A stretch of 64,000 bases of DNA from Pseudomonadota bacterium (GTDB lineage: Bacteria; Pseudomonadota; Gammaproteobacteria; Burkholderiales; Rhodocyclaceae). The notes beneath the pieces are model-generated. The model ran no database searches. It was not told where the DNA came from and saw only the letters and a list, made by a program, of their open reading frames with translations. A program made the translations under genes and the position numbers. The stretch covers positions 1 to 64,000 of the forward strand of contig JAGTRW010000005.1 in the NCBI GenBank assembly GCA_018262095.1, read 5' to 3'. Shown piece by piece: positions 1-64,000 of the stretch (position 1 is the first letter of the stretch; each line of letters begins with the position of its first letter).

Positions 1-213
1 TGTGACCACCGCGGAGAAACGCAAAGCGCGGGGGGGGGGCCGAGGCGGGTGTTGGCGGGGGAAAAGTGGTGGGGAGCGCCCGGTGCAGTTTCGGGCACTC
101 CCCAAGTTCCGGCCGAAGCCAAAACTCCTAGGACCATAAAGGAGAACAGCTCGCGTAGCGTAGGGCGATCGACTTACAAAAACCTTACGCGGGCCAGTCT
201 TTGAAAGGTGATC
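1..213. other. Noncoding left edge with a GC-rich hairpin
   Basis: No coding region is supported here. There is a run of ten G at 30-39. A hairpin is formed by GGGGAG-c-GCCCG (71-82) and CGGGC-a-CTCCCC (92-103), with one mismatch. No T-run follows on either side, so it is not a convincing intrinsic terminator. The stretch is the leader of the response regulator gene that follows. An AAAGG at 204-208 serves as its ribosome binding site. Confidence 0.4.
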
Positions 214-894
214 ATGCGAATTCTGCTTGCCGAAGACGACCGGATCATCGCCGACGGACTCGGACGATCGCTGCGCCAGAACGGCTACGCCGTCGACTGG
301 GTGGCCAACGGTGCCGATGCCGACCATGCGTTGACTACGGGAAGCTACGATCTGGTCATTCTTGATCTTGGTCTGCCCAGGATGTCCGGCCTCGATGTGC
401 TGCGCCGCCTGCGCGCGCGCAAATCGAAGTTGCCGGTGCTGATTCTGACCGCGCTTGACGGCACCAGCGACCGTGTCAAGGGACTCGACCTGGGGGCCGA
501 CGACTACATGGCCAAGCCCTTCGAACTGCCCGAACTCGAGGCGCGGGTTCGCGCGCTGACCAGGCGCTCGACGGGGACGACGCCGCTCATCGAATTTGGC
601 GCGTTGGCCTTTGACCAGACCGATCGCTGCGCGCTGCTCAACGGCGAGATGCTCGATTTGTCGGCACGCGAACTGGGCCTGCTTGAGATACTGATGTTGC
701 GCGCGGGCCGGCTGGTGAGCAAGGATCAGCTGGTCGAGCACCTCTGCGGCTGGGGCGAAGAGGTCAGCCACAACGCGATCGAGGTCTATGTGCATCGCTT
801 GCGCAAGAAGCTCGAAGCAAGCGGCGCAACGATCGCCACCGTTCGCGGGCTGGGGTACTGCTTTGAAAAGTCTGCGCCAGAAGCCCGGTCCTGA
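214..894 (+). CDS. OmpR/PhoB-family response regulator (TctD/QseB-like)
   Basis: Cytoplasmic two-component response regulator of 226 residues. The receiver domain fills residues 1-115, with the acidic pair E7-D8-D9, phospho-acceptor D51 in VILDLGLP, T79 and K101 (KPFE). The C-terminal winged-helix DNA-binding domain fills about 125-220 and ends in the usual VRGLGYCF. An in-frame GTG lies six bases upstream at 208, but ATG 214 is better spaced from the AAAGG at 204-208. The stop overlaps the sensor kinase gene by about 32 bp, so the two are translationally coupled. Homology to TctD/QseB-type regulators is clear; the signal is not known. Confidence 0.93.
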   Translation: MRILLAEDDRIIADGLGRSLRQNGYAVDWVANGADADHALTTGSYDLVILDLGLPRMSGLDVLRRLRARKSKLPVLILTALDGTSDRVKGLDLGADDYMAKPFELPELEARVRALTRRSTGTTPLIEFGALAFDQTDRCALLNGEMLDLSARELGLLEILMLRAGRLVSKDQLVEHLCGWGEEVSHNAIEVYVHRLRKKLEASGATIATVRGLGYCFEKSAPEARS

Positions 895-2356
895 CACCCA
901 GCGCTCGCTGTTCGGCGAGATCCTGGACTGGATGCTGGCGCCGCTGCTCTTCGTCTGGCCGATCAGCATCGCCGTCACCCACTACTTTGCCACGACGGTC
1001 GCCAACTACCCTTATGACCAGACGCTGCGCGAGCAGGTCGCGGCGATTTCGCGCCAGGTCAAATTCGTCGACGGCCGGCCGCAGATCTCGCTGCCCGGAT
1101 CGGCGCGCGCCTTCCTGCGTTCGGACGAGATCGACAGCGTCTATTTCCACGTGCTCGGGCGCGGCGGCAAGCTGCTCGCCGGCGATTCCGAATTGCCCGC
1201 GCTGAAGCCGGCCGAGGTGCTGCAGAAAGCCGATCTGGGCGAAGTCTATTTCCGCGATGACGAGTACCAGGGCCAGGACCTGCGCATCGCCTACATGGTC
1301 CTCGGCGAGCCAGACGCAAATCCTGAACGCTGGGTGCTGATCGAGGTCGGCGAGACGCTTGAGAAACGCTCGCAACTGTCGAACAAGATCATCGCCAGCG
1401 TGATCCTGCCGCAGTTCGTGATCATTCCGCTGGCGCTCATCCTGGTCTGGTTCGGGCTGTCGCAAGGCTTGCGCCCGCTCAATCGCCTGCGCGAACGCAT
1501 CGAGATGCGGCGCGAAGCCGATCTCTCGCCGATTGCCGCGGCGCGTGTGCCGGAAGAGCTGCAGCCGCTGACCGAGGCCTTCAACTCAATGCTGGCGCGC
1601 ATGCAGCACAATATGGACGCGCAGCGTCGCTTCATCTCCGACGCCGCGCACCAGATGCGCACGCCGCTCACCGGGCTGAAGATGCAGGCGCAGCTGGCGA
1701 TGCGCGAAAGCGATCCGCGGCAACTGCGCTACGCGCTCGAAAACATCTCGAGCAGCGTCGATCGCGCATCGCACCTGGTCAATCAGCTGTTGGCGATGGC
1801 GCGCGCCGAAGCGAGCGAGCATTCGCAGCAGGCGTTGGAGCCGGTCGACCTCGACCAGTTGCTGCACGAAATCGTTGAAACCTGGGTCGTTCGCGCGCAC
1901 GACCGGAGAATCGACCTGGGCTATGAGCCCGCGGGCCCGGCGTACATCCTGGGCAATGCCTTCCTGCTGCGCGAGATGATCAACAACCTGCTCGATAATG
2001 CGTTGCGCTACACGCCCGACGAGGGCCGGGTGACCGCCCGCGTGGTACCTCAGGGCGACTTCGTGCTGCTCGAAATCGAGGATAGCGGGATCGGCATCGC
2101 CGACGACGAGGCGCACAAGGTCTTCGACCGCTTTTACCGGGTCGAGGGGACCGGCGTCGAAGGCAGCGGACTGGGGCTCGCCATCGTTCGCGAAATCGCC
2201 GAGCTGCACCGCGCCGCCGCGAGCCTTCGCCCGCATCCTCCCAGTGAGCAGGGGCAGCGGCCGCCCGGCTCGGTCGCGCGCGTGGTGTTCCCGGCGCATC
2301 GCTTCCCCACCCCGGCCCTGGCCATCCCCGAACACGTTCAAACCGGTTTTGCCTGA
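863..2356 (+). CDS. Sensor histidine kinase, TctE/QseC-like
   Basis: Membrane sensor kinase and partner of the preceding regulator. With the TTG start at 863 it has 497 residues. An upstream in-frame start at 788 would lie deep inside the regulator gene and adds a non-conserved tail, so I reject it. Order of parts: TM1 about 22-44; a periplasmic 2CSK_N-like sensor region with FVDGRPQISLP; TM2 about 176-198; HAMP-like linker; H-box with H263 in DAAHQMRTPL; N-box NNLLDNALRYTP; G-boxes DSGIGI and GSGLGLAIV. The 2CSK_N-type sensor is typical of TctE kinases that respond to carboxylates or divalent cations. The ligand here is unknown. Confidence 0.9.
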   Translation: MKSLRQKPGPDTQRSLFGEILDWMLAPLLFVWPISIAVTHYFATTVANYPYDQTLREQVAAISRQVKFVDGRPQISLPGSARAFLRSDEIDSVYFHVLGRGGKLLAGDSELPALKPAEVLQKADLGEVYFRDDEYQGQDLRIAYMVLGEPDANPERWVLIEVGETLEKRSQLSNKIIASVILPQFVIIPLALILVWFGLSQGLRPLNRLRERIEMRREADLSPIAAARVPEELQPLTEAFNSMLARMQHNMDAQRRFISDAAHQMRTPLTGLKMQAQLAMRESDPRQLRYALENISSSVDRASHLVNQLLAMARAEASEHSQQALEPVDLDQLLHEIVETWVVRAHDRRIDLGYEPAGPAYILGNAFLLREMINNLLDNALRYTPDEGRVTARVVPQGDFVLLEIEDSGIGIADDEAHKVFDRFYRVEGTGVEGSGLGLAIVREIAELHRAAASLRPHPPSEQGQRPPGSVARVVFPAHRFPTPALAIPEHVQTGFA

Positions 2357-2395
2357 GGGTGGGCGAAATAATTACGTCAATTCGTTCGTTTGTTT

Positions 2396-2424
2396 TTGAC
2401 GTAGCAGGGATGAGTCGTTATAAT
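2396..2424 (+). promoter_or_regulatory. Sigma-70 promoter of tRNA-Phe
   Basis: TTGACG at 2396-2401 and TATAAT at 2419-2424 with an exact 17 bp spacer. The mature tRNA begins at 2437, 12 nt past the -10 box, so the predicted start of transcription is about 2431. Confidence 0.85.
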
Positions 2425-2436
2425 GCGGCCCTTCTT

Positions 2437-2512
2437 GGCCAGTTAGCTCAGTTGGTAGAGCAGCGGATTGAAAATCCGCGTGTCCGTGGTTCGATTCCGC
2501 GACTGGCCACCA
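2437..2512 (+). tRNA. tRNA-Phe (GAA)
   Basis: 76 nt cloverleaf with encoded CCA. The acceptor stem GGCCAGT pairs with ACTGGCC. The D-arm holds AGCTCAGTTGGTAGAGC. The anticodon stem GCGGA/TCCGC carries the loop TTGAAAA, giving anticodon GAA at 2470-2472. The T-arm contains GGTTCGATTCC. It lies between a consensus promoter and an intrinsic terminator, so it is a single-gene transcription unit. Confidence 0.97.
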
Positions 2513-2518
2513 GAATAC

Positions 2519-2546
2519 AAACGGCCTCCAGCAATGGAGGCCGTTT
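2519..2546 (+). terminator. Intrinsic terminator after tRNA-Phe
   Basis: Perfect 12 bp stem AAACGGCCTCCA / TGGAGGCCGTTT closed by a GCAA tetraloop (GNRA type) and followed by a T-rich tail. It starts 7 nt after the tRNA end. Confidence 0.85.
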
Positions 2547-2700
2547 TCGTTTGTGAAGTTCGAATTCCCCGGCAAGCACTTTCGCGCAATGCTTTTGCTG
2601 TAAGCCTACAGCTGCGCCTGGCTGGTCAAGTCAAACAACTGATCGTGATGGGGCTGGTCCGGGGAGATTTTCTAATAGATTGATGGTTGCCGGAAGTGAA

Positions 2701-2904
2701 TCAGACCAGCACGACGTCGGCGACGCCAACAGTAATCCGAAGGTTTGCCCCATAGCAGATGAGCTTGCGCATCCCTCGACTCACGCCCGATACCAGGAAA
2801 TAATTCTCCAAGGTCGTTCCTTTGCTTTTGGCTCGCTTGGCGATTTCTCGAAAGGCTCGTTGATTCAGACGGACAATGCGTCCAACATATTTGTCAAGGT
2901 TCAT
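2701..2904 (-). CDS. Conserved small hypothetical protein, 67 aa
   Basis: A 67-residue basic cytoplasmic protein beginning MNLDKYVGRIVRLN and ending in an ITVGVADVVLV-like hydrophobic tail. The ATG at 2904 is preceded on the minus strand by GAGAGG seven bases upstream, a good ribosome binding site, which supports it as a real gene. I recall similar short proteins annotated as hypothetical in Rhodocyclales-type betaproteobacteria; no function is known to me. It stands alone between tRNA-Phe and the HD-GYP gene, on the opposite strand. The flanking stretches 2555-2700 and 2905-3122 show nothing else recognisable. Confidence 0.6.
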   Translation of the reverse strand: MNLDKYVGRIVRLNQRAFREIAKRAKSKGTTLENYFLVSGVSRGMRKLICYGANLRITVGVADVVLV

Positions 2905-3122
2905 TCAATACCTCTCTGTCGTTCTGCAGTTGACCGAGTCAATATAGGTCCACCTGCAGTTCGGCGGCTACAAGAACTTTGTTGTAGTTCTGTAACAGCA
3001 TGACGATGTCAATATTTCGTGCCTGTCAGCATATGTGAGCATTTGTGCAGGGGATCGTCAGCGGATATGCTGCGAGCCGCTCCAGCGCAGAATCTCGTAA
3101 TTGACCTTGGAAAGCATGAACA

Positions 3123-4430
3123 ATGCATGCGCAATACCAGACCGCAACTGAACAACTTGCCGAGGCGCAGCAGGCTCTCGGCGATTCGACGGTATTCATC
3201 CGATCAGTAACGGAATTGGCCGATAAGCGTGAGGTCTTTGCCAGCGAAGACATCTTTTCACGCGGCAAGATAAAACTGGTGAATCGGGGGGTGAAGCTAA
3301 CCGGCCAGTTCTATGAGCGACTGGTCGCGCACAAGTTGCTGAAGCCGATTGAGCAGTCCATCGAAATAGCCGGCGCGCCGGAATCCTCGCGGATCATTGC
3401 GTTGGTTCTCGACGAGGCCAGAAAGATTCCGTCATTGCAGCTGTTTGGTGACGGCTTGATAGAGCAGTTGGGCGGCTTGCTGTCCGGGGTGAAGATTCCA
3501 GAACAACTGGCAGTGAAGATTTCCATCATGCAGGAGGAGCGTCCGCGCTTGTTCACGCATTCGCTGCTGGCGGCCGTTATCTCGATGGTCCTGGGGATTC
3601 GCGGCAAGCTTGCGCCGCGTGAATTGCAAAAGCTGGTATTGAGCAGCCTGTTGCATGATATCGGCGAGCTCTATATCGATCCGAAGTTGTTCGATAAGCA
3701 AAGATGCCTGTCTATAGACGAACGGCAGCACGTCTATGCCCACCCGATCACCGGGTTTCTCGTGTTGCGCGAATGTTCAACGCTCCCGAGAGGCGTCGCG
3801 GAAGCGGTTCTGCAACACCATGAGCGACTCGATGGTTCCGGGTATCCCTATCGTCTGTCGGCGGAAAACATATCCCGGATATCGCGCTATCTTGCCGTTG
3901 CCGAAGTGACGTCCTCGCTGATAGAGAAGCATGGGGCAGACAAGCGTATCGGCATGAAATTTCGGATGAATATCAAGAAGTACGATCCCGAAGCGGTAAC
4001 GACGATTTTTCGTTTGCTCGAGAACTGTGAAATCGATGTCGCACAGGACTTCGATGAGTCGCGCCTGGCAGCTCGCCTTGGACAGCTCGGCCGTTTGTTT
4101 ACCGAATGGGATGCGCTGTTGGCGAGCTGCTCGCCAGCCGAAGCGACTGAAATCAGATCGATAGCCCGCCGTCTTGACGGTTTGCGCATGATGGTTCTTG
4201 AGCCGGGGTACGATCAGCATCACCTCAATGATCTCATGGACATCGCTGGCGAGATGGACCCCGACGTTTGCATCGAATTGACGGCGCTGCAGGACGAACT
4301 CACCTGGCATTTTGGCGCACTGTGCCGCGGGGTAGAGCGCGATCAGCGGGCGGGCGTGCATATTCCCGAGGGGATCAGGTCCGGGTTCGATGCCTGGTTG
4401 AGCCAGGTGCGGGAATTCGTTGGCGAGTAA
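3123..4430 (+). CDS. HD-GYP domain protein, probable c-di-GMP phosphodiesterase
   Basis: 435-residue cytoplasmic protein with an HD-GYP domain at about 140-300. All key residues are present: H146, the HD pair H178-D179 in LLHDIGE, H207, H232-H233 in QHHERLDGSGYP, and the GYP at 240-242. A complete set predicts a metal-dependent enzyme that opens or fully hydrolyses cyclic di-GMP. No transmembrane or receiver domain is visible; the N-terminal ~140 residues are of unknown type. The start is ATG 3123, with GGAAAG eight bases upstream; ATGs at 3116 and 3127 are out of frame. A second, degenerate HD-GYP gene follows about 260 bp downstream. Confidence 0.85.
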   Translation: MHAQYQTATEQLAEAQQALGDSTVFIRSVTELADKREVFASEDIFSRGKIKLVNRGVKLTGQFYERLVAHKLLKPIEQSIEIAGAPESSRIIALVLDEARKIPSLQLFGDGLIEQLGGLLSGVKIPEQLAVKISIMQEERPRLFTHSLLAAVISMVLGIRGKLAPRELQKLVLSSLLHDIGELYIDPKLFDKQRCLSIDERQHVYAHPITGFLVLRECSTLPRGVAEAVLQHHERLDGSGYPYRLSAENISRISRYLAVAEVTSSLIEKHGADKRIGMKFRMNIKKYDPEAVTTIFRLLENCEIDVAQDFDESRLAARLGQLGRLFTEWDALLASCSPAEATEIRSIARRLDGLRMMVLEPGYDQHHLNDLMDIAGEMDPDVCIELTALQDELTWHFGALCRGVERDQRAGVHIPEGIRSGFDAWLSQVREFVGE

Positions 4431-4483
4431 GCGCTTTGGCGGCGGCGCGTCGGCGAAAGTGCTTATGGCTTTGCTCTGAAATC

Positions 4484-4513
4484 AGCCGGAGGCGGTGATC
4501 ACCCCTCCCGGCT
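4484..4513 (+). terminator. Hairpin after the first HD-GYP gene
   Basis: Imperfect inverted repeat AGCCGG-a-GG-c-GGT / ACC-c-CT-c-CCGGCT around the loop GATC, about 55 bp past the stop codon. It is followed by a short TTTC rather than a long T-run. Nothing else is recognisable in the gap 4431-4689. Confidence 0.45.
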
Positions 4514-4689
4514 TTCGGTCGTTGCCTCGTTCGAGAATTGAATATAGCCCCCTTTGCGCGATACGAGTTCCGATCAGCGCTGCGCGCTGGCGTGGCGCTG
4601 GCCTTCTTCTGGTAACTCAACTAAACTCGCCCGGTTGGTTCAATCGGCCTTTCGGAGTCTCTCCAGCCGATTCTCACCCATCACCGGGG

Positions 4690-5838
4690 ATGATCATCGA
4701 AACCTGCCGTCTGAATTCCAGCCACTTGCAACTCGGGTTGCCGCTGCCCGGCGATCTCTATGACGAGAACGGCAAGATGCTGCTGGCCAAGGGGCTGATC
4801 CCGAATTCGCAATCCCAGCTCGACAAGTTGCTGGAGCGCGGCTTGTACGTAGAGATCAGCTTGTTCGAATCGTATTTTGGACGCTCGGGGTCGTCAAAAA
4901 CGACCAGCGTACAGAAGAAATTCGATCCTTTTCTCCTGCGCCGGACAATGAAACTGAGCCTCAACCGGCTGCTCTACGGTGTCATGCGCGGATCGGCAAG
5001 CATGGCGCAGCTGATTGAATTTGCCGAAGACTTGCAGGGGTATGCCGAGACCGACGGCGACGCGATGATTGCCGCCTGTTTGCTCGACCGCGAGGAAGAG
5101 TCGCGCGCGGCGGCCCACAGCCTGAGTTGCGCAATACTCTGCGCGTTGCTGGCAAAACGGCTTCACTGGCCCGATGCCTGCCAACGCAGTGTGGTATGCG
5201 CCGCCTTGACCATGAATCTCGGCATGCTCGATCTGCAGCAGCGCCTGTCGCATCAGGCAAGCCCGTTGGCGCCGGCGCAGCTCGAGCTGGTTCACGCTCA
5301 TCCGGATGCCGCCGTCGCCGCGCTACAGGGTATCGCCGTCGACGATTCGATATGGCTTGAGTGCGTCAGGCAACACCACGAGAAAGCAGAAGGCAAAGGC
5401 TATCCGCGGCAACTGGCGGCGCCTGCCGACGAAGGTCAATTGTTACGGCTCGCCGATGTTTTTTTTGCTCGCGCCAGTGCGCGCTCCGATCGTTCTCCGC
5501 TGACACCGACACAGATCGTTCGTGCGCTGTTTGTTGAAGAAGGGCAAGGCGCCTGCGCGGCGCTCGTGACCGCGATGGTCAAAACGCTGGGGGTCTATCC
5601 GCCGGGGTGTTTCGTCAAGCTCGCCAGCGGCGAAGTGGCGGTTGTTTTCCGCTGCGGGGACAGCCCCACTACACCGGTGGTCGCCTCCGTTACGAACGCC
5701 AGCGGTGCGCCGACCATGCAGCCGGTACGCCGTGATACCTCGCGTGAAGCCTACGTCGTCGTTGGCACCATGGTTCCGGACAAGGTCAGCGTCGGCTACG
5801 ACCTCGCGAAATTGTGGGTCAGTAACGCGAAAAACTGA
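4690..5838 (+). CDS. Degenerate HD-GYP domain protein
   Basis: 382 residues from ATG 4690. The N-terminal ~60 residues (LGLPLPGDLYDENGKMLLAKG ... LLERGLYV region) match the leader domain common in HD-GYP proteins, which is why I place the start here rather than at 4495. The HD-GYP-like domain spans about 135-300. It keeps H143, H229-H230 and GKGYP (235-239), but the HD pair is replaced by M175-N176 in ALTMNLGM. Loss of the central metal-binding HD makes phosphodiesterase activity unlikely. A c-di-GMP binding or scaffold role is inference. It lies in tandem behind the intact HD-GYP gene. The ribosome binding site before 4690 is weak. Confidence 0.72.
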   Translation: MIIETCRLNSSHLQLGLPLPGDLYDENGKMLLAKGLIPNSQSQLDKLLERGLYVEISLFESYFGRSGSSKTTSVQKKFDPFLLRRTMKLSLNRLLYGVMRGSASMAQLIEFAEDLQGYAETDGDAMIAACLLDREEESRAAAHSLSCAILCALLAKRLHWPDACQRSVVCAALTMNLGMLDLQQRLSHQASPLAPAQLELVHAHPDAAVAALQGIAVDDSIWLECVRQHHEKAEGKGYPRQLAAPADEGQLLRLADVFFARASARSDRSPLTPTQIVRALFVEEGQGACAALVTAMVKTLGVYPPGCFVKLASGEVAVVFRCGDSPTTPVVASVTNASGAPTMQPVRRDTSREAYVVVGTMVPDKVSVGYDLAKLWVSNAKN

Positions 5839-6026
5839 GATGGCCATTCGGTGGCGCACGTTGTGGGTCGCCGGACCTTCCTCAGTGCTTGCCCGATTGC
5901 GTTGAAAGACGACATAAAATCGCCAAGCAGCCGACGTTTCGGTAGAGTCGATAAAAAAGCCGTTCCCCCCGGAGTGGTCGGCCCATATCGATGTGAAGAT
6001 CCACTTGTCGCCAAGGAGAATTGATC

Positions 6027-7823
6027 GTGGTCAGCCGTCGAGTCTTTTTGAAATACTCAATGCTCGCAATCCCTGGCGTCAACCTGTCGGCATGTGGTGG
6101 GGGCGATGATAGTGCGGGCACCTATGGCACGGAGGCCGTCGAATGGCCGATATCCCCGAATGTATATACCACCGCCGAGCGGCAGGTTCTTCCTTCGGTG
6201 TTGCCGGCGGGCGTTCCTCGGATCAATCCGGCAGAGGTGCCGCTCTACGCGCAATATGGCTATAGCGCCTGGCATGCCGATGCCGGCAGTGGTCTGGCGT
6301 ACGTCAGGCGAACCGACCTGGCGCCCTCAAGCGCCAACGCGAGCAATGGCGCGCGGCTGTTGTCTTTCTTTGCCATCACCGATATCCATCTGGTCGACAA
6401 GGAGTCGCCGGCGCAGCCGCTCTACGGCGATTGGGTCGCACCTTACGGCGCCGCCGGCAACGGCGGTTCGGGGTGGTCGCCGATCATCGTCTCGACGACC
6501 CAGGTGCTTGACGCTGCGGTGCAGACCATCAACGCATTGCACCTCAAAAAGCCGTTCGATTTCGGTATTTCGCTTGGCGACAATATCGACAACACCCAGT
6601 ACAACGAACTGCGCTGGTTCATCGACGTCCTTGACGGCAAGGTCATCACGCCCAGCTCCGGGGCCAATGCGGGCGCCGCGACGATCGACTATCAGAAACC
6701 CTTCAAGGCTGCCGGTTTGAACAAGGAGATCCCGTGGTTTCAGGCCATCGGCAACCACGACCAGTTCTGGAAGGGGTCGTACTACGAGAACTCGATCACC
6801 CAGGCCGCGCATGTCGGATCGACCGTACTCAACATGGACAGCGACAACAAGGCGAACTCCTTTGCCGCTACCGGCTACTATCAGGGCGTCGTGGACGGCT
6901 CGACGGCTTACGGCACGGTGATCGACTATGGTCCTCAGGCCACCTTTACCACGCCGCCGACGGTGGTTGCCGACGCCAATCGCCGTTCGCTCTCGACCAG
7001 CAGTTCGTCGAGTCTCAACTGGATGCGCGAGTTCTTTACGACGACTTCAAGGCCGGTCGGTCACGGCTTTACGCAAGCCAATCTCGACAATGATTTTGCC
7101 TGCTACAGCTTTGAGCCGAAATCCAGTCTTCCGCTCAAGGTCATCGTGCTCGACGATACGGTCGGCGGCTTGGGGCAGAATCTGCCGCAACCCGACTATG
7201 CCCGTGGGGCGCTTAGCCAGAAGCGGCTCGACTGGCTCACCGGCGAGCTCAATGAGGGACAGCAGAACAACAAGTTGATGATCATCGCTGCGCATGTTCC
7301 TATCCATCCGCAACAGACTTTGGATCCGAACTCCGGCAACTATCCCTTATTCGTCGCCCCACCGAGCGTCGTGACCGATACGCAATTGCTCAGCACCCTG
7401 CACAATTATTCGAATCTGATCCTGTGGATCGCCGGGCATCGGCACATCAACGTCGTCACGCCGCAGCCGGCGCCGGCCGGCAATGGCGCGGGGCTGGGCG
7501 CCGAATACAGCTTCTGGGAAGTCGAGACGGCGTCGCTACGCGACTTTCCCCAGCAATTTCGAACCTTCGAGATCCTGCGCAATAGCGACGATTCCATTTC
7601 AATATTTGTTACCGACGTCGATCCCGCCGTCGCTCCCGGTTCTCCTGCCGCGACGTCACGCGGCTATGCGATCGGCGCCGCGCGGATCTTCAGCACCCCG
7701 CCAACCATCCCGGCGGGAGCGGCGGCTGGCGTCGCTTCGCTCGCTTACAACGCCGAGTTGGTCAAGCAGCTGAGCCCGACGATGAAGACCGTGATCCACA
7801 ACCTGGTTCTGCCGCAGTCTTAA
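6027..7823 (+). CDS. Metallophosphoesterase, TIGR03768-like, exported lipoprotein
   Basis: 598 residues starting at GTG 6027, placed correctly behind AAGGAG at 6013-6018; a TTG at 6021 is too close to it. The N-terminus has an SRR-x-FLK twin-arginine-like motif and a hydrophobic stretch ending in a lipobox-like LSAC, so export as a lipoprotein is likely. Calcineurin-like metal motifs follow in order: TDIH (D and H), GDNIDN, GNHDQ, AAHVPIH and GHRHIN. This set defines a dinuclear metal phosphoesterase. I recall this subfamily as TIGR03768; its substrate is not known. The gap 5839-6026 holds only its leader. Its TAA stop overlaps the convergent hyf operon stop. Confidence 0.8.
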   Translation: MVSRRVFLKYSMLAIPGVNLSACGGGDDSAGTYGTEAVEWPISPNVYTTAERQVLPSVLPAGVPRINPAEVPLYAQYGYSAWHADAGSGLAYVRRTDLAPSSANASNGARLLSFFAITDIHLVDKESPAQPLYGDWVAPYGAAGNGGSGWSPIIVSTTQVLDAAVQTINALHLKKPFDFGISLGDNIDNTQYNELRWFIDVLDGKVITPSSGANAGAATIDYQKPFKAAGLNKEIPWFQAIGNHDQFWKGSYYENSITQAAHVGSTVLNMDSDNKANSFAATGYYQGVVDGSTAYGTVIDYGPQATFTTPPTVVADANRRSLSTSSSSSLNWMREFFTTTSRPVGHGFTQANLDNDFACYSFEPKSSLPLKVIVLDDTVGGLGQNLPQPDYARGALSQKRLDWLTGELNEGQQNNKLMIIAAHVPIHPQQTLDPNSGNYPLFVAPPSVVTDTQLLSTLHNYSNLILWIAGHRHINVVTPQPAPAGNGAGLGAEYSFWEVETASLRDFPQQFRTFEILRNSDDSISIFVTDVDPAVAPGSPAATSRGYAIGAARIFSTPPTIPAGAAAGVASLAYNAELVKQLSPTMKTVIHNLVLPQS

Positions 7824-8578
7824 CTGGAAATTCCCAGCAAGCCCATGATTCCGGCGATGAAGGTCAGCGGGTGAGTGGGGCAGCCTGGGACGTAGAGCGA
7901 CGGCTTGAAGGTCTCCAGAAATCGGCGGTCGATCGCATCGCAGTCGGCGAAGACGCCGCCTGAAATGGCGCAGGCGCCGACGGCGATCACCAGCTTGGGT
8001 TCAGGCATCGAATCCCAGCACGTCTGCAGCGCGCTGACCATATTGCGGCTGATCGGGCCGGACAGCACCAATCCGTCGGCGTGGCGAGGCGAGGCGACGA
8101 GGTCGATGCCGTAGCGCCCGAGGTCGAAGTTGACGTTGCCCCAGGCGTTGATTTCCATCTCGCAGCCGTTGCAGCCGCCGGCGGAAACCGAACGCAGCTT
8201 GAGCGATCGGCCGAAACGCTTACGCAGCGCTGCGCAGACCTTGACCGGGTCGATGTTCGGCTGCGCCGCACTGAGCGTCAGCGCGGCGCGGCTCGTCGAT
8301 GCGAGCTTGAAGTCGTTGTTGAAACTGAATTTTTCGCTCGGGCAGAGCGATTCACAATCGCCGCAGAGCACGCAGCGGCCCAGGTCGATTTGCACCGGCG
8401 CCAGCGCAATGGCCTGGCTCGGGCAGGCGGTCTGGCACGCGGTGCAGCCGCTGGCGCACGGCGCTTCGCTGATCAGCGGTTTACCGCGAAAGCCGACCGG
8501 GATCGCCGCAGCCAGATCGGGAATGAACTGCGAGCCCTGGGCTTTGCGCACCGAGATGGATTTGAAGAGGTTGTGCAT
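7820..8578 (-). CDS. hyfI: Fused ferredoxin / NuoB-like subunit of a hydrogenase-4-type complex (HyfH-HyfI)
   Basis: 252-residue peripheral subunit and last gene of the hyf-like operon. The N-terminal half carries two 4Fe-4S motifs, CASGCTACQTACP and CVLCGDCESLCP, equal to HyfH/NuoI. The C-terminal half is HyfI/NuoB-like, with GGCNGCEME, GACAISGG and PGCPTHP supplying ligands of a proximal 4Fe-4S cluster. So this single protein merges the two electron-transfer subunits that are separate in E. coli Hyf. The ATG at 8578 overlaps the preceding gene's stop (TAATG). Its stop TAA at 7822-7820 overlaps the convergent metallophosphoesterase stop. It probably passes electrons to or from the large subunit at the membrane. 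Confidence 0.82.
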   Translation of the reverse strand: MHNLFKSISVRKAQGSQFIPDLAAAIPVGFRGKPLISEAPCASGCTACQTACPSQAIALAPVQIDLGRCVLCGDCESLCPSEKFSFNNDFKLASTSRAALTLSAAQPNIDPVKVCAALRKRFGRSLKLRSVSAGGCNGCEMEINAWGNVNFDLGRYGIDLVASPRHADGLVLSGPISRNMVSALQTCWDSMPEPKLVIAVGACAISGGVFADCDAIDRRFLETFKPSLYVPGCPTHPLTFIAGIMGLLGISS

Positions 8579-9950
8579 TAGAGGTCGTTGCCGCAGTAGG
8601 AGAGGTCGAAGCTCTTGTTGCAGATCGGGAAATCTGAGATCGGGTTGTCGCGCACCGCCATCGCCAATCCGAACCAGTTGGCGAGCGACGGGTCCTGCAG
8701 CTTGTAGTGCAGCAGCTGGCCATCGCATCCGGTCTCCAACCCTCGCTGAGGATGGCAAGCAGCCAGGCGATCGAGACGTCGATCTCGCGCATGCGCAAGA
8801 CCATCCGCGCCCAGCAGTCTCCGGTCGCTTCGGTCAGTGAGTCGATCGGCCGCTGCGCATACAAACGTCCCGGCAGCAGGCCACGAGCGTCGACCGCGAC
8901 GTTGCTGGCGCGCGCCACCAGGCCAGTCAGGCCCAGGTCCTGCGCCGTCTTGCGGCTGACCACGCCGGTGCCGTTGAAACGCGCCTTGACGCTCAGCGCC
9001 GCGCGCATCAGGTCGTTGATCCCGGCGACGTCGGTCGCTGTCGCGGCGAGCGTCTTGATGAGGTCCTGTCGCAAGGCCTCGGTGATCCCGCGCGCGCGAC
9101 CCGGGCGCAGCCAGCCGCGACCGAAGCGGTTGCCGCAAACGCGCTGGCTGGCGTTGATCATCGCCGTGCGCAGCCGGCCGTAGGTGCCGGTGCCCTGGAC
9201 GAAGGCGATGTCGGTCGCCAGGCCGTTGAGCGTCGCCAGATGCATCGCGATGCGTTCCATTTCGAGCGCGATGCCGCGCAGCACCTCGGTCTCAAAAGTG
9301 ATCGCCGTGTCCGACAGCGCTTCGACTGCGCTGCAGTAGCCCCAGGCATAGGCCACCGCCGAGTCGCCGCAAACCGACTCGACGCTCGCCGCCAGCGTCA
9401 GCGGCGGGCGGCGCAGCAGCAGCGCTTCGGCGCCGCGGTGCTGGTAGCCGAGCTGGATTTCGAGGTGGTGAACTTTTTCGCCCAGGCACATGAAGCGGAA
9501 GTGGCCCGGTTCGATCACCCCGGCGTGAATCGGCCCGACGCCGACCTCGTGAACCTCCTGGCCGCGCACCTGGAAAAACGGGTAGTCGGCCATCCGTTGC
9601 TGGCGTTCGCCCTCGAAGCGCACCGGCTTGAGCCAGGGGTGGCCGTCGGGAGTCAGGCCCGTTTGTTCCCACAGTTCGCGCTCGTAAATCTGCGCCGATG
9701 GATGGCTGGCGGTCAGCGCGGGGTAGTGCTCGCCGGCCAGCGCGCTGGCGCGCAGCACGGTCAGCGATCCGCCTGCTGGCTGAAAAACGGCGGTGACGAC
9801 GATCGCCCCGGAGTCGTTTTCGTCGCGCCGACCGAACAGGGTGAGCAAGCGCTCACCGGCGTCGAGCCGCTGCGCGCAGGCGGCGGCGAATTCGGGCAGC
9901 GCGCTGTGTTCGAGTTCGCTGACCTGGCAGCTCAGCAGCGGTGCATTCAT
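8578..9950 (-). pseudogene. hyfG: Large subunit of hydrogenase-4-like (Ehr-type) complex, NuoC-NuoD fusion, frameshifted
   Basis: Reads from ATG 9950 as a NuoC-like N-terminus (1-120) joined to a NuoD/NiFe large-subunit-like region. Near 8738-8743 the frame is lost. The protein-like sequence resumes one frame over (DGQLLHYKL, then FPICNKSFDLSYCGNDL) and stops at 8578 exactly where the next gene starts. One missing base restores about 457 residues, so this is a recent mutation or a sequencing error. Where hydrogenase-4 has CGIC...H, this protein has CGDS...Y (C194, S197, Y201). The C-terminal DPCxxC counterpart reads ICNKS. A Ni-Fe site cannot form, which suits an energy-converting hydrogenase-related complex of unknown substrate. 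Confidence 0.75.
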
Positions 9951-11380
9951 CAGATCCCCGCAATCGACTGGGCCACCGCGCGCAGCAGCTGGGTGATTGA
10001 ATCCGGCGTGTAGGTGCCGAGCATGATCAGGATCGCGACAAAGCCGAGCTTGGGCAGCGTCGTTCGCAGCGATTCGACGACCGCCGGCCCGCTGCGCTTT
10101 GATTCGTCCCAGAGCATCGGAAAGACGGTGTTGCCGGTCGCGACGAAGATGATCGTGAGCATTCCGCACATCACGGTGAAGGCCATCAGGTTGCCGGCCT
10201 GGACGATTCCGGAGAGGATCAGCATTTCGGCGAGGAAGCTGGCAAAAGGCGGGAAGCCGAGCAGCGCGAAGATGCCGACGGTAAACAGCAGCCCCGAGAA
10301 CGGCATGACCCGGATCACGCCGTTGAGCGGCGCCACGTCGTTGGTGCCATAGACCGCGCGCAGACGACCGGCGGTGAGGAACAGCAAGGTTTTGACAAAG
10401 GCGTTGCTGACGATATAAAGCACCACGCCGTAGGCCGCTGCGCGGCCGACCGAGAGTCCCAGCGCGATGACGCCCGACGAACTGACGCAGGCGTAGGCGA
10501 TCAGCCGCTTGTAGTTGCGCGTCGCCATGATCTGCACGGCGGCGACGACCAGCGACAGATAGCCCATGATCAGCAGCTGCTGCGCGACGAAGTTCATGTC
10601 GAAACCGTGGAACACCTGCAGCACGCGAAACACCGCGACGACGCTGATATTGAACTGCACCGCAGCGAGCAGCGCGCTGGTGCTGGTCGGCGCGGTTTCA
10701 TAGGTTTCCGGCAGCCAGCCGTAGAGCGGTGCGAGTCCCAGTTTGCCACCCAGGCCGAAGAGGATGAAAGCCAGTCCCAGGCGCTGCCAGCCGTCTCTGG
10801 CCGTGGTCAAGGCAGCCGACAGTTCGTCGATCTGAAAGCTGATCTCGATGCCGCGCAAGTCCGCCGACTGGGCCAGGCACATGAAGCCGAGAAAGCTGAT
10901 CGCCAGCGTTGTCGCCGAGTAGAGCATATAGCGCCAGGCGACTTCCCTGGGCGCCTGCGCGTCACCGCGGGCGACCAGCGGCGCGGCGCACAGCGTGCTC
11001 ACTTCGATCAGCGCCCACATCAGGATCAGGTGATTGGAGAGAATTCCCAGATTGAGCACGACCATGAACGCCAGCGACAACGCCGCGCGGCTGCGGATGT
11101 CTCGCGTCAGCCGCAGCGAACTGCGCTGGCGCGTGAGCATGTAAACGCTGATGCCGAGGAAAACGGTATTGATCACCAGCACGAAGAGCAGCGACGTGGC
11201 GTCGAGCACCAGGAAGCGCTGCGCAAAGTAGAGCGGCAATTCGTCGAGCGGATGGGTGACGAAGACTGTGACCGAGGCCAGCCAGGCGAGCGAAGCGATG
11301 GCGACCAGCGCCGGCGCGGCCCAGTGGGCGGTGCCCGGTGCGGCGACGCTCTGCGGAGTCAACACGGCGGGCGCGCTCAT
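9950..11380 (-). CDS. hyfF: Antiporter-like membrane subunit, HyfF/NuoN type
   Basis: 476-residue polytopic protein of the complex I antiporter-like (Proton_antipo_M) family. It has about 12-14 hydrophobic segments, the conserved charged stretch NHLILMWALIEVSTLCAAPLV, a lysine-containing LGLAPLYGWLPETY helix, and AYACVSSSGVIALG. These subunits move protons or sodium ions in complex I-like machines. The start ATG at 11380 overlaps the HyfE stop (ATGA), and its own stop overlaps the HyfG start in the same way, so translation is coupled through the operon. An upstream extension to 11710 is not protein-like. Confidence 0.85.
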   Translation of the reverse strand: MSAPAVLTPQSVAAPGTAHWAAPALVAIASLAWLASVTVFVTHPLDELPLYFAQRFLVLDATSLLFVLVINTVFLGISVYMLTRQRSSLRLTRDIRSRAALSLAFMVVLNLGILSNHLILMWALIEVSTLCAAPLVARGDAQAPREVAWRYMLYSATTLAISFLGFMCLAQSADLRGIEISFQIDELSAALTTARDGWQRLGLAFILFGLGGKLGLAPLYGWLPETYETAPTSTSALLAAVQFNISVVAVFRVLQVFHGFDMNFVAQQLLIMGYLSLVVAAVQIMATRNYKRLIAYACVSSSGVIALGLSVGRAAAYGVVLYIVSNAFVKTLLFLTAGRLRAVYGTNDVAPLNGVIRVMPFSGLLFTVGIFALLGFPPFASFLAEMLILSGIVQAGNLMAFTVMCGMLTIIFVATGNTVFPMLWDESKRSGPAVVESLRTTLPKLGFVAILIMLGTYTPDSITQLLRAVAQSIAGI

Positions 11381-11973
11381 GGCGTTTCCTTGGCAGCGGG
11401 TACGCTTGGTCGGGGCTCTCCGCCCAGCAGGTGACAGCCGATCGTCACCGTCAGGACATAGACCGCGCTGATCGTCAGATGCACTGGCCATGGCCAGGGT
11501 TCGGGCATCAGCGACTCGAACAGCGCGAGCGCATTTTCCATGAACAGCAGAGCGATCAGCTGCGCCTTGGGTTCGTGGTTGGTCGATAGGATCAGCAAGG
11601 CGATCACCGTCGTCGCAGCGACCACGCCGAGCGTCAGCGCACGCACGTCGGCGCGTGCGCCGTCGCCGAACTTGAACGCCAGAATGATCAGCATGACGGC
11701 AATTCCCCAAGTGAAGAAGTTCGACGGCATCAGGCTGATCCGGCTCTGCGCTTGTCGTTTGAGCGCGCGGCGCAGCAAGTGGGGAACCAGCACGGCACGC
11801 ACCAGCAACACCTCAAGGCCGAGCAGCAGGGTGTGCGCCGAAAAATCGTCGCTCAGCGTGATCCAGCCCAGCGCCAAGGCCTGCAGGCTCAGCCAGGTCG
11901 GTGCCGACGAGATGCGGCTGAAAAATACCGGGATGACGGTCGCGATCAGGCAGAAAATCAAGGACAGCGTCAT
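11377..11973 (-). CDS. hyfE: Hydrogenase-4 component E-like membrane protein
   Basis: 198-residue integral membrane protein with about six hydrophobic helices. It resembles HyfE, whose N-terminal part is NuoK-like. ENALALFESLMPEPWPW lies in the fifth helix region, where family members place a conserved glutamate. It is sandwiched between hyfC and hyfF with ATGA overlaps on both sides. Expected role: part of the membrane arm in ion translocation. Length and context fit the family; sequence recognition is moderate because HyfE proteins are poorly conserved. Confidence 0.75.
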   Translation of the reverse strand: MTLSLIFCLIATVIPVFFSRISSAPTWLSLQALALGWITLSDDFSAHTLLLGLEVLLVRAVLVPHLLRRALKRQAQSRISLMPSNFFTWGIAVMLIILAFKFGDGARADVRALTLGVVAATTVIALLILSTNHEPKAQLIALLFMENALALFESLMPEPWPWPVHLTISAVYVLTVTIGCHLLGGEPRPSVPAAKETP

Positions 11974-12896
11974 AGTCCGCTTCCTCCCAGCCCGATCACG
12001 ACCATGGCGAAGAGCGCGGCCGCCGAGGCGATCGACAGATAACGCGTCACCCAGCGCATCGGCAGCCGCGCACTCAGTGACTCGATGCAGCCGACGACCA
12101 GCGCCACCGCCAGCATCAGCCCCAGCGAGGCGAGCGCGCAGGCGAGCGGGTCATCTGTTGGCGAGAACGGGTTGATCAGCGCGGCGATCAAGCCGGCGTA
12201 GAGGCTCATCTTGAGCGCCGCGGAAAACTGCATCGCGGCGAGCTCGGGGCCGCTGTGGTCGAGGATCATCACTTCGTGGATCATCGTCAGTTCGAGATGG
12301 GTCAGCGGATCGTCGACCGGAACGCGCGCCGCTTCGGCTTGCAGCAGGATCAGCAGGGCCACAGTCAAAGGGGCGACGATCAGTGCGTAATGCGGCGTGT
12401 CGTGCAGCGCGCCAATGAGTGCGGCGAAGCTCGTCATACCGGTCGCCGCGCAGGCGGAGCCGATCAGCAGAAACAAGGCCGGTTCGGCGTAGGCCGAAAA
12501 AGACGCTTCGCGCGCCGCGCCCATGCCCTCGAACGAACTGCCGACGTCCATCGCGCAGAGCATCAGCGCGATCCGCGCAAAGCCCAGCGTGTAGGCAACG
12601 ACGATGAAATCGTGGTCGAACTGCAGCGGCGCGTAGCGGCCCAGGATCGGGCTCATGCTTGCCGCCAGTACGCCGCAGACCAGCACCACATAGGCGCCGG
12701 CGCGAAACAGCGGGCTCGCGGTGTGGCTGAGCACCGGGCGTTTGCCGAGCAGTCGCACGAGGTCATAAGCCGATTGCATCAGCCGCGGGCCTTTGCGCCC
12801 GACCCACCAGGATTTGGTGCGGTTGATGACACCGACCAGCGCGACCGGCATGGTCAGCACTAGCAGCCAGTGGGTCAGCGATAGTGTCAGGTTCAT
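11970..12896 (-). CDS. hyfC: NuoH/HyfC-like membrane subunit
   Basis: 308 residues with eight or so hydrophobic helices, related to complex I NuoH (respiratory-chain NADH dehydrogenase subunit 1 family). Visible family features are an N-terminal RKGPRLMQSAYDLVRLLGK loop, EAARVPVDDPLTHLELTMIHEVMI (the acidic quinone/hinge-type region), and DHSGPELA. It anchors the peripheral subunits to the membrane arm. ATG 12896 overlaps the HyfB stop; the stop overlaps the HyfE start. The longer upstream reading to 13259 lies inside hyfB and is not real. Confidence 0.85.
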   Translation of the reverse strand: MNLTLSLTHWLLVLTMPVALVGVINRTKSWWVGRKGPRLMQSAYDLVRLLGKRPVLSHTASPLFRAGAYVVLVCGVLAASMSPILGRYAPLQFDHDFIVVAYTLGFARIALMLCAMDVGSSFEGMGAAREASFSAYAEPALFLLIGSACAATGMTSFAALIGALHDTPHYALIVAPLTVALLILLQAEAARVPVDDPLTHLELTMIHEVMILDHSGPELAAMQFSAALKMSLYAGLIAALINPFSPTDDPLACALASLGLMLAVALVVGCIESLSARLPMRWVTRYLSIASAAALFAMVVIGLGGSGL

Positions 12897-14899
12897 GGCA
12901 GCGCGCCCTCGGCGAGAACGACCAGCGCGGCGATGATGACGATCGCCGCAAGCGCGGCCGAGAACGCCAGGCGCGGATCGTCTTCGCGCATTTTGGCCGA
13001 CAGTTCGACGGCTGTTTCGTGGCCATGGTCGATCACCGTATAGAGGCGCCGCTCGACCGCATCGACGCAGTCGGTGATGACGTAGCTCTCGCTCGGGAAG
13101 TAGCCGGCCGGGGCTTTTTGTCGCTTGACCATGACCATGACGCTCTTGAAGTTCTCGGCAAAGTCGGTCGAAAAACTCGCTCCCGTGTATTGCATCCGGC
13201 TGTTCGCCGCGTCGTAGCCGCAGCCCCAGGTCGCGCTGCGCAGCGGCGCTTGCGGCCACAGACGCGAGCGCAGCCAGAGCACGGCGACGATGGCGGCGAT
13301 GAGCGCGCCTGAAATCGCGCCGATGCGCGACAAGGTGGCGAAGATCGCGCCCAGCGTCTGATCGGTAATGACCTCGGGGATGGCTTGCATGAACAGGCGG
13401 GCAGGCTCGGCGACGAGCGTCAGGCCGAGCACCGGGACGACGCCGAGCAGCACCGTTCCCAGCGTATGGACGAGCATCGGCACCAGCATCCAGCGGCTCG
13501 CTTCGTGCGCTTCGGGCAACGTGTCGTCGCGCGGATTACCCATGAAGATCACGCCGAAGGCGCGCGTGATCGAGAGCGCCGAAACCGCGCCGACAAAAGC
13601 CAGCGCTGCGGCCACCAGAGCCAATGTCAGGGTCGCCCAGATGCCCAGGTGCTCGCCGGAAAAAAGCCCTGAGTAGATCATGAACTCGCTGGCGAAACCG
13701 TTGAACGGCGGTAGCGCCGAGATGGCCACGCCGCCGATGATGAAGCACGTGGCGGTGCCCGGCATCAGCTTGATGAGGCCGCCGAGCCGCTCCATGTCGA
13801 TCACGTGCTTGATCTGGTAGACGCTGCCCGCGGCGTAGAACAGCTGGCATTTGAAGAAGGCGTGGTTGAGCACGTGCAGCAGGCCGCCGCCGAAGCCCAG
13901 CGCGACCAGCGCTGAATTGTCCCAGGCCAGGCCCAGGCAGCCGACGCCGAAGCCGATTCCGGCGATACCGACGTTCTCGGTCGACGAGTAACCGAGCAGA
14001 CGTTTCAAGTCGCGTTGGCCGACGGTGTACAGGCCGCCGACCACCGCCGAGGTCACCGAGAAGGCGATCAGGAACCAGCCCATCCACTCGTCGGGCTTGC
14101 CCGAGAGCAGCAGAAAGCGCAGCAGGGCGTAGAGACCGGCCTTGTGGATCACCCCCGACATCAGCGCCGAGACGTGCGCCGGCGCCGCGGCGTGGGCGCG
14201 CGGCAGCCACGAGTGGAACGGAAAGAACGCCGACTTCAATCCGAAACTGGTGACCAGCAACAGAAAAACCACGTTGCGCAGCGTTCCCGGGTGCTGACTC
14301 ATCCAGCCGCCCAAGTCCTTCAAATACCACGACTGACTGTGGGTGTAGAGAATCATCACCGCGGCGATCAGGAAGATCAGCCCGACGTGCGTCGACACCA
14401 GGTAATTGAACCCGGCGAAACGCACTTTCTGATTGGTGTAGTCCCAGATCACCAGCTGCCACGCGGCGAGCGCCGCGAGCTCCCAGCCGAACAGGAAAGT
14501 GACGACTTCCTCTCCCGTATAAACCAGCAGGAATGAGAGCGAGATCATATTGAGCAGCGCGAAGTGCACGCCGAGGTGGCGCGGTCCGGCGAAGTATTTG
14601 TGCAGATAGCCGACCGCATAGACGCTGCCGAGCAGCGTCATCGGCAAGGACCAAGAGAGAAAGAACGCGCCCAACGCGTCGAGCCGGAAGTGAATGCCGC
14701 CGATCGGGTAGGCCCAGGGCATGCCGCCGGTGACGTCGGGGCCGCCCATCAGCACCGGGATCACCGCCGACCAGACGAGCGCGGTCGCGATCGCCTGCGA
14801 CGCCAGTCCGAAGCCGGCGCGGATCTTGTTGCTGGTGTTGAGCAGGCAAAACCCGGCGCCCAGCGTCAGCACGAGCACCGCGAGGATCAGTTGGTTCAT
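12893..14899 (-). CDS. hyfB: Antiporter-like membrane subunit HyfB/NuoL type
   Basis: 668-residue polytopic subunit, first gene of the six-gene hyf-like operon (B-C-E-F-G-HI). Conserved Proton_antipo_M features include the FGWELAALAAWQLV helix, KSAFFPFHSWLPRAHAAAPAHVSALMSGVIHKAGLYALLR-type lysine/histidine helices, and LLGYSSTENVGIAGIG. After about residue 570 there is a soluble stretch (WGCGYDAANSRMQYTGASF) typical of HyfB/NuoL-like hydrogenase subunits, then a final helix. It likely pumps ions when coupled to electron transfer. The gene starts the operon about 200 bp from the divergent ribbon-helix-helix gene. Confidence 0.88.
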   Translation of the reverse strand: MNQLILAVLVLTLGAGFCLLNTSNKIRAGFGLASQAIATALVWSAVIPVLMGGPDVTGGMPWAYPIGGIHFRLDALGAFFLSWSLPMTLLGSVYAVGYLHKYFAGPRHLGVHFALLNMISLSFLLVYTGEEVVTFLFGWELAALAAWQLVIWDYTNQKVRFAGFNYLVSTHVGLIFLIAAVMILYTHSQSWYLKDLGGWMSQHPGTLRNVVFLLLVTSFGLKSAFFPFHSWLPRAHAAAPAHVSALMSGVIHKAGLYALLRFLLLSGKPDEWMGWFLIAFSVTSAVVGGLYTVGQRDLKRLLGYSSTENVGIAGIGFGVGCLGLAWDNSALVALGFGGGLLHVLNHAFFKCQLFYAAGSVYQIKHVIDMERLGGLIKLMPGTATCFIIGGVAISALPPFNGFASEFMIYSGLFSGEHLGIWATLTLALVAAALAFVGAVSALSITRAFGVIFMGNPRDDTLPEAHEASRWMLVPMLVHTLGTVLLGVVPVLGLTLVAEPARLFMQAIPEVITDQTLGAIFATLSRIGAISGALIAAIVAVLWLRSRLWPQAPLRSATWGCGYDAANSRMQYTGASFSTDFAENFKSVMVMVKRQKAPAGYFPSESYVITDCVDAVERRLYTVIDHGHETAVELSAKMREDDPRLAFSAALAAIVIIAALVVLAEGALP

Positions 14900-15031
14900 C
14901 GGGCAGTGCGCCAGAGCGCGCGGCGGTGAACGCCGATCTGCTCACAGGATTTGGCGAAAAACCTCGGTGTTTCAGCAGGTATTGATGACACGTTCCCGGT
15001 GGCCCAGTTTTTTATCGAACGAAGATGCGAA

Positions 15032-15070
15032 TTGTATACAAATTGAGAAATGTTTCAATTACAATGAAAC
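15032..15070. promoter_or_regulatory. Two palindromes between hyfB and the RHH regulator
   Basis: A perfect 10 bp palindrome TTGTATACAA (15032-15041) and an inverted repeat GTTTCA / TGAAAC with 7 nt between the arms (15052-15070). Both lie in the divergent intergenic region 14900-15099, just upstream of the small RHH gene. They are candidate operators for that protein; this is inference from position. Confidence 0.4.
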
Positions 15071-15099
15071 GCACATATATGGAGAGGGGAGAAGGTATC

Positions 15100-15306
15100 A
15101 TGGAGGTCCGTACCGCCAGACTCACGATCCTGATCGATCCGAGAAAGAAAAAGCTGTTCGAAGAAATCTGCGCGCGGCAGGATCTCAACTCGTCACAAGT
15201 CGTTCGCAGGCTGATGCGCCGCTACCTGCTTGAGAACATCCCGGCCGACGAAGTGCCTGATTGGCTTGCTCCGCACGCTTCGAAAAACGACGACGTCAGC
15301 AAATAA
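15100..15306 (+). CDS. Ribbon-helix-helix (CopG/Arc-like) DNA-binding protein
   Basis: 68 residues. The segment VRTARLTILIDPRKKKLFEEICARQDLNSSQVVRRLMRRYLLE shows the beta-strand plus two-helix pattern of ribbon-helix-helix repressors, with a strongly basic second helix. ATG 15100 follows GGGGAGAAGG by about six bases. An in-frame ATG at 15079 would add seven residues and precede that site, so I prefer 15100. The gene diverges from hyfB, so it may control the hyf operon, itself, or both. No toxin partner gene follows, which argues against a toxin-antitoxin pair. Confidence 0.7.
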   Translation: MEVRTARLTILIDPRKKKLFEEICARQDLNSSQVVRRLMRRYLLENIPADEVPDWLAPHASKNDDVSK

Positions 15307-15622
15307 GCCCGCCTTCGCTGGCCGAGGCGTCGTGCCTTCGGTCCGTGCCCTGACTGTCTGCGTGGGCCAGGAAACGCAGCCCCCGACTTCGCTTAATCGC
15401 CTTACGCATCGAATAATTCGATGTGTCAGTTAGCAATATTCGACTTGTTGGATGCGTGTCCGCCTTCTAACATGCGGCCGCTTGAATCTATCCGCTTGCG
15501 CCTGCTTGCGCGGCGCAAGCGGATAACGGGTAAAGGGCTCGACTGAACGAGCTGAGGAAGCCGCACGGCTCGGTTCCTTGTGCCTTCTTCGACGGGCCAA
15601 ATGAAACCAAGGGGGAAAATCG
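15307..15622 (+). other. Structured leader upstream of the TerC-family gene
   Basis: 316 bp without a gene. It holds a perfect 12 bp inverted repeat, TATCCGCTTGCG (15489-15500) and CGCAAGCGGATA (15514-15525), with 13 nt between. A small GCTCG/CGAGC hairpin follows near 15537-15553. TerC genes are often preceded by the yybP-ykoY manganese riboswitch, but I do not see its hallmark GGGGAGUA core, so I do not call one. The ribosome binding site AAGGGGG lies just before 15623. Confidence 0.4.
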
Positions 15623-16348
15623 ATGGGCATGGATTATTTCGTCGCGCTGATGCAGATCATGATGGTCAACATCGTGCTCTCCGGTGACAACGCCGTAGTG
15701 ATCGCACTGGCCGCGCGCAACCTGCCGGCCAGGCAGCAGAAACAGGCGGTGCTGTGGGGCTGCGGCGGCGCCATCGTGCTGCGTATCCTGCTCACCGTCG
15801 TCGCCGTCGCGCTGCTCAAGATCCCCTTCCTGCAGTTCTTCGGCGCGCTGCTGCTGATCTGGATTGCGGTCAAGCTGCTGATCGAGGACGACGAGGGCGG
15901 CGCCCATCACCAAGCCCATGACAGCATGTTCGGTGCAGTCAAGACCATCCTGATTGCCGACGTCGTGATGAGCCTGGACAACACGCTGGCCGTCGCCGGT
16001 GTCGCCAAGGGCAACTGGAGCCTGCTGATCGCCGGGCTGGTGCTGTCGATTCCGCTGATCGTTTTCGGCAGCACCCTGATCATGAAGGCGATCGACCGTT
16101 TTCCGATCATCGTCTACATCGGCGCCGGCCTGATCGCCTACACCGCTGGCGAAATGATCGACTCCGACCTGGCGATCCAGCCTTATCTGCCGAGCATCTT
16201 ACACGGTACGGTTTATCTGGCCGTGGCGCTGACCGTCGGGGTGATCGGCTTTGGCTGGTGGTACAACACGATCAAGGGGCGTGATGCCAAGGACGTTCTG
16301 GTTGCCGACGAGCACGCCGCAGAACGCCTCGAGGAAGCGATCGACTGA
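15623..16348 (+). CDS. TerC/YjbE-family integral membrane protein
   Basis: 241-residue membrane protein with about seven hydrophobic helices. Two repeats carry the family's acidic signature, NIVLSGDNAVVIALAARNLP near the N-terminus and ADVVMSLDNTLAVAGVAKG near residue 118. These aspartate/asparagine pairs are thought to bind metal in TerC proteins. An acidic and histidine-rich loop (EDDEGGAHHQAH) separates the halves. The YjbE subgroup is linked to manganese export or metal homeostasis in other bacteria; the role here is inferred. The start is supported by AAGGGGG seven bases upstream. Confidence 0.88.
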   Translation: MGMDYFVALMQIMMVNIVLSGDNAVVIALAARNLPARQQKQAVLWGCGGAIVLRILLTVVAVALLKIPFLQFFGALLLIWIAVKLLIEDDEGGAHHQAHDSMFGAVKTILIADVVMSLDNTLAVAGVAKGNWSLLIAGLVLSIPLIVFGSTLIMKAIDRFPIIVYIGAGLIAYTAGEMIDSDLAIQPYLPSILHGTVYLAVALTVGVIGFGWWYNTIKGRDAKDVLVADEHAAERLEEAID

Positions 16349-16495
16349 GCGTCGGTCGCGCTCGAACGAACCCTCTTTACAGGCTCCCGTTTTCGTTCTG
16401 CCCGCCTCGGCACCGTCAGCCCGACGGCACGCTACGCCGGGTTTCGCTTTACACTATGCGCCAATCTACGAACTTTGCGATTCGGACGAGCGGAC

Positions 16496-17779
16496 ATGCC
16501 CAGAACGATCAAAGCGCTGGCAATCTCGGGACTATTGATCGTCGCGCTCGGTGCCGCGGCGGTCGCCTGGATCTGGTATCCGTGGGTCTTTTCGCCGCAC
16601 TACACGATCCATGTCGCGACCGGTCCGATCGGCAGCGCCGGGCAGAAATTCAACGCCGCGTTCAAGCGTGAAATGGCTGACGAACACCCGCGCGTGCGTC
16701 TGGCGCTGGAGGAGAGCGGCAGTCTGCAGCAGAGTGCCGAAGATTTTCAACGTGGCAAGTATGATCTGGCGGTGGTGCGTAGCGATCACCCGGCAGCGGC
16801 GAGCGGCGGAACGATTGTCATCTTGCGGCGGATTGCTCTGGTGATCATGGTTCCCGCCAATTCGCGCGCCACCTCGATGGCGGATCTGGTCGGCAAAAAG
16901 ATCGCCGTTCTTGAAGGTACGCCGGACGACGATCCGCTGCTGCGCACGGTGACCGATTTCTACAGCATCAGGTCGTCCGAAATTGAACGGATTGCGCTGG
17001 CCGATCTGGGCGCGGCGTTCAAAAACAAGCGGCTGGCCGCGCTGATCGCCACCGGCTCGACCGGGCCCGGGGTGGTCGCCGATGCCGTCAAGGCCATCGT
17101 CAAGGCGACCGGCAAGGCGCCCAGATTCATCGACTTGGGGACGCAGGAAATCACTGCACAAAACCCGCTGTACGAGGAAATGACGGTCCTTCCGGGAGCG
17201 TTCCTGGCGGCCCCTGCGGTCCCCGCCGAAGAGCTGACGACGGTCGCCGTAGCCGTTCGGCTGGTCGCCAAAAATTCGATGCTCAACGACGTTGCCGGTG
17301 AGATCACGCGCTTGCTGCTCTCGACGCGAGCCAAGCTTGCCGCGTCATTGCCGCAAGCAGGTCAGGTCGAAGCGCCGGAAACCGACAAGAAAGGCGTGCT
17401 GCGTGCCCATCCAGGCGCCGCCGCCTACCTCGACGGAACTCAGGAGAGCCTTTTCGATCAGGTCATGACCCAGCTTTTCAATTTTTCGATCATCGGCGGC
17501 GTGGTCGGTTCGCTGGCGCTATGGCTCAGCGGTTTCTGGCGCAAACACCGTCCCGACGAGATCCAGAAAAATCTGGCGCGGCTGCCGGCGATGATGCGCG
17601 AGGCCAAGTCAGCCCCGCTCGATCAGCTGGGCGCGATCGAAGACGAGCTTGACGTCCTGTCGGGCTGGTTGCTCGAGCGCTTCGTGCATGAAAAGATTGC
17701 GCCGGATCGGATCAACGGCGTGGCGGTGATCATTTCGCATATTCGCCTGCTGATCGAGCGTCGGCGAAAATCAGCCTGA
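16496..17779 (+). CDS. TAXI-family TRAP transporter solute-binding protein with C-terminal anchor
   Basis: 427 residues. An N-terminal hydrophobic segment (about 7-27) is followed by a TAXI/NMT1-like binding domain starting HYTIHVATGPIGSAGQKFNAAF, with DLAVVRSD and LVGKKIAVLEGTPDDD. Near residue 320-345 a second membrane helix (FNFSIIGGVVGSLALWLSGFW) leads to a basic cytoplasmic tail. This membrane-tethered form is seen in orphan TAXI proteins. No TRAP permease gene is nearby, so the ligand and partner are unknown and it may act in sensing rather than uptake. ATG 16496 is chosen over TTG 16475. Confidence 0.8.
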   Translation: MPRTIKALAISGLLIVALGAAAVAWIWYPWVFSPHYTIHVATGPIGSAGQKFNAAFKREMADEHPRVRLALEESGSLQQSAEDFQRGKYDLAVVRSDHPAAASGGTIVILRRIALVIMVPANSRATSMADLVGKKIAVLEGTPDDDPLLRTVTDFYSIRSSEIERIALADLGAAFKNKRLAALIATGSTGPGVVADAVKAIVKATGKAPRFIDLGTQEITAQNPLYEEMTVLPGAFLAAPAVPAEELTTVAVAVRLVAKNSMLNDVAGEITRLLLSTRAKLAASLPQAGQVEAPETDKKGVLRAHPGAAAYLDGTQESLFDQVMTQLFNFSIIGGVVGSLALWLSGFWRKHRPDEIQKNLARLPAMMREAKSAPLDQLGAIEDELDVLSGWLLERFVHEKIAPDRINGVAVIISHIRLLIERRRKSA

Positions 17780-17854
17780 TGGCCGGCATTTCGCCGCCTT
17801 TTTCGACACGTTCTGCAGGCTATAATCGCCGATTTCAACCGTTGCTCAAACGAC

Positions 17855-20200
17855 ATGCGTAGCGCAACCCTCGCCGTAATTATCGCCTGCGTCGCTGGCT
17901 GCGCGACGCTGACCCAGGTCGCCCTCGACAAGCGCTTCGGCCCGGCCGATCCGACACGTTTCGACCACGCCACGAGCGCGGCCAACATCTCTTACCGCAA
18001 GGACGTTCGGCCGGTTCTCGAGCGTCGCTGCGTCGTCTGCCACGCCTGTTACGATGCCTCGTGCCAGCTTAAGCTCGGCGCCTGGGAAGGCGTCGCGCGC
18101 GGCGCCACCAAGGCGGTCGTCTACGATGCGACGCGTCTTGACGAGGCGGAACCGACGCGACTTTTCGTCGACGCGCAGCAAGCCTCGCAGTGGCGGCAGA
18201 AGGGCTTCTACCCGGTGCTCAACGAGCACACGTCGACGCCCGCAAACAACCTCGCGGCAAGCGTGCTTTACCGCAGCCTGGCGCTCAAGCAGGCGCACCC
18301 CTTGCCTGCCGACCAGAAAGTGCTGTCGAAAGACTTCGACTTTTCGCTCGACCGAACGCAAACCTGTCCGCGCCTCGACGAGTACGACGCCTACGAGCGC
18401 GACCATCCGCTGGGCGGCATGCCCTACGGGCTGCCGGCGCTTGCCGACGCCGAGCTCGATACGTTGACGCGCTGGTTGGCCGCCGGTTCGCCCGACGACG
18501 AGCCGCAGGCGCTAGCGCCTGAACAGGCGCGTCAACTGCGCGACTGGGAGGCCTTCCTCAACGGCGATTCGCTCAAGGAACGGCTGATGAGCCGCTACCT
18601 CTACGAGCATCTCTACCTGGGCCACCTGGTCTTCGACGGCGACCAAGAGCGGCGTTCGTTCCGTATCGTGCGTTCGGCAACGTCGCCGGGAACGCTGACG
18701 AAGCCACTCGCGACGCGCCGGCCTTATGACGATCCGGGCGTCGCGCGCGTCTATTACCGTCTCGAACCCGAAGGCGAAACGATCCTGGCCAAGACGCACA
18801 TGCCCTATCTACTGTCGGCGGAACGCATGAAGAAGTTTCGCGGCTGGTTCATCGATCCGGCTTACCCGGTCAATGAGCTGCCGTCGTATGCGCTGGAGCT
18901 GGCGTCGAACCCGTTCATCACCTTCGCCGCGATTCCCGCCGCTTCGCGTTACCGCTTCATGCTCGACGAGGCTGAGTTCTTCGTCATGAACTTCATCAAG
19001 GGCCCGGTGTGCCGCGGCCAGATGGCGCTCGACGTGATCGACTCGCGCTTCTGGGTCTTCTTCGTCGATCCTGACCACGACACCAACGCGGCGAGCGCCG
19101 AAGTGCTGGCGCGCCAGGCCAACAATCTGCGGCTACCCGCCGCTTACGGCAGCGACTCGCCGGTGATCTCGGCGTGGCGTGAGTTGTCCAGGCTCGAGAC
19201 CAAGGTGCTCGCCGCCAAGAACGAGCTGCTCAAACAGCAGCTCGGCGGCGCGACCAAGGCCGATCTGTCGCTGATCTGGGACGGCGAAGGGCGCAACCCG
19301 AACGCTGCGCTGACGGTTTTTCGCCATTTCAACAGCGCCTCGGTGGTCAAGGGGCTGGTCGGCGGGCCGCCGAAAACGTCGTGGGTGATCGGCTACCCGC
19401 TGTTCGAGCGAATCTATTACCTGCTGGTCGCCGGTTATGATCCCTACGGCAATATCGGACACCAGCTCAACAGTCGCCTGTACATGGATTTCATGCGCAT
19501 GGAGGGCGAATCCAATTTCCTGACGCTGCTGCCGCGCGCGTCGCGTCAGGCGATTCGCGACTACTGGTACCGCGGCGCCAGCGACGACGACAAATCGTAC
19601 ATCGACGGCGCCAAGAATCCGCTCGACCAGGAGAGCGGCATTGTCTACCGCAGCGACGATCCGCAGCGCGAACTCTACGGCCTGCTCGGCAAGCGTCTGG
19701 CGCCGGTGCTCGGCTCGCGCTTCGATCTGGCGCGCGTGGCCGATGGCGAGCTGCGCCGTCAGCTGCAGCGCCTTGCCGCAGTGCGTGGCGCCAGCCTGTC
19801 GTGGCTGCCGCCGGCGGCGGTACTGCGCGTCGACGATCCGCCGCGTGCGCCGCAATATTTCAGCCTGCTTTCGATCATTGGCCACAGCAACGTGACGCAC
19901 CTGTTGCTCGAAAAACATACGCTGCTGCCCGCCGAGAACACGCTGACCGTCGTTCCCGGCTTCATCGGTGCCTATCCGAACGCGATTTTTCACGCCAGGT
20001 CGGCTCAATTGCCGGCGCTCACGGCGGCGATCAGCAGGCTGGGGTCTGAGGCTGACTACCGCGCGTTCGCCGACCGCTTTGCGATCCGTCGAACCGATCC
20101 GGACTTCTGGGCGGCGAGCGACGCCATGCTCGATGCCTACGCGCGCTGGGCGCCGCTCGAAGCTGGTCTGCTCGATTACAGTCGGCTTGAGAATCGCTGA
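17855..20200 (+). CDS. cti: Fatty acid cis/trans isomerase (cytochrome c-type)
   Basis: 781 residues, close to the usual Cti length of about 770. Cti converts cis-unsaturated membrane fatty acids to trans in place, giving a fast response to solvents or heat. The N-terminal signal ends in VAGC, a lipobox-like site. The haem-binding motif CVVCHACYDASCQLK at about 59-73 is the family hallmark (CxxCH). Long conserved stretches such as GHLVFDG, VLEKHTLLPAENT-like and GYDPYGNIGHQLNSRLYMDFMRMEGE support the call. It forms its own unit; a small secreted protein follows 34 bp later. Confidence 0.93.
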   Translation: MRSATLAVIIACVAGCATLTQVALDKRFGPADPTRFDHATSAANISYRKDVRPVLERRCVVCHACYDASCQLKLGAWEGVARGATKAVVYDATRLDEAEPTRLFVDAQQASQWRQKGFYPVLNEHTSTPANNLAASVLYRSLALKQAHPLPADQKVLSKDFDFSLDRTQTCPRLDEYDAYERDHPLGGMPYGLPALADAELDTLTRWLAAGSPDDEPQALAPEQARQLRDWEAFLNGDSLKERLMSRYLYEHLYLGHLVFDGDQERRSFRIVRSATSPGTLTKPLATRRPYDDPGVARVYYRLEPEGETILAKTHMPYLLSAERMKKFRGWFIDPAYPVNELPSYALELASNPFITFAAIPAASRYRFMLDEAEFFVMNFIKGPVCRGQMALDVIDSRFWVFFVDPDHDTNAASAEVLARQANNLRLPAAYGSDSPVISAWRELSRLETKVLAAKNELLKQQLGGATKADLSLIWDGEGRNPNAALTVFRHFNSASVVKGLVGGPPKTSWVIGYPLFERIYYLLVAGYDPYGNIGHQLNSRLYMDFMRMEGESNFLTLLPRASRQAIRDYWYRGASDDDKSYIDGAKNPLDQESGIVYRSDDPQRELYGLLGKRLAPVLGSRFDLARVADGELRRQLQRLAAVRGASLSWLPPAAVLRVDDPPRAPQYFSLLSIIGHSNVTHLLLEKHTLLPAENTLTVVPGFIGAYPNAIFHARSAQLPALTAAISRLGSEADYRAFADRFAIRRTDPDFWAASDAMLDAYARWAPLEAGLLDYSRLENR

Positions 20201-20234
20201 GCGCCACCACTTTATCGATGAGGAATCAGAAGCC

Positions 20235-20441
20235 ATGAAGATCGCACGAACCGTCTTGTTGATCTGCACCGCCTGGTGCTGCTCGCTGGTCTGGGCGGAC
20301 CCGGCGGCCTGGTATCTGTGGCGCAGCCCGCACGCCGAAGGCGCGATCTGCTCGCAAATTTCGCCGGGAGAAGGTTGGGTCGTCATCAAAGGCCCTTACC
20401 AGGATGGCGTGTGCAAAAAAACCGGTATTCCGCAGCGCTGA
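20235..20441 (+). CDS. Small secreted hypothetical protein, 68 aa
   Basis: 68 residues with a clear signal peptide (ARTVLLICTAWCCSLVWA, cleavage before DPAAWY). The mature part of about 47 residues has two cysteines (CSQISPGEGWVVIKG and DGVCKKTG), which could form a disulphide in the periplasm. GAGGAAT lies about ten bases before the ATG. It is 34 bp behind cti and on the same strand, so it may be co-transcribed. No family recognised. Confidence 0.6.
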   Translation: MKIARTVLLICTAWCCSLVWADPAAWYLWRSPHAEGAICSQISPGEGWVVIKGPYQDGVCKKTGIPQR

Positions 20442-20455
20442 GGGGCTTGCTGCGC

Positions 20456-22531
20456 TTATTGCCACATCCCGCGCATGCGCGATGCCAGGTCGATCGTGCG
20501 TTGCGCCAGCGCATCGACCCCGGCCGGCGCCGGCGCTGCCGCCGGCCAGACCTGACTGGCAAAGCACGCTAGCAGCCGATTGGGAATGAAGCGCGTGCGA
20601 TTGGCATAGACGTGCCGGTCGCCGCTGCCCGCTTGCCCCGAAACATAGAAGCGTTGCGGCAGCATCAGTTCGAGATGGTCCTTGGCGCGGGTCATCGCGA
20701 CGTAGAGCAGGCGGCGCTCCTCGTCGATCTCCTGTTCGCTGCCGGTCGCCAGGTCTGACGGGATGCAGCCGTCGATGACGTTGAGGATAGAAACCGACGA
20801 CCATTCGCGCCCCTTGGCCGAATGGATCGTCGACAGGATCAGGTAGTCCTCGTCGAGCAGTGGCGCGCCGGCCTCGCCGCTGGTCGCGTCGGGCGGGTCG
20901 AGCGTGAGCTCGGTGAGAAAGCGTTCCTGGTTCGGGTAGGTCGCGGCGATCCGCGTCAGTTGCTCGATGTCGGCCTGGCGCGGTGCGGCGTCGTCGAACA
21001 GCCGGTCGATCTGCGCCAGATACCACTGGCCGAGTTGCTCGAAGGACGAAGGCCAACTGGGGCGCCCGCCAAGGCGCTCGACCAGCGTCGCGAATTCGAG
21101 CCAGGCCGGTTGTGCGCTCGGTGGCACCGGTTGTTCGGCAAGCAGCGCGCAACCCGGCGGTGCCGCCTGCAGATTATCGAGGATCCGACTCGCGCTCTTG
21201 GCGCCGATTCCCGGCAGCAACTGGATCGCGCGAAAGCCGCAGACCCGGTCGCGCGGGTTCTGCGCCCAGCGCAGGACCGCCAGCACGTCCTTGACGTGGC
21301 GGGCTTCGAGGAACTTGAGTCCGCCGAATTTGACGAACGGGATGTTGCGCCGCGCGAGTTCGAGTTCGACGCGGACGCCGTGCGCCGAAGCGCGAAAGAG
21401 CACCGCCTGCGCCTTGAGCGCGAGTCCTGTTTCGCGGCGCGCCAGCACCTGGTCGACGACGTAACTCGCCTGATCGACCTCGTCGCGCACCAACACCAGC
21501 TGCGGCGCTTGCGCCGAGACGCGCTCGCTCCACAACTCCTTGCGATAGCGTTCGCTGGCTTCGCCGATCACCGCGTTGGCGGCGGCCAGGATAGTCTGCG
21601 TCGAGCGGTAGTTGCGTTCGAGCGTGATCAGCCGCGCGGCAGGCGAGAAGCATTGCGGGAAATCGAGGATGTTGCGCACCGTCGCACCGCGGAAACTGTA
21701 GATCGATTGGGCGTCGTCGCCGACCACCGTCAGGCCCTGGCCATCCGGTTTCATCGCCAGCAGCAGTGCGGCCTGCAGGTGGTTGGTGTCCTGATATTCG
21801 TCGACCAGCACGTGGCTGAAGCGCGCGCCGATTTCGGCCGCCAGGTCGGCTTCGCCGACCATCTGCGCCCAGTAGAGCAGGAGGTCGTCGTAGTCGAGCA
21901 CCTGTTGCGCTTGCTTGGCTTTGACGTAGGCCAGGAACAGCGCCTTGAGTTCGGCCTCCCACTCGGCGCACCACGGGAAAGTGCTGTGCAGCACGTCGCG
22001 CAGCGCGTCCTGGCGATTGACCGCCGCCGAGTAGATTGAAAGGCAAGTGCCTTTGAGCGGAAAGCGCTTGCCCCTGTCAGCCAGGCCGAGCTCGTGGCGC
22101 GCGAGATTCAAGAGGTCGGCCGAGTCGGCGCGGTCGTGGATGGTGAACGCCGGGTCGATGCCGATGCGCGCGGCGTACTCGCGCAGCAAGCGCGCGCCGA
22201 CGCTGTGGAAGGTTCCCGCCCACGGGAAACCGGCGCTCGCCAGCTGCGCGTGCCGGCGCGAAAGCTGGCCAGCGATGCGCTGCACGCGCCGCGTCATTTC
22301 ATCGGCGGCGCGGCGCGAGAAAGTGAGCAGCAGGATGCGCGCGGGATCGGCGCCCTGCGCCAGCAGGTGTGCGACGCGATGCGCCAGCGTCATGGTCTTG
22401 CCCGATCCGGCGCCGGCGATCACCAGCAGCGGTCCGTTCGAGTTTTCGACGCCGTCGCCGTAGGTCGCCGCCTCGCGCTGCGCGTTGTTGAGCCCGGACA
22501 GATAAGCGGGGATGACGGCCGGCTCGCTCAC
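20456..22531 (-). CDS. UvrD/Rep-family ATP-dependent DNA helicase
   Basis: 691 residues from GTG 22531. Superfamily I motifs appear in order: Walker A GAGSGKT (about 40-46), Ia LLLTFSRRAADEM, TFHSVGARLLREY, Walker B VDEYQDTN, motif III GDDAQSIYSFRGA, motif IV LERNYRST, motif V LSTIHSAKGREW and motif VI EERRLLYVAMTRAKD. This set predicts a 3'-5' DNA translocase. It differs from housekeeping UvrD by shorter length and its own C-terminus, and resembles the group of extra UvrD-like helicases in betaproteobacteria. Its start overlaps the stop of the zinc-ribbon gene (GTGA), so the two are coupled. Confidence 0.9.
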   Translation of the reverse strand: MSEPAVIPAYLSGLNNAQREAATYGDGVENSNGPLLVIAGAGSGKTMTLAHRVAHLLAQGADPARILLLTFSRRAADEMTRRVQRIAGQLSRRHAQLASAGFPWAGTFHSVGARLLREYAARIGIDPAFTIHDRADSADLLNLARHELGLADRGKRFPLKGTCLSIYSAAVNRQDALRDVLHSTFPWCAEWEAELKALFLAYVKAKQAQQVLDYDDLLLYWAQMVGEADLAAEIGARFSHVLVDEYQDTNHLQAALLLAMKPDGQGLTVVGDDAQSIYSFRGATVRNILDFPQCFSPAARLITLERNYRSTQTILAAANAVIGEASERYRKELWSERVSAQAPQLVLVRDEVDQASYVVDQVLARRETGLALKAQAVLFRASAHGVRVELELARRNIPFVKFGGLKFLEARHVKDVLAVLRWAQNPRDRVCGFRAIQLLPGIGAKSASRILDNLQAAPPGCALLAEQPVPPSAQPAWLEFATLVERLGGRPSWPSSFEQLGQWYLAQIDRLFDDAAPRQADIEQLTRIAATYPNQERFLTELTLDPPDATSGEAGAPLLDEDYLILSTIHSAKGREWSSVSILNVIDGCIPSDLATGSEQEIDEERRLLYVAMTRAKDHLELMLPQRFYVSGQAGSGDRHVYANRTRFIPNRLLACFASQVWPAAAPAPAGVDALAQRTIDLASRMRGMWQ

Positions 22532-22722
22532 CGCGCTGAGTTTTCGGCAAGCGGCATAGAAGCCCGGGCCGCGGCCGGAATCGGCGCGCCGGCGAGCGCC
22601 AGCACGATCGGTTCGTCGCAGTCCGGGCAGATGCGCAAGCGCGCATTGGCGGTGCTGGCCGCATCCATGGTCTGGGGGTCAAGCGGGCTGTGGCAGTGGG
22701 GGCAGATGAAACGTACGGTCAT
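22528..22722 (-). CDS. Small zinc-ribbon protein
   Basis: 64 residues. CPHC (8-11) and CPDC (32-35) form a typical four-cysteine zinc ribbon, and the rest is alanine-rich. It overlaps the helicase start by four bases, so it is probably translated with it. It may assist nucleic-acid binding by the helicase, but that is inference from position only. Confidence 0.65.
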   Translation of the reverse strand: MTVRFICPHCHSPLDPQTMDAASTANARLRICPDCDEPIVLALAGAPIPAAARASMPLAENSAR

Positions 22723-23322
22723 GGGGGGTCCTCGATTACTGTGATTATATACAGCTAATCGACGTGCGCAAGCGAACGACGCAAGGTGCAGCGATGGTGG
22801 GGAACTGCACGCGCTTGAGCGCGTAGCGGATCGGCAGCGCCGCCAGTTATCAGGCGGTGCAGCTTCTTCCCGTACTCATCGCGCGTGAGCGAATTGACGA
22901 AGCACGAAAATCATCAAACCGAACGAGCGATCGAGCAGCCGTTTCGCTTGGCCTGGTCGGCACCGGCTTGGGAAGCCTTTTTTGAAGACGGCTCACGATT
23001 CGAGAAGCACTTGCCGTTTTCTGTTTTCTGAACGGGACGAAGCGACGTTTTTTCGACGATCGAGGCAACTTGCACAATGGAATTTGAGACCGAGACGATA
23101 TTCGTCACAATCGTCACCAGTGAGGCCAGAACGATCAGGCTGCAGAGCAACACGCCAGCAGCCAGAACAAGCGCTCGGGTGCAGGAGGTCGATGCGGTGC
23201 TGAAAACTCCGGCTGTTGAATTGGTGACCATCGATGAGCAACGCGCCAAGTCGTTGTCGGTTTACTCCGATTGTCTCGATAATTTTCGATGGCCGGGATC
23301 AGCCCCCGGCCATCGATCATGA
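22723..23322. other. 600 bp region without a confident gene
   Basis: Between the zinc-ribbon gene and glgP. The minus strand from ATG 23231 down to 22914 could encode a 105-residue protein with one hydrophobic helix (ALVLAAGVLLCSLIVLASLV) and a basic tail, but no ribosome binding site is seen. On the plus strand, 23077-23322 is open but unlike a protein family. Codon use does not separate them clearly, so I leave both uncalled. Confidence 0.3.
23287..23315. terminator. Hairpin downstream of glgP
   Basis: Perfect 11 bp arms CGATGGCCGGG (23287-23297) and CCCGGCCATCG (23305-23315), 8 bp past the glgP stop. On the minus strand the stem is followed by AAAATT rather than a T-run, so it may act as an mRNA 3' stabiliser or a weak terminator. 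Confidence 0.5.
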
Positions 23323-25839
23323 CTACAAGGTCACCGCCAGCGGTTTGAGATTCCAGGTCTGCTTGCAGTATTCGGCGATGGCGCGGTCGGATGAGAATTT
23401 TCCGCTGAACGCGCTGTTGAGGATCGACATCCGCGTCCACTGTTCCGTATCCTGCCAGGCCGCACTGACCTGCTGCTGGCAGGCGATGTAGGCCGCGTAG
23501 TCGGCGAGCACCAGGAACGGGTCGGAGTGGATCAGGTTGTCTACGAGCGGGCGGAAGACATCGGCGTCGCCGCGTGAGAAATGTCCGCTGCCGATCAGCT
23601 CGAGCACTTCGTGCAGTTCATCGTTACGCTCGACGAAGGCTGCTGGCCGGTAGCCCGATCGCCAGGTGTCTTCGACCTCTTGCGCGTTGAGACCGAACAG
23701 GAAGAAATTGTCGGCGCCGACTTCCTCGCGAATTTCGACGTTGGCGCCGTCGAGGGTGCCGATGGTCAGCGCGCCGTTCATCATGAACTTCATGTTGCCG
23801 GTTCCCGACGCCTCCTTGCCGGCCGTCGAGATCTGCTCCGAGAGATCGGCTGCCGGGTAGATCAGGTGCGCGTTCTTGACGTTGAAATTGGGGACGAAGG
23901 CGACCTTCATTCGCGTATTGACCTGCGGATCGGCGTTTACCGTCTCGGCGACGGCGTTGATCAGCTTGATGATCAGCTTGGCCATGTAATAGCCCGGCGC
24001 GGCCTTGCCGCCGAAGATGAAGGCGCGCGGCGCGACCGCCAGTGCCGGATTCTTCTTGAGTCGGCAATACTGCGTGACGGCATGCAGCACGTTGAGGTGC
24101 TGGCGCTTGTATTCGTGGATGCGCTTGACCTGGATGTCGAACAGCCAGCTCGGGTCGAGCTCGATGCCGGTGCTGGCGCGCACCTGGGCGGCCAGCCGGG
24201 CTTTGTTGTCCTGTTTGATGGCGCGCCATTCGCGCCGGAAGCCGGCGTCGTCGGCGTGGCGCGCGAGTCCGCGCAGTTTCGCAAGATCGGTGAGCCAGCC
24301 GCGCCCCAGCGTGCGATCGAGCAGGTCGGCGAGTCCCGGATTGGCGAGCGCCAGGAAGCGGCGCGGCGTCACGCCGTTGGTCTTGTTGCTGAAGCGCTCT
24401 GGCCACAGTTCATAAAAGTCCTTGAGTACGCTGGCCTTGAGCAGGTCGGAGTGCAGTGCGGCAACGCCATTGACGGCATGGCTGCCGACCGTCGCCAGAT
24501 TGGCCATGCGCACCCGCTTGTCGCCTTCCTCGCCGATCAGCGACATGCGCGCGACGCGCGCTTCGTCGCCCGGGAAGCGTCCGCGCACCTCTTCGAGGAA
24601 GCGCCGGTTGATTTCGTAGATGATTTCCAGGTGGCGCGGCAGCATTTCGCCGAACAACGGCAGCGGCCAGGTTTCCAGCGCCTCGGGCAACAGCGTGTGG
24701 TTGGTGTAGGCGAAAGCCGCCTGGGCGATGGCCCAGGACGCGTCCCAGTCGAGCCGTCGTTCATCGACGAGCAGGCGCATCAGCTCGGCGACGCCGATCG
24801 ACGGATGCGTGTCGTTGAGCTGAACGGCGAACACCTCGGCGAAGCGCTCGACCGCGACGCCTGCCAGGTCGAGGATGTGCAGCATGTCCTGCAGCGAGCA
24901 GGAGACGAAGAAGTACTGCTGGGCGAGGCGCAGGCGCTTGCCGATCGCCGGCTCGTCGTTCGGATAGAGCACCTTGGTGATCGTCTCCGAGATCAGCTTG
25001 TCTTCGACGGCCTGGTAGTAATCGCCGGTATTGAAGGCCTGGAAGTCGAACGACTCGACAGCCTCGGCGCTCCATAGCCGTAGCGTGTTGCAGTTGGCGA
25101 CGTCGTAGCCCTGGATCGGCGTGTCGTAGGCGCTGCCCTTGACCACCCGGAGCGGTATCCAGCGCATGCGGTCGTTGCCCGCGTCATCGCGATAATGCTC
25201 GGTCCGCCCGCCAAAGTTGACGTAATAGGCGACCTCGGGCTTGGCGACCTCCCACGGATTGCCGTAGCGCAGCCACTTGTCGGTGACTTCGGTCTGCCAG
25301 CCGTCGCGGATCTCCTGCTGGAAAATACCGAATTCGTAGCGGATGCCATAACCGACGGCGGGCATTTGCAAGCTGGCCAGCGAGTCGAGATAACATGCCG
25401 CCAGTCTTCCCAGGCCACCGTTGCCGAGCCCCGGTTCGGCTTCGCACGACAGAATCAGCTCGAAGTCTTGCCCGAGTTCGGCGAGCGCGCTACGGACCTG
25501 CGCTTCAATGCCGAGGTTGAGCAGGTTGTTGCCCAGTTGCGGCCCGATCAGGAACTCAGCCGACAGATAGCAGGCGACCTTGCGACCCATCTTGAAACAG
25601 GTCTCGGTGGTGCTGATCCAGCGCCGCTGCATGCGGTCGCGTATCGCCAGCGCGAGCGCCCGGTAATAGTCGCTGGGCGTGGCGACGGCGGCCAGGCGGC
25701 CCAGCGAGTAGTGCAGGTGATCGACGATGGCCTGCTTGAGGGCGGCGCTGTCCATTGCGGTGCGTACATCCGCGTTGGTGGCATGAGTGGCGTCAGGTAG
25801 CGAACTCCTGTCCGATGCCGCGAAGCTTTTGCGTGTCAT
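23323..25839 (-). CDS. glgP: Glycogen/maltodextrin phosphorylase
   Basis: 838 residues, usual length for the family. It releases glucose-1-phosphate from alpha-1,4-glucans using pyridoxal phosphate. The PLP lysine lies in EASGTGNMKFMMNGAL near the C-terminus. Other family blocks are EAEPGLGNGGLGRLAACYLDS, TNHTLLPEALE, FSNKTNGVTPRRFL and VKRIHEYKRQHLN. The start ATG 25839 has AGGAG about eleven bases upstream; longer readings up to 26061 enter the intergenic region. It diverges from the AcoR-like regulator gene. No other glycogen gene lies in the window. Consistent with a polymer-storing organism. Confidence 0.95.
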   Translation of the reverse strand: MTRKSFAASDRSSLPDATHATNADVRTAMDSAALKQAIVDHLHYSLGRLAAVATPSDYYRALALAIRDRMQRRWISTTETCFKMGRKVACYLSAEFLIGPQLGNNLLNLGIEAQVRSALAELGQDFELILSCEAEPGLGNGGLGRLAACYLDSLASLQMPAVGYGIRYEFGIFQQEIRDGWQTEVTDKWLRYGNPWEVAKPEVAYYVNFGGRTEHYRDDAGNDRMRWIPLRVVKGSAYDTPIQGYDVANCNTLRLWSAEAVESFDFQAFNTGDYYQAVEDKLISETITKVLYPNDEPAIGKRLRLAQQYFFVSCSLQDMLHILDLAGVAVERFAEVFAVQLNDTHPSIGVAELMRLLVDERRLDWDASWAIAQAAFAYTNHTLLPEALETWPLPLFGEMLPRHLEIIYEINRRFLEEVRGRFPGDEARVARMSLIGEEGDKRVRMANLATVGSHAVNGVAALHSDLLKASVLKDFYELWPERFSNKTNGVTPRRFLALANPGLADLLDRTLGRGWLTDLAKLRGLARHADDAGFRREWRAIKQDNKARLAAQVRASTGIELDPSWLFDIQVKRIHEYKRQHLNVLHAVTQYCRLKKNPALAVAPRAFIFGGKAAPGYYMAKLIIKLINAVAETVNADPQVNTRMKVAFVPNFNVKNAHLIYPAADLSEQISTAGKEASGTGNMKFMMNGALTIGTLDGANVEIREEVGADNFFLFGLNAQEVEDTWRSGYRPAAFVERNDELHEVLELIGSGHFSRGDADVFRPLVDNLIHSDPFLVLADYAAYIACQQQVSAAWQDTEQWTRMSILNSAFSGKFSSDRAIAEYCKQTWNLKPLAVTL

Positions 25840-26179
25840 TTTGGTTTTTCTCCTCTGCGCGTTGGTTTTGACTTTGACCACTGCGCATGATGCGGCCAAA
25901 AATCCCCAAAAGCTAGTTGAGCTGGCCATTGGGCCTGGGCAGTCGCGTGCAACGATCGGACGGTTTGTTCGATTGTCGCGGATCGATCGAGAGTGCTCGT
26001 CAACGGGATGGTTTCGTTGTAAAGTGGCCACCGCTTCGCGGTGCATATTCAGCGGCTCCAAGCCGCCACGGTAAAAAATGAAGTGCAGCCTAAGGCCATG
26101 TTTTTAAAGCTGGATAAACTATAATGGCGCTGTTTTAATAGCACTTTCGTCGTCTGTTTTACGCACCTATTGGGCAATC

Positions 26180-28087
26180 ATGATCTCGCCAGTCAAATCC
26201 GACCGAGCAAGCCTGCGCCGCGCCCGTGAACTGATGCTGGAGCGCGGTGAGGTGCCGCTCGGTTATCTGGTCAGTACCTTGCTGGCCAAATCCTGGCGTC
26301 GTAGCGTCGACGCCGGACTCGCCCCCGAGGGCCGGCTGCCCGACGCCTGCCGTCTCGATGCTGCCGAACTGGCACGCGCCACCGAACGCCAGCGCGATCT
26401 GATCGCCAATGCCCGGCCGGTGATGGAGTACCTGCATGCCCAGACGCGTGAATCGGGCAGCATGGTGATCCTGGCCGACGACCGCGGCGTGCTGTTGCAG
26501 GCGCTTGGCGATCCAGACTTCCTGAGCCGCGCCGACCGGGTGGCGCTGGCCCCCGGCGCGTCCTGGCTCGAGCGTCATCGGGGCACCAACGCCATCGGCA
26601 CGGCGCTGGCCGAGGCACGTCCGCTGGTGGTGCACGGTGGCGAGCACTTCCTTGAGCGCAACGGCTTCCTGTCGTGCGCGTCGGTGCCGCTGTCCGGACC
26701 GGACGGTCGCCTGCTCGGTGTGCTCGACATTTCGGGCGACGAACGCCAGCATCATCCACATACCTTCGGCCTGGTGCGTGCCGCCGCGCAGATGGTCGAG
26801 AATCGTTTGTTCGACTCATATCACGCCAGGAACCTGCGCATTCGCTTCCACGCCATGGCCGAAGGCATCGGCACCTTCGCCGAAGGCATCGCGGCGCTCA
26901 CCGACGACGGCTGGATCATCGGCGCCAACCCGGCCGGACTGGCGCTGCTCGGCCTGTCTGCCGGCGATCTGAAAGTCACGCCGCTCGAGCGGATTCTCCA
27001 GTTGCGCCTCAACGATCTCTTCGACTGGAACCGCCGTCGCCCCGGCGAGCCGATGCTGGTCGCGCGAGCCGACGGCAACCGACTGTTCGTCCGCCTCGAG
27101 CCGGCGCTGGCGGGGCGCAACACCGCTCCAGTTAGCGTGCCGGCTGGCGTGCGTCCACGCAGTGCGCTCGACGCCCTCGACACCGGCGACGAACGCCTGG
27201 CGGCGGCGATCGAGAAGGCGCACAAGCTGATCGGCAAACCGATCGCCTTGCTGCTGCAAGGCGAGTCTGGCGTCGGCAAGGAGAGCTTTGCACGAGCCTT
27301 TCACGCATCCGGTCCGCGTCAGGACGGCCCGTTCGTCGCGGTCAATCTGGCCGCGTTGCAGGATAGCCTGATCGAAGCTGAACTGTTCGGCTATGCGCCG
27401 ACACTGTGCCGCGAAGGGGCGCTGGGACGCATTCGCGAGGCGCATGGCGGCACGCTCTTTCTCGATGAGATCGAGACCATGCCGCGGGCGATTCAAGCGC
27501 GTTTCCTCAAAGTCATGCAGGACCGTCGGACGACGCCGATCGGCGGCGAGCCGGAGCCGGCCGATTTCGTTTTGATCTCGGCGACGCACAGCAATCTCAA
27601 GACCAATATCGAGGCCGGGACTTTCGACGCCGACCTTTACTACCGGATCAACGGCCTGACGCTGCAGCTTCTGCCGCTGCGCGAACGCAAGGATTTTCCC
27701 GCCATCGTCGCCCGCCTGCTGCAGGAGCTGGCGCCCGATCGCGGCATCAGTCTGGAGCCGGCGGTCGCCACCGCCTTCGCCGAATATTCATGGCCCGGCA
27801 ATTTGCGCCAACTCAGCAACACGCTGCGCGCCGCCTGCGTGCTGCTCGACGAGGGCGAGTCGCGCATCGGCTGGCAGCACCTGTCCGACGACCTGGCCGA
27901 GGAACTGCGCTGGCAGGTCAAGTTGCCGCCGAGCGCCGACGGCGAGGCGACGGAAAACCTGCGCGAGCTTTCGCAAACGACGATCGCCCGGGCCATCGCC
28001 CTGAGTCACGGCAATATGTCGGAGGCCGCGCGGCGTCTGGGGATCAGTCGCAACACGCTGTACCGGCGTCTGAACGCCAAAGGCTGA
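26180..28087 (+). CDS. AcoR-type AAA+ transcriptional regulator lacking the GAFTGA loop
   Basis: 635 residues. A GAF-like sensor spans about 70-210, a PAS-like region about 222-310, AAA+ about 325-560, and a Fis-type helix-turn-helix 600-635 (MSEAARRLGISRNTLYRRL). Walker A is GESGVGKE (361-368) and Walker B GGTLFLDEIE (424-432). The sigma-54 contact loop normally reading GAFTGA after ELFGY is replaced by APTLCREGALGR (406-417), with about four residues missing. It should therefore bind DNA and perhaps ATP but not open sigma-54 holoenzyme. It may act on sigma-70 promoters or as a repressor, as other GAFTGA-less members do. Divergent from glgP; convergent with hbpS-like. Confidence 0.85.
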   Translation: MISPVKSDRASLRRARELMLERGEVPLGYLVSTLLAKSWRRSVDAGLAPEGRLPDACRLDAAELARATERQRDLIANARPVMEYLHAQTRESGSMVILADDRGVLLQALGDPDFLSRADRVALAPGASWLERHRGTNAIGTALAEARPLVVHGGEHFLERNGFLSCASVPLSGPDGRLLGVLDISGDERQHHPHTFGLVRAAAQMVENRLFDSYHARNLRIRFHAMAEGIGTFAEGIAALTDDGWIIGANPAGLALLGLSAGDLKVTPLERILQLRLNDLFDWNRRRPGEPMLVARADGNRLFVRLEPALAGRNTAPVSVPAGVRPRSALDALDTGDERLAAAIEKAHKLIGKPIALLLQGESGVGKESFARAFHASGPRQDGPFVAVNLAALQDSLIEAELFGYAPTLCREGALGRIREAHGGTLFLDEIETMPRAIQARFLKVMQDRRTTPIGGEPEPADFVLISATHSNLKTNIEAGTFDADLYYRINGLTLQLLPLRERKDFPAIVARLLQELAPDRGISLEPAVATAFAEYSWPGNLRQLSNTLRAACVLLDEGESRIGWQHLSDDLAEELRWQVKLPPSADGEATENLRELSQTTIARAIALSHGNMSEAARRLGISRNTLYRRLNAKG

Positions 28088-28195
28088 TCGCCGCGGCGAA
28101 GCTCGCGACAAGGCCCGTGGGGCATGGTCGCACCACGGGCCGGATTGTTCTCAAGTCAGCACTGGCGAGTACGCTGGTGCTGGCTTGATGCCTGG

Positions 28196-28678
28196 CTATT
28201 TGAGCGCCGCGGCGCCGGCCAGGGCCACCTCGTTGTCGTCTTCGACGCTGCTGCCGCTGACGCCGACGGCGCCGATGATGTTGCCGTCCTTATCCTTGAG
28301 CAGCACGCCGCCGGGGAAGGTGATCAAGCCGTTATTCGAGAACTCGATGTGGTACAAGGGCTTGCCCGGTTGCGCGAGCTCGCCGAGCGCTGCGGTGGAC
28401 ATGTTGAAGAGGCGCGCCGTTTTTGCTTTCTTGATTGAAATGTCGATGCTGCCGAGGAAGGCGCCGTCCATGCGGACAAAGGCCTTGAGGTTGGCGCCGG
28501 CGTCGACCACCGCGATGTCCATCAAGGTCCCTTGCTTGACCGCTTTGGCGCGTGCCGCCGAAACGATCGCCATCGCCTGCTCGAGCGTGACATCGCCGCC
28601 GCCGGCTGCGATCGCCGAGGTGGTGATTCCGAAGACGCCGAGAAAGCACATCATGAACGCCAGTAGTGCTGATTTCAT
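28196..28678 (-). CDS. Secreted HbpS/GlcG-family protein
   Basis: 160 residues with a signal peptide ([21 protein letters not shown]). The mature domain is GlcG/HbpS-like: [19 protein letters not shown], a strand of [34 protein letters not shown] type, [22 protein letters not shown], and a [11 protein letters not shown] tail. HbpS proteins bind haem or cofactor-like ligands outside the cytoplasm; GlcG-like forms cluster with alcohol or glycolate oxidation genes. AAGGAG lies seven bases before ATG 28678. Being next to the AcoR-like regulator, it may be part of its regulon. The ligand is not known. Confidence 0.82.
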
Positions 28679-28761
28679 ACTGATTCTCCTTGATCTATCT
28701 GTGTTACAAAGGCCCTTGGGCACTCGGTGAAGCTGCCCGTTGGTGCTGAATTTTCTGATCT

Positions 28762-28910
28762 TCAAGCGTAGTGCCGGATATTTTTGCGCGGTGGGTCAAT
28801 GGCCTCCTTTCGTTTGATTGGGAAACGCTGCGCGCAGTATTGCGAGTCGCCCAAGCGGCCAGCAATGCAAACCGGGCGTTTGGACAAAGCGATGTGTCAA
28901 TTCGTGACAC
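28762..28910 (-). promoter_or_regulatory. Possible sigma-54-like promoter and distant inverted repeat upstream of the hbpS-like gene
   Basis: On the minus strand GGCAC-N5-TTGA (28775 down to 28762) resembles a -24/-12 element, but the usual GC of the -12 box is GA. About 120 bp further upstream lies GTGTCA-ATTCG-TGACAC (28894-28910), a perfect 6 bp inverted repeat at a distance typical of enhancer sites. The rest of the divergent gap 28679-29049 shows nothing else. Weak, position-based call. Confidence 0.25.
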
Positions 28911-29049
28911 GGCCTATTTTTCGCTCGCACAGGGCTCGCCAATCCGGTGCAAAGTCGGGTACAAAGACACTTGTTCGTCGTGGCGACCCGGGCGTATTCC
29001 CGGAATTGTCGCCAGACGCTTTTTTCCTTGCTCGTGAGGACTCTGCCAA

Positions 29050-29901
29050 GTGAATGACCAGCAATTGCTGCGCTACAGCCGCCACATCCTGCTCGACCAA
29101 ATCGGCATCGAAGGGCAGCAGCGCCTGCTCGATGCTCACGTGCTGATCGTCGGCATGGGCGGCCTGGGGTCGCCCGCCGCACTTTATCTGGCAGCCAGCG
29201 GCGTCGGCCGGCTGACGCTGTGCGATGACGACACGGTCGATTTGAGCAACCTGCAGCGCCAGATCATCCATCGCACCGCAACGGTCGGCGAGCGCAAAGT
29301 CGATTCGGCCAAAGCGGCCCTGCACGAAATCAACCCCGAGGTCGACTGCCTGGCGCTGCCGCAGCGCGTCGATGCGCTGCAACTCGCTGAACTGGTCGCT
29401 AAAGCCGACGTCGTGCTCGATTGCTGCGACAACTTCGCGACGCGCTACGCCGTCAATCGCGCCTGCCTCGCGCAGCGCAAGCCGCTCGTTTCCGGGGCGG
29501 CGATCCTGACGCACGGCCAGCTCGCGGTATTCGACTTTCGCCGCGCCGACAGCCCCTGCTACAACTGCCTGTTTGCCGAAGAGAGCGAGGCGCCTGAGTT
29601 GCGCTGCGCGACGACCGGCGTCTTCGCGCCGCTGGTCGGCATCATCGGCACGATGCAGGCGGCCGAGGCGATCAAACTGCTGGTCGGCATCGATCGCGGC
29701 CTTACCGGCAAGCTGCTCTTTGTCGACGCTATCGACATGAATTTCATGCGCAGCGATCTGTGCAAGGATCCGTCGTGCAGCGCGTGCGGCGATCACGCCA
29801 GCGCCGAACGACGCGGTGAACATCAAATCGCCGAACGACACGGCGAAAATGGAGTCGTCGAACGACACGGCGAATGCGCGGTCAGACCCGCCGTCCGCTG
29901 A
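29050..29901 (+). CDS. moeB: Molybdopterin synthase adenylyltransferase (ThiF/MoeB family)
   Basis: 283 residues from GTG 29050. It adenylates the C-terminal glycine of MoaD so that sulphur can be loaded for molybdopterin synthesis. Seen: nucleotide loop VGMGGLGSPAA (33-43), DDDTVDLSNLQRQIIH, DNFATRYAVN, and zinc cysteines CYNC and CSAC. After the last zinc pair the protein has an unusual tail of three 9-residue repeats (consensus A/V-ERxGE), absent from standard MoeB. First gene of the moeB-moaC-moaD-moaE-moeA-mog operon. A ThiF role in thiamine synthesis is possible but the neighbours favour MoeB. Confidence 0.88.
   Translation: MNDQQLLRYSRHILLDQIGIEGQQRLLDAHVLIVGMGGLGSPAALYLAASGVGRLTLCDDDTVDLSNLQRQIIHRTATVGERKVDSAKAALHEINPEVDCLALPQRVDALQLAELVAKADVVLDCCDNFATRYAVNRACLAQRKPLVSGAAILTHGQLAVFDFRRADSPCYNCLFAEESEAPELRCATTGVFAPLVGIIGTMQAAEAIKLLVGIDRGLTGKLLFVDAIDMNFMRSDLCKDPSCSACGDHASAERRGEHQIAERHGENGVVERHGECAVRPAVR
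29803..29883 (+). repeat. Three 27-bp tandem repeats at the 3' end of moeB
   Basis: Units at 29803-29829, 29830-29856 and 29857-29883 share CGAACGACRCGGYGAA with an exact 27 bp period, so the reading frame is kept. They encode a charged 9-residue repeat. Confidence 0.8.
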
Positions 29902-29946
29902 TCGTTGTGCGGCGCAACCGAAGCTGATGCGAGAGGTGTTGCTGAA

Positions 29947-30440
<494 letters not shown>

Positions 30441-30444
<4 letters not shown>

Positions 30445-30680
30445 TCAAGGTGCTATTTTTCGGGCCGGTCGCCGAGCGCGCCGGCTGCAATTCGCTGGTG
30501 GTCGAGTACCGCGCCGGGCTGCGCCTGCAGGCGCTGCGCGACGAACTCGCCGCGCAATACGCGCCGGCCTTCGCGCTGGTCTGCTTCGTCGCGGTCAACG
30601 GCGCGCAGGTGCACGACCTCGCGCAGCCGCTTGCCGACGGCAGCGAAGTGGCGTTCATGGCCAAATTTTCAGGAGGTTAG
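30441..30680 (+). CDS. moaD: Molybdopterin synthase small subunit
   Basis: 79-residue ubiquitin-fold sulphur carrier. It begins MIKVLFFGPVAERAG and ends KFSGG; the terminal Gly-Gly is the thiocarboxylate site made by MoeB. The start overlaps moaC and a single base separates it from moaE. It forms the MPT synthase heterotetramer with MoaE. Confidence 0.93.
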
Positions 30681-30681
30681 G

Positions 30682-31107
30682 ATGAGCGCTGCAGTCAGAA
30701 TCCAGATCGAAGATTTTTCGCAGGACGACGAGATCGACGCCATGCGCGGCAGTTCCAAACGCATCGGCGGAATCGCCACCTTCCTCGGTTGCGCGCGCGA
30801 TTTTTCCGAAGGGCGCGAGGTCTCGGAGATTTCCTTCGAGGCTTACGGCAGCATGGCGCTCGCCGAAATGAACGCTTTGCGCAGCGAGGCGATCGAGAAG
30901 TTCGCGCTGATCGACGCGCGCATCGTCCATCGCATCGGCACGGTCAAGGGCGGCGACAACATCGTCTTCATCGCCGCCGGCGCCGAACATCGCGCCGCGG
31001 CTTTCGACGCCTGCCGCTGGTTGATCGACGAGCTCAAGGCGCGAGTGCCGATCTGGAAGAAGGAAATCACCCCCGAGGGGGACTCGTGGGTCGTTCCACA
31101 TCCGTAA
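30682..31107 (+). CDS. moaE: Molybdopterin synthase catalytic subunit
   Basis: 141 residues. It converts precursor Z to molybdopterin with sulphur from MoaD. Family motifs: GGIATFLGCARDFSEGREV, FEAYGSMALAEM, IDARIVHRIGTVKGGDNIVFIAAGAEHRAAAFDACRWLIDELK and VPIWKKE, whose lysines are catalytic. AGGAGG lies just before ATG 30682. Confidence 0.95.
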   Translation: MSAAVRIQIEDFSQDDEIDAMRGSSKRIGGIATFLGCARDFSEGREVSEISFEAYGSMALAEMNALRSEAIEKFALIDARIVHRIGTVKGGDNIVFIAAGAEHRAAAFDACRWLIDELKARVPIWKKEITPEGDSWVVPHP

Positions 31108-31124
31108 AGCAGACAGGGGGAAAC

Positions 31125-32363
31125 ATGGAGAATCTCAAGGCAAGCGAGGCGCAGCGCGTCATTTTCGCGACGGTCGGCCGGCTCGGCGTCGAGACGGTGG
31201 GACTCGAAGCGTCGCTCGGCCGCGTTCTGGCCGAGGATATTCTCGCCAACCGCGACCTGCCGCCGTTCGACGTCTCGGCGATGGACGGTTTTGCGTTGCG
31301 TGCCGCGGACAGCATTGGCGCGCCGGTGACGCTGGCGGTTACCGAAGACATCAACGCCGGCGACCTGCCGCAGCGCGCGGTCAATTCCGGGCAATGCGCG
31401 CGGATCATGACCGGCGCGCCGATGCCGCCGGGCGCCGATGGCGTGATCAAGGTCGAGGATACCGATGAGCCGGTTCCCGGCAGCGTAGAGCTCAAGGTCG
31501 CCATCGCCGTTGGCAATTTCGTTCGTCCGCGCGGCGAGAGCATGCACCTGGGCGACCGCGTGCTCGACGCCGGGACGACGATCACGCCGGGCGTCGTCGG
31601 CGTGCTGGCGACGGTCAAGGCGACGCGCTTTGCCGTCTATCGCCGGCCGCGCGTGGCGATCCTGTCGACTGGCGACGAGCTCGAAGGCTTGAACGATCCG
31701 GTCGACCCGAACAAGATTCCCGATTCAAACACCTACGCGCTGATGGCGCAGCTGCAAGCGCTCGGCATCGAGCCGGTGATCCTCGGCATCGCGCGCGACG
31801 ATCAGGTCGAGCTCGAAAGCTATCTGCAGCGCGGGCTCCAGTTTGACGTGTTGCTGGTCTCCGGCGGCAGCTCGGCGGGCGTTCGCGATTACGTTCGCTC
31901 AAGCATCGAAAAGCTCGGCGTGGACATCAAATTCTGGCGCGTCGCGACGCGGCCAGGACATCCGCTGGCGTTCGGCGTGACCGACACGACGGTGTTTTTC
32001 GGCTTGCCGGGTTATCCGGTGTCGAGCATGGTCTGCATGGAGCAGTTCGTGATTCCCGCGCTGCGGCGCATGATGGGTGAGCAGCACCCGTACCGGCGCA
32101 CGCTCAATGCGCGGCTGGCGAGCGCGTTTGCGACCAATCCCGGGCGAACCGAGTTCGTCCGCGTGCAATTGACGCAGCAAAATGGCGAGTTCGTCGCCCG
32201 CCCGACCGGTAGTCAAAGCAGCGTCGTTCTGCTGTCGATGGCCAAGGCCGACGGCTTCATGGTCGTTCCCGCCGCGTGCCCGGGACTCGCTGCCGGTGAC
32301 CAGGTCACCGTGCAGCTCTTCGATAGCGCGGCGTGGCAGGACCATATGGGTTTTGAGGAGTAG
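31125..32363 (+). CDS. moeA: Molybdopterin molybdenumtransferase
   Basis: 412 residues. It inserts molybdate into adenylylated molybdopterin. Seen: DLPPFDVSAMDGFALRA, AARIMTGAPMPPGAD-type loop (here CARIMTGAPMPPGADGVIKVED), RPRGESMHLGD, PRVAILSTGDEL, PDSNTYAL, SGGSSAGVRDYV, and GLPGYPVSS. The C-terminal domain IV is complete. Start ATG 31125 follows AGGGGG. It overlaps nothing and mog follows after two bases. Confidence 0.95.
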   Translation: MENLKASEAQRVIFATVGRLGVETVGLEASLGRVLAEDILANRDLPPFDVSAMDGFALRAADSIGAPVTLAVTEDINAGDLPQRAVNSGQCARIMTGAPMPPGADGVIKVEDTDEPVPGSVELKVAIAVGNFVRPRGESMHLGDRVLDAGTTITPGVVGVLATVKATRFAVYRRPRVAILSTGDELEGLNDPVDPNKIPDSNTYALMAQLQALGIEPVILGIARDDQVELESYLQRGLQFDVLLVSGGSSAGVRDYVRSSIEKLGVDIKFWRVATRPGHPLAFGVTDTTVFFGLPGYPVSSMVCMEQFVIPALRRMMGEQHPYRRTLNARLASAFATNPGRTEFVRVQLTQQNGEFVARPTGSQSSVVLLSMAKADGFMVVPAACPGLAAGDQVTVQLFDSAAWQDHMGFEE

Positions 32364-32365
32364 AC

Positions 32366-32908
32366 ATGAACGACGCACGAATCGGCATCCTGACCATCTC
32401 CGACCGCGCCAGCCGCGGTGACTATGAAGACAAGGGCGGCCCGGCGCTGCACGCCTGGTTGGCGCGCGTGCTCACCAGCCCCTGGGAGGCGGTGGCGCGC
32501 GTGATCCCCGACGAGCAGCCGCTGATCGAGGCGACGCTGATCGAGCTTTGCGATGTCGTCGGCTGCAGCCTGATCGTCACCACCGGCGGCACCGGTCCTG
32601 CGGCGCGCGACGTGACGCCGGAAGCGACCGAAGCGGTCTGCGAAAAGATGATGCCGGGTTTCGGCGAGCTGATGCGCAGTGCCTCGCTCAAGGTCGTTCC
32701 GACCGCGATCCTGTCGCGCCAGACCGCCGGCATCCGCGGCAAGTGCCTGATCGTCAATCTGCCGGGCAAACCGTCGGCGATCGACGACTGCCTCGACGCC
32801 GTATTCCCGGCGATTCCCTACTGCATCGACCTGATAGCCGGCGCTTACCTTGAGTCAGATTCAGCGCAGTGCAAGGCTTTTCGTCCGGCGCACGCGGCCA
32901 AGCGTTGA
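32366..32908 (+). CDS. mog: Molybdopterin adenylyltransferase (MogA/MoaB family)
   Basis: 180 residues. It adenylates molybdopterin before metal insertion by MoeA. Motifs: IGILTISDRASRGDYEDKGGPAL, LIVTTGGTGPAARDVTPEAT and the LPGKPSAIDDCLDAVFPAIPYCIDLI helix typical of Mog rather than MoaB. It follows moeA directly with a GAGGAG site. The C-terminal ~15 residues are a non-conserved tail. Confidence 0.93.
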   Translation: MNDARIGILTISDRASRGDYEDKGGPALHAWLARVLTSPWEAVARVIPDEQPLIEATLIELCDVVGCSLIVTTGGTGPAARDVTPEATEAVCEKMMPGFGELMRSASLKVVPTAILSRQTAGIRGKCLIVNLPGKPSAIDDCLDAVFPAIPYCIDLIAGAYLESDSAQCKAFRPAHAAKR

Positions 32909-32941
32909 TTGCCGGGCTGGAATTGGTGGAGGAGAAAGACG

Positions 32942-33223
32942 ATGTCAGCCTGCATCGAACTGCACGCCTTCATGGGCCTCGCCGACCTCTTTCGTGAGCG
33001 GCAGTGGGCGAACCCGCATGACTTTGCGCTCGACCACGAGACCTCGGGCGCCGAACTGCTCGACGCGCTCGATATCCCGCGTTCCGGCGTCGAAGTGATC
33101 TTCGTCAATCGCCGCGCGATCGCCGCCGACTGCGCGGTGATCCGTCCGGGCGATCGCGTCGCGCTGGTGCCGCCCGGCGTCCCTGGCCCGCACCGCGTGC
33201 TGCTCGGTTTCAAGAACCGTTGA
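32942..33223 (+). CDS. MoaD/ThiS-like ubiquitin-fold protein without terminal Gly-Gly
   Basis: 93 residues from ATG 32942, behind GGAGGAG. The C-terminal part (VNRRAIAADCAVIRPGDRVALVPPGVPGP) matches the MoaD/ThiS beta-grasp family, with an N-terminal extension. It ends GFKNR instead of the Gly-Gly needed for thiocarboxylation, so it may act as a chaperone or regulator, or need trimming. Its last codons and the downstream hairpin match a short segment found twice elsewhere in the window. It closes the molybdenum cofactor operon. A link to a second, tungsten-type cofactor route is only a guess. Confidence 0.7.
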   Translation: MSACIELHAFMGLADLFRERQWANPHDFALDHETSGAELLDALDIPRSGVEVIFVNRRAIAADCAVIRPGDRVALVPPGVPGPHRVLLGFKNR

Positions 33224-33240
33224 TCAAACACCGGTTTTTG
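33211..33240 (+). terminator. Terminator of the moa operon (dispersed repeat copy A)
   Basis: CAAGAACCG (33211-33219) pairs with CGGTTTTTG (33232-33240), one G-T wobble, loop of 12 nt that includes the stop codon. The T-rich arm gives it terminator character. It is nearly the same as the hairpin at 50024-50053. Confidence 0.6.
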
Positions 33241-33343
33241 CCAGACGTAACGCTTCGCGCTTGATCTTCGCTTGGGGGGCTAAGCAGAGCATTGATAGGC
33301 GGCCAGTTGCGATCACTCTGTAGGACTGTTTGATATTAAGCAG

Positions 33344-34789
33344 TCAGTTGGAGCGGTTGATCCCGCGGCGAACAAATCGACCGCTTCTTGAGTACTGGGT
33401 CGTTGCGTTTTCCCGGTAGCTCAGCTGGCCATTGACGAAGACGTGTTTGACGCCTTCGCTGATCTGGCAGGGGTCTGCGAAGCTTGCCCGATCGCGAATG
33501 GTCCTGGGGTCGAAAACGACGATGTCGGCGTAATTGCCTTCGGCGATCTGGCCGCGCTGCTGTAGCCCAAACTGCGCGGCGGGCAGGCCGGTCATCTTGA
33601 AGACCGCACTTTCGAGGCGCAGCAATCCGATCTCTCGGCAGTAGTGGCCGAGCACCCGCGGGAAGGTTCCCCACAGCCTCGGGTGCGGGCGAGTATCGTG
33701 CGGCAGGCCGTCGGAGCCGATCATCGTTCGCGGATGCGCCAGCACTCGCCTGACGTCGTCTTCGTGCATCTGAAAGTAGCAAGCGCCGCCAGGCTGCAGG
33801 CGCAGACAAGCCTGATTCTGATTGATCCCCCAGAGCTGCGCGATATCGGCGAGCAGCCGCCCGGCCATCTCGGGAAACGGCTCGGACTGGGTGATCAGGA
33901 TGTCGATCGCCGGATCGACCAGATCCTCGCGCAGTACCGTCGATCCAGCGGTATAGGGATAAACGTCAAGTCCAATCGGTTGGCGTGTCGCCAGCCGGTC
34001 CATCAGCGCCAGGGTCTGCTGCGTACGCCCCCAGTTGGCCGGGCCGGCACACTTGTGATGCGAGAGAATTAGCGGCAGGCCGGCACGGCGGGCCGTTCGC
34101 GCGGCTTCCTCCATGGCGGCGATGATGCCTTCGAGTTCGTCGCGAATGTGCGTCGCATAGACGCCTCCGGCCTGCGCGACGACTGACGTGATGGCGACCA
34201 ACTCAGGCTCGTCGGCGGCAAACGCGGCCCGGTAGAAGACGCCGGACGACAGGCCTAGCGCGCCGTCGGCCATAGCCTGGCGCATCGTCTGCGCCATGAC
34301 TTCGCGTTGCGCCGAGCTGGCCGCCCGGTCGAAGTCCTGCATCGCAGCGGCGCGCAGACTGGTATGGCCGATCAGCGCGGCAACATTGACCGCCGGTTGC
34401 ACGGCATCGACCGCGTCGGCGTAGGCGGCGAGGCTTCCGTAGCAGAAGCGGTCGGTGCCGAGCAATCCGAGCGGTTCGATCGGGCTATCGGTGATCAGCG
34501 GCGCCAGCGAGATTCCGCAGTTGCCGGTGATCACGGTGCTTACCCCTTGTGAAATCTTCGAACGCATCTGCGGTGCGGTGAGAACGATGGCGTCGTCGTG
34601 AGTGTGTACGTCGATGAATCCCGGCGCGATCACCAGTCCCGAACAGTCGATGATGTCGTGCGCTGCCGCAGCGTCGATTTTCCCGATCTGCACGATGCGC
34701 TCGCCATCGACCAGGACGTCTGCCGGATAACCGGCCGCCCCCGACCCGTCGACGATCAGTCCGTCGTGCAGCAAGGTAGTTGTACTCAT
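33344..34789 (-). CDS. N-acyl-D-amino-acid deacylase (D-aminoacylase)
   Basis: 481-residue amidohydrolase. It removes the acyl group from N-acyl-D-amino acids. Seen: APGFIDVHTHDD (metal-binding HxH), SQGVSTVITGNCG with the cysteine ligand seen in D-aminoacylases, GALGLSSGVFY, YATHIRDE, LILSHHKC, IGSDGLPHDTRPHPRLWGTFPRVLG, and GNYADIVVFDP. AGGAG lies nine bases before ATG 34789. It is at the 3' end of the operon with the RpiR regulator, a D-amino acid lyase-like enzyme and a Dpp-type transporter, pointing to use of D-amino acid derivatives such as murein or N-acyl-D compounds. Confidence 0.9.
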   Translation of the reverse strand: MSTTTLLHDGLIVDGSGAAGYPADVLVDGERIVQIGKIDAAAAHDIIDCSGLVIAPGFIDVHTHDDAIVLTAPQMRSKISQGVSTVITGNCGISLAPLITDSPIEPLGLLGTDRFCYGSLAAYADAVDAVQPAVNVAALIGHTSLRAAAMQDFDRAASSAQREVMAQTMRQAMADGALGLSSGVFYRAAFAADEPELVAITSVVAQAGGVYATHIRDELEGIIAAMEEAARTARRAGLPLILSHHKCAGPANWGRTQQTLALMDRLATRQPIGLDVYPYTAGSTVLREDLVDPAIDILITQSEPFPEMAGRLLADIAQLWGINQNQACLRLQPGGACYFQMHEDDVRRVLAHPRTMIGSDGLPHDTRPHPRLWGTFPRVLGHYCREIGLLRLESAVFKMTGLPAAQFGLQQRGQIAEGNYADIVVFDPRTIRDRASFADPCQISEGVKHVFVNGQLSYRENATTQYSRSGRFVRRGINRSN

Positions 34790-34796
34790 TTGCGTA

Positions 34797-35699
34797 TTAC
34801 TCCTGTTCCCGTTCGGCCTTGGTCCAGGCCATAGTCATGGCGACGTGCGCCTCACTGTCGATGCCATGCTCCTCGAGCACGCTACGAAACTTGCGTAGTC
34901 GTTCGGCGGCCCGCGAACCAAGGCGCTGGCCGACCAGTACGGTGAGAATCTCGACGGCCAACAAATGTGCGATATAGGCCTCGGTGCCGACGCGCATCAC
35001 CGCGTCCTCGGGCACCGATGTGCCCAGAACGATGTCGGCTTCCCTGGCCAGGGGAGTATTGGGCTGAGTCAGTGCGATTACGGTGGCACCCTGCGAGCGC
35101 GCAAAGCGCGTCGCTTCGAGCAGCGTCGGCATGCGTCCGACGTGCGAGACGGCAACCGCGACGCCCTTGTTGCCCAGCGTGCACGCCGAGATCAGTTGCT
35201 GGTGTGCGTCGAAATAGGCATTTGAATGAACGCCAAGGCGGAACAGGCGGGCCTGCAGATCGGTGGCGATGAAGGTCGAGGTGGCGCCCGCCGAGTAGCA
35301 ATCGACGCGTTCGGCGGCGGCGATCACCTCGGCCGCGCGCTGCAGCGCGGCGACGTCGAGTTGACGCTCGAGTGTCGCCATCGAGGCGGTCGCCGAACGC
35401 ACGATCTTGCCGACGATTTCTGCGGGGGAGTCTTCGGAACTCACGCTACGGTGCAGGTACGAGCCGCCGATCGCGATGTCCTGCGCCAGCGCAACCATGA
35501 ACTCGCGTACGTTGGAAAAGCCGAAGGTGCGGCAGGTGCGAACGATGGTCGGCATCGAAACGCCGGCGCCCTGCGCCAGTTGCTCGACGGTCGCGCCGAC
35601 CGCGCCCTGCGGGTCCTGGGCGATCAGGTCGACAACACGCTGCTGGGCCGCGGGCAAGTTCGGATAGTGTTCGCGCAGTTGCTGAAGCAGGCTGTTCAT
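34797..35699 (-). CDS. RpiR-family transcriptional regulator
   Basis: 300 residues. An N-terminal HTH_6 domain (about 1-77: NLPAAQQRVVDLIAQDP, VEQLAQGAGVSMPTIVRTCRTFGFSNVREF) is followed by a SIS sugar-isomerase-like domain (CYSAGATSTFIATDLQARLFRLG, VAVAVSHVGRMPTLLEATRFA). Such proteins bind phosphosugars or related ligands and control catabolic genes. It lies inside the D-amino acid locus, five bases after the lyase-like gene. The TGTAA/TTACA palindromes at 42433 and 42503 are candidate operators. Upstream reading to 35894 lies within the neighbour and is discarded. Confidence 0.87.
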   Translation of the reverse strand: MNSLLQQLREHYPNLPAAQQRVVDLIAQDPQGAVGATVEQLAQGAGVSMPTIVRTCRTFGFSNVREFMVALAQDIAIGGSYLHRSVSSEDSPAEIVGKIVRSATASMATLERQLDVAALQRAAEVIAAAERVDCYSAGATSTFIATDLQARLFRLGVHSNAYFDAHQQLISACTLGNKGVAVAVSHVGRMPTLLEATRFARSQGATVIALTQPNTPLAREADIVLGTSVPEDAVMRVGTEAYIAHLLAVEILTVLVGQRLGSRAAERLRKFRSVLEEHGIDSEAHVAMTMAWTKAEREQE

Positions 35700-35704
35700 G
35701 GCGA

Positions 35705-36973
35705 TCAGAAGCGGGTGGTGACCGCGGCGCAGACGACGTAGTTGTCGTCGACGACCGGTAGCCAGCGCCATTTGTCGAAGGTTGTGCACGGATGCGAGAT
35801 CCCCAGGCCGATCAGGTCGCCGACCGCCGGACCGGCCTGGCCGGCGGGATAGTGCAAGTAGGCGTGCTGATCGTTGAGCGCGGTCAGTTGCCAAGCGTCG
35901 GGGATGACGCGCGGAAGCAGCTCGCCAGCGACTTGGTGGAAGCGCGCGATGGGCAGTTCGAGATCGTAGGAAATGTCGCGCTTGCCACAGGACAGGATGA
36001 CGAGCCCCGGCTCCGGGCAGGACTGGACCATCGCCCAGACCTCGATCGCTGGCAACAGGCTGTCGCTGCGTCCGATGCGTTCCTCGACGCGTTGCAGCAG
36101 GCGCTTGTACGAGCCGTCATCGTGTGTGACGTAGCAGCCCGAACGCAGAATGCCGGTCACCGGTCGCGACAGCGTCGGTAGCAGCCCGTCGGTGACCAGA
36201 TCGAAGAGCGCCGAGCCGCCAGCGGTCATCAGGATCTGGTCGCCCGAGAAATAGCCGCGCTGGTCGCATTGGCTGGCCGCCTCGACGACGCGCTGCATCA
36301 GCGCGTCGACTTCGCGGCGGTCGTGTTCCGACTCGCCCTTGGCGACGCTGCCTTCGTAGCATTCGATGCCACCGAGCGCCAAGGCTGTGCTGGCCTTGAT
36401 GCGCGCGGCGAGCTGCAGCGCCTGGTCGAGCGTACGGCAGCCGGTGCGCTTGCCGGCGATGCCGATCTCAAGCAGACAGTCGAAGCGAGTGTTCGAACGG
36501 CGGCGCTGCCGCCAGCGCTCGATGCGCTCGACCTGGGCGATCGAATCGACGAGAAACCAGACTTTAAGCTGCGCGTCGTTGCCGAGCATCTGCGCCAAGC
36601 CGTCGAGGTCGGCGTCACAGACGACCTGATTGGCGATCAGCGCGCGCTTGATGCCGCTCTCGAGGCCGACGCCCAGCTGATAGACGGTGGCGAACGACAA
36701 GCCCCAGGCGCCTGCGTCAATTTGCCGCCGGTAGATTTCGGGCGACATCGTCGTTTTGCCGTGCGGTGCGATTCGCAGCCCGCGTTCGCGCGCAAAGTCC
36801 TGCATCCAGGCGATGTTGTGACGCATGGCGGAGTCCCTGAGGATGGCGATCGGAAACGGCAGGTCGCCGGCCATGACGTTCCAGTGGCGGCCGGCGATTT
36901 CGTCGATCGAGCAAGGCGCGGCGGCGGGCGGAAAGCCCTTGTAACGACGGTCGAGAATCGTTGTGGCGTTCAT
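35705..36973 (-). CDS. PLP-dependent D-threonine aldolase / D-serine dehydratase-like enzyme
   Basis: 422 residues, alanine-racemase N-terminal fold plus a DSD-like C-terminal domain. PLP lysine K73 lies in RIAPHGKTTMSPE. Near the C-terminus the metal-binding pair appears as NDQHAYLHYP and ISHPCTTFDKW, as in zinc-dependent D-serine dehydratases. It could make 2-oxo acid and ammonia, or cleave D-3-hydroxyamino acids; some homologues are called amino acid deaminases. RidA encoded at the far end of the locus would clear the reactive enamine/imine, which favours a dehydratase/deaminase role. It overlaps the upstream ATPase gene by four bases. Confidence 0.85.
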   Translation of the reverse strand: MNATTILDRRYKGFPPAAAPCSIDEIAGRHWNVMAGDLPFPIAILRDSAMRHNIAWMQDFARERGLRIAPHGKTTMSPEIYRRQIDAGAWGLSFATVYQLGVGLESGIKRALIANQVVCDADLDGLAQMLGNDAQLKVWFLVDSIAQVERIERWRQRRRSNTRFDCLLEIGIAGKRTGCRTLDQALQLAARIKASTALALGGIECYEGSVAKGESEHDRREVDALMQRVVEAASQCDQRGYFSGDQILMTAGGSALFDLVTDGLLPTLSRPVTGILRSGCYVTHDDGSYKRLLQRVEERIGRSDSLLPAIEVWAMVQSCPEPGLVILSCGKRDISYDLELPIARFHQVAGELLPRVIPDAWQLTALNDQHAYLHYPAGQAGPAVGDLIGLGISHPCTTFDKWRWLPVVDDNYVVCAAVTTRF

Positions 36974-37955
36974 ATTGGAGCTCCTTTGTTTGGCAGCGGA
37001 TTGAGATCGTCGCGCAGACAGGCTTTCCAGTGTCCTGGCGCGACTTCAGCGAGCGGCGGCGCCTGCTCGGCGCAGGCCGGCAGGGCGTACGCGCAGCGGG
37101 TGCGGAAGACGCAGCCGGACGGCGGATTGGCCGGGCTCGGAATATCCCCGATAAGCAGCGGACGCTCGGCGTTGCGCTGCGCCGGGTCGGGGATCGGTGC
37201 GGCGGCGAACAGCGCCCGGGTGTAGGGGTGCAGCGGGCGATTATAAAGCGCGCGGGTCGGCGCGACTTCCATGATCTTGCCCAGGTAGAGGACGATCACG
37301 CGATCGCAGAGGAACTCGACGACGTCGAGGTCGTGCGAAATGAAGAGCATGGTCAGGCCGAAGCGTTCCTTGAGGTCGCCCAGCAGATTGACGACCTGCG
37401 CCTGGATCGAGACGTCGAGCGCCGACAGCGGCTCGTCGGCGACGATGAAGTCGGGTTCGACGGCCAGCGCTCGGGCGACGCCGATACGCTGGCGCTGGCC
37501 GCCCGAAAACTCATGCGGGTAGCGTTCGGCGTATTCGGCGCGCAGGCCGACCAGCTCAAGCAGTTCGGCGATACGTGGCGCGCGGGCATGGCCCTTGGCC
37601 AGACCGTGGGTGTCGAGCGCTTCGCCGAGAATCTGGCGGATTCGCATGCGCGGGTTGAGGCTGGCGTAGGGGTCCTGGAAGATGATCTGCAGGCGCGAAC
37701 GCAGCGGCCGCATCTGGCGCTGCGAGAGCTTAGCGAGGTCGTGGCCGGCGTAATGGATCTGCCCGTCGGTCGGATCAAGCAGGCGGATCAGCATGCGCCC
37801 GATAGTGCTTTTTCCCGAACCTGATTCGCCGACCAGACCCAGTGTCTCGCCCCGGCGGATCGAAAAGCTGACGCCATCGACGGCGCGCACCGGGTGCGCG
37901 CCGCCGCCGAAAAATTTGCGCAACCCACGCGCTTCGATCAGCACATCGTTGTCGC

Positions 37956-37959
<4 letters not shown>
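36970..37959 (-). CDS. dppF: Peptide ABC transporter ATP-binding protein (DppF type)
   Basis: 329 residues. Walker [10 protein letters not shown], signature [17 protein letters not shown], Walker [13 protein letters not shown] and switch [10 protein letters not shown]. The C-terminal oligopeptide/dipeptide extension contains [24 protein letters not shown], whose cysteines bind a 4Fe-4S cluster in related DppD/F proteins. Its start overlaps the DppD stop. Part of the locus's importer. Confidence 0.92.
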
Positions 37960-39004
<1,045 letters not shown>

Positions 39005-39008
<4 letters not shown>

Positions 39009-39847
39009 GTGGTTTCCCTGAGTTTCGGATCGAGCAGGTCGCGCACGCCGTCGCCGACGATCTGCAGGCACAGCGCGGTCAGGATGATCGCGACACCGGG
39101 AAAGACGATGGTCCAGAAGGCCTGGTCGGCGTACTGCAGGCTCGACGCGATCATCGTTCCCCAGGTCGGAATTTCGGGCGGCACGCCGACGCCGAGGAAG
39201 GACAGCCCGGCTTCGGCGAGGATCGCGTAAGCGAAGATGAAGGTCAGTTGTACCAATACCGGTGACATCAGGTTGGGTAGGATATGCGCGTAGAGGATGC
39301 GCGGCGTGCCGACGCCGATCGCGCGCGCGGCGTCGACGAACAGCAGTTCGCGAATCACCAGCGTCGAGGCGCGCACCACCCTGGCGACGCGCGGCGTGTA
39401 GACGATCACCAGCGCCAGCACGACGTTCCACAGCGAGGCGCCAAGGATAGAGACCAGCGAGATGCCGAGCAGGATATCGGGGAAGGACATCATGGCATCG
39501 ACGACGCGCATGATCGGCGCGTCGAGCCGGCGAAAGAATCCGGCCAGCAGACCGAGCACGGTTCCCGCGATGACGCTCAGGCAGGCCGTCGCCACGCCGA
39601 TCAGGATCGAATAGCGGCCGCCCCAGACGATGCGCATCGCGAGGTCGCGCCCGAGTTCGTCGGTCCCCGCCCAGTGGGCCGCCGACGGCGCGCGCAGGCG
39701 ATCGAGTACGGCGATGGCGTTGGGGTCGACATCCGAGAGCAGCGGGAAGATGAGCGCCAGTGCGGCGATGGACAGCAGCAGTAGCGCGGCGATCAGCACC
39801 ACGCGGCGGTGGAATAACCTTTTTAACAAAGCGGTCAGTGGATTCAT
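39005..39847 (-). CDS. dppC: Peptide ABC transporter permease (DppC type)
   Basis: 280-residue permease with an N-terminal helix (VVLIAALLLLSIAALALIFPLL), the DppC leader HWAGTDELGRDLAMRIVWGGRYS, and five more helices. The EAA-loop region is AARAIGVGTPRILYAHILPNLMSPVLVQ. The C-terminal FLGVGVPPEIPTWGTMI is characteristic of DppC/OppC. One base separates it from dppB. Confidence 0.93.
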
Positions 39848-39848
39848 T

Positions 39849-40790
39849 TCACACCCGGATGCGCGGGTCGACCAGCATATAGATCAGGTCGATCAGCAGG
39901 TTGATCAGCACGTAGATCGCGGCGATCACCAGTAAGGCGCCCTGGATCACCGGGTAATCGCGACGCAGCACCGCGCGCACCACCAGATTGCCGACACCGG
40001 GCAGGTTGAATACCGTCTCGGTGACCACCGCGCCGCCGATCATCAGCGCGGTGGTTAGGCCGACGACGGTGACGATAGGCACCAGCGCGTTGCGCAGCAC
40101 GTGCTTGAGAATCACCACTCGCTCGGAAAGGCCTTTGGAGCGCGCGGTGCGCACGTAGTCCTCGTTGAGAATGTCGAGCACCGAGGCGCGCGTGAAGCGG
40201 ATGATCAGCGCTGAATTGAGCACGCCCAGCACCACCGCCGGCAGCACCAGGTGATGCAGTCGTTCGATCAGCGACACTCCCGGGTTGCCGTAGCCCGACG
40301 CCGGAAACCAGCCGAGCTTGACAGCGAAGATCTGGATCAGGATCAGCCCCATCCAGAAGCTTGGGACGCTGGCGCCGAGCATCGCCACCGCGCTCAATAT
40401 CTGGTCGACCAGGCGGCCGCGCCAAACCGCGGCGATGAGGCCGCAGGGAATGCCGATCAACGCCGCGATGGCCACCGCGAACAGCGCCAGAAAGGACGTC
40501 GGCTCGGCGCGTTCCGCCAGTGCCTGGGTCACCGGGCGCTGCAGAAAGATCGAGTTGCCGAGATTGCCCTGCGCGACCTCCTTGACCCAGTAGCCGAACT
40601 GGCTCAGCAGCGGTTGGTCGAGGCCGTACTGCACGCGCACCTGGGCGATGTCCTCGGCGCTCGCCTGGTCGCCGAGCAGCAAGGCAATCGGGTCGCCGGA
40701 AGCCAGCCGGGTCAGGGCGAAAACCATGACCGCGACGAGCAACAGCACGCACAGCGTGCCGCCCAAACGCTTGAGTAAGAAACGAAACAT
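39849..40790 (-). CDS. dppB: Peptide ABC transporter permease (DppB type)
   Basis: 313 residues, six helices. The N-terminus MFRFLLKRLGGTLCVLLLVAVMVFAL and the block ARSKGLSERVVILKHVLRNALVPIVTVVG (EAA loop) identify DppB. FNLPGVGNLVVRAVLRRDYPVIQG near the C-terminus is family-typical. It pairs with DppC to form the pore. It is first after the binding protein in the minus-strand operon, with a 76 bp gap. Confidence 0.93.
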   Translation of the reverse strand: MFRFLLKRLGGTLCVLLLVAVMVFALTRLASGDPIALLLGDQASAEDIAQVRVQYGLDQPLLSQFGYWVKEVAQGNLGNSIFLQRPVTQALAERAEPTSFLALFAVAIAALIGIPCGLIAAVWRGRLVDQILSAVAMLGASVPSFWMGLILIQIFAVKLGWFPASGYGNPGVSLIERLHHLVLPAVVLGVLNSALIIRFTRASVLDILNEDYVRTARSKGLSERVVILKHVLRNALVPIVTVVGLTTALMIGGAVVTETVFNLPGVGNLVVRAVLRRDYPVIQGALLVIAAIYVLINLLIDLIYMLVDPRIRV

Positions 40791-40866
40791 GGGGCTTAAG
40801 TCCGCAATGGCGGGCGCCTAGCGTTTTGAGCCGGGCGCGACCGCGGTGAAGTGATGGCTTATCGGC

Positions 40867-42417
40867 TTACTTGCCGGCGACCTTGGCATTCCAGAAGAAG
40901 GGCCAGGCAGACGGGGTATAGCCTTGCAGACGCTGGGCGCGCGCCGAAAGGCTGTTGAACTTGCCAACGTTGATGTACGGCACTTCGTCATAGACCACCT
41001 GCTGCACCTTGGCCCACAACGCGCCGCGCTTGACCGGATCCATCTCCTTGTTGAACTCGGTCAGCACCGCCAGTTTGGCCGGACTGTTCCACCAGCCCGG
41101 CGCGCCGTCGCTCAACTGTGGCGGCGAGAGCATCGGCTCAGGGAACTGGCCGGAGTGCGTGACGTAGATGTCCCACAGTTTGGGATCGTTGCGCCGCTGG
41201 ACCAGCGTCGCCCAGTCGACGACCTGCAGTTCGACCTTCATTCCCGCGCGCTTGAGTTCCTCGGCCATCACCAGCGCCATGTTGTAGTGGAACTCGTACT
41301 GGCGGCTGGCCATGATGCGGATCGTCTGGCCGCTGTAACCGGCCTTGGCCGCCATGTCCTTGGCCGCAGCGGGGTCGCGGCGGTTGTACTTGTCGGTACC
41401 GGCGAGCGAGTAGAACGGCGTTCCCTGCGGGAAGTGGTTGCCTTCGACGGCGAAGAAGCGCGTGTCGCCAAATGCCGCGGCCATCATTTCGCCGGGGCCG
41501 AAAGCGGCTTGCACGGCTTGGCGTAGCGCTTGCGAGGCGAGCACGCCTTCCTTAGTGTTGAGCACCAGGTAAGGGAAGCCGAACGACTTGGTCATGATTG
41601 GCACCACAGCGGCTCCGGCCTTGTCGAGGCGGGCGACGGCTTCGACCGGCAACTGGTCGGCGTAGTCGAACTGGCCCGACAGCACGCCTTCGACACGAGT
41701 GCTGGCACTCGGCACCGGCACGAAACGCAGTTCCTCGATCAGCGCCTCGCGCTTTCCGGCGTAGCCCGACGCGGCCTCCTGGCGCGACGAATAATCGGCG
41801 AAGCGGGTGAGCAACGTGTATTGATCGGGCTTGCGTTCCTTGAGCTTGTACGGCCCGGTGCCGACGAAGTCCTTGAGTTGCGGCGCGATGCTTTCCTTGG
41901 CCATGATCGCCGCCATGCCGGTTGGCAAGGCCAGTTGCGAAAGCAGCGGCGCGTAAAGCGTCTTGAGTTTGAGCTCAACCAGGTAAGGCCCCTTGGCGCT
42001 GATCGACAAGACTTCCTTGCCGACCGACTTGCCGCGTGGCGAGACCTCCATCCAGCGTTGCAGCGAGGCCACCACGTCGTCGGCGACCATTTCGCGCCCG
42101 TTGTGAAACTTGACGCCGTGGCGCAAGGCGATGCTATGCGTCAGTCCGTCCTTGGAAACCTTGGGTAGGCCGTCGGCCAGCATCGGCACCACGTTCCATT
42201 TGGCGTCGAAGGTGTAGAGCGGCTCATAGACGTGCTGCATGATGGTGCCAACCAGATCTGCGGTACTGCCCATCGGGTCGAGCGTCTGCGGTTCGGCGAT
42301 CATCGCTAGGTTGGCACCGTCCGCCGCCAGGGCGGTTGGCGCCTGCCAGAAGGGGAGGATGAACGCGGCGGCGGTGAGCAGACGGGAAAGAACTTTACGC
42401 AGGAACAGGGCTGGCAT
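40867..42417 (-). CDS. ABC transporter substrate-binding protein, SBP family 5
   Basis: 516 residues with a signal peptide (LLTAAAFILPFWQAPTALA). Family 5 features: EPQTLDPMGSTADLVGTIMQHVYEPLYTFD, LRHGVKFHNGREMVADDVVASLQRW, and FVGTGPYKLKE. Periplasmic receptor for the DppBCDF transporter. Ligand likely a short peptide or N-acyl-(D-)amino acid by context. ATG 42417 has AAGGAG eight bases upstream. The promoter region carries a TGTAA-AA-TTACA palindrome 16 bp from the start codon, a likely operator. Confidence 0.9.
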   Translation of the reverse strand: MPALFLRKVLSRLLTAAAFILPFWQAPTALAADGANLAMIAEPQTLDPMGSTADLVGTIMQHVYEPLYTFDAKWNVVPMLADGLPKVSKDGLTHSIALRHGVKFHNGREMVADDVVASLQRWMEVSPRGKSVGKEVLSISAKGPYLVELKLKTLYAPLLSQLALPTGMAAIMAKESIAPQLKDFVGTGPYKLKERKPDQYTLLTRFADYSSRQEAASGYAGKREALIEELRFVPVPSASTRVEGVLSGQFDYADQLPVEAVARLDKAGAAVVPIMTKSFGFPYLVLNTKEGVLASQALRQAVQAAFGPGEMMAAAFGDTRFFAVEGNHFPQGTPFYSLAGTDKYNRRDPAAAKDMAAKAGYSGQTIRIMASRQYEFHYNMALVMAEELKRAGMKVELQVVDWATLVQRRNDPKLWDIYVTHSGQFPEPMLSPPQLSDGAPGWWNSPAKLAVLTEFNKEMDPVKRGALWAKVQQVVYDEVPYINVGKFNSLSARAQRLQGYTPSAWPFFWNAKVAGK

Positions 42418-42432
42418 GGCTGGACTCCTTGT

Positions 42433-42444
42433 TGTAAAATTACA
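42433..42444. promoter_or_regulatory. Candidate RpiR operator 1
   Basis: TGTAAAATTACA, arms TGTAA/TTACA with a 2 bp spacer, directly upstream of the binding protein gene's ribosome binding site in the divergent region with ridA. RpiR-family HexR also uses TGTAA/TTACA sites, which makes the local RpiR protein the likely binder. Confidence 0.5.
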
Positions 42445-42502
42445 CGAACAAATCGTAATATCGTTTGTTTCCGGCGTCAACACCTTATTTATGAGATGTT
42501 TG

Positions 42503-42517
42503 TGTAATAATTTTACA
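42503..42517. promoter_or_regulatory. Candidate RpiR operator 2
   Basis: TGTAATAATTTTACA, arms TGTAA/TTACA with a 5 bp spacer (15 bp, the same length as HexR sites), immediately upstream of the ridA ribosome binding site. Between the two sites lies another imperfect repeat, AACAAATCG near 42447 and TCGTTTGTT near 42461. Confidence 0.5.
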
Positions 42518-42530
42518 TAGGAGTTGAGTC

Positions 42531-42923
42531 ATGTCAGTGGAAATGCTCGGTCAATCCCCCATAGCTTCGGATCGTCAACTGCGTCCGCTGTCCCCTGCGA
42601 CGCGCGCTGGCGATTTTGTTTTCGTCTCCGGTCAGGTGCCAACCGATGACGACGGTCAGATCGTCGCCGGCGGTATCGAAGCGCAGACGCGGCAGGTCTT
42701 CAAGCGGCTCGAAGAGGTTCTGGCGCTGGCCGGCTGCACGCTCGCCGACGTCTGCAAGGTCGGCGTCTGGCTGGCCGACGCGCGCGATTTCGGAAGCTTC
42801 AACCGGGTCTACATGGAATGCTTTGGTAGCCATCGCCCGGCACGTTCGACGGTCGAGTCGCGCATGACGATCGATGTGCGGCTCGAAATGGACGTCGTCG
42901 CCTACCAGCCGCAGCGCGGCTAA
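42531..42923 (+). CDS. ridA: RidA/YjgF-family enamine/imine deaminase
   Basis: 130 residues. RidA proteins hydrolyse reactive 2-aminoacrylate-type enamines/imines made by PLP dehydratases. Seen: AGDFVFVSGQVPTDDDGQIVAGGIEAQTRQVFKRLEEVLALAG, VWLADARDFGSFNRVYMECFG, RPARSTVESR with the substrate-binding arginine, and MDVVAYQP. TAGGAG lies about nine bases before the ATG. Divergent from the binding protein gene and sharing its control region, it fits the D-amino acid locus as a detoxifying partner for the PLP enzyme. Confidence 0.9.
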   Translation: MSVEMLGQSPIASDRQLRPLSPATRAGDFVFVSGQVPTDDDGQIVAGGIEAQTRQVFKRLEEVLALAGCTLADVCKVGVWLADARDFGSFNRVYMECFGSHRPARSTVESRMTIDVRLEMDVVAYQPQRG

Positions 42924-42935
42924 TCAGTTGGGAGT

Positions 42936-42956
42936 TCCTCCGGCTCTGCCGGGGGA
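42936..42956 (+). terminator. Terminator hairpin after ridA
   Basis: TCCTCCGGC / GCCGGGGGA, 9 bp stem with one wobble and a TCT loop, followed by TATTTA. The rest of 42957-43139 shows no gene. Confidence 0.5.
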
Positions 42957-43139
42957 TATTTACCGGTGTTGACAGGAAGTCCCTTGGGGACCGTTTCGCG
43001 GAACAGGTGACGGACCGCTTGTCGCCGACAATGGTGGCGGCGCTTGCGCCAATGGGCCGACGCTCGCCGAGAGCCGCGCTTTCTTCAATACGGCGAGGTG
43101 ACACGAAACGAGAACGGAATCAATCGTTGCCCTCTGGTT

Positions 43140-44420
43140 TCAGTCCTTTGATACGCCACGTTTAGCCCCGGTGATGAGTCGTGCTCCGCGCTTGTAGGTC
43201 AGGAACGACCAGAGCCAGTTGATTGACACGCTGATTCGGCTACGAAAATCGATCAGAAAATAGATGTGCACGATGCCCCATAACCACCAGGCGATGGGAC
43301 CTTGAAGCGAAATCCAGCCAAAATCCGCAACGCCGGCCCGACGCCCGATGGTGGCCATATTGCCAAGGTCGCGGTAACAAAACGGCGCAGGGGCGGCCTG
43401 TCCTCGCAACTTCGCGCGGATCACTTGCCCGACGTAACGTCCTGCCTGCTTGGCTGCGGGAGCGACCCCGGGAAGACGCCGCCCGACGGCATCCGTCAGG
43501 GAGGCGGTATCCCCCACGACAAAAATTTCCGGGTGGTCAGGCACACTGAAATCAGCATCGACCATGACCCGTCCCGCACGGTCGGCGTTTGCGTTGAGCC
43601 AAGTGGCGGCGGGCGATGCCTTGACGCCGGCCGCCCAGATGACGGTCGCCGCAGGAATTCTCTCATCGTCGACCGTCACACTGCTCGCGTCGCACCCAGT
43701 GACTCGCGAATTGATCTTCACCACCACCCCCAATTTCTCCAGAGCGTGTTTTGCTGCCGCTGATAGGTCTTCAGGGAACGCCGGAAGCACACGAGGGCCG
43801 GCTTCGACCAGCAGCACGCGAGCCTGGCGTGGATCGATGCGGCGAAAATCCTTCACCAGCGCCGCTTTGGCCAGTTCGGCGATGGAGCCGGCCATTTCGA
43901 CACCGGTCGCGCCTCCGCCAACAATGACGATGGTCAGGTTGGCGTCACGTTCGGCCGAATCCGTCGACATCTCGGCCATCTCGAAGGCCATGAGCAGACG
44001 CTCGCGAATAGCGATGGCATCCTCAACCGTCTTTAATCCGGGGGCACAAGTTTCCCATTGATCGTTGCCGAAATAGTCGTGCCGCACGCCTGTGGCGAGG
44101 ACAAGAAAGTCGTACTGCAGATTACCCTCGATCGCGCCATTGTCGATCCGCACGGTTCGCGCCGCAGTATCAACCCCAATCACCTTCCCGAGGATGACGA
44201 CCAGATTCTCCTGCTGCGAAAATACGCTTCGTATGGGGGCCGCGATATCGGCAGGGGACAACCAAGCCGTCGCCACCTGATAGAGGAGCGGTTGAAACAG
44301 GTGATGGTTGCGCTGGTCGATCAGAACGATATCAACCGCTTCGCTTTCCAGCGCCCTGACTGCCGCTAGCCCGCCAAATCCAGCACCGACGATTACAACA
44401 ACGGGACGTTTTCTTTCCAT
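43140..44420 (-). CDS. ndh: Type II NADH:quinone oxidoreductase
   Basis: 426 residues. Single-subunit, non-pumping NADH dehydrogenase with FAD. The FAD-binding Rossmann motif VIVGAGFGGLAA is at 9-20 and the NADH motif IVIVGGGATGVEMAG at about 165-179. RNHHLFQPLLYQVATAWLSPADIA and EIFVVGDTASL are family-typical. The C-terminus has a hydrophobic amphipathic membrane-association region (AWWLWGIVHIYFLIDF). It forms its own unit; a peripheral membrane location is expected. Confidence 0.92.
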   Translation of the reverse strand: MERKRPVVVIVGAGFGGLAAVRALESEAVDIVLIDQRNHHLFQPLLYQVATAWLSPADIAAPIRSVFSQQENLVVILGKVIGVDTAARTVRIDNGAIEGNLQYDFLVLATGVRHDYFGNDQWETCAPGLKTVEDAIAIRERLLMAFEMAEMSTDSAERDANLTIVIVGGGATGVEMAGSIAELAKAALVKDFRRIDPRQARVLLVEAGPRVLPAFPEDLSAAAKHALEKLGVVVKINSRVTGCDASSVTVDDERIPAATVIWAAGVKASPAATWLNANADRAGRVMVDADFSVPDHPEIFVVGDTASLTDAVGRRLPGVAPAAKQAGRYVGQVIRAKLRGQAAPAPFCYRDLGNMATIGRRAGVADFGWISLQGPIAWWLWGIVHIYFLIDFRSRISVSINWLWSFLTYKRGARLITGAKRGVSKD

Positions 44421-45024
44421 GGCACCAACCTTGTAGACGAGGAGACTCAGGACTTTTCGTATCTATGAGCCACTCAAAAAAACAGAAAACCACACGAATC
44501 AGTATGCAGTGAACAAGCTCTCTTTGATCGATTGAGCGCGAAAATTGTCCGCCAGCCAAAGGCGACGAAATTATTCGCATTTTTGGTGCGACTGAGCACC
44601 CTAGCCGATTCTACAATCAACGATCGGTAACTACCGGTTGCGGATCAATCTTGGCTGGGCGCCAACGGTGGCCGAGGTTGACGTCCTGATTGTCCGCCGA
44701 GATTTCGAAAACCTGGTTTCCGATCACGCGGCCGACCTTGATGACAAATATGTCATCAGGCCGGAGTGGGGCGCCGACGCCCCTTGTCGCTAGCGCCGCC
44801 GATGAAACGCCAGCCTTGGGCGCATCCTCCGGGTCCGCATGACATGGCAGGGGGCGCCCGTGGCCTGCGGCGAGCGGCCAACGCCGTTCGACGGTGCGAA
44901 GCTGCGGGGGCACCTCGAATGGATCGCCGAACTCATGGCACTGCTCGCGCCGATTGCTTGCGCGCGACATTCGAGAAGATATTCGAGCATGGCTTCGCGC
45001 TCCTGTCGTCGTCCGTCGTTCATC
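44421..45024. other. 600 bp region without a confident gene
   Basis: Between ndh and emrB. The minus strand at 44617-44970 is open for 117 residues, with a C-terminal part (DDIFVIKVGRVIGNQVF) that looks protein-like, but the N-terminal part does not and no family is recognised. Another minus-strand reading starts at ATG 45023, one base after the emrB stop (TGAGATG), beginning MNDGRRQEREAMLEYLLE. The two frames overlap around 44940 and could be one frameshifted remnant. Left uncalled. Confidence 0.3.
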
Positions 45025-46569
45025 TCAGTGTCCACCGGCAGCGGCGTCGACGACCCGCGTTGGTTTCGGCGCCAGCCAGATGACCGAAGCAGCAACGACA
45101 AAGGCGATGCCGACCGCCGCCATGATCTGGTTGGTCGCCAACATGACCGCCTGACCGTTGATCAAGCGGTCGATCGACTGCAGAACCGCATCGGCCGCCA
45201 TGCCCGAGTTTTCCAGCAAGGCGCGAACGCTCTGATCGCTGTCCGACAGGCCGACGAGTTCGGCGTGATTGCGGGTGATCTGGTCGTCCCAGAGCGTCGT
45301 GATCAACGACGTCGCAAAGGCGCCTGAGAGCGTGCGCAGGAAATTCATCAGCCCCGCCGCCGACGCCGTTTCGCCTTCGTCGACGCTGGCCAGCGCCAGG
45401 CTGGTCGTCGGGATGAAGAAGAACGGCATGCCGATCCCCATCAACATGATCGGCAGCGATACGTCCCAGAAGCCCATATCGGTGGTCGCAATGGTCCGCA
45501 GCAGAGTAACCAGCCCGAGCCACATCACGCCGCCGAACACCAGGCGGCGCAGATCGACCTTGCTCGACAGGATCGCCACAATCGGCGCCGCCAGCACGGC
45601 AAACACCCCGGACCACGCCGTGGCCATGCCGGCGGTGGTCGCCGTATACCCCATATAGGTTTGCAGCCATTGCGGCGTCAGTACATTGATGCCGAAGAAA
45701 GCAGCGAACGCCAGGCTGATGGTCAGCACGCTGACCGAAAATCCACGATGACGGAAGACCCGCAGATCGACGATCGGATGTTCTTCATGCAATTCCCAGA
45801 TCAGGAAGGCCGCAAAACCAATGATGGCGATGACGGCCAGCGCGATGATCGCGGGGGACGAGAACCAGTCGAGTTCCTTGCCTTCGTCGAGCATCAGTTG
45901 GAGAGAGGCCACCCACACCACGAGAAGGATCAGGCCGATCCGGTCGATCGGGTTTTTGAGCAAAGGCTGTTCATAGCGCTTGAGCATTTTCCAGGCGATG
46001 AACGCACAACTCGCGGCGATCGGCACGTTGATGTAGAAGATCCACGGCCAGCTGTAGTTGTCGCACAAATAGCCGCCGAGAATCGGGCCGACGACCGGCG
46101 CGACCAGCGTGGTCATCGACCAGATGGTGAGCGCGGCCGTCGCCTTTTCTTTCGGGAAGATGCGCAGCAACAGGGTTTGCGACAGGGGCATCAGGGGGCC
46201 GCCGGCAAAGCCCTGACAGATGCGGGCAAAGACCAGCATCCCCAGTGACGTCGATAGACCGCAGATTGCCGAGCAGACGCCAAACATCGCCATCGCGATG
46301 GCAAAGACGCGCACGGCGCCGAAGCGTGCCGCCAGCCAGCCGGTCAGCGGTACGGTGATCGCTTCGGCCACCGAATACGAGGTAATCACCCAGGTGCCTT
46401 GGCTGGTGGTTGCGCCAAGCGCACCCGAGATGCTCGGCACGGACACATTGGCAATGGTCATGTCGAGCACGGCGATGAAGTTTGCGATGGCGAGGATGAT
46501 CGCCGCTGACCAGAGCATGGCGCCGGTCAGTGGCGCGTCACCGTGGTGCAAAGTCGTGCTTGGGTTCAT
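45025..46569 (-). CDS. emrB: EmrB-type MFS drug exporter (DHA2, 14 TMS)
   Basis: 514 residues, about 14 hydrophobic helices. Motifs: ANFIAVLDMTIANVSVPSISGALGAT (DHA2 motif D1), GWLAARFGAVRVF (motif A), ARICQGFAGGPLMPLSQTLLLRIFP (motif B) and APVVGPILGGYL (motif C). It exports hydrophobic compounds or uncouplers through EmrA and an outer-membrane channel. It lies 15 bp behind emrA in the OMF-emrA-emrB operon controlled by the divergent TetR gene. Confidence 0.92.
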   Translation of the reverse strand: MNPSTTLHHGDAPLTGAMLWSAAIILAIANFIAVLDMTIANVSVPSISGALGATTSQGTWVITSYSVAEAITVPLTGWLAARFGAVRVFAIAMAMFGVCSAICGLSTSLGMLVFARICQGFAGGPLMPLSQTLLLRIFPKEKATAALTIWSMTTLVAPVVGPILGGYLCDNYSWPWIFYINVPIAASCAFIAWKMLKRYEQPLLKNPIDRIGLILLVVWVASLQLMLDEGKELDWFSSPAIIALAVIAIIGFAAFLIWELHEEHPIVDLRVFRHRGFSVSVLTISLAFAAFFGINVLTPQWLQTYMGYTATTAGMATAWSGVFAVLAAPIVAILSSKVDLRRLVFGGVMWLGLVTLLRTIATTDMGFWDVSLPIMLMGIGMPFFFIPTTSLALASVDEGETASAAGLMNFLRTLSGAFATSLITTLWDDQITRNHAELVGLSDSDQSVRALLENSGMAADAVLQSIDRLINGQAVMLATNQIMAAVGIAFVVAASVIWLAPKPTRVVDAAAGGH

Positions 46570-46584
46570 CTCACAGTGCTCCGC

Positions 46585-47718
46585 TTAGCTGTTGCCACGC
46601 GTGTCGATCTTGGCGGTCATCGATAGCCCGACCTTGAGCGGATTGGCCTGCAGTTCGGCGGGGTCGAGCTTGATGCGCACCGGAACGCGCTGCACCACCT
46701 TGATCCAGTTGCCGGTGGCGTTCTGTGCCGGGATTGCCGAAAACGCGGCACCCGAGCCGCCCGAGAAGCCCTCGACGGTGCCGTGATAAGTGACGGCGCC
46801 GCCGTAAATGTCGGCCTGCAAGGTCACCGGTTGGCCGGCACGGACATTTTCGAGCTGCCCTTCCTTGAAGTTGGCGTCGACGTGCATCTCCTGCACCGGC
46901 ACCACGGCGAGCAGTTGGGTGCCGGCCTGAACGCGCTGGCCGAGTTGAACCTGACGCTTGGCGACCACGCCATCGACCGGCGCGCGGACCACCGTGCGTT
47001 CCAGATCGATGGCGGCCTGATCGCGGCGCGCGCGCGCCAGAGCGACTTCCGGATTCGTCTCTTCCGTCGTATTGGCGATCAGCGCGGCATTGACGCCCTT
47101 GCTGCCGATCGCCGCGTCCCGGTTGGCCTTGGCTTGCGCCGTCGCGGCTTGCGCCACCGCCAGGCTGGCCTTGGCCGCGGCGAACGAGTTTTGCGCCCGG
47201 GTCAGTTCGTCGCCTGAAACCGACCCGGAGGCCGACAAGGCTTCACGACGCTGCAGATCGATCTTGGCGCGCGCGAAATCCGATTCAGCCGAGGTCAGCT
47301 GCGCCGCTGCGCGCTTCTCGTCGGCTTCGCGCGCAGCGATCTGGGCGGCCAAGCCGCCGTCGTTGGCGACATAGCCCCTGACCCGGCGAATGGCGCTGCC
47401 CAGATCGGCTTCAGCCTGGATGAGAGAGAGCTTGGCGTCGGTCGGATCGATGACGACCAGCACATCGCCTTGTTTGACGAACTGGGTATCGGTCACTCGG
47501 ACTTCTCCGATGGTCCCGCCGATCGACGGCGTCACCTGGGCAATCTCGACGGCCGCATAGGCGTTGTCGGTCGACACAAAATGCGCAGCATAAAGGAACC
47601 AATAGGCACCGGAGGCCAATGCCGCAGCACCGACCACGCCGGCGAGACCAACCAGCAGTTTCTTGCGCCGCGCTTCATTGGCCGGGGCGATTGAAGCAGG
47701 AATAGTGTTTTCAGACAT
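46585..47718 (-). CDS. emrA: EmrA-type membrane fusion protein
   Basis: 377-residue HlyD-family periplasmic adaptor. One N-terminal membrane helix (KLLVGLAGVVGAAALASGAYWFLY), a biotinyl-lipoyl-like strand set (FVSTDNAYAAVEIAQVTPSIGGTIGEVRVTDTQFVKQGDVLVVID), a long alpha-hairpin with alanine/glutamine-rich coiled coil at about 100-215, and the barrel segment VRAPVDGVVAKRQVQLGQRVQAG. It links EmrB with the outer-membrane factor encoded just upstream. Confidence 0.92.
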   Translation of the reverse strand: MSENTIPASIAPANEARRKKLLVGLAGVVGAAALASGAYWFLYAAHFVSTDNAYAAVEIAQVTPSIGGTIGEVRVTDTQFVKQGDVLVVIDPTDAKLSLIQAEADLGSAIRRVRGYVANDGGLAAQIAAREADEKRAAAQLTSAESDFARAKIDLQRREALSASGSVSGDELTRAQNSFAAAKASLAVAQAATAQAKANRDAAIGSKGVNAALIANTTEETNPEVALARARRDQAAIDLERTVVRAPVDGVVAKRQVQLGQRVQAGTQLLAVVPVQEMHVDANFKEGQLENVRAGQPVTLQADIYGGAVTYHGTVEGFSGGSGAAFSAIPAQNATGNWIKVVQRVPVRIKLDPAELQANPLKVGLSMTAKIDTRGNS

Positions 47719-47734
47719 GATGGGTACCTCTCGG

Positions 47735-49189
47735 TCAATTGGAAGGGGAGAGCTGTTCGCTATAGCCGCCGCCGAGCGCTTGCATCAGCGCGACATCGAG
47801 GGTGAAGCCGCGCGACTGCAGGTCGGTCAAGCTGCGCAGGCTGCCGAGCAGGACGTCTTCGGCGGAAAGCACTTCGATATAGGTGGCCAGTCCGCCCTGG
47901 TAACGATTACGGGAAATCTGATGGGCCTCGGCGGCCGCCGCCACCGCTTCCTCGGCCTTGGCTAAACGGCGACCGAGCGCCTTCTGGCTCAGGCCGGCGT
48001 TGGCAACCTCCTGTAGCGCCTGGGTCACCGTCCGGTTGTAGTTGGCTACCGCTTCATCGTAGGCGGCGGCGGTGCCGCGCAATTCGCCGCTCAGGCGCCC
48101 GCCGGTAAAGATCGGCAGCGAAATGGCAGGCCCGATGCTGCCGACGGTCGAGCCGCCTTTGCCCAACAGATCCAGGCCAAGCGACTGCAGTCCGATGAAT
48201 GCCGACAGGTTGATGTTCGGATAGAACTCGGCCTTTTTCTGATCGATGCGTCGCAACTGCGCTTCGGTGCGCAGGCGAGCGGCGACCACATCGGGACGGC
48301 GCCCCAGCAGCGCGGCCGTCAATTCGTTCGGCAAGCCGACCGGGCGGCGCAGGTCGACGGTCGGACGTGCTATCGTCAGACCGCGATCCGGCCCCGCACC
48401 GAGCAGAGCGGCCAAGCGGTGACGTTGCAGGCCGATCTGCTCATCGATTTGAAGCAGATCGCCCTCGGCGTTGGCGCGCTTGGCATCGGCTTCACGCAGG
48501 CTACCCTTGGTTTCAAGACCATTGGCAAAGCGCTCGGCGAACAGCGTCGCCGTCTGGCTGCGTACTTCCACCGAGCGGGCGGCGGTGTCACGCGCGGCGA
48601 AGAGACGCGCCAATTCCATGTAGTCGGTGGCGATGCTCGCCGACAAGGTCAAACGGGTCTGCGCCAGTTCCGCCCGGCTGGCCTCGGTTTCCGAGGTGGC
48701 CGCCGCCAGCGCGGCGCGATTCTTTCCCCAGAAATCGAGTTCCCAGCTCAAATCGAGCGTCGCTCGTCCATAGTCCTGCCAGCCGTCGGGCGTCATCGAC
48801 TTGGGTGTCAAATAGTTGTCACTCTGCCGTTGCTCGGTCACCGAGCCGTTGGCGGAAAGTTGCGGCAACAGCGGCGCTCCGGCGACTTGCCCGGCCGCTT
48901 CGGCACGGCGCAGACGGGCGCTGGCGGCAACCAGGTCAGGGGCGTCGCGCAGTCCTTCGTCGATCAGCGTGTCAAGTTGCTGATCGGCGTACGCCCGCCA
49001 CCAGCGATCGTCGGGCCAGCGCGTGGCCGGCGCGGCAAACGACTGGCTTGCCGCGTAGCTCTGGCTGTCTTTGGGGACGGCCAGTTGGTCGAGGAAAGGG
49101 ATCTGGGCGCAGCCGGTGATGGCCAGCGCGAGTCCGGTTAGAAAAATTCGCCGTGGCAACGCGGCTACGGCGGGTCGATACAGGATCAT
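47735..49189 (-). CDS. Outer-membrane factor lipoprotein (NodT/OprM family) of the Emr system
   Basis: 484 residues, signal peptide ending in lipobox ITGC. Two OEP repeats are visible, with LSWELDFWGKNRAALAAATSE in the first half and [30 protein letters not shown] in the second. The TolC-like channel lets the EmrAB pump work across the outer membrane. It is first in its operon; the start region is preceded by the TetR operators at 49200 and 49251. A second OMF gene serves the RND system nearby. Confidence 0.9.
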   Translation of the reverse strand: MILYRPAVAALPRRIFLTGLALAITGCAQIPFLDQLAVPKDSQSYAASQSFAAPATRWPDDRWWRAYADQQLDTLIDEGLRDAPDLVAASARLRRAEAAGQVAGAPLLPQLSANGSVTEQRQSDNYLTPKSMTPDGWQDYGRATLDLSWELDFWGKNRAALAAATSETEASRAELAQTRLTLSASIATDYMELARLFAARDTAARSVEVRSQTATLFAERFANGLETKGSLREADAKRANAEGDLLQIDEQIGLQRHRLAALLGAGPDRGLTIARPTVDLRRPVGLPNELTAALLGRRPDVVAARLRTEAQLRRIDQKKAEFYPNINLSAFIGLQSLGLDLLGKGGSTVGSIGPAISLPIFTGGRLSGELRGTAAAYDEAVANYNRTVTQALQEVANAGLSQKALGRRLAKAEEAVAAAAEAHQISRNRYQGGLATYIEVLSAEDVLLGSLRSLTDLQSRGFTLDVALMQALGGGYSEQLSPSN

Positions 49190-49199
49190 ACTTCCTCCA

Positions 49200-49223
49200 A
49201 AACTAAACAGTTTGTTTTAGTTT
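49200..49223. promoter_or_regulatory. TetR operator 1 of the emr locus
   Basis: 24 bp palindrome with arms AAACTAAA and TTTAGTTT around a central CAGTTTGT region. It lies 10 bp from the OMF start codon and overlaps its likely promoter/leader. It matches operator 2 in 21 of 24 positions. Confidence 0.75.
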
Positions 49224-49250
49224 ATGCTTGAGTTTTTCGCGTGTCAAGTT

Positions 49251-49274
49251 AAACTGAACAGGTTGATTTAGTTT
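49251..49274. promoter_or_regulatory. TetR operator 2 of the emr locus
   Basis: Second copy of the palindrome, arms AAACTGAA and TTTAGTTT, ending just before the ribosome binding site of the divergent TetR gene. The spacing between the two centres is 51 bp, about five helical turns, so both face the same side of DNA. Confidence 0.75.
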
Positions 49275-49285
49275 TGGAGCCGTAA

Positions 49286-49921
49286 ATGAAAAAAAAGACA
49301 GAAGAGAAACGCCAAGCCATCGTCGATGCGGCGGCAGAGGTGTTCCGCGAGTTGGGGTTCGAGCGCGCATCGATGGCGGAAATTTGCCGGCGCGTCGGTT
49401 TTTCTTCGGCGACGCTCTACAACTACTTCTCTTCGAAGGAAACGCTGTTCTATGAAGTCGTGTACGAAGCGAACGAGGCCGAGTTTCAGACGGTCCACGA
49501 ACTGCTCAATCACGCGACAGAAGATATTGCTGACGCCTTGCGCCATTTCGGCGAGCGCTTGCTGGCCCTGATCTATTCACCTGACATCATGGCTGTACGC
49601 CGGCTGGTGACCGCCAGTTTCGGTCATGGCGAATTCAGCCGGAACTGCTTCGAGCAAGGGCCGAAGCGCAGCATAAGCGAGCTTTCAGCGTTCTTGCTCG
49701 AAGCAATGAAGAACGGGAAACTGCGCCAGTGCGATCCGGTCGTGGCGACCTTGCACTTAAGGGGCCTGCTTGAATCCGAACTGCTCGACACGTTCATCTT
49801 TCAGATCGAGGGCGATATCGACCCCGAGCGAATCAAGGGTATTGTCGGGCGTGCGGTAGCGGTCTTCATGGCCGCCTACGGACCCCCATCAGCGCGGCAA
49901 GACGTCTCCATCGGCGCCTAA
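49286..49921 (+). CDS. TetR-family repressor of the Emr-type operon
   Basis: 211 residues. N-terminal helix-turn-helix: IVDAAAEVFRELGFERASMAEICRRVGFSSATLYNYFSSKETLF. The C-terminal region resembles the AefR-like TetR C-terminal domain (AVRRLVTASFGHGEFSRNCFEQGP). GGAG lies about seven bases before ATG 49286. It diverges from the OMF-emrA-emrB operon and two near-identical palindromes lie in between. Expected to repress both directions until a pump substrate binds. Confidence 0.9.
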   Translation: MKKKTEEKRQAIVDAAAEVFRELGFERASMAEICRRVGFSSATLYNYFSSKETLFYEVVYEANEAEFQTVHELLNHATEDIADALRHFGERLLALIYSPDIMAVRRLVTASFGHGEFSRNCFEQGPKRSISELSAFLLEAMKNGKLRQCDPVVATLHLRGLLESELLDTFIFQIEGDIDPERIKGIVGRAVAVFMAAYGPPSARQDVSIGA

Positions 49922-50011
49922 ATTTCTGAGCGGTCTCCGCGGCCTTGCGCCGCGCTGCCGTTGGCGTATCCGGTGCCCAAGACGGTCTTTCGCGCCAGGC
50001 CCGCAGCACGT

Positions 50012-50053
50012 GCGGCCCGGTTTCAAGAACCGCTGATCAAACGGCGGTTCTTG
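50012..50053 (+). repeat. Dispersed repeat copy B with perfect hairpin
   Basis: GCGGCCCGGTTTCAAGAA starts a segment that ends in a hairpin with arms CAAGAACCGC (50024-50033) and GCGGTTCTTG (50044-50053). From about 49995 on it follows copy A (3' end of the MoaD-like gene and its terminator) at roughly 80% identity, including an in-frame GFKNR-stop. It lies between the convergent TetR and OMF genes, where it probably acts as a two-way terminator. Confidence 0.65.
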
Positions 50054-50091
50054 CAAGGCGCCGTGCTCAACCTTCATCCGTGGCGCAAGGC

Positions 50092-51513
50092 TCATTCGCG
50101 CACGCCGCCGCCGAGCACTTTGTAGAGAGTGAGCAGATTGGTTTGCCGCAGAAGCCGCGTACTGACCAGCGAGAGTTGTGCGGCATAGAAGGAGCGCTGA
50201 TAGACGAGCACCGAGAGGTAGCTGTCGACGCCATTCTTATAGCGCAACTCGGCAAGCTGGTAGCTCTGCTCGTAGGAATCCGTCTGCGCCTGCTGGGCGC
50301 GCAGCGCGCCGTCGGCGGTGCCGCGCTGGGCCAGGGCGTCAGCCACTTCGCGGAACGCGGTCTGCACGTCTTTCTCGTAGGTCGCGACCTGGATGTCGCG
50401 CGCGACCTCGGCCTGATCGAGCGACGATTGCAGCCTGCCGCCGGTAAAGATCGGCAGGTTGATTTGCGGCGCGAAGGTCCACAGGCCATTGCCGCCGTTG
50501 AACAGCCGACCCAGTTCGGCGCTGCCGCTGCCCGCGTTGGCGGTCAGCGAGATGCTCGGAAAAAAGGCCGCGCGGGCGGCGCCGATGTCGGCATTGGCGG
50601 CCTTGAGCGCATGCTCGTCGGCGCGCAGGTCGGGGCGGCGCAGCAAGACGTCGGAGGCGAGCCCGGTGGGCACCTCCGGCAACACCGGCGCGCCCTTGAA
50701 GAGCCCCAGCGGCGGCCGCAAATCATCGGGCAGCGGGCTGCCGATCAGCAGCGCCAGCGCGTTCTCGCCCTGTGCCACGCGGGTGGTGTAGGTTGCAATG
50801 TCCACGTCGGCGCCGTCCACGCTCGCCTGCGCCGAAGCCACGTCGATCTGCGACGCGACGCGCGCGTCATGGCGCTTGCGCGTCAGGCGCAGGGTGTGCA
50901 GCAGGCTGTCCAGCGTATCCTTGGCGATCTTCAGGCGCTCCTGGTCCGCTGCGAGGGTCAGATAGCCGCTCACCACCTGAGCAATCACGCTGATCTGCGC
51001 GGCGTCTCGGGTTTCCACCTGTTGCAGCCAGGCTTCGCGGGAAGATTCGGCCTGATTGCTGATCTTGCCGAAGAAATCCAGCTCATAGCTTGAAAATCCG
51101 AGGGTAGCGCTGTAGTTGTGGCTGATCCGCCCGGCCGATTCGCCGACCACGTCGCGCGCGCCCTTGGCCTGGGTCGCCGCGCCGGCGGCGCTGACACTCG
51201 GGAACAGATCGGCACGGCTGACGCCGTAGGCGGCCCGGGCGCGCTCGACGTTGAGCGCGGCGATGCGCAGGTCGCGGTTGTTGGCCAGCGCCATCTCGAC
51301 GAGCTGGCGCGCACGCGCGTCGGCGACGAAGGTTTTCCAACCGGTATCGATGGCGCTGCGCTCACTGTCGCGGGCGGCGCCGGCGTAGGCCCCCTGCGTC
51401 GGCCAGTTCTGTGGCACCGGGGCGTCCGGACGCTCGTACTGCGGCGTCAGCAGCGCGCCGCAGCCGGCGAGGAGCAGGGCGGCGACGGCCGCCGGGAGGA
51501 TACGTGGCATCAT
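50092..51513 (-). CDS. Outer-membrane factor lipoprotein (NodT/OprM family) of the RND system
   Basis: 473 residues from ATG 51513, lipobox LAGC. OEP features: VDTGWKTF-like start ([26 protein letters not shown]), [62 protein letters not shown], and [41 protein letters not shown]. Outer-membrane channel of the MFP-RND-OMF operon. It overlaps the RND stop by four bases (ATGA). A longer upstream reading is inside the RND gene. Confidence 0.92.
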
Positions 51514-54500
51514 TCTGGAGTCCTCTGGTTCTGTTCGGCAGCAGCGGGCTGCACGGCTTTCGACCGGGTCGGGAAGACGCCGCGGATCACCACGAAGAAC
51601 AGCGGAATCAGGAAGATCCCGACCGCCGTCGAGGCGATCATTCCGCCGAGTACCCCGGTACCGATCGCATTTTGTGCGCCGGAGCCGGCGCCGTTGGTCA
51701 AGGCCAGCGGCAACACGCCGAGGCCGAACGCCAGCGAGGTCATCAGGATCGGGCGCAAACGCATGCGCACCGCGGTCAGGGTCGCGTCGATCAGGCTGTG
51801 GCCCTGCTCCTGCAGCGACTTGGCGAATTCGACGATGAGGATCGCATTCTTGGTCGCCAGGCCGACCGTGGCGAGCAGCCCGACCTGGAAGTACACATCG
51901 TTGGAAAGTCCGCGCAGCGTGGTGGCGAGCACGGCGCCGAGCACCCCGAGCGGCACCACGAGAATCACCGAGAAGGGCACCGACCAGCTCTCGTAGAGCG
52001 CCGCCAGACACAGCAGCACCACCAGCACCGAGAGCGCGTAGAGCATCGGCGCCTGCGAGCCGGCCATGCGTTCCTGATACGACAGCCCGGTCCATGAATA
52101 GCCGATGCCGCGCGGCAGCTTGGCGACGAGCTTTTGCATTTCGGCCATGGCCACGCCGGAACTCACGCCGGGCTGCGGCGAGCCCTGGATTTCCAACGAC
52201 GACACCCCGTTATAGCGTTCCAGGCGCGGCGAGGCGAAGGTCCACGACGCCTTGGTGAAGGCCGAAAAGGGCACCATGTCGCCATGGCTGTTCTTGACGT
52301 GCCAGCGGTCGACATCCTTGGGCTGCATGCGGAAGGGCGCATCGCCCTGCACATAGACCTTCTTGGTGCGGCCGTTGTCGAGGAAGTCATTGACGTAGTT
52401 GCCGCCCCAAGCGGTCGACAGCGCCGTATTGATCGACGCGAGGCTCAGGCCGAGCGCGCCGGCCTGGCGTTTGTCGACTTCCAGGCGGTACTGCTGCGTG
52501 TCGTCCATCCCGTTGGGACGCACCCCGGTGAGCAGCGGGCTCTGCGCGGCCATGCCGAGCAGCATGTTGCGGGCGGCCATCAGCTGTTCATGGCCCAGGC
52601 CGCCCTGGTCCTGCAGTTGCAGGTCGAAGCCCGAGGCGTTGCCGAGGTCCATGATGGCCGGCGGAGCAAAGGCGAACACCATCGCCTCGTTGATCTGCGA
52701 GAAAGCGCCCATGGCCCGAGCAGCGACGGCGGCGACACTCTGTTCGGGGCGTGGGCGCAGGCTCCAGTCATTGAGCTGAACGAAGACCATGGCGGTGTTC
52801 TGGCCATTCCCGGCAAAACTGAAGCCGGTGACGGCGAACACCGAATCGACGTTATCCTTCTCGTCGACGAGGAAGTGTTTCTCGACCTTCTCGATCACCT
52901 CCTGGGTGCTCGCCTGCGTCGAACCTGGCGGCAGCATTGCCGAGACGTAGAGGATGCCCTGATCCTCCTCGGGCAGGAACGACGTCGGCATGCGCGCGAA
53001 AAGCACGCCCATGATCAGCACGATGGCCAGATAAATCGCCACCGAGCGGCGCTTGCGCTGCAGGATGGCGGCCACCGCGCCCTGATAGCGGTCGGCGTTG
53101 CGTTCGAAGACACGGTTGAACCAGCCGAAGAAGCCGCGGTGGTGACGTTCGTGGTCTTTCTCCACCGGCTTGAGCAGCGTAGCGCACAGCGCCGGAGTGA
53201 GCACCAGCGCGACCAGCACCGAGAGCGCCATCGACGAGACGATGGTGATCGAGAACTGGCGGTAGATGACACCGGTCGATCCGCCAAAGAAGGCCATCGG
53301 GACGAACACCGCGGAGAGCACCAGACCGATGCCGACCAGGGCGCCGGTGATCTGGTCCATCGACTTGCGCGTGGCTTCCTTCGGCGAGAGCCCTTCCTCG
53401 CTCATCACGCGCTCGACGTTTTCGACCACCACGATGGCATCGTCGACCAATAGCCCGATGGCGAGCACCACGCCAAACATGGTCAGCGTGTTGATCGAAT
53501 AGCCGAAGGCATAGAGGATGCCGAAGGTTCCCAGCAGCACCACCGGCACGGCGATCGTCGGAATCAGCGTGATACGGAAGTTCTGCAGGAACAGGTACAT
53601 CACCAGGAAGACCAGCACGATGGCTTCGCCCAGCGTCTTGATCACCTCGATGATCGAGATCCGCACCACCGGCGTGGTATCGAACGGATTGACCACCGAC
53701 ATGTTTTTCGGGAAATACTGACCGAGTTCGTGCAGCCGGGCGGTGACGGCCTTCGCCGTCTCCAGCGCATTGGCGCCGTTGGTCAGGCTAACGGCGACGC
53801 CGGTGGCCGGCTTGCCGTTGTAGCGCGAGAGCGTGCTGTAGTCCTCGGCACCGATCTCGATTCGCGCGACATCCTTGAGGAATACCGTTGAACCGTCGCT
53901 CTTCGTCTTGAGCAGGATGTTGCCGAACTGTTCTGTCGTCTGCAGCAGCGACTGCGCGGTGATCGTCACGTTGAGCTTCTGCGCCTTGACCGAAGGGGTG
54001 CCGCCGAGCTGGCCGGCCGAGACTTCGGCATTCTGCGCGGCGATCGCGCTGCTCACGTCCGCCAGGTCAAGCTTGTAGGTGTAGAGCTTGTGCGGATCGA
54101 GCCAAATGCGCATCGCATGCTTGGCGCCAAACAGCTGAACGCTGCCGACGCCTTTGACTCGACTGACCGGATCGAGCACGTTGGCCGACACGTAGTCCGA
54201 GAGATCCGTGTCGCTCATGCTGTTATCGTCCGAGACGAAGCCCAGCACCATCAGGAAGTTGGAATTGGCCTTGGCCACCGTGATGCCCTGCGTCTGCACC
54301 ACGCTGGGCAGCTTCGGCGTCGCCAATTGCAGCTTGTTCTGCACCTGTACCTGGGCGATGTCCGGATTGGTACCGGCGTCGAAGGTCAGCGTAATCGACG
54401 CCGATCCCTGTGAATCGCTGGTTGAAGCCATGTAGGCCAGGCCGTCGATGCCCTTCATGTTCTGCTCGATGACCTGCGTGACGGTGTTTTCGATGGTCTG

Positions 54501-54662
54501 GGCTGACGCGCCAGGATAGCTCGCCGAAATGCTCACCTGCGGCGGCGCGACGTTGGGGTACTGCGAAATGGGTAGCTCGACGATGGCCAATACGCCGGCC
54601 AGCATGATGATGATGGCGATCACCCAGGCAAAGATCGGCCGGTCAATGAAGAAACGTGACAT
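51510..54662 (-). CDS. RND multidrug efflux transporter (AcrB/MexB family, HAE1)
   Basis: 1050 residues, standard length. [23 protein letters not shown] at the N-terminus, [10 protein letters not shown]-type porter region, [19 protein letters not shown] in TM4 with the proton-relay aspartates (here [18 protein letters not shown]), and the second-half [15 protein letters not shown] with the relay lysine. These are the charged residues needed for proton-driven export. Broad drug/solvent export from periplasm and inner leaflet is the family role. It follows the MFP gene by 24 bp. Confidence 0.95.
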
Positions 54663-54686
54663 GGATAGGATTTCCCGGCAGTCGGA

Positions 54687-55820
54687 TTAATTGGACGCAG
54701 GTGCTGATGCGGCAGCGGCAGCCGGTGCGATCTGCACCGCAGCGCCGGCCTGCACATACTGCAGTCCGCTGATGATGAGCTGATCGCCCGGACTCAGTCC
54801 GGCGCTGACGAGCCACTGATTGCCCACCGAGCGCGAGGTCTGCACCTCGCGTTCCTCCGCCTTGCCGTCCTTGCCCACCACCATCACGGTGGCCTGGCCC
54901 TTGGCGTTATGCGTGACGTAGTTCTGCTGCACGAGGATGGCCTGTTCGTTGACGCCTTCGATCAGCCGGGCCTTGACAAACATTCCCGGCAGCAGCCGAT
55001 GCTTCGGGTTGCGGAAGATCGCGCGCAGCGTCACCGAACCGGTGCTGGTATCCACCGAAACATCCGCGAACTGCAGCTTGCCCTCCTGCGGGTATTCGCT
55101 GCCGTCCTCAAGCGTCAGCTTGACCCGCGCGGCATTTTCGCCGGCCGCCTTGATCGCGCCACTGGCCAGCTGATTCTGCAGTTCGAGCAGTTCTCGGCTC
55201 GAACGTGTCACGTCCACATAGATCGGATCGAGCTGCTGAACGGTGGCCAGCGCCGTGGCCTGGTCGGCGGTGACCAGTGCCCCGACGGTGACGCTCGATT
55301 TGCCGATGCGCCCGGCCACCGGGGAATACACATGGGTATAGTCCAGATTGATTTTGGCCGTCTGCAGCGCCGCCTCGGCCTGTTTCAGTGCCGCAGCGGC
55401 GTCATCGTAATCCTGCTGACCGATCGCGTCGCTGGCCGCCAATTCCTTGTAGCGCTGGGCCTTCAGGCGCAGCGCCACGACGTTGGCGGCGGCGCTCTCA
55501 TAGGTGGCGCGGTAACTGTCCGGGGCGATCTGATAGAGCGGCTGCCCGGCCTTCACTTCGGCGCCTTCCTCAAAGAGGCGTTTCTGGATGATGCCGCCGA
55601 CCTGCGGGCGCACTTCAGCAATCGTGTGCGCCGAGGTGCGGCCGGCGAGTTCGGTGTCCAGCGCCACGCGCTGCGCGACGATCTGCTGCACATTCACCAC
55701 CGGCGCCTGCTGCTGGCCCTGCGCTTGAGCCTCGTTGCTGCCGGACTGGCAGCCGGTCAGTCCAGACGCGATGGCGGCAGCCAGCAGAAAAACCGGAGGA
55801 GTCCTGAAATGGGGGGGCAT
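54687..55820 (-). CDS. RND efflux periplasmic adaptor (AcrA/MexA family)
   Basis: 377 residues from ATG 55820, lipobox LTGC. Barrel-sandwich segments ELAGRTSAHTIAEVRPQVGGIIQKRLFEEGAEVKAGQPLYQI and AKINLDYTHVYSPVAGRIGKSSVTVGALV flank a hairpin with YKELAASDAIGQQDYDDAAAALKQAEAALQ. These are typical of AcrA. First structural gene of the RND operon, 80 bp behind the TetR gene and in the same direction. Confidence 0.93.
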   Translation of the reverse strand: MPPHFRTPPVFLLAAAIASGLTGCQSGSNEAQAQGQQQAPVVNVQQIVAQRVALDTELAGRTSAHTIAEVRPQVGGIIQKRLFEEGAEVKAGQPLYQIAPDSYRATYESAAANVVALRLKAQRYKELAASDAIGQQDYDDAAAALKQAEAALQTAKINLDYTHVYSPVAGRIGKSSVTVGALVTADQATALATVQQLDPIYVDVTRSSRELLELQNQLASGAIKAAGENAARVKLTLEDGSEYPQEGKLQFADVSVDTSTGSVTLRAIFRNPKHRLLPGMFVKARLIEGVNEQAILVQQNYVTHNAKGQATVMVVGKDGKAEEREVQTSRSVGNQWLVSAGLSPGDQLIISGLQYVQAGAAVQIAPAAAAASAPASN

Positions 55821-55900
55821 GGAAAGGCCTTGTCTCGAAAATGGGGGGAAAGAAGGGCGTACGCTGCGCCAGGGGTCGCTATGGATTTCCAGAAGTTGGC

Positions 55901-56461
55901 TCAGAGTGAATCGGTGAACGCCAGCAGGCGGCCCTGCAGGGCGGTCCGCGTCGCCTCGTCGAAGCGCAGCACACCGGAGGTTTCGGCGAGCCACAGGCCG
56001 TCGGCGGCAAAGCGGCACAACAGCAGCATTTGCGCCAGATCGGGAGCGCGCGCCGTATCCTGGTCGATCAGATTCTGCATCCACTCGCCCTGCTCCCGGG
56101 CGAATTCCGGCAGCGCCAGAGTGAGCAGGAACATCGCCTTCGTGCATAGCGGATCGATCTCAGCAAAGCACACCCGGATATACGCCCGAGTGGCCCGTTT
56201 GGGACTCTCTGGCTCCTGCGCCAGAGCCTCATTGAACATCGGTTCGAACATCTCTTTGAGCGATTCGCATATCCCTCGGAGCAGGACGGCCTTGCTGGAG
56301 AAGTGATATTGCAGACCGCCCTTGCTGACGCCAGCGCGTCTTGCCACTTTGTCGAGCGTCAGCGATCCGTATCCCTCGCTAACGATCAACTCGATGGCAA
56401 CCCTCAACAACTGGGAACGGACTTGATCTGGCTGCTTGCTACGGTGGTGAGCTTCGGACAT
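55901..56461 (-). CDS. TetR-family regulator of the RND operon
   Basis: 186 residues. HTH: LLRVAIELIVSEGYGSLTLDKVARRAGVSKGGLQYHFSSKAVLL. The C-terminal half resembles the TetR_C domain of BetI/YfiR-type regulators. It precedes the MFP-RND-OMF genes in the same direction, so it is probably autoregulated with them. A palindrome 5 bp upstream of its start codon (56466-56489) is the likely operator. Confidence 0.88.
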   Translation of the reverse strand: MSEAHHRSKQPDQVRSQLLRVAIELIVSEGYGSLTLDKVARRAGVSKGGLQYHFSSKAVLLRGICESLKEMFEPMFNEALAQEPESPKRATRAYIRVCFAEIDPLCTKAMFLLTLALPEFAREQGEWMQNLIDQDTARAPDLAQMLLLCRFAADGLWLAETSGVLRFDEATRTALQGRLLAFTDSL

Positions 56462-56465
56462 TTAA

Positions 56466-56489
56466 AACAATCCATACGGAAGGATTGTT
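56466..56489. promoter_or_regulatory. TetR operator upstream of the RND operon
   Basis: AACAATCC (56466-56473) and GGATTGTT (56482-56489), 8 bp perfect arms with an 8 bp spacer, immediately before the TetR start codon. The remainder of the gap 56490-56697 shows no gene. Confidence 0.65.
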
Positions 56490-56697
56490 GATTTTTTCAC
56501 AAAAAGACATGGCTGTCAAAAATACAAGAGGCGATCGGGATGACGAACTTTTGGGCATGTCTTGCTTACCCGTTGCTTTGGCATGAAAACACTCTGTAAT
56601 CTGGTCAGGCTGGTACGGGTGTTGTGCGATGAGCGTAGCGTTGGCACGACGCATGCGCCACGCCCTGGTAAGCTCGCGGCATTTGCGTCGTGTCGGG

Positions 56698-56722
56698 GCG
56701 GCCCGGTTTCAAGAAGCGCTGA
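56698..56722 (+). repeat. Dispersed repeat copy C
   Basis: GCGGCCCGGTTTCAAGAA then gCGCTGA. Over 25 bp it differs from copy B at one base. It overlaps the 3' end of the flavodiiron gene, whose TGA stop is read from it on the minus strand. The hairpin's second arm is missing here. Confidence 0.5.
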
Positions 56723-57902
56723 CGACCTCCTGGCCCAGGTTCACCGCCCGGATGTCGTCGGCGAGCCGGTCGAGTGCGGCGAAGTCTTCGGCCCTGGGCG
56801 CGCCGCCGGTATTGACCGCGTCCAGCCAGGCCACCTTGAGGTTGGGCAGCAGCGCCGTCAAGCTTTCCGGCATCCCGGTTCCCCAGCCGTACGAGCCGAT
56901 GATAGCCGCGTATTTCGTTTTCGGCCGCAAGGCGTTGGCCAGGTAGGCGGCGTAGGCCATCGCCGGGTGCGGGCCGTCGAGTACGGTCGGCGAGGCGAAG
57001 ACGATCGTCGATGCTTCGACCAGCGCCGAGGCGAAGCGCCCGGAGTCGAGGTCGACGACGTTGAACGGCTGCACCGAGAGGCCTTTTCCCATCAGCCGGT
57101 CGACGAGATAGGCGACCATTTTTGCCGTGCTCTCGTACATCGAGAGGTAGGGGATCACCACCTGTGGTCGCGTTTGATCGCCGGCCCAGCGGCGGTAGAG
57201 CGACAGGATGAAGTCGGGGCGCGCATGGACCGGGCCGTGGCTGGGCGCGATCATCTCGATGTCGACGCCTTCGAGGCGCTTGAGGTGCTTATTCACGTTG
57301 GGCCGGTAGGGCATCATGATTTCGGCGTAGTAGGTGAGCGCCGCGCGTTCGACGCGCGCTTCGTCGCTGGCGTAAAGATCGGAGGTCGCCAGGTGGGCGC
57401 CGAGGAAGTCGCACGAGAAGACGATGCGATCTTCCTGGAGATAGGTGATGGTCGTATCCGGCCAATGCACCCAGGGCACCCACATGAAGCGCAGCGACTT
57501 GTCGCCGAGCGAGATCACCTGCTCGTCCTGGATCAGCGTCAGCGCTTCGGCCGGCAGCTTGAGCGCCGCTTTGAGCAGGCTGCGGCACTTGACGTTGGCG
57601 AGTACGCGCGCTTCGGGAAACTCGGCGAGCAGCGCGGGGATCGAACCCGAGTGGTCGGCCTCGGCGTGGTTGGAAACGATGTAGTCGAGACGCGCGAGGC
57701 CCATGCCCTTGAGTGCCTTGATCAGGTCATCGCTCATCGACGGATGGACGGTGTCGATCAGCGCGGTCTTCTCGCTGCCCTTGACCAGGTAGGCGTTGTA
57801 GCTGGTGCCTTCGGGCAGCGGAACGAGTTCGTCGAAGAGCTTGCGGTCCCAGTCGATGGCCGACAGCGAATAGACCTTGGGCTTGAGTTCTCTGACAATC
57901 AT
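56709..57902 (-). CDS. fprA: Flavodiiron protein (FprA/A-type flavoprotein)
   Basis: 397 residues. A metallo-beta-lactamase-like diiron domain (1-245) is followed by a flavodoxin domain. The iron ligands are complete: H79, E81, D83 and H84 in SNHAEADHSG, H146 in WVHWPDT, D165 in SCDFLGAH, H222 in SHGPVHA. The FMN domain begins VVIPYLSMYESTAKMVAYLVDRL. Such proteins reduce O2 or NO to protect anaerobic enzymes. It is the last gene of the right-edge operon and overlaps the phosphatase gene by four bases, suggesting it guards the oxygen-sensitive radical SAM step. Confidence 0.9.
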   Translation of the reverse strand: MIVRELKPKVYSLSAIDWDRKLFDELVPLPEGTSYNAYLVKGSEKTALIDTVHPSMSDDLIKALKGMGLARLDYIVSNHAEADHSGSIPALLAEFPEARVLANVKCRSLLKAALKLPAEALTLIQDEQVISLGDKSLRFMWVPWVHWPDTTITYLQEDRIVFSCDFLGAHLATSDLYASDEARVERAALTYYAEIMMPYRPNVNKHLKRLEGVDIEMIAPSHGPVHARPDFILSLYRRWAGDQTRPQVVIPYLSMYESTAKMVAYLVDRLMGKGLSVQPFNVVDLDSGRFASALVEASTIVFASPTVLDGPHPAMAYAAYLANALRPKTKYAAIIGSYGWGTGMPESLTALLPNLKVAWLDAVNTGGAPRAEDFAALDRLADDIRAVNLGQEVVSAS

Positions 57903-58549
57903 GGGTTGATCCTTTGCGGTTGAGGTGCGGGTGCAAGGCAAATTCCGCCGCGCAGGTCGGCGGGGCGGCCGTTGATCAGGCTGACGCAGAAGCCCTGCGC
58001 GCCGTGCTCGATGACATTGACACAGCCGTAGTCCTGGGCGATGCCGAACAGGCTGGCGACCGGTCGCGCCAACAGATGGCACAGCAGCAGGCGGTTGACT
58101 CCGGCGTGGCCGACGACGACGGTGTTGCCGTCATGGCGCAGGATCTCTTCCCAGACGGTCAGTACGCGCTGCCGACAGTCGGCGAAGCTCTCGCCGCCGG
58201 CGACTCGATAGTTTTCGAGGTCGTCGCCGCGCGCCGCGTAGTCCTTGGGAAAGCGCGCGGCGACTTCGCGCCGCGACAGGCCTTCCCAGTTGCCCAGCGA
58301 AATTTCACGCAGCTCGTGGCGTACTTCGATCGCGATCGCCTTCTGGCCAGCGATGATCCGCGCCGTCTGCTGCGAGCGCGCCAGGTCGCTGCAATAGATC
58401 GCGTCGATCGGCTTCTCGCGCAAGACTTCGCCGAGCACCTCGGCCTGGGCGATTCCGTCGGGCGCGAGCGGCAGGTCGAGCTGGCCGATGAAGCGTTCGC
58501 GGCTGCCGGCGGCGAGCGCGCCGTGGCGCAGCAGATAGACCTCCGTCAT
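57899..58549 (-). CDS. Histidine phosphatase (CobC/phosphoglycerate mutase-like)
   Basis: 216 residues. The RHG motif is LLRHGALAAGS at the N-terminus; the second catalytic histidine lies in VVVGHAGVNRLLL; YCSDLARSQQTA and LREISLGNWEGLSRRE are typical of alpha-ribazole phosphatase-like enzymes. CobC would act in cobalamin synthesis, but there are no cobalamin genes around. In this operon it more likely removes a phosphate from the pathway's own intermediate. Overlaps both neighbours by four bases. Confidence 0.85.
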   Translation of the reverse strand: MTEVYLLRHGALAAGSRERFIGQLDLPLAPDGIAQAEVLGEVLREKPIDAIYCSDLARSQQTARIIAGQKAIAIEVRHELREISLGNWEGLSRREVAARFPKDYAARGDDLENYRVAGGESFADCRQRVLTVWEEILRHDGNTVVVGHAGVNRLLLCHLLARPVASLFGIAQDYGCVNVIEHGAQGFCVSLINGRPADLRGGICLAPAPQPQRINP

Positions 58550-59880
58550 GGCGACGGCTCGACCACGATGCTTCGCTTGCCGACGCGGCCGGGCAGCCGG
58601 TCGTCGCGCGCGATGCTGACCGAGAATTGCAGGCCGTTGGCCATCGCCGCGGCGATCGGCGGGATTGCCGCGAGCGCTGTGCTGACCTCGGCGACCAGCG
58701 CAGTGTCGCGCTGCGTCGCAGCGACGCGAGCGACTTGCGTGACTTCGACGTGCAAGCTCGGCGGCGGTCCGCTGCGCCAGCTCGGCACGAAGTCGGCGAC
58801 GAACTCGATCGCGAGCAGCGCTTCGTCGAGCGCGCCGATGGTGAGCGTGCCGCCTGCGCCGAGGTCGACTCCCGCAGCGACCCGCCGCTCGATTCGTCCG
58901 AGTCGCGTCAGCGGCGAGCCGCAGGCGCAGGGTCCCGGCAGCCGGCGCGAAATGTCGCCGCTGCGATAGCGCACGAGCGGCATGCCGCGCCGCGTGAGCG
59001 TGGTGAACACCACCTCGCCGGGTTCGCCGTCGGCGACCGGTTCGCCGCTCACCGGATCGACGATTTCGACGAGCAGCTCGCTCTCGCGCAGGTGGTAGCC
59101 GGCGTGCGCCGCGCAATCGACGCCGCCGCCCAATCCCATCTCAGTCATCCCGTAGTGTTCAAAAATCTCGCAGCCCCAGAGTTGCGCGAGGCATCGGCGA
59201 ACGGCAGCGCTCGCCTGGTCGGCACTGAGCAGCACGCTGCGCACGCGCACCGGCTGTCCCGTAGCCGCCGCGTAGCGCGCCACGGCGAGCAGCGGCACCG
59301 GCGCGCCGACGACGACGTCGGTTCGCTCGCGGCGCAGCGCGGCGGCGGCGGCGGCGAGATCCTGCGGCCAGCCATAGGCGATCGGCGTCGCGCACTGGCG
59401 GCTCAAGGCTTGGGCCAGCAGCTCGCCGACGCTGCCCGGCCGCTCGCCGGGGAACAGGATCAGCACCCGGTCGCCGGGCTGCGCCAGAACGCGCATGCCG
59501 TGGTCGAAAAAATCGAGCGTCGCCGCCTGTTCCTGCGCGGTGAAGAAAATCCGTTTGGCGGGCCCGCTGGTTGCCGAAGTTTCGAGCGTGACGATGCGGC
59601 TCACCTCGCTCTGCGAGACGCAGAGCAGCGGCGGATCGTTGGTCCGCAGATCGTCGGCGGTGGTGAATGGCAGCTCGCGCAGCGCGTCGAGCGTACTCAG
59701 GCCGGCTGCGTCGAAGTCCGCCAGCCGGTGTCGGTAGAACGGGCTCTTCGCCTTGGCCCAGGCCAGCGTTTGGCGCAGTTGGCGCAACTGATAGGCGGCG
59801 AGATCGGCGCGCGTCAGCAGCGCTCCGGGACTGCCGATCTGCTGCGCGGTCCAGGCGTCGAGGGGATTGGTCGGGAGCAT
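58546..59880 (-). CDS. AMP-dependent CoA ligase-like protein (PaaK-related; DVU_1553-like)
   Basis: 444 residues, adenylate-forming fold related to phenylacetate-CoA ligase. TSATSGPAKRIFFT is the phosphate-binding loop, EHYGMTEMG the A5-like motif, and MPLVRYRSGDISRRL the A7 motif. A CxC pair follows (GPCACGSPLTRLGRIERR), as in PaaK-type ligases. It should activate a carboxylate as an acyl-AMP or acyl-CoA. The acid is not known. It lies four bases after the radical SAM gene and overlaps the phosphatase gene. I recall this subfamily from a Desulfovibrio locus (memory, to be checked). Confidence 0.78.
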   Translation of the reverse strand: MLPTNPLDAWTAQQIGSPGALLTRADLAAYQLRQLRQTLAWAKAKSPFYRHRLADFDAAGLSTLDALRELPFTTADDLRTNDPPLLCVSQSEVSRIVTLETSATSGPAKRIFFTAQEQAATLDFFDHGMRVLAQPGDRVLILFPGERPGSVGELLAQALSRQCATPIAYGWPQDLAAAAAALRRERTDVVVGAPVPLLAVARYAAATGQPVRVRSVLLSADQASAAVRRCLAQLWGCEIFEHYGMTEMGLGGGVDCAAHAGYHLRESELLVEIVDPVSGEPVADGEPGEVVFTTLTRRGMPLVRYRSGDISRRLPGPCACGSPLTRLGRIERRVAAGVDLGAGGTLTIGALDEALLAIEFVADFVPSWRSGPPPSLHVEVTQVARVAATQRDTALVAEVSTALAAIPPIAAAMANGLQFSVSIARDDRLPGRVGKRSIVVEPSP

Positions 59881-59884
59881 AGGC

Positions 59885-61282
59885 TCAGGCCTCGACGCTC
59901 GCCGGCGTTCGATAGAGCGAGTCGCCCGAGAGCGAGGTGAGGTTGTAGGCGCAGAACGGAACGATTCGCCGGTCGGGCGAGACGACGTGGATGAAGCACT
60001 CGCGCAAGCGTTCGAGATCGAGGTTCCAGGCGTCCTGGAAAGCCATCGCCGAGAGGCAGAAACTATGCTGGCGGTCGGCCAGGAACGCATCGAAACTGGC
60101 GACGTCGATTCCCTGTAGCTCGTCGCCGCTGCGCGCCTTGTTCGCCACCCAGTGCGCGGCGACGAAACGGCGCGCGCGCGCCGCGTCGGCGGACGGCACG
60201 CCGCAGCCGCAGGCCGGCGCGCTGTGCTCGGCTTCGCCCGCCGGCGCCGCGCAGCAACTGCTGGCGGGCGCGGCTGAGCGCAGCGCGCCGTCGCGGCCGA
60301 CGAAGAACTTGCCGGTAAATGAGCAATAGGCGTTCTCGGCCGACCCCGGAGCGAAGTCGGCGGCGCGAACGCGGCCGCCGGTCTGCGCTTCGAGTTGCGC
60401 CATGACCTCCGGCAGCGTGATGCGGTCATCGTCGGCGGGCGGCTTCGGGTAGCGGCCGAAGTAGCTGATCGGCTGGAAATGTACGGCACGCACCGCCGGG
60501 ACGCGCGCCAGCGCGAAATCGACGATGGCGCCGATCGCATCGACATTGACGCCGGGGACCAGCGTCGGCACCAGCACGACGCCCAGACCGGCGGCGGCGC
60601 AGCGGGCTATCGCCTCTTTCTTGACCGCCAGCAGGCGGGCGCCACGAATGGTCTGGTAGACCGCGTCGCTGACCCCGTCGAACTGCAGGAAGACGCAGTC
60701 GAGCCCGGCGTCGACCAGGCGGCGCGCATAGCCGTCCTCCTTGGCCAGGCGAATGCCGTTGGTATTGATCTGGACGAAGCCGAAACCGAGCGAACGGGTC
60801 AGCTCGATGATTTGCGGCAGGTCGTCGCGCAGCGTCGGCTCGCCGCCCGAGAGCTGGATGTTGAGTTCGCTGCCGTGCGCCTCGAGCAGGCGCAGCCAGC
60901 GCTCGATTTCGGAAAGGTCGGGATCGCACTGGTCGTCGGCCGCCGAGGCAAAGCAGATCGGGCACTTGAGGTTGCAGCGCTGGGTGACTTCGAGCAGCAC
61001 GCAGCAGCTGTGCTGGCGGTGATCGGGGCAGAGCCCGCAGTCGTGCGGACAACCGCGCACGACGCTTGTTTCGGTGTGCGGCGGCGGCGCGGCGCGGCTG
61101 CCGCGTTCGCCCCAGCGGTGATAGCTATCGAGACCGCGCCAGATCACGGTCTTGAAGCGACCGTGTTGGTCGCACTCTTTGACGAGATAGACGCTATCGC
61201 CTTCGGCGACGCGTTGCGCCGCCACGCGCTGCAGGCAGACCGGGCAGACGCTCTCGGTCGACGCCAGGATTCTTGCGCTCAC
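59885..61282 (-). CDS. Radical SAM enzyme with extra cysteine clusters (TrsS-like, related to Tes/MJ0619)
   Basis: 465 residues from GTG 61282, which overlaps the upstream stop (GTGA). N-terminal CPVC (13-16) with C37; then GCPHDCGLCPDHRQHSCC (C78, C82, C85, C93, C94); then the radical SAM motif CNLKCPIC (C103, C107, C110) and SGGEPTLRDD. The GCPxDCGLCPxH element before the radical SAM motif is also found in the tetraether lipid synthase/MJ0619 group. A further cysteine group (C343-C344, C358, C360) follows the barrel. I recall a family named TrsS, some members of which contain selenocysteine. The product is unknown; lipid or cofactor modification is inference. Confidence 0.8.
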   Translation of the reverse strand: MSARILASTESVCPVCLQRVAAQRVAEGDSVYLVKECDQHGRFKTVIWRGLDSYHRWGERGSRAAPPPHTETSVVRGCPHDCGLCPDHRQHSCCVLLEVTQRCNLKCPICFASAADDQCDPDLSEIERWLRLLEAHGSELNIQLSGGEPTLRDDLPQIIELTRSLGFGFVQINTNGIRLAKEDGYARRLVDAGLDCVFLQFDGVSDAVYQTIRGARLLAVKKEAIARCAAAGLGVVLVPTLVPGVNVDAIGAIVDFALARVPAVRAVHFQPISYFGRYPKPPADDDRITLPEVMAQLEAQTGGRVRAADFAPGSAENAYCSFTGKFFVGRDGALRSAAPASSCCAAPAGEAEHSAPACGCGVPSADAARARRFVAAHWVANKARSGDELQGIDVASFDAFLADRQHSFCLSAMAFQDAWNLDLERLRECFIHVVSPDRRIVPFCAYNLTSLSGDSLYRTPASVEA

Positions 61283-62415
61283 GGCAACGGCCGCACGCCG
61301 CTGTCGGCGAGGATCTTGGCGATCGGCGCGCGCGCTTTGCGCTCGACCAGCGCCAGGATCGCGCACGCCGTCTGGTAGCGGCGGGTGGCGCCCTGCAGCG
61401 CCTCGGGGCGGTCGCGAAAACGCTCGAACGACGGGGCGTAGCGCTCTTCGAGCGAGACGATCCGGTCGCCGCTGACCAGCTTGTCGGCGAGGAAGACGAT
61501 CGCCGCCTCGTTGGTCGTGCTGCCGTCGAAGCTCATCGACATGTGCTGGCGGATCACGTCGGCGACCGCCGGATAGCCGAGTTCCTCGACCAGCGCTGCG
61601 CCGACCTCGGCATGGCCGGGCTGGCCCTTGGCGATGTCGTGCAGCAGGCTGGCGGCAAGCACCAGACCGAGGTCGATGGCGACGCCGCGCGCCGCCAGCT
61701 TTCCGGCGATCGTCCGCGCCACTGCGGTGACGGCGCGGCCGTGCCGACGCAGCGCGTCCGAAGTCGGCCGCGTCGCCAGGATCGCTTCGCATTCGGCCGG
61801 CGTCGGCAGGTGGCGGCGCAACGCCAGCGCGGCGAGTTGCGCGTAGTCTTCGGGCGTGTCCATGTCGAGAACGACGCCCTCGTCGAGCACGTCGACGTCG
61901 GCCGCTTGGTGCGTCTGCAGCAGCGCGCGCAATCCGCCATCGCCTTGGCCGGCCAGGATTTCGGCGAACAGCGAACGCGCGATCAGCGGCGGGTGGCCGC
62001 GCCGCCCGCTAAAGCGCGGGTAGGTGATCGGCGCCTGCTGCGCGGCGATCGTCGCCGCCAGCGCGGCGATCGTCGCCGGCCGCACCAGCGGGATGTCGAC
62101 CGGCAACAGGAAGCAGGCGTCGACGTCGGCCGGCAGCGCTGCGATTCCGGCCTGGACGCTCGAAAACATGCCGCGCTCGTAAGCCGGGTTGGCGATCGCG
62201 CCGACCTCAAGCTCGTGCAGCAGCGGCTCGAGCTGCTCGGCCTGGTGGCCGGTGACGACGCCGATCCGGTCGATTCCCGCCTGGCGGAAGCTGCGCACGA
62301 CGCGCGCCAGGACGGTCTGCCCGCCAAACGGCAACAGCGCCTTGGCGCGGCCCATGCGCGACGAATAGCCGGCGGCGAGGATCAGCGCGGCGAGTTTGGG
62401 GGAACGTTCATTCAT
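61279..62415 (-). CDS. Nucleotidyltransferase fused to an HD domain (MocA-like; DVU_1551-like)
   Basis: 378 residues. N-terminal NTP transferase (1-195) with LAAGYSSRMGRAKALLPFGG, D107 in PVDIP and RGHPPLI, closest to MocA/MobA-type molybdopterin nucleotidyltransferases. C-terminal HD phosphohydrolase domain (about 205-370), with H225, H259-D260 in SLLHDIAKGQPGHAE, and NEAAIVFLADKLVSGDR. The fusion suggests transfer and later removal of a nucleotide or phosphate group on one substrate. GAGG nine bases before ATG 62415. A MocA role in cytidylating molybdopterin is possible given the moa operon elsewhere, but the operon argues for its own substrate. Confidence 0.82.
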   Translation of the reverse strand: MNERSPKLAALILAAGYSSRMGRAKALLPFGGQTVLARVVRSFRQAGIDRIGVVTGHQAEQLEPLLHELEVGAIANPAYERGMFSSVQAGIAALPADVDACFLLPVDIPLVRPATIAALAATIAAQQAPITYPRFSGRRGHPPLIARSLFAEILAGQGDGGLRALLQTHQAADVDVLDEGVVLDMDTPEDYAQLAALALRRHLPTPAECEAILATRPTSDALRRHGRAVTAVARTIAGKLAARGVAIDLGLVLAASLLHDIAKGQPGHAEVGAALVEELGYPAVADVIRQHMSMSFDGSTTNEAAIVFLADKLVSGDRIVSLEERYAPSFERFRDRPEALQGATRRYQTACAILALVERKARAPIAKILADSGVRPLP

Positions 62416-62434
62416 TCTAAAGACCTCAGTTATA

Positions 62435-62553
62435 ACCACAGCGACACGGCGAACACAGCGAAATTCCTAAGTTTTTACTCCAACCCGCCGGGTGACCCCA
62501 GAAACCATCGCAAGCAATTGTTTTTCCGCTGTGTTCGCTGTGTTCGCCGTGGT
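62435..62553. repeat. Long imperfect inverted repeat in an operon gap
   Basis: Left arm 62435-62463 (starts ACCACAGCGACACGGCGAAC) and right arm 62521-62553, whose reverse complement starts ACCACGGCGAACACAGCG. About 29 bp arms differ by three substitutions and one indel, with 57 bp between. CGAACACAG is repeated inside the right arm. No coding region. It is the only large gap (156 bp) in the operon. Confidence 0.7.
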
Positions 62554-62571
62554 CAACTGCTTTTTCCAGGT

Positions 62572-63033
62572 TCATGGCCGCGCGCCCTGTTCGGCGCCGC
62601 TGCGCCCGTCGAGTTCGAAGCCGTTGGCCTCGAGGATTTCAGTCGCCTTGTGCACGGCGTCGAGGATCAGTCCCGGGCAGCGCTCGCCGCGCAGCTGCGG
62701 CTTGCGCTCGATGATCTGCGCGCAATCGATGCCGCCGTAGCGCGGCGTATATTCGGCGCGGAACCAGTCGACGTATTCTTCGAGCATCAGCGGCAGGCTC
62801 GGGTGGTCGTCGCGTTCGCCGTCGCCTCCAGCGTACAGGCCGATCAGGCAGCAGCCGCCGGTCAGCGCGCCGCAAGCGAGGCCGCAGCCCATTCCCGAGG
62901 CCAGCCCGGACATCGCGCGCAGCAACTCCGGATTGCTCTGGTCCTGCGCGTCGAGGCCGATCTGCACCAGGATGTGGCTGCAGCGGTAGCCCTTGAGCGA
63001 GAGCTCGGCGACGCGAAACGAAATGTCGGTCAT
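62572..63033 (-). CDS. C-GCAxxG-C-C family protein (DVU_1555-like)
   Basis: 153 residues. Conserved cysteines: C18 (GYRCSH), the core GMGCGLACGALTGGCCLIG with C50, C54, C61 and C62, then C104 (GIDCAQII) and C119. This pattern defines a small redox family found mainly in anaerobes and thought to bind a metal cluster or carry electrons. ATG 63033 overlaps the methyltransferase stop by four bases. In this operon it is a likely electron donor or partner for the radical SAM enzyme. Confidence 0.82.
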   Translation of the reverse strand: MTDISFRVAELSLKGYRCSHILVQIGLDAQDQSNPELLRAMSGLASGMGCGLACGALTGGCCLIGLYAGGDGERDDHPSLPLMLEEYVDWFRAEYTPRYGGIDCAQIIERKPQLRGERCPGLILDAVHKATEILEANGFELDGRSGAEQGARP

Positions 63034-63788
63034 CGGCGCGATTCCTTTACTGACTTGCTGGCGATCATTAGAAAATAACCCGGCCGCGATCGGCGCAGGC
63101 AGGCGCCCAGCGATGCCGCGTCGCCGGGCGCGGCGCCGCGCCACAGGCTGTCGAGCGAGCCGCTCTCGAAAATGAGTCGGGCGACGAAGGTCTTGAGCAC
63201 CGCCGAGTGGTTCTCCCAGCGCTCGATCCGGAAACCGGCGTCGATCAGCCGGGCGACGATTTCATCGCGCCCGCGGTGGCTGGCGAGGCAGCCAGCCAGC
63301 GGCGCGGGGCCGGCGGCGTCGCAGACGCGCGCGTAGACGTCGGTGATCGCCAGCGGCGCGCCCGGGCGCAGCACGCGGTGGCATTCGGCGAGCACGGCGG
63401 GGGCAAAGCCAGCCAGCGAGAGCGAGCATTCGGCGAGTATTCCGTCGATCGATTCGGTGGCAAAAGGCAGTCGCGCGGCGTCGGCGGCGAGCAGCGAGAC
63501 CGCCGCGAGACCCTCGGCGGCGGCTTGTGAATGAGCCGCGAGGCGCTCTGCGGCGGTGGCCAGCGCGCGCAGCGACCGATCGACGCCGATCGCCTGGCAG
63601 CCGGCGCGGCGCAGCAGCTCGGTGCCGGCCGCTTCGCCGCAACCCAGGTCGACGATCGTCTGACCGGCGGCGAAGCCCGCGCAGCGCAAGGCATGTCGTG
63701 TCAGGTCGAGGCCGCCGGGACGCAGCGCTTGGTCAGCGTCGGCAAAATGGCCGCTGTGGTAGGGCGGCGCGGCGAGCTGACAATCCAT
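63030..63788 (-). CDS. SAM-dependent methyltransferase (DVU_1556/TrsM-like)
   Basis: 252 residues. Class I methyltransferase with the SAM-binding motif TIVDLGCGEAAGTELL (about 44-59), GVDRSLRALATAAER, and a Methyltransf_11-like core with LPFATESIDGILAECSLS and ECHRVLRPGAPLAITDVYAR. The C-terminal ~60 residues are helical and specific. The start overlaps the upstream stop by one base (TAATG). In the operon it could methylate a small molecule activated by the ligase or nucleotidyltransferase. Confidence 0.85.
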   Translation of the reverse strand: MDCQLAAPPYHSGHFADADQALRPGGLDLTRHALRCAGFAAGQTIVDLGCGEAAGTELLRRAGCQAIGVDRSLRALATAAERLAAHSQAAAEGLAAVSLLAADAARLPFATESIDGILAECSLSLAGFAPAVLAECHRVLRPGAPLAITDVYARVCDAAGPAPLAGCLASHRGRDEIVARLIDAGFRIERWENHSAVLKTFVARLIFESGSLDSLWRGAAPGDAASLGACLRRSRPGYFLMIASKSVKESRR

Positions 63789-64000
63789 TACTTGTCCTCC
63801 AGCGCGCGTTCGACGTCGAGCATCTTGCCCAGCGCCAGCGCCTCGGGAACGTAGGTGAAGCCGCAGCCCGGGCAGCGCAGCAGATCGACCGGAAAGTCGT
63901 TGCCCAGGTAGCTCGCGGTGACCTTGCCGAGCACCAGCGGCTGTTGGCACTTGGCGCAGATCAATTGGCTGTCGCTGGGCGCGGGTGGTATTTCGCTCAT
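63788..64000 (-). CDS. Small CxxC zinc/redox protein (DVU_1557-like)
   Basis: 70 residues. Paired CAKC (C15, C18) and CPGC (C43, C46) form a rubredoxin- or zinc-ribbon-like site, followed by a helix (EALALGKMLDVERALEDK). The ATG is the last codon of the window, so a longer N-terminus and promoter beyond the edge cannot be excluded. First visible gene of the operon. I recall a family of this form named after DVU_1557 as a redox protein; metal content is not known. Confidence 0.75.
   Translation of the reverse strand: MSEIPPAPSDSQLICAKCQQPLVLGKVTASYLGNDFPVDLLRCPGCGFTYVPEALALGKMLDVERALEDK

What the first reader, a model, noticed from the sequence alone, without database searches (positions are those of the whole stretch)
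56709..64000. Right-edge operon: radical SAM, methyltransferase, AMP ligase, NTP transferase-HD, phosphatase, flavodiiron
Eight minus-strand genes, nearly all overlapping by 1-4 bases, combine carboxylate activation, nucleotidyl transfer, dephosphorylation, methylation, radical chemistry and small cysteine redox proteins. That set reads as a full biosynthetic or modification pathway, yet no known product pathway has this composition. From memory, NCBI families named after Desulfovibrio vulgaris DVU_1551, 1553, 1555, 1556, 1557 and TrsS match in kind and order; their function is undescribed as far as I know. Presence in a likely betaproteobacterium extends it beyond strict anaerobes.
Basis: partly seen in the sequence, partly recalled or inferred. 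Interest (0 to 1): 0.88.

Follow-up and report, generated by a model that had tools for sequence, protein, structure and literature searches.

The report
Aldehyde-oxidase operon with an unsolved pathway
The eight genes are the downstream half of a conserved bacterial operon built around a molybdenum aldehyde-oxidising enzyme, and they include an unsolved set of radical, ligase and methylation genes that nearly always accompanies that enzyme in the genomes sampled, so a new cofactor or pathway may hide behind a textbook protein.

Summary
In detail: eight minus-strand genes at 56709-64000, five of seven junctions overlapping by 1-4 bases, six proteins above NCBIfam's curated cut-offs (DVU_1557, 1556, 1555, 1551, TrsS, 1553). 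The window cuts the operon: upstream lie a dicluster oxidoreductase ("dicl"), a MOP-type molybdenum aldehyde oxidoreductase (AOR), XdhC, a ferredoxin-like frame and MoeA.

In three genome draws AOR came with TrsS in 45 of 46 genomes; the exception runs off its contig. TrsS also occurs without AOR. Close relatives of a crystallised AOR carry the whole cluster, yet native D. gigas AOR holds plain molybdopterin cytosine dinucleotide. So the Trs genes probably do not modify AOR's pterin.

New here: dicl has two complete HdrB-type CCG motifs; its C-terminal domain looks RelE/DUF4258-like, and DVU_1557 looks like a YgiT/MqsA-type zinc finger. Both rest on profile comparison with controls. TrsS keeps the metal ligands reported for tetraether synthase, including the labile Met, but not its Tyr459.

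Best reading (inferred): a pathway for a small organic group used by dicl, AOR's possible electron acceptor. Product and function are untested.

The parts
63788..64000 (-). DVU_1557-family small zinc-finger-like protein (70 aa, CxxC...CxxC); its ATG overlaps the stop codon of the upstream dicluster oxidoreductase by 4 bases
   Evidence: NF045645 96.7 bits (cut-off 60), PF24292 DUF7479; family profile against a YgiT-finger profile by hhalign: probability 96.3 over 44 columns, controls
63030..63788 (-). DVU_1556-family class I SAM methyltransferase
   Evidence: NF045667 198 bits (cut-off 155); PF08241
62572..63033 (-). DVU_1555-family C-GCAxxG-C-C protein; predicted all-alpha fold without a significant PDB match
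   Evidence: NF045669 151 bits (cut-off 103), PF09719; model pLDDT 87.8; Foldseek best E 4.2
62416..62571 (.). 156-base intergenic spacer made of a dispersed repeat
   Evidence: 33 of the 38 non-self matches of the operon in its own genome fall in this part of the query
61279..62415 (-). DVU_1551-family MocA-like nucleotidyl transferase fused to an HD domain; probable molybdopterin cytosine dinucleotide synthase (inference)
   Evidence: NF045665 444 bits (cut-off 315); MocA TIGR03310 157 bits (cut-off 186); PF12804 and PF01966
59885..61282 (-). TrsS, radical SAM enzyme related to tetraether lipid synthase (GTG start)
   Evidence: NF045646 639 bits (cut-off 490); PDB 7tol E 3e-87; ligand positions
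58546..59880 (-). DVU_1553-family AMP-forming ligase (PaaK-like) with P-loop, Y-R-T/S-G-D and A10-type Lys435
   Evidence: NF045666 453 bits (cut-off 300); PDB 4r1l phenylacetate-CoA ligase E 2.1e-32; conservation over 83 rows
57899..58549 (-). histidine phosphatase, alpha-ribazole phosphatase-like
   Evidence: TIGR03162 163.0 bits (cut-off 162.9), PF00300
56709..57902 (-). flavodiiron-type (A-type flavoprotein) protein, accessory in this operon
   Evidence: PF19583 ODP 76.8 bits (cut-off 27.2); PRK11921 213.8 bits, below its cut-off 635; homologue in 10 of 49 full-flank loci
63997..64000 (-). last bases (stop codon region) of the upstream gene, the pyridine nucleotide-disulfide oxidoreductase/dicluster protein NF045663; its body lies beyond the window at L009:3998-6307

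Best explanation
The region is the 3' half of an aldehyde-oxidation operon. SHOWN by sequence: the enzyme is a MOP-type molybdenum aldehyde oxidoreductase, followed by a dicluster FAD/NAD-type oxidoreductase (dicl) with two complete HdrB-type CCG motifs. MoeA, XdhC and the MocA-like 1551 form a molybdenum-cofactor part. TrsS, 1556, 1557 and the C-terminal domain of dicl, nearly always with 1553 and in AOR operons also 1555, form a second, separable part (the Trs module). INFERRED: AOR passes electrons to dicl. The Trs module makes or installs a small organic group needed by dicl, not by the AOR pterin: 1553 activates a carboxylic acid as its adenylate, 1556 methylates, and TrsS abstracts hydrogen from an unactivated carbon and couples it by tetraether-synthase-type chemistry, which passes through a carbon-sulfur bond to a cluster. 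The RelE-like C-terminal domain of dicl is the docking or carrier site and 1557 is its zinc-finger partner. The flavodiiron protein probably removes oxygen or NO. The nature of the product (thiol/disulfide-like or lipid-like) is not known.
For: Operon continuation and AOR identity (NF045668 1534/1100 bits; PDB 1sij 1226 bits). Conserved order over 80 TrsS-selected loci; in the 49 with full flanks dicl 49 and AOR, 1553, 1555, 1556, 1557 48 each, of which AOR 43 at 600 bits or more and 1556 47 at 100 bits or more. AOR genomes (E 1e-250) also holding TrsS (E 1e-110): 3 of 3, 17 of 17, 25 of 26; 38 of 39 without the genomes through which the draws were entered; the exception G708 runs off its contig inside dicl. 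TrsS over cut-off without AOR in 6 of 23 genomes of the G469 phylum draw. Full-length 1551 in 0 of 7 AOR-less genomes against 12 of 17 with AOR. The whole set beside AORs that score 1929 and 1767 bits to the crystallised 1dgj AOR, while D. gigas AOR from its own cells has plain MCD (PMC10223205, PMC3877041, passages). Two CCG motifs in 82 of 83 dicl ORFs. dicl-C and 1557 stand next to each other as separate genes in 7 of 7 clusters of the AOR-less clade. TrsS ligands. In G469 the AOR part and the Trs part lie on different contigs, each with its own dicl-C and 1557.
Against: No product, substrate or phenotype is known. The dicl C-terminal domain has no conserved Lys or Cys that would be an obvious attachment site. 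Two-CCG proteins also occur in enzymes that do not reduce disulfides (recalled). In D. gigas electrons go from AOR to flavodoxin in vitro (PMC10223205), so dicl as acceptor is not proven. In the AOR-less clade the CCG-type dicl is beside the module in 5 of 7, 1553 in 6 of 7 and 1555 in only 2 of 7. L072 has TrsS and none of the partners in its 13 kb. G768 keeps TrsS, 1553, 1555, 1557, 1551 and XdhC with only a short dicl piece, no 1556 and no AOR.
Confidence: 0.4

Rival explanations
1. Catabolic route: AOR oxidises an aldehyde to a carboxylate, 1553 converts the acid to an acyl-CoA or acyl adenylate, and TrsS and the methyltransferase process that intermediate; the operon degrades one particular compound.
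For: 1553 is PaaK-like with a conserved adenylation apparatus. An AOR-less cluster, L170, sits beside HGD-D and BcrAD-type proteins, whose relatives act on CoA esters (recalled); L175 has similar frames by eye. Aldehyde dehydrogenase, tungsten-AOR and sigma-54 regulator look-alikes recur near the clusters (names by eye).
Against: Among the 22 recurring neighbour clusters printed no thiolase or hydratase was recognised by eye. The module keeps its small proteins 1557 and dicl-C in very different hosts. The 1553 proteins of L176 and L177 (360 and 377 aa) lack the C-terminal end with the Lys.
Confidence: 0.2
2. The Trs module matures AOR itself, for example by modifying molybdopterin or a residue near the active site.
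For: AOR came with TrsS in 45 of 46 genomes of three draws; the Pfam name for the TrsS N-terminus is that of a pterin methylase (PF23545).
Against: D. gigas AOR purified from its own cells shows plain MCD at 1.28 A (PMC10223205, passages), and close relatives of the 1dgj AOR carry the whole cluster. Trs modules persist in genomes without AOR; with the 1551 profile at E 1e-20, 5 of 7 of those show no MocA-type domain, against 1 of 17 with AOR. The tetraether synthase authors rejected the pterin methylase assignment for MJ0619 (PMC9433317). The strains of the crystallised AORs were not themselves checked for the cluster.
Confidence: 0.1
3. The Trs module makes a membrane-spanning or ether lipid, like its relative Tes.
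For: TrsS matches Tes 7tol at E 3e-87, keeps its metal ligands and the labile Met; bacterial Tes homologues have been proposed to make brGDGTs (PMC8941075, passages).
Against: TrsS scores 365 bits against the Tes cut-off 450 and falls apart from 11 Tes-like rows in a quick tree (support 92, long branches flagged). The Tyr459 position, conserved in archaeal Tes, is Val, Thr or Ile in 87 of 96 TrsS rows and Tyr in none. No lipid gene was recognised by eye among the 22 recurring clusters printed.
Confidence: 0.12
4. dicl-C and 1557 are a redox-responsive toxin-antitoxin-like switch, and the module regulates translation in response to the state of the aldehyde pathway.
For: RelE-type fold hits (none below E 0.001), DUF4258/YgiT profile matches and the same gene order as such pairs.
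Against: The DUF4258 signature residues are not conserved in dicl-C, which has its own set; no reason is seen for a ligase, methyltransferase and TrsS to accompany a switch.
Confidence: 0.08

Closest known systems
Desulfovibrio aldehyde oxidoreductase (MOP; PDB 1sij/1vlb; 1dgj, organism of 1dgj recalled)
   Same: Upstream AOR is a single-chain MOP-type enzyme, NF045668 1534 bits (cut-off 1100), 1226 bits to 1sij
   Different: The passages read (PMC10223205, PMC3877041) treat AOR with flavodoxin as partner; the word operon does not occur in the main text of PMC10223205
Tetraether lipid synthase Tes (MJ0619, 7tol)
   Same: Rubredoxin-type, N-terminal cluster, radical SAM and labile-Met positions conserved
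   Different: Below the Tes cut-off; Tyr459 position never Tyr in 96 rows; Cys at 343/344 not found in 8 proteobacterial Tes-like rows; different neighbourhood
Heterodisulfide reductase HdrB/HdrD and other two-CCG proteins (motif recalled)
   Same: Two CX28-42CCX30-38CxxC motifs in 82 of 83 dicl ORFs
   Different: Fused to a Fer4_20/FAD-NAD part and to a RelE-like C-terminal domain
MqsR/MqsA and DUF4258/YgiT gene pairs
   Same: dicl-C against DUF4258 probability 69.6 over 75 columns; 1557 against YgiT 96.3; same gene order
   Different: In AOR operons dicl-C is fused to an oxidoreductase; it misses the DUF4258 Pfam cut-off (13.2 against 25) and has other conserved residues
MocA, CTP:molybdopterin cytidylyltransferase
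   Same: 1551 N-terminal domain, TIGR03310 E 6.6e-46
   Different: 157 bits against cut-off 186; carries an HD domain

Membership tests
DVU_1551/1553/1555/1556/1557/TrsS families of NCBIfam | score above the curated cut-off | tested here: met
   six of six
MOP-type molybdenum aldehyde oxidoreductase (upstream gene) | NF045668 cut-off 1100 bits, single chain | tested here: met
   1534 bits over 5-905; 1sij over 4-903
Tetraether lipid synthase Tes | NF045702 cut-off 450 bits | tested here: not met
   365 bits
Tetraether lipid synthase Tes | metal ligands reported for rubredoxin, N-cluster, RS cluster and labile Met | tested here: met
   C13,C16,C37,H40; C78,C82,C85,H88; C103,C107,C110 in 96 of 96 rows, M413 in 95 of 96 (one gap); the own protein is counted twice among the 96; numbering matched by me through the 7tol alignment and PMC9433317; the Cys ligands of the C-terminal cluster were not named in the passages read
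Tetraether lipid synthase Tes | Tyr459, reported as conserved in 1,000 archaeal homologues | tested here: not met
   aligned position 433: V 65, T 13, I 9, A 2, N, E, Q, H 1 each, 3 gaps of 96; the paper reports Y459F and Y459L variants as active
Tetraether lipid synthase Tes | couples lipid tails | not testable with these tools
   needs enzyme assay
MocA | TIGR03310 cut-off 186 bits | tested here: not met
   157 bits; none of 27 cluster genomes has a match over that cut-off, all 27 have one at E 1e-15
Alpha-ribazole phosphatase CobC | TIGR03162 cut-off 162.9 bits | tested here: inconclusive
   163.0 bits; no cobalamin nucleotide-loop test was made
Heterodisulfide reductase-like CCG proteins | two complete CCG motifs | tested here: met
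   82 of 83 ORFs of at least 250 bits; the one failure, L075, is a 275-residue fragment at a contig end
Heterodisulfide reductase | disulfide reductase activity | not testable with these tools
   needs assay
DUF4258 (dicl C-terminal domain) | Pfam gathering score 25 bits | tested here: not met
   one of six dicl-C sequences hit it, 13.2 bits, E 0.11; another (L115) hit the unrelated Peptidase_C23 at E 0.084, so this hit alone is worth nothing
RelE/DUF4258 fold class (dicl C-terminal domain) | fold and profile similarity above controls | tested here: met
   22 of the 23 best Foldseek hits bear toxin or toxin-antitoxin titles, best E 6.8e-3, none below 0.001, TM about 0.4-0.5; hhalign 69.6 against at most 1.2 for 19 other families and 2.3 in 60 column shuffles
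YgiT-type zinc finger (1557) | TIGR03831 cut-off 20.2 bits | tested here: inconclusive
   one of four 1557 proteins reached it (L175, 23.7 bits); the window's own had no YgiT hit, and two (L171, L184) had a stray NrfH hit at E 6.5e-4 and 1.7e-4; profile-profile 96.3, up to 18.8 in 60 column shuffles
Flavodiiron proteins | metallo-beta-lactamase-type diiron domain | tested here: met
   PF19583 76.8 bits against 27.2; no flavodoxin domain was hit in Pfam at E 0.01

The most novel reading that the evidence does not exclude
The Trs module makes an unknown coenzyme or prosthetic group by adenylation, methylation and tetraether-synthase-type radical chemistry at a cluster sulfide. It is built on, or delivered to, a toxin-fold (RelE/DUF4258-like) domain recruited from a toxin-antitoxin-like pair and fused to an Hdr-like oxidoreductase, with the antitoxin-type zinc finger 1557 kept as its partner. 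It would be the missing electron-acceptor system of Mo aldehyde oxidoreductases and, in other hosts, of other enzymes.
Probability: 0.25. Interest if true: 0.92.

Novelty: new variant of a known kind. Interest (0 to 1): 0.72.

Why it matters
Desulfovibrio gigas aldehyde oxidoreductase was the first xanthine-oxidase-family enzyme with a crystal structure (PMC10223205) and is a reference for the family, yet 45 of 46 AOR genomes sampled here also carry an uncharacterised radical SAM, ligase and methyltransferase module. If the module makes a redox group for the dicluster protein, it explains where AOR electrons can go and adds a new coenzyme. It also warns that bacterial 'Tes homologues' counted as membrane-spanning-lipid candidates (PMC8941075) may include TrsS proteins of aldehyde operons (inference). 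A toxin-fold domain with its zinc finger at work in an oxidoreductase would be a new use of a toxin-antitoxin-type pair.

Tried and rejected
A pterin-modifying role was the first idea, because of the MocA-like and pterin-methylase-like names. It was set back by D. gigas AOR with plain MCD and by Trs modules in genomes without AOR. A cobalamin role for the phosphatase, from the nearby CbiM-type gene, was not pursued. Whether the phosphatase travels with 1551 was looked at with a greedy gene map: adjacent in 10 of 25 loci holding both, too weak to use; that map also drops overlapping genes. Selenocysteine in TrsS: three rows whose match ended early were flagged; L009 is the intact own protein split by the profile, L184 is a frameshift, L085 was not examined. 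The 1555 fold gave no useful PDB match. Literature: listing searches for TrsS and DVU numbers, Tes relatives, AOR structure, DUF4258/YgiT, Tes mechanism and AOR gene clusters showed no described function for the module; TrsS was seen only as a table entry in a list of selenoprotein families (PMC13188914, passages). Papers of which passages were seen: PMC13188914, PMC10223205, PMC3877041, PMC8941075, PMC4287179, PMC10920352, PMC11784015, PMC9433317, PMC11186832, PMC2701414; none was read whole.

Limits of counts: the 80 loci are the best 80 of 348 relatives and were chosen by TrsS, so TrsS is present by construction. Presence was called with profiles seeded from the window's own proteins. Among the 49 full-flank loci AOR is at 600 bits or more in 43, weaker in five (L089, L090, L103, L113, L117) and absent in L069; 1556 is at 100 bits or more in 47. 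Three presence/absence draws were run: own family, phylum of G469, class of G453, the last two entered through TrsS-bearing genomes. Without the entry genomes the AOR counts with TrsS are 2 of 2, 16 of 16 and 20 of 21. For TrsS without AOR I used over-cut-off matches in the phylum draw (6 of 23; 9 of 26 at E 1e-110) and E 1e-110 in the others (1 of 4; 3 of 28): 10 of 55. Of these, G446 has an AOR-like frame cut by the end of the stretch fetched, and G722 and G726 lie on contigs of 5,990 and 8,358 bases.

Full report
WHAT IS THERE. Corrected coordinates and junctions are from the printed sequence. Six of the eight proteins pass curated NCBIfam cut-offs for the DVU_1557, 1556, 1555, 1551, TrsS and 1553 families. 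Pfam agrees: DUF7479, Methyltransf_11, C_GCAxxG_C_C, NTP_transf_3 plus HD, Radical_SAM with an HMPTM-type zinc ribbon, AMP-binding, His_Phos_1 and ODP. The window is G000:C20:1-64000 of a 4.80 Mb genome in 82 contigs, 97.7% complete.

THE WINDOW CUTS THE OPERON. Continuing past base 64000 (L009) on the same strand: NF045663 pyridine nucleotide-disulfide oxidoreductase/dicluster protein ('dicl', 966 bits, cut-off 530), whose stop codon overlaps the start of the 1557 gene; NF045668 molybdopterin-dependent aldehyde oxidoreductase (1534, cut-off 1100); an XdhC-family protein (NF045664 283, below its cut-off 350); a ferredoxin-like frame (by eye); and MoeA (NF007960 543, cut-off 440). The best solved relatives of the AOR are 1sij (1226 bits) and 1dgj (1197 bits). 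On the other side, divergent, lie a CbiM-type gene, a NosP-like receptor (below its cut-off) and, further on, a ferredoxin-like frame and a frame resembling tungsten AOR (the last two by eye).

CONSERVATION. TrsS is rare in the phylum: over the cut-off in 1 of 299 Pseudomonadota genomes, the own one, and in 4 of 150 genomes of the own family. A scan of named genomes found 348 relatives, of which the best 80 were kept. They include Beta- and Alphaproteobacteria, Acidobacteriota, Bacillota, Chloroflexota, Synergistota, Geobacteraceae and Syntrophobacteraceae. With profiles seeded from the own proteins, the 49 loci with full flanks hold dicl 49, AOR, 1553, 1555, 1556 and 1557 48 each, XdhC 38, 1551 30, phosphatase 25, ferredoxin-like 16, flavodiiron 10 and MoeA 7; stricter scores give AOR 43 and 1556 47. 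The usual order is AOR, dicl, 1557, 1556, 1555, (1551), TrsS, 1553.

DEPENDENCE. AOR genomes (E 1e-250) that also have TrsS (E 1e-110): 3 of 3 in the own family (150 genomes), 17 of 17 in the phylum of G469 (218 genomes) and 25 of 26 in the class of G453 (200 genomes). Two of these AORs (G576, G828) and the TrsS of G816 are partial and below their cut-offs. The exception, G708, ends at a contig edge inside dicl just downstream of AOR. Leaving out the genomes through which the draws were entered gives 38 of 39. The reverse is weaker: TrsS occurs without a listed AOR in 1 of 4, 6 of 23 and 3 of 28 genomes; G446 nevertheless has an AOR-like frame at the end of the stretch fetched, and G722 and G726 are short contigs. 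Fisher p values are 7e-6, 1e-20 and 2e-27, but genomes are related and these are not independent trials.

TWO MODULES. The seven AOR-less clusters read from the G469 phylum (L170-L175, L184) form one TrsS clade (support 100 in a quick tree). L170 sits beside 2-hydroxyglutaryl-CoA dehydratase-type and BcrAD-type proteins, L175 beside similar frames by eye; L174 lies near RACo and corrinoid-binding proteins, L172 near a RACo-like frame by eye; L171 and L184 have no obvious partner. In these seven, dicl-C, 1557, 1556 and TrsS are present in 7, 1553 in 6, a CCG-type dicl in 5 and 1555 in 2. Other AOR-less loci (L067, L069) fall elsewhere in the tree. Full-length 1551 is over its cut-off in 12 of 17 AOR genomes and 0 of 7 AOR-less ones (p 0.002); counting separate N-terminal domains at E 1e-20 it is 16 of 17 against 2 of 7. 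In 27 of 27 cluster genomes tested a MocA-like domain was found at E 1e-15, none over the MocA cut-off. So 1551 goes with AOR, whose D. gigas form carries a cytosine dinucleotide cofactor (PMC10223205), while TrsS, 1556, 1557 and dicl-C go together. In G469 the two parts lie on different contigs: MoeA-like, AOR, dicl, 1557, XdhC, 1551 on C3, and dicl-C, 1557, 1556, 1555, TrsS, 1553 on C12.

NOT A VISIBLE CHANGE OF AOR. D. gigas AOR purified from its own cells has MCD, two 2Fe-2S centres and an oxo ligand in place of the sulfido ligand (PMC10223205 and PMC3877041, passages). The genomes of the crystallised strains themselves were not identified here, so the argument is by close kinship.

DICL AND ITS C-TERMINAL DOMAIN. 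Two complete CCG motifs are found in 82 of 83 dicl-family ORFs. The last 90 or so residues are a separate gene in minimal clusters. An AlphaFold2 model from 33 sequences has pLDDT 88.5. Of Foldseek's 23 best PDB hits 22 bear toxin or toxin-antitoxin titles (RelE, HigB, ParE, MqsR complexes), best E 6.8e-3 and TM about 0.4-0.5, with none below E 0.001: suggestive, not decisive. In Pfam one of six dicl-C sequences hit DUF4258 at E 0.11, but another hit an unrelated peptidase at E 0.084, so that hit served only as a lead. Profile-profile comparison then gave dicl-C against DUF4258 69.6% over 75 columns, and 1557 against YgiT fingers 96.3% over 44 columns; eight control pairs gave 1.9% or less. 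Against 19 other families the best were 1.2% and 4.8%, and in 60 column shuffles 2.3% and 18.8%. The YgiT and DUF4258 profiles were built by me from the genomes. DUF4258 and YgiT genes are neighbours there (for example G478:C18, G510:C1, G511:C16), toxin-type gene first, the order in which dicl-C precedes 1557. Most DUF4258 signature residues are not shared, a Tyr near the end being the exception; dicl-C has its own near-invariant Thr, Trp, Glu, Tyr, Tyr, His and Arg. The domain pair therefore looks recruited and changed in function. The name 'redox protein' for 1557 has no support here beyond its cysteines.

TRSS. The nearest solved protein is tetraether synthase 7tol (E 3e-87). With the ligands named in PMC9433317 and the numbering carried over through that alignment, TrsS keeps C13, C16, C37 and H40; C78, C82, C85 and H88; C103, C107 and C110 (96 of 96 rows, own protein twice); and M413, the counterpart of the labile Met439 (95 of 96). 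Cys429 and Cys444 are kept in 93 of 96 (three gaps). The Tyr459 position is Val, Thr or Ile in 87 of 96 and Tyr in none. Eight proteobacterial Tes-like rows lack the Met, have Ser at 429 with Cys at 430, and Asp or Glu at 444. Tes works through a carbon-sulfur bond to its C-terminal cluster (PMC9433317); TrsS could therefore end in C-C or C-S bond formation. That is inference.

LIGASE. Over 83 rows 1553 keeps a P-loop, the Y-R-T-G-D motif and Lys435 (93%), so adenylation is likely; the own protein has Ala103 and Ser307 where most have Gly and Thr, and L176 and L177 lack the C-terminal end. Motif names are recalled.

VERDICT. A real, conserved and uncharacterised gene module, tied to Mo aldehyde oxidoreductase in nearly all AOR genomes sampled. 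The context is known in kind; the module's chemistry and the toxin-fold-like domain are not.

Noticed in passing
window 62416-62571: The 156-base spacer inside the operon is a dispersed repeat with inverted halves; 33 other places in the genome match this part.
   Followed up: partly
L009:18190-20000 (G000:C20, beyond the window): A ferredoxin-like frame much like the one upstream of XdhC, followed by a frame resembling tungsten aldehyde ferredoxin oxidoreductase; similar frames recur in six loci (names by eye).
   Followed up: partly
L009:12378-17439: A divergent CbiM-type cobalt transporter gene and a NosP-like chemoreceptor next to the operon.
   Followed up: no
L170, L175: TrsS modules beside HGD-D and BcrAD-type genes (L170 by Pfam, L175 by eye) without AOR: a possible second client enzyme.
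   Followed up: partly
L172, L174: TrsS modules with a 240-residue protein without a Pfam hit (tested in L174) between 1557 and 1556, and RACo-like and TRAP-like genes alongside.
   Followed up: no
L045 L047 L053 L063 L064 L066 L076 L083: A frame that looks by eye like a group 4 NiFe hydrogenase large subunit recurs near the AOR cluster, hinting at aldehyde-to-hydrogen electron flow.
   Followed up: no
L043 and 18 other loci: A sigma-54 AcoR-like regulator (by eye) recurs near the cluster in 19 loci.
   Followed up: no
window 62572-63033: The 1555 C-GCAxxG-C-C family is predicted with good confidence as an all-alpha fold with no useful PDB match.
   Followed up: partly
window 50092-56461: Downstream of the operon lie frames that look by eye like an RND efflux set with a TetR-type regulator.
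   Followed up: no
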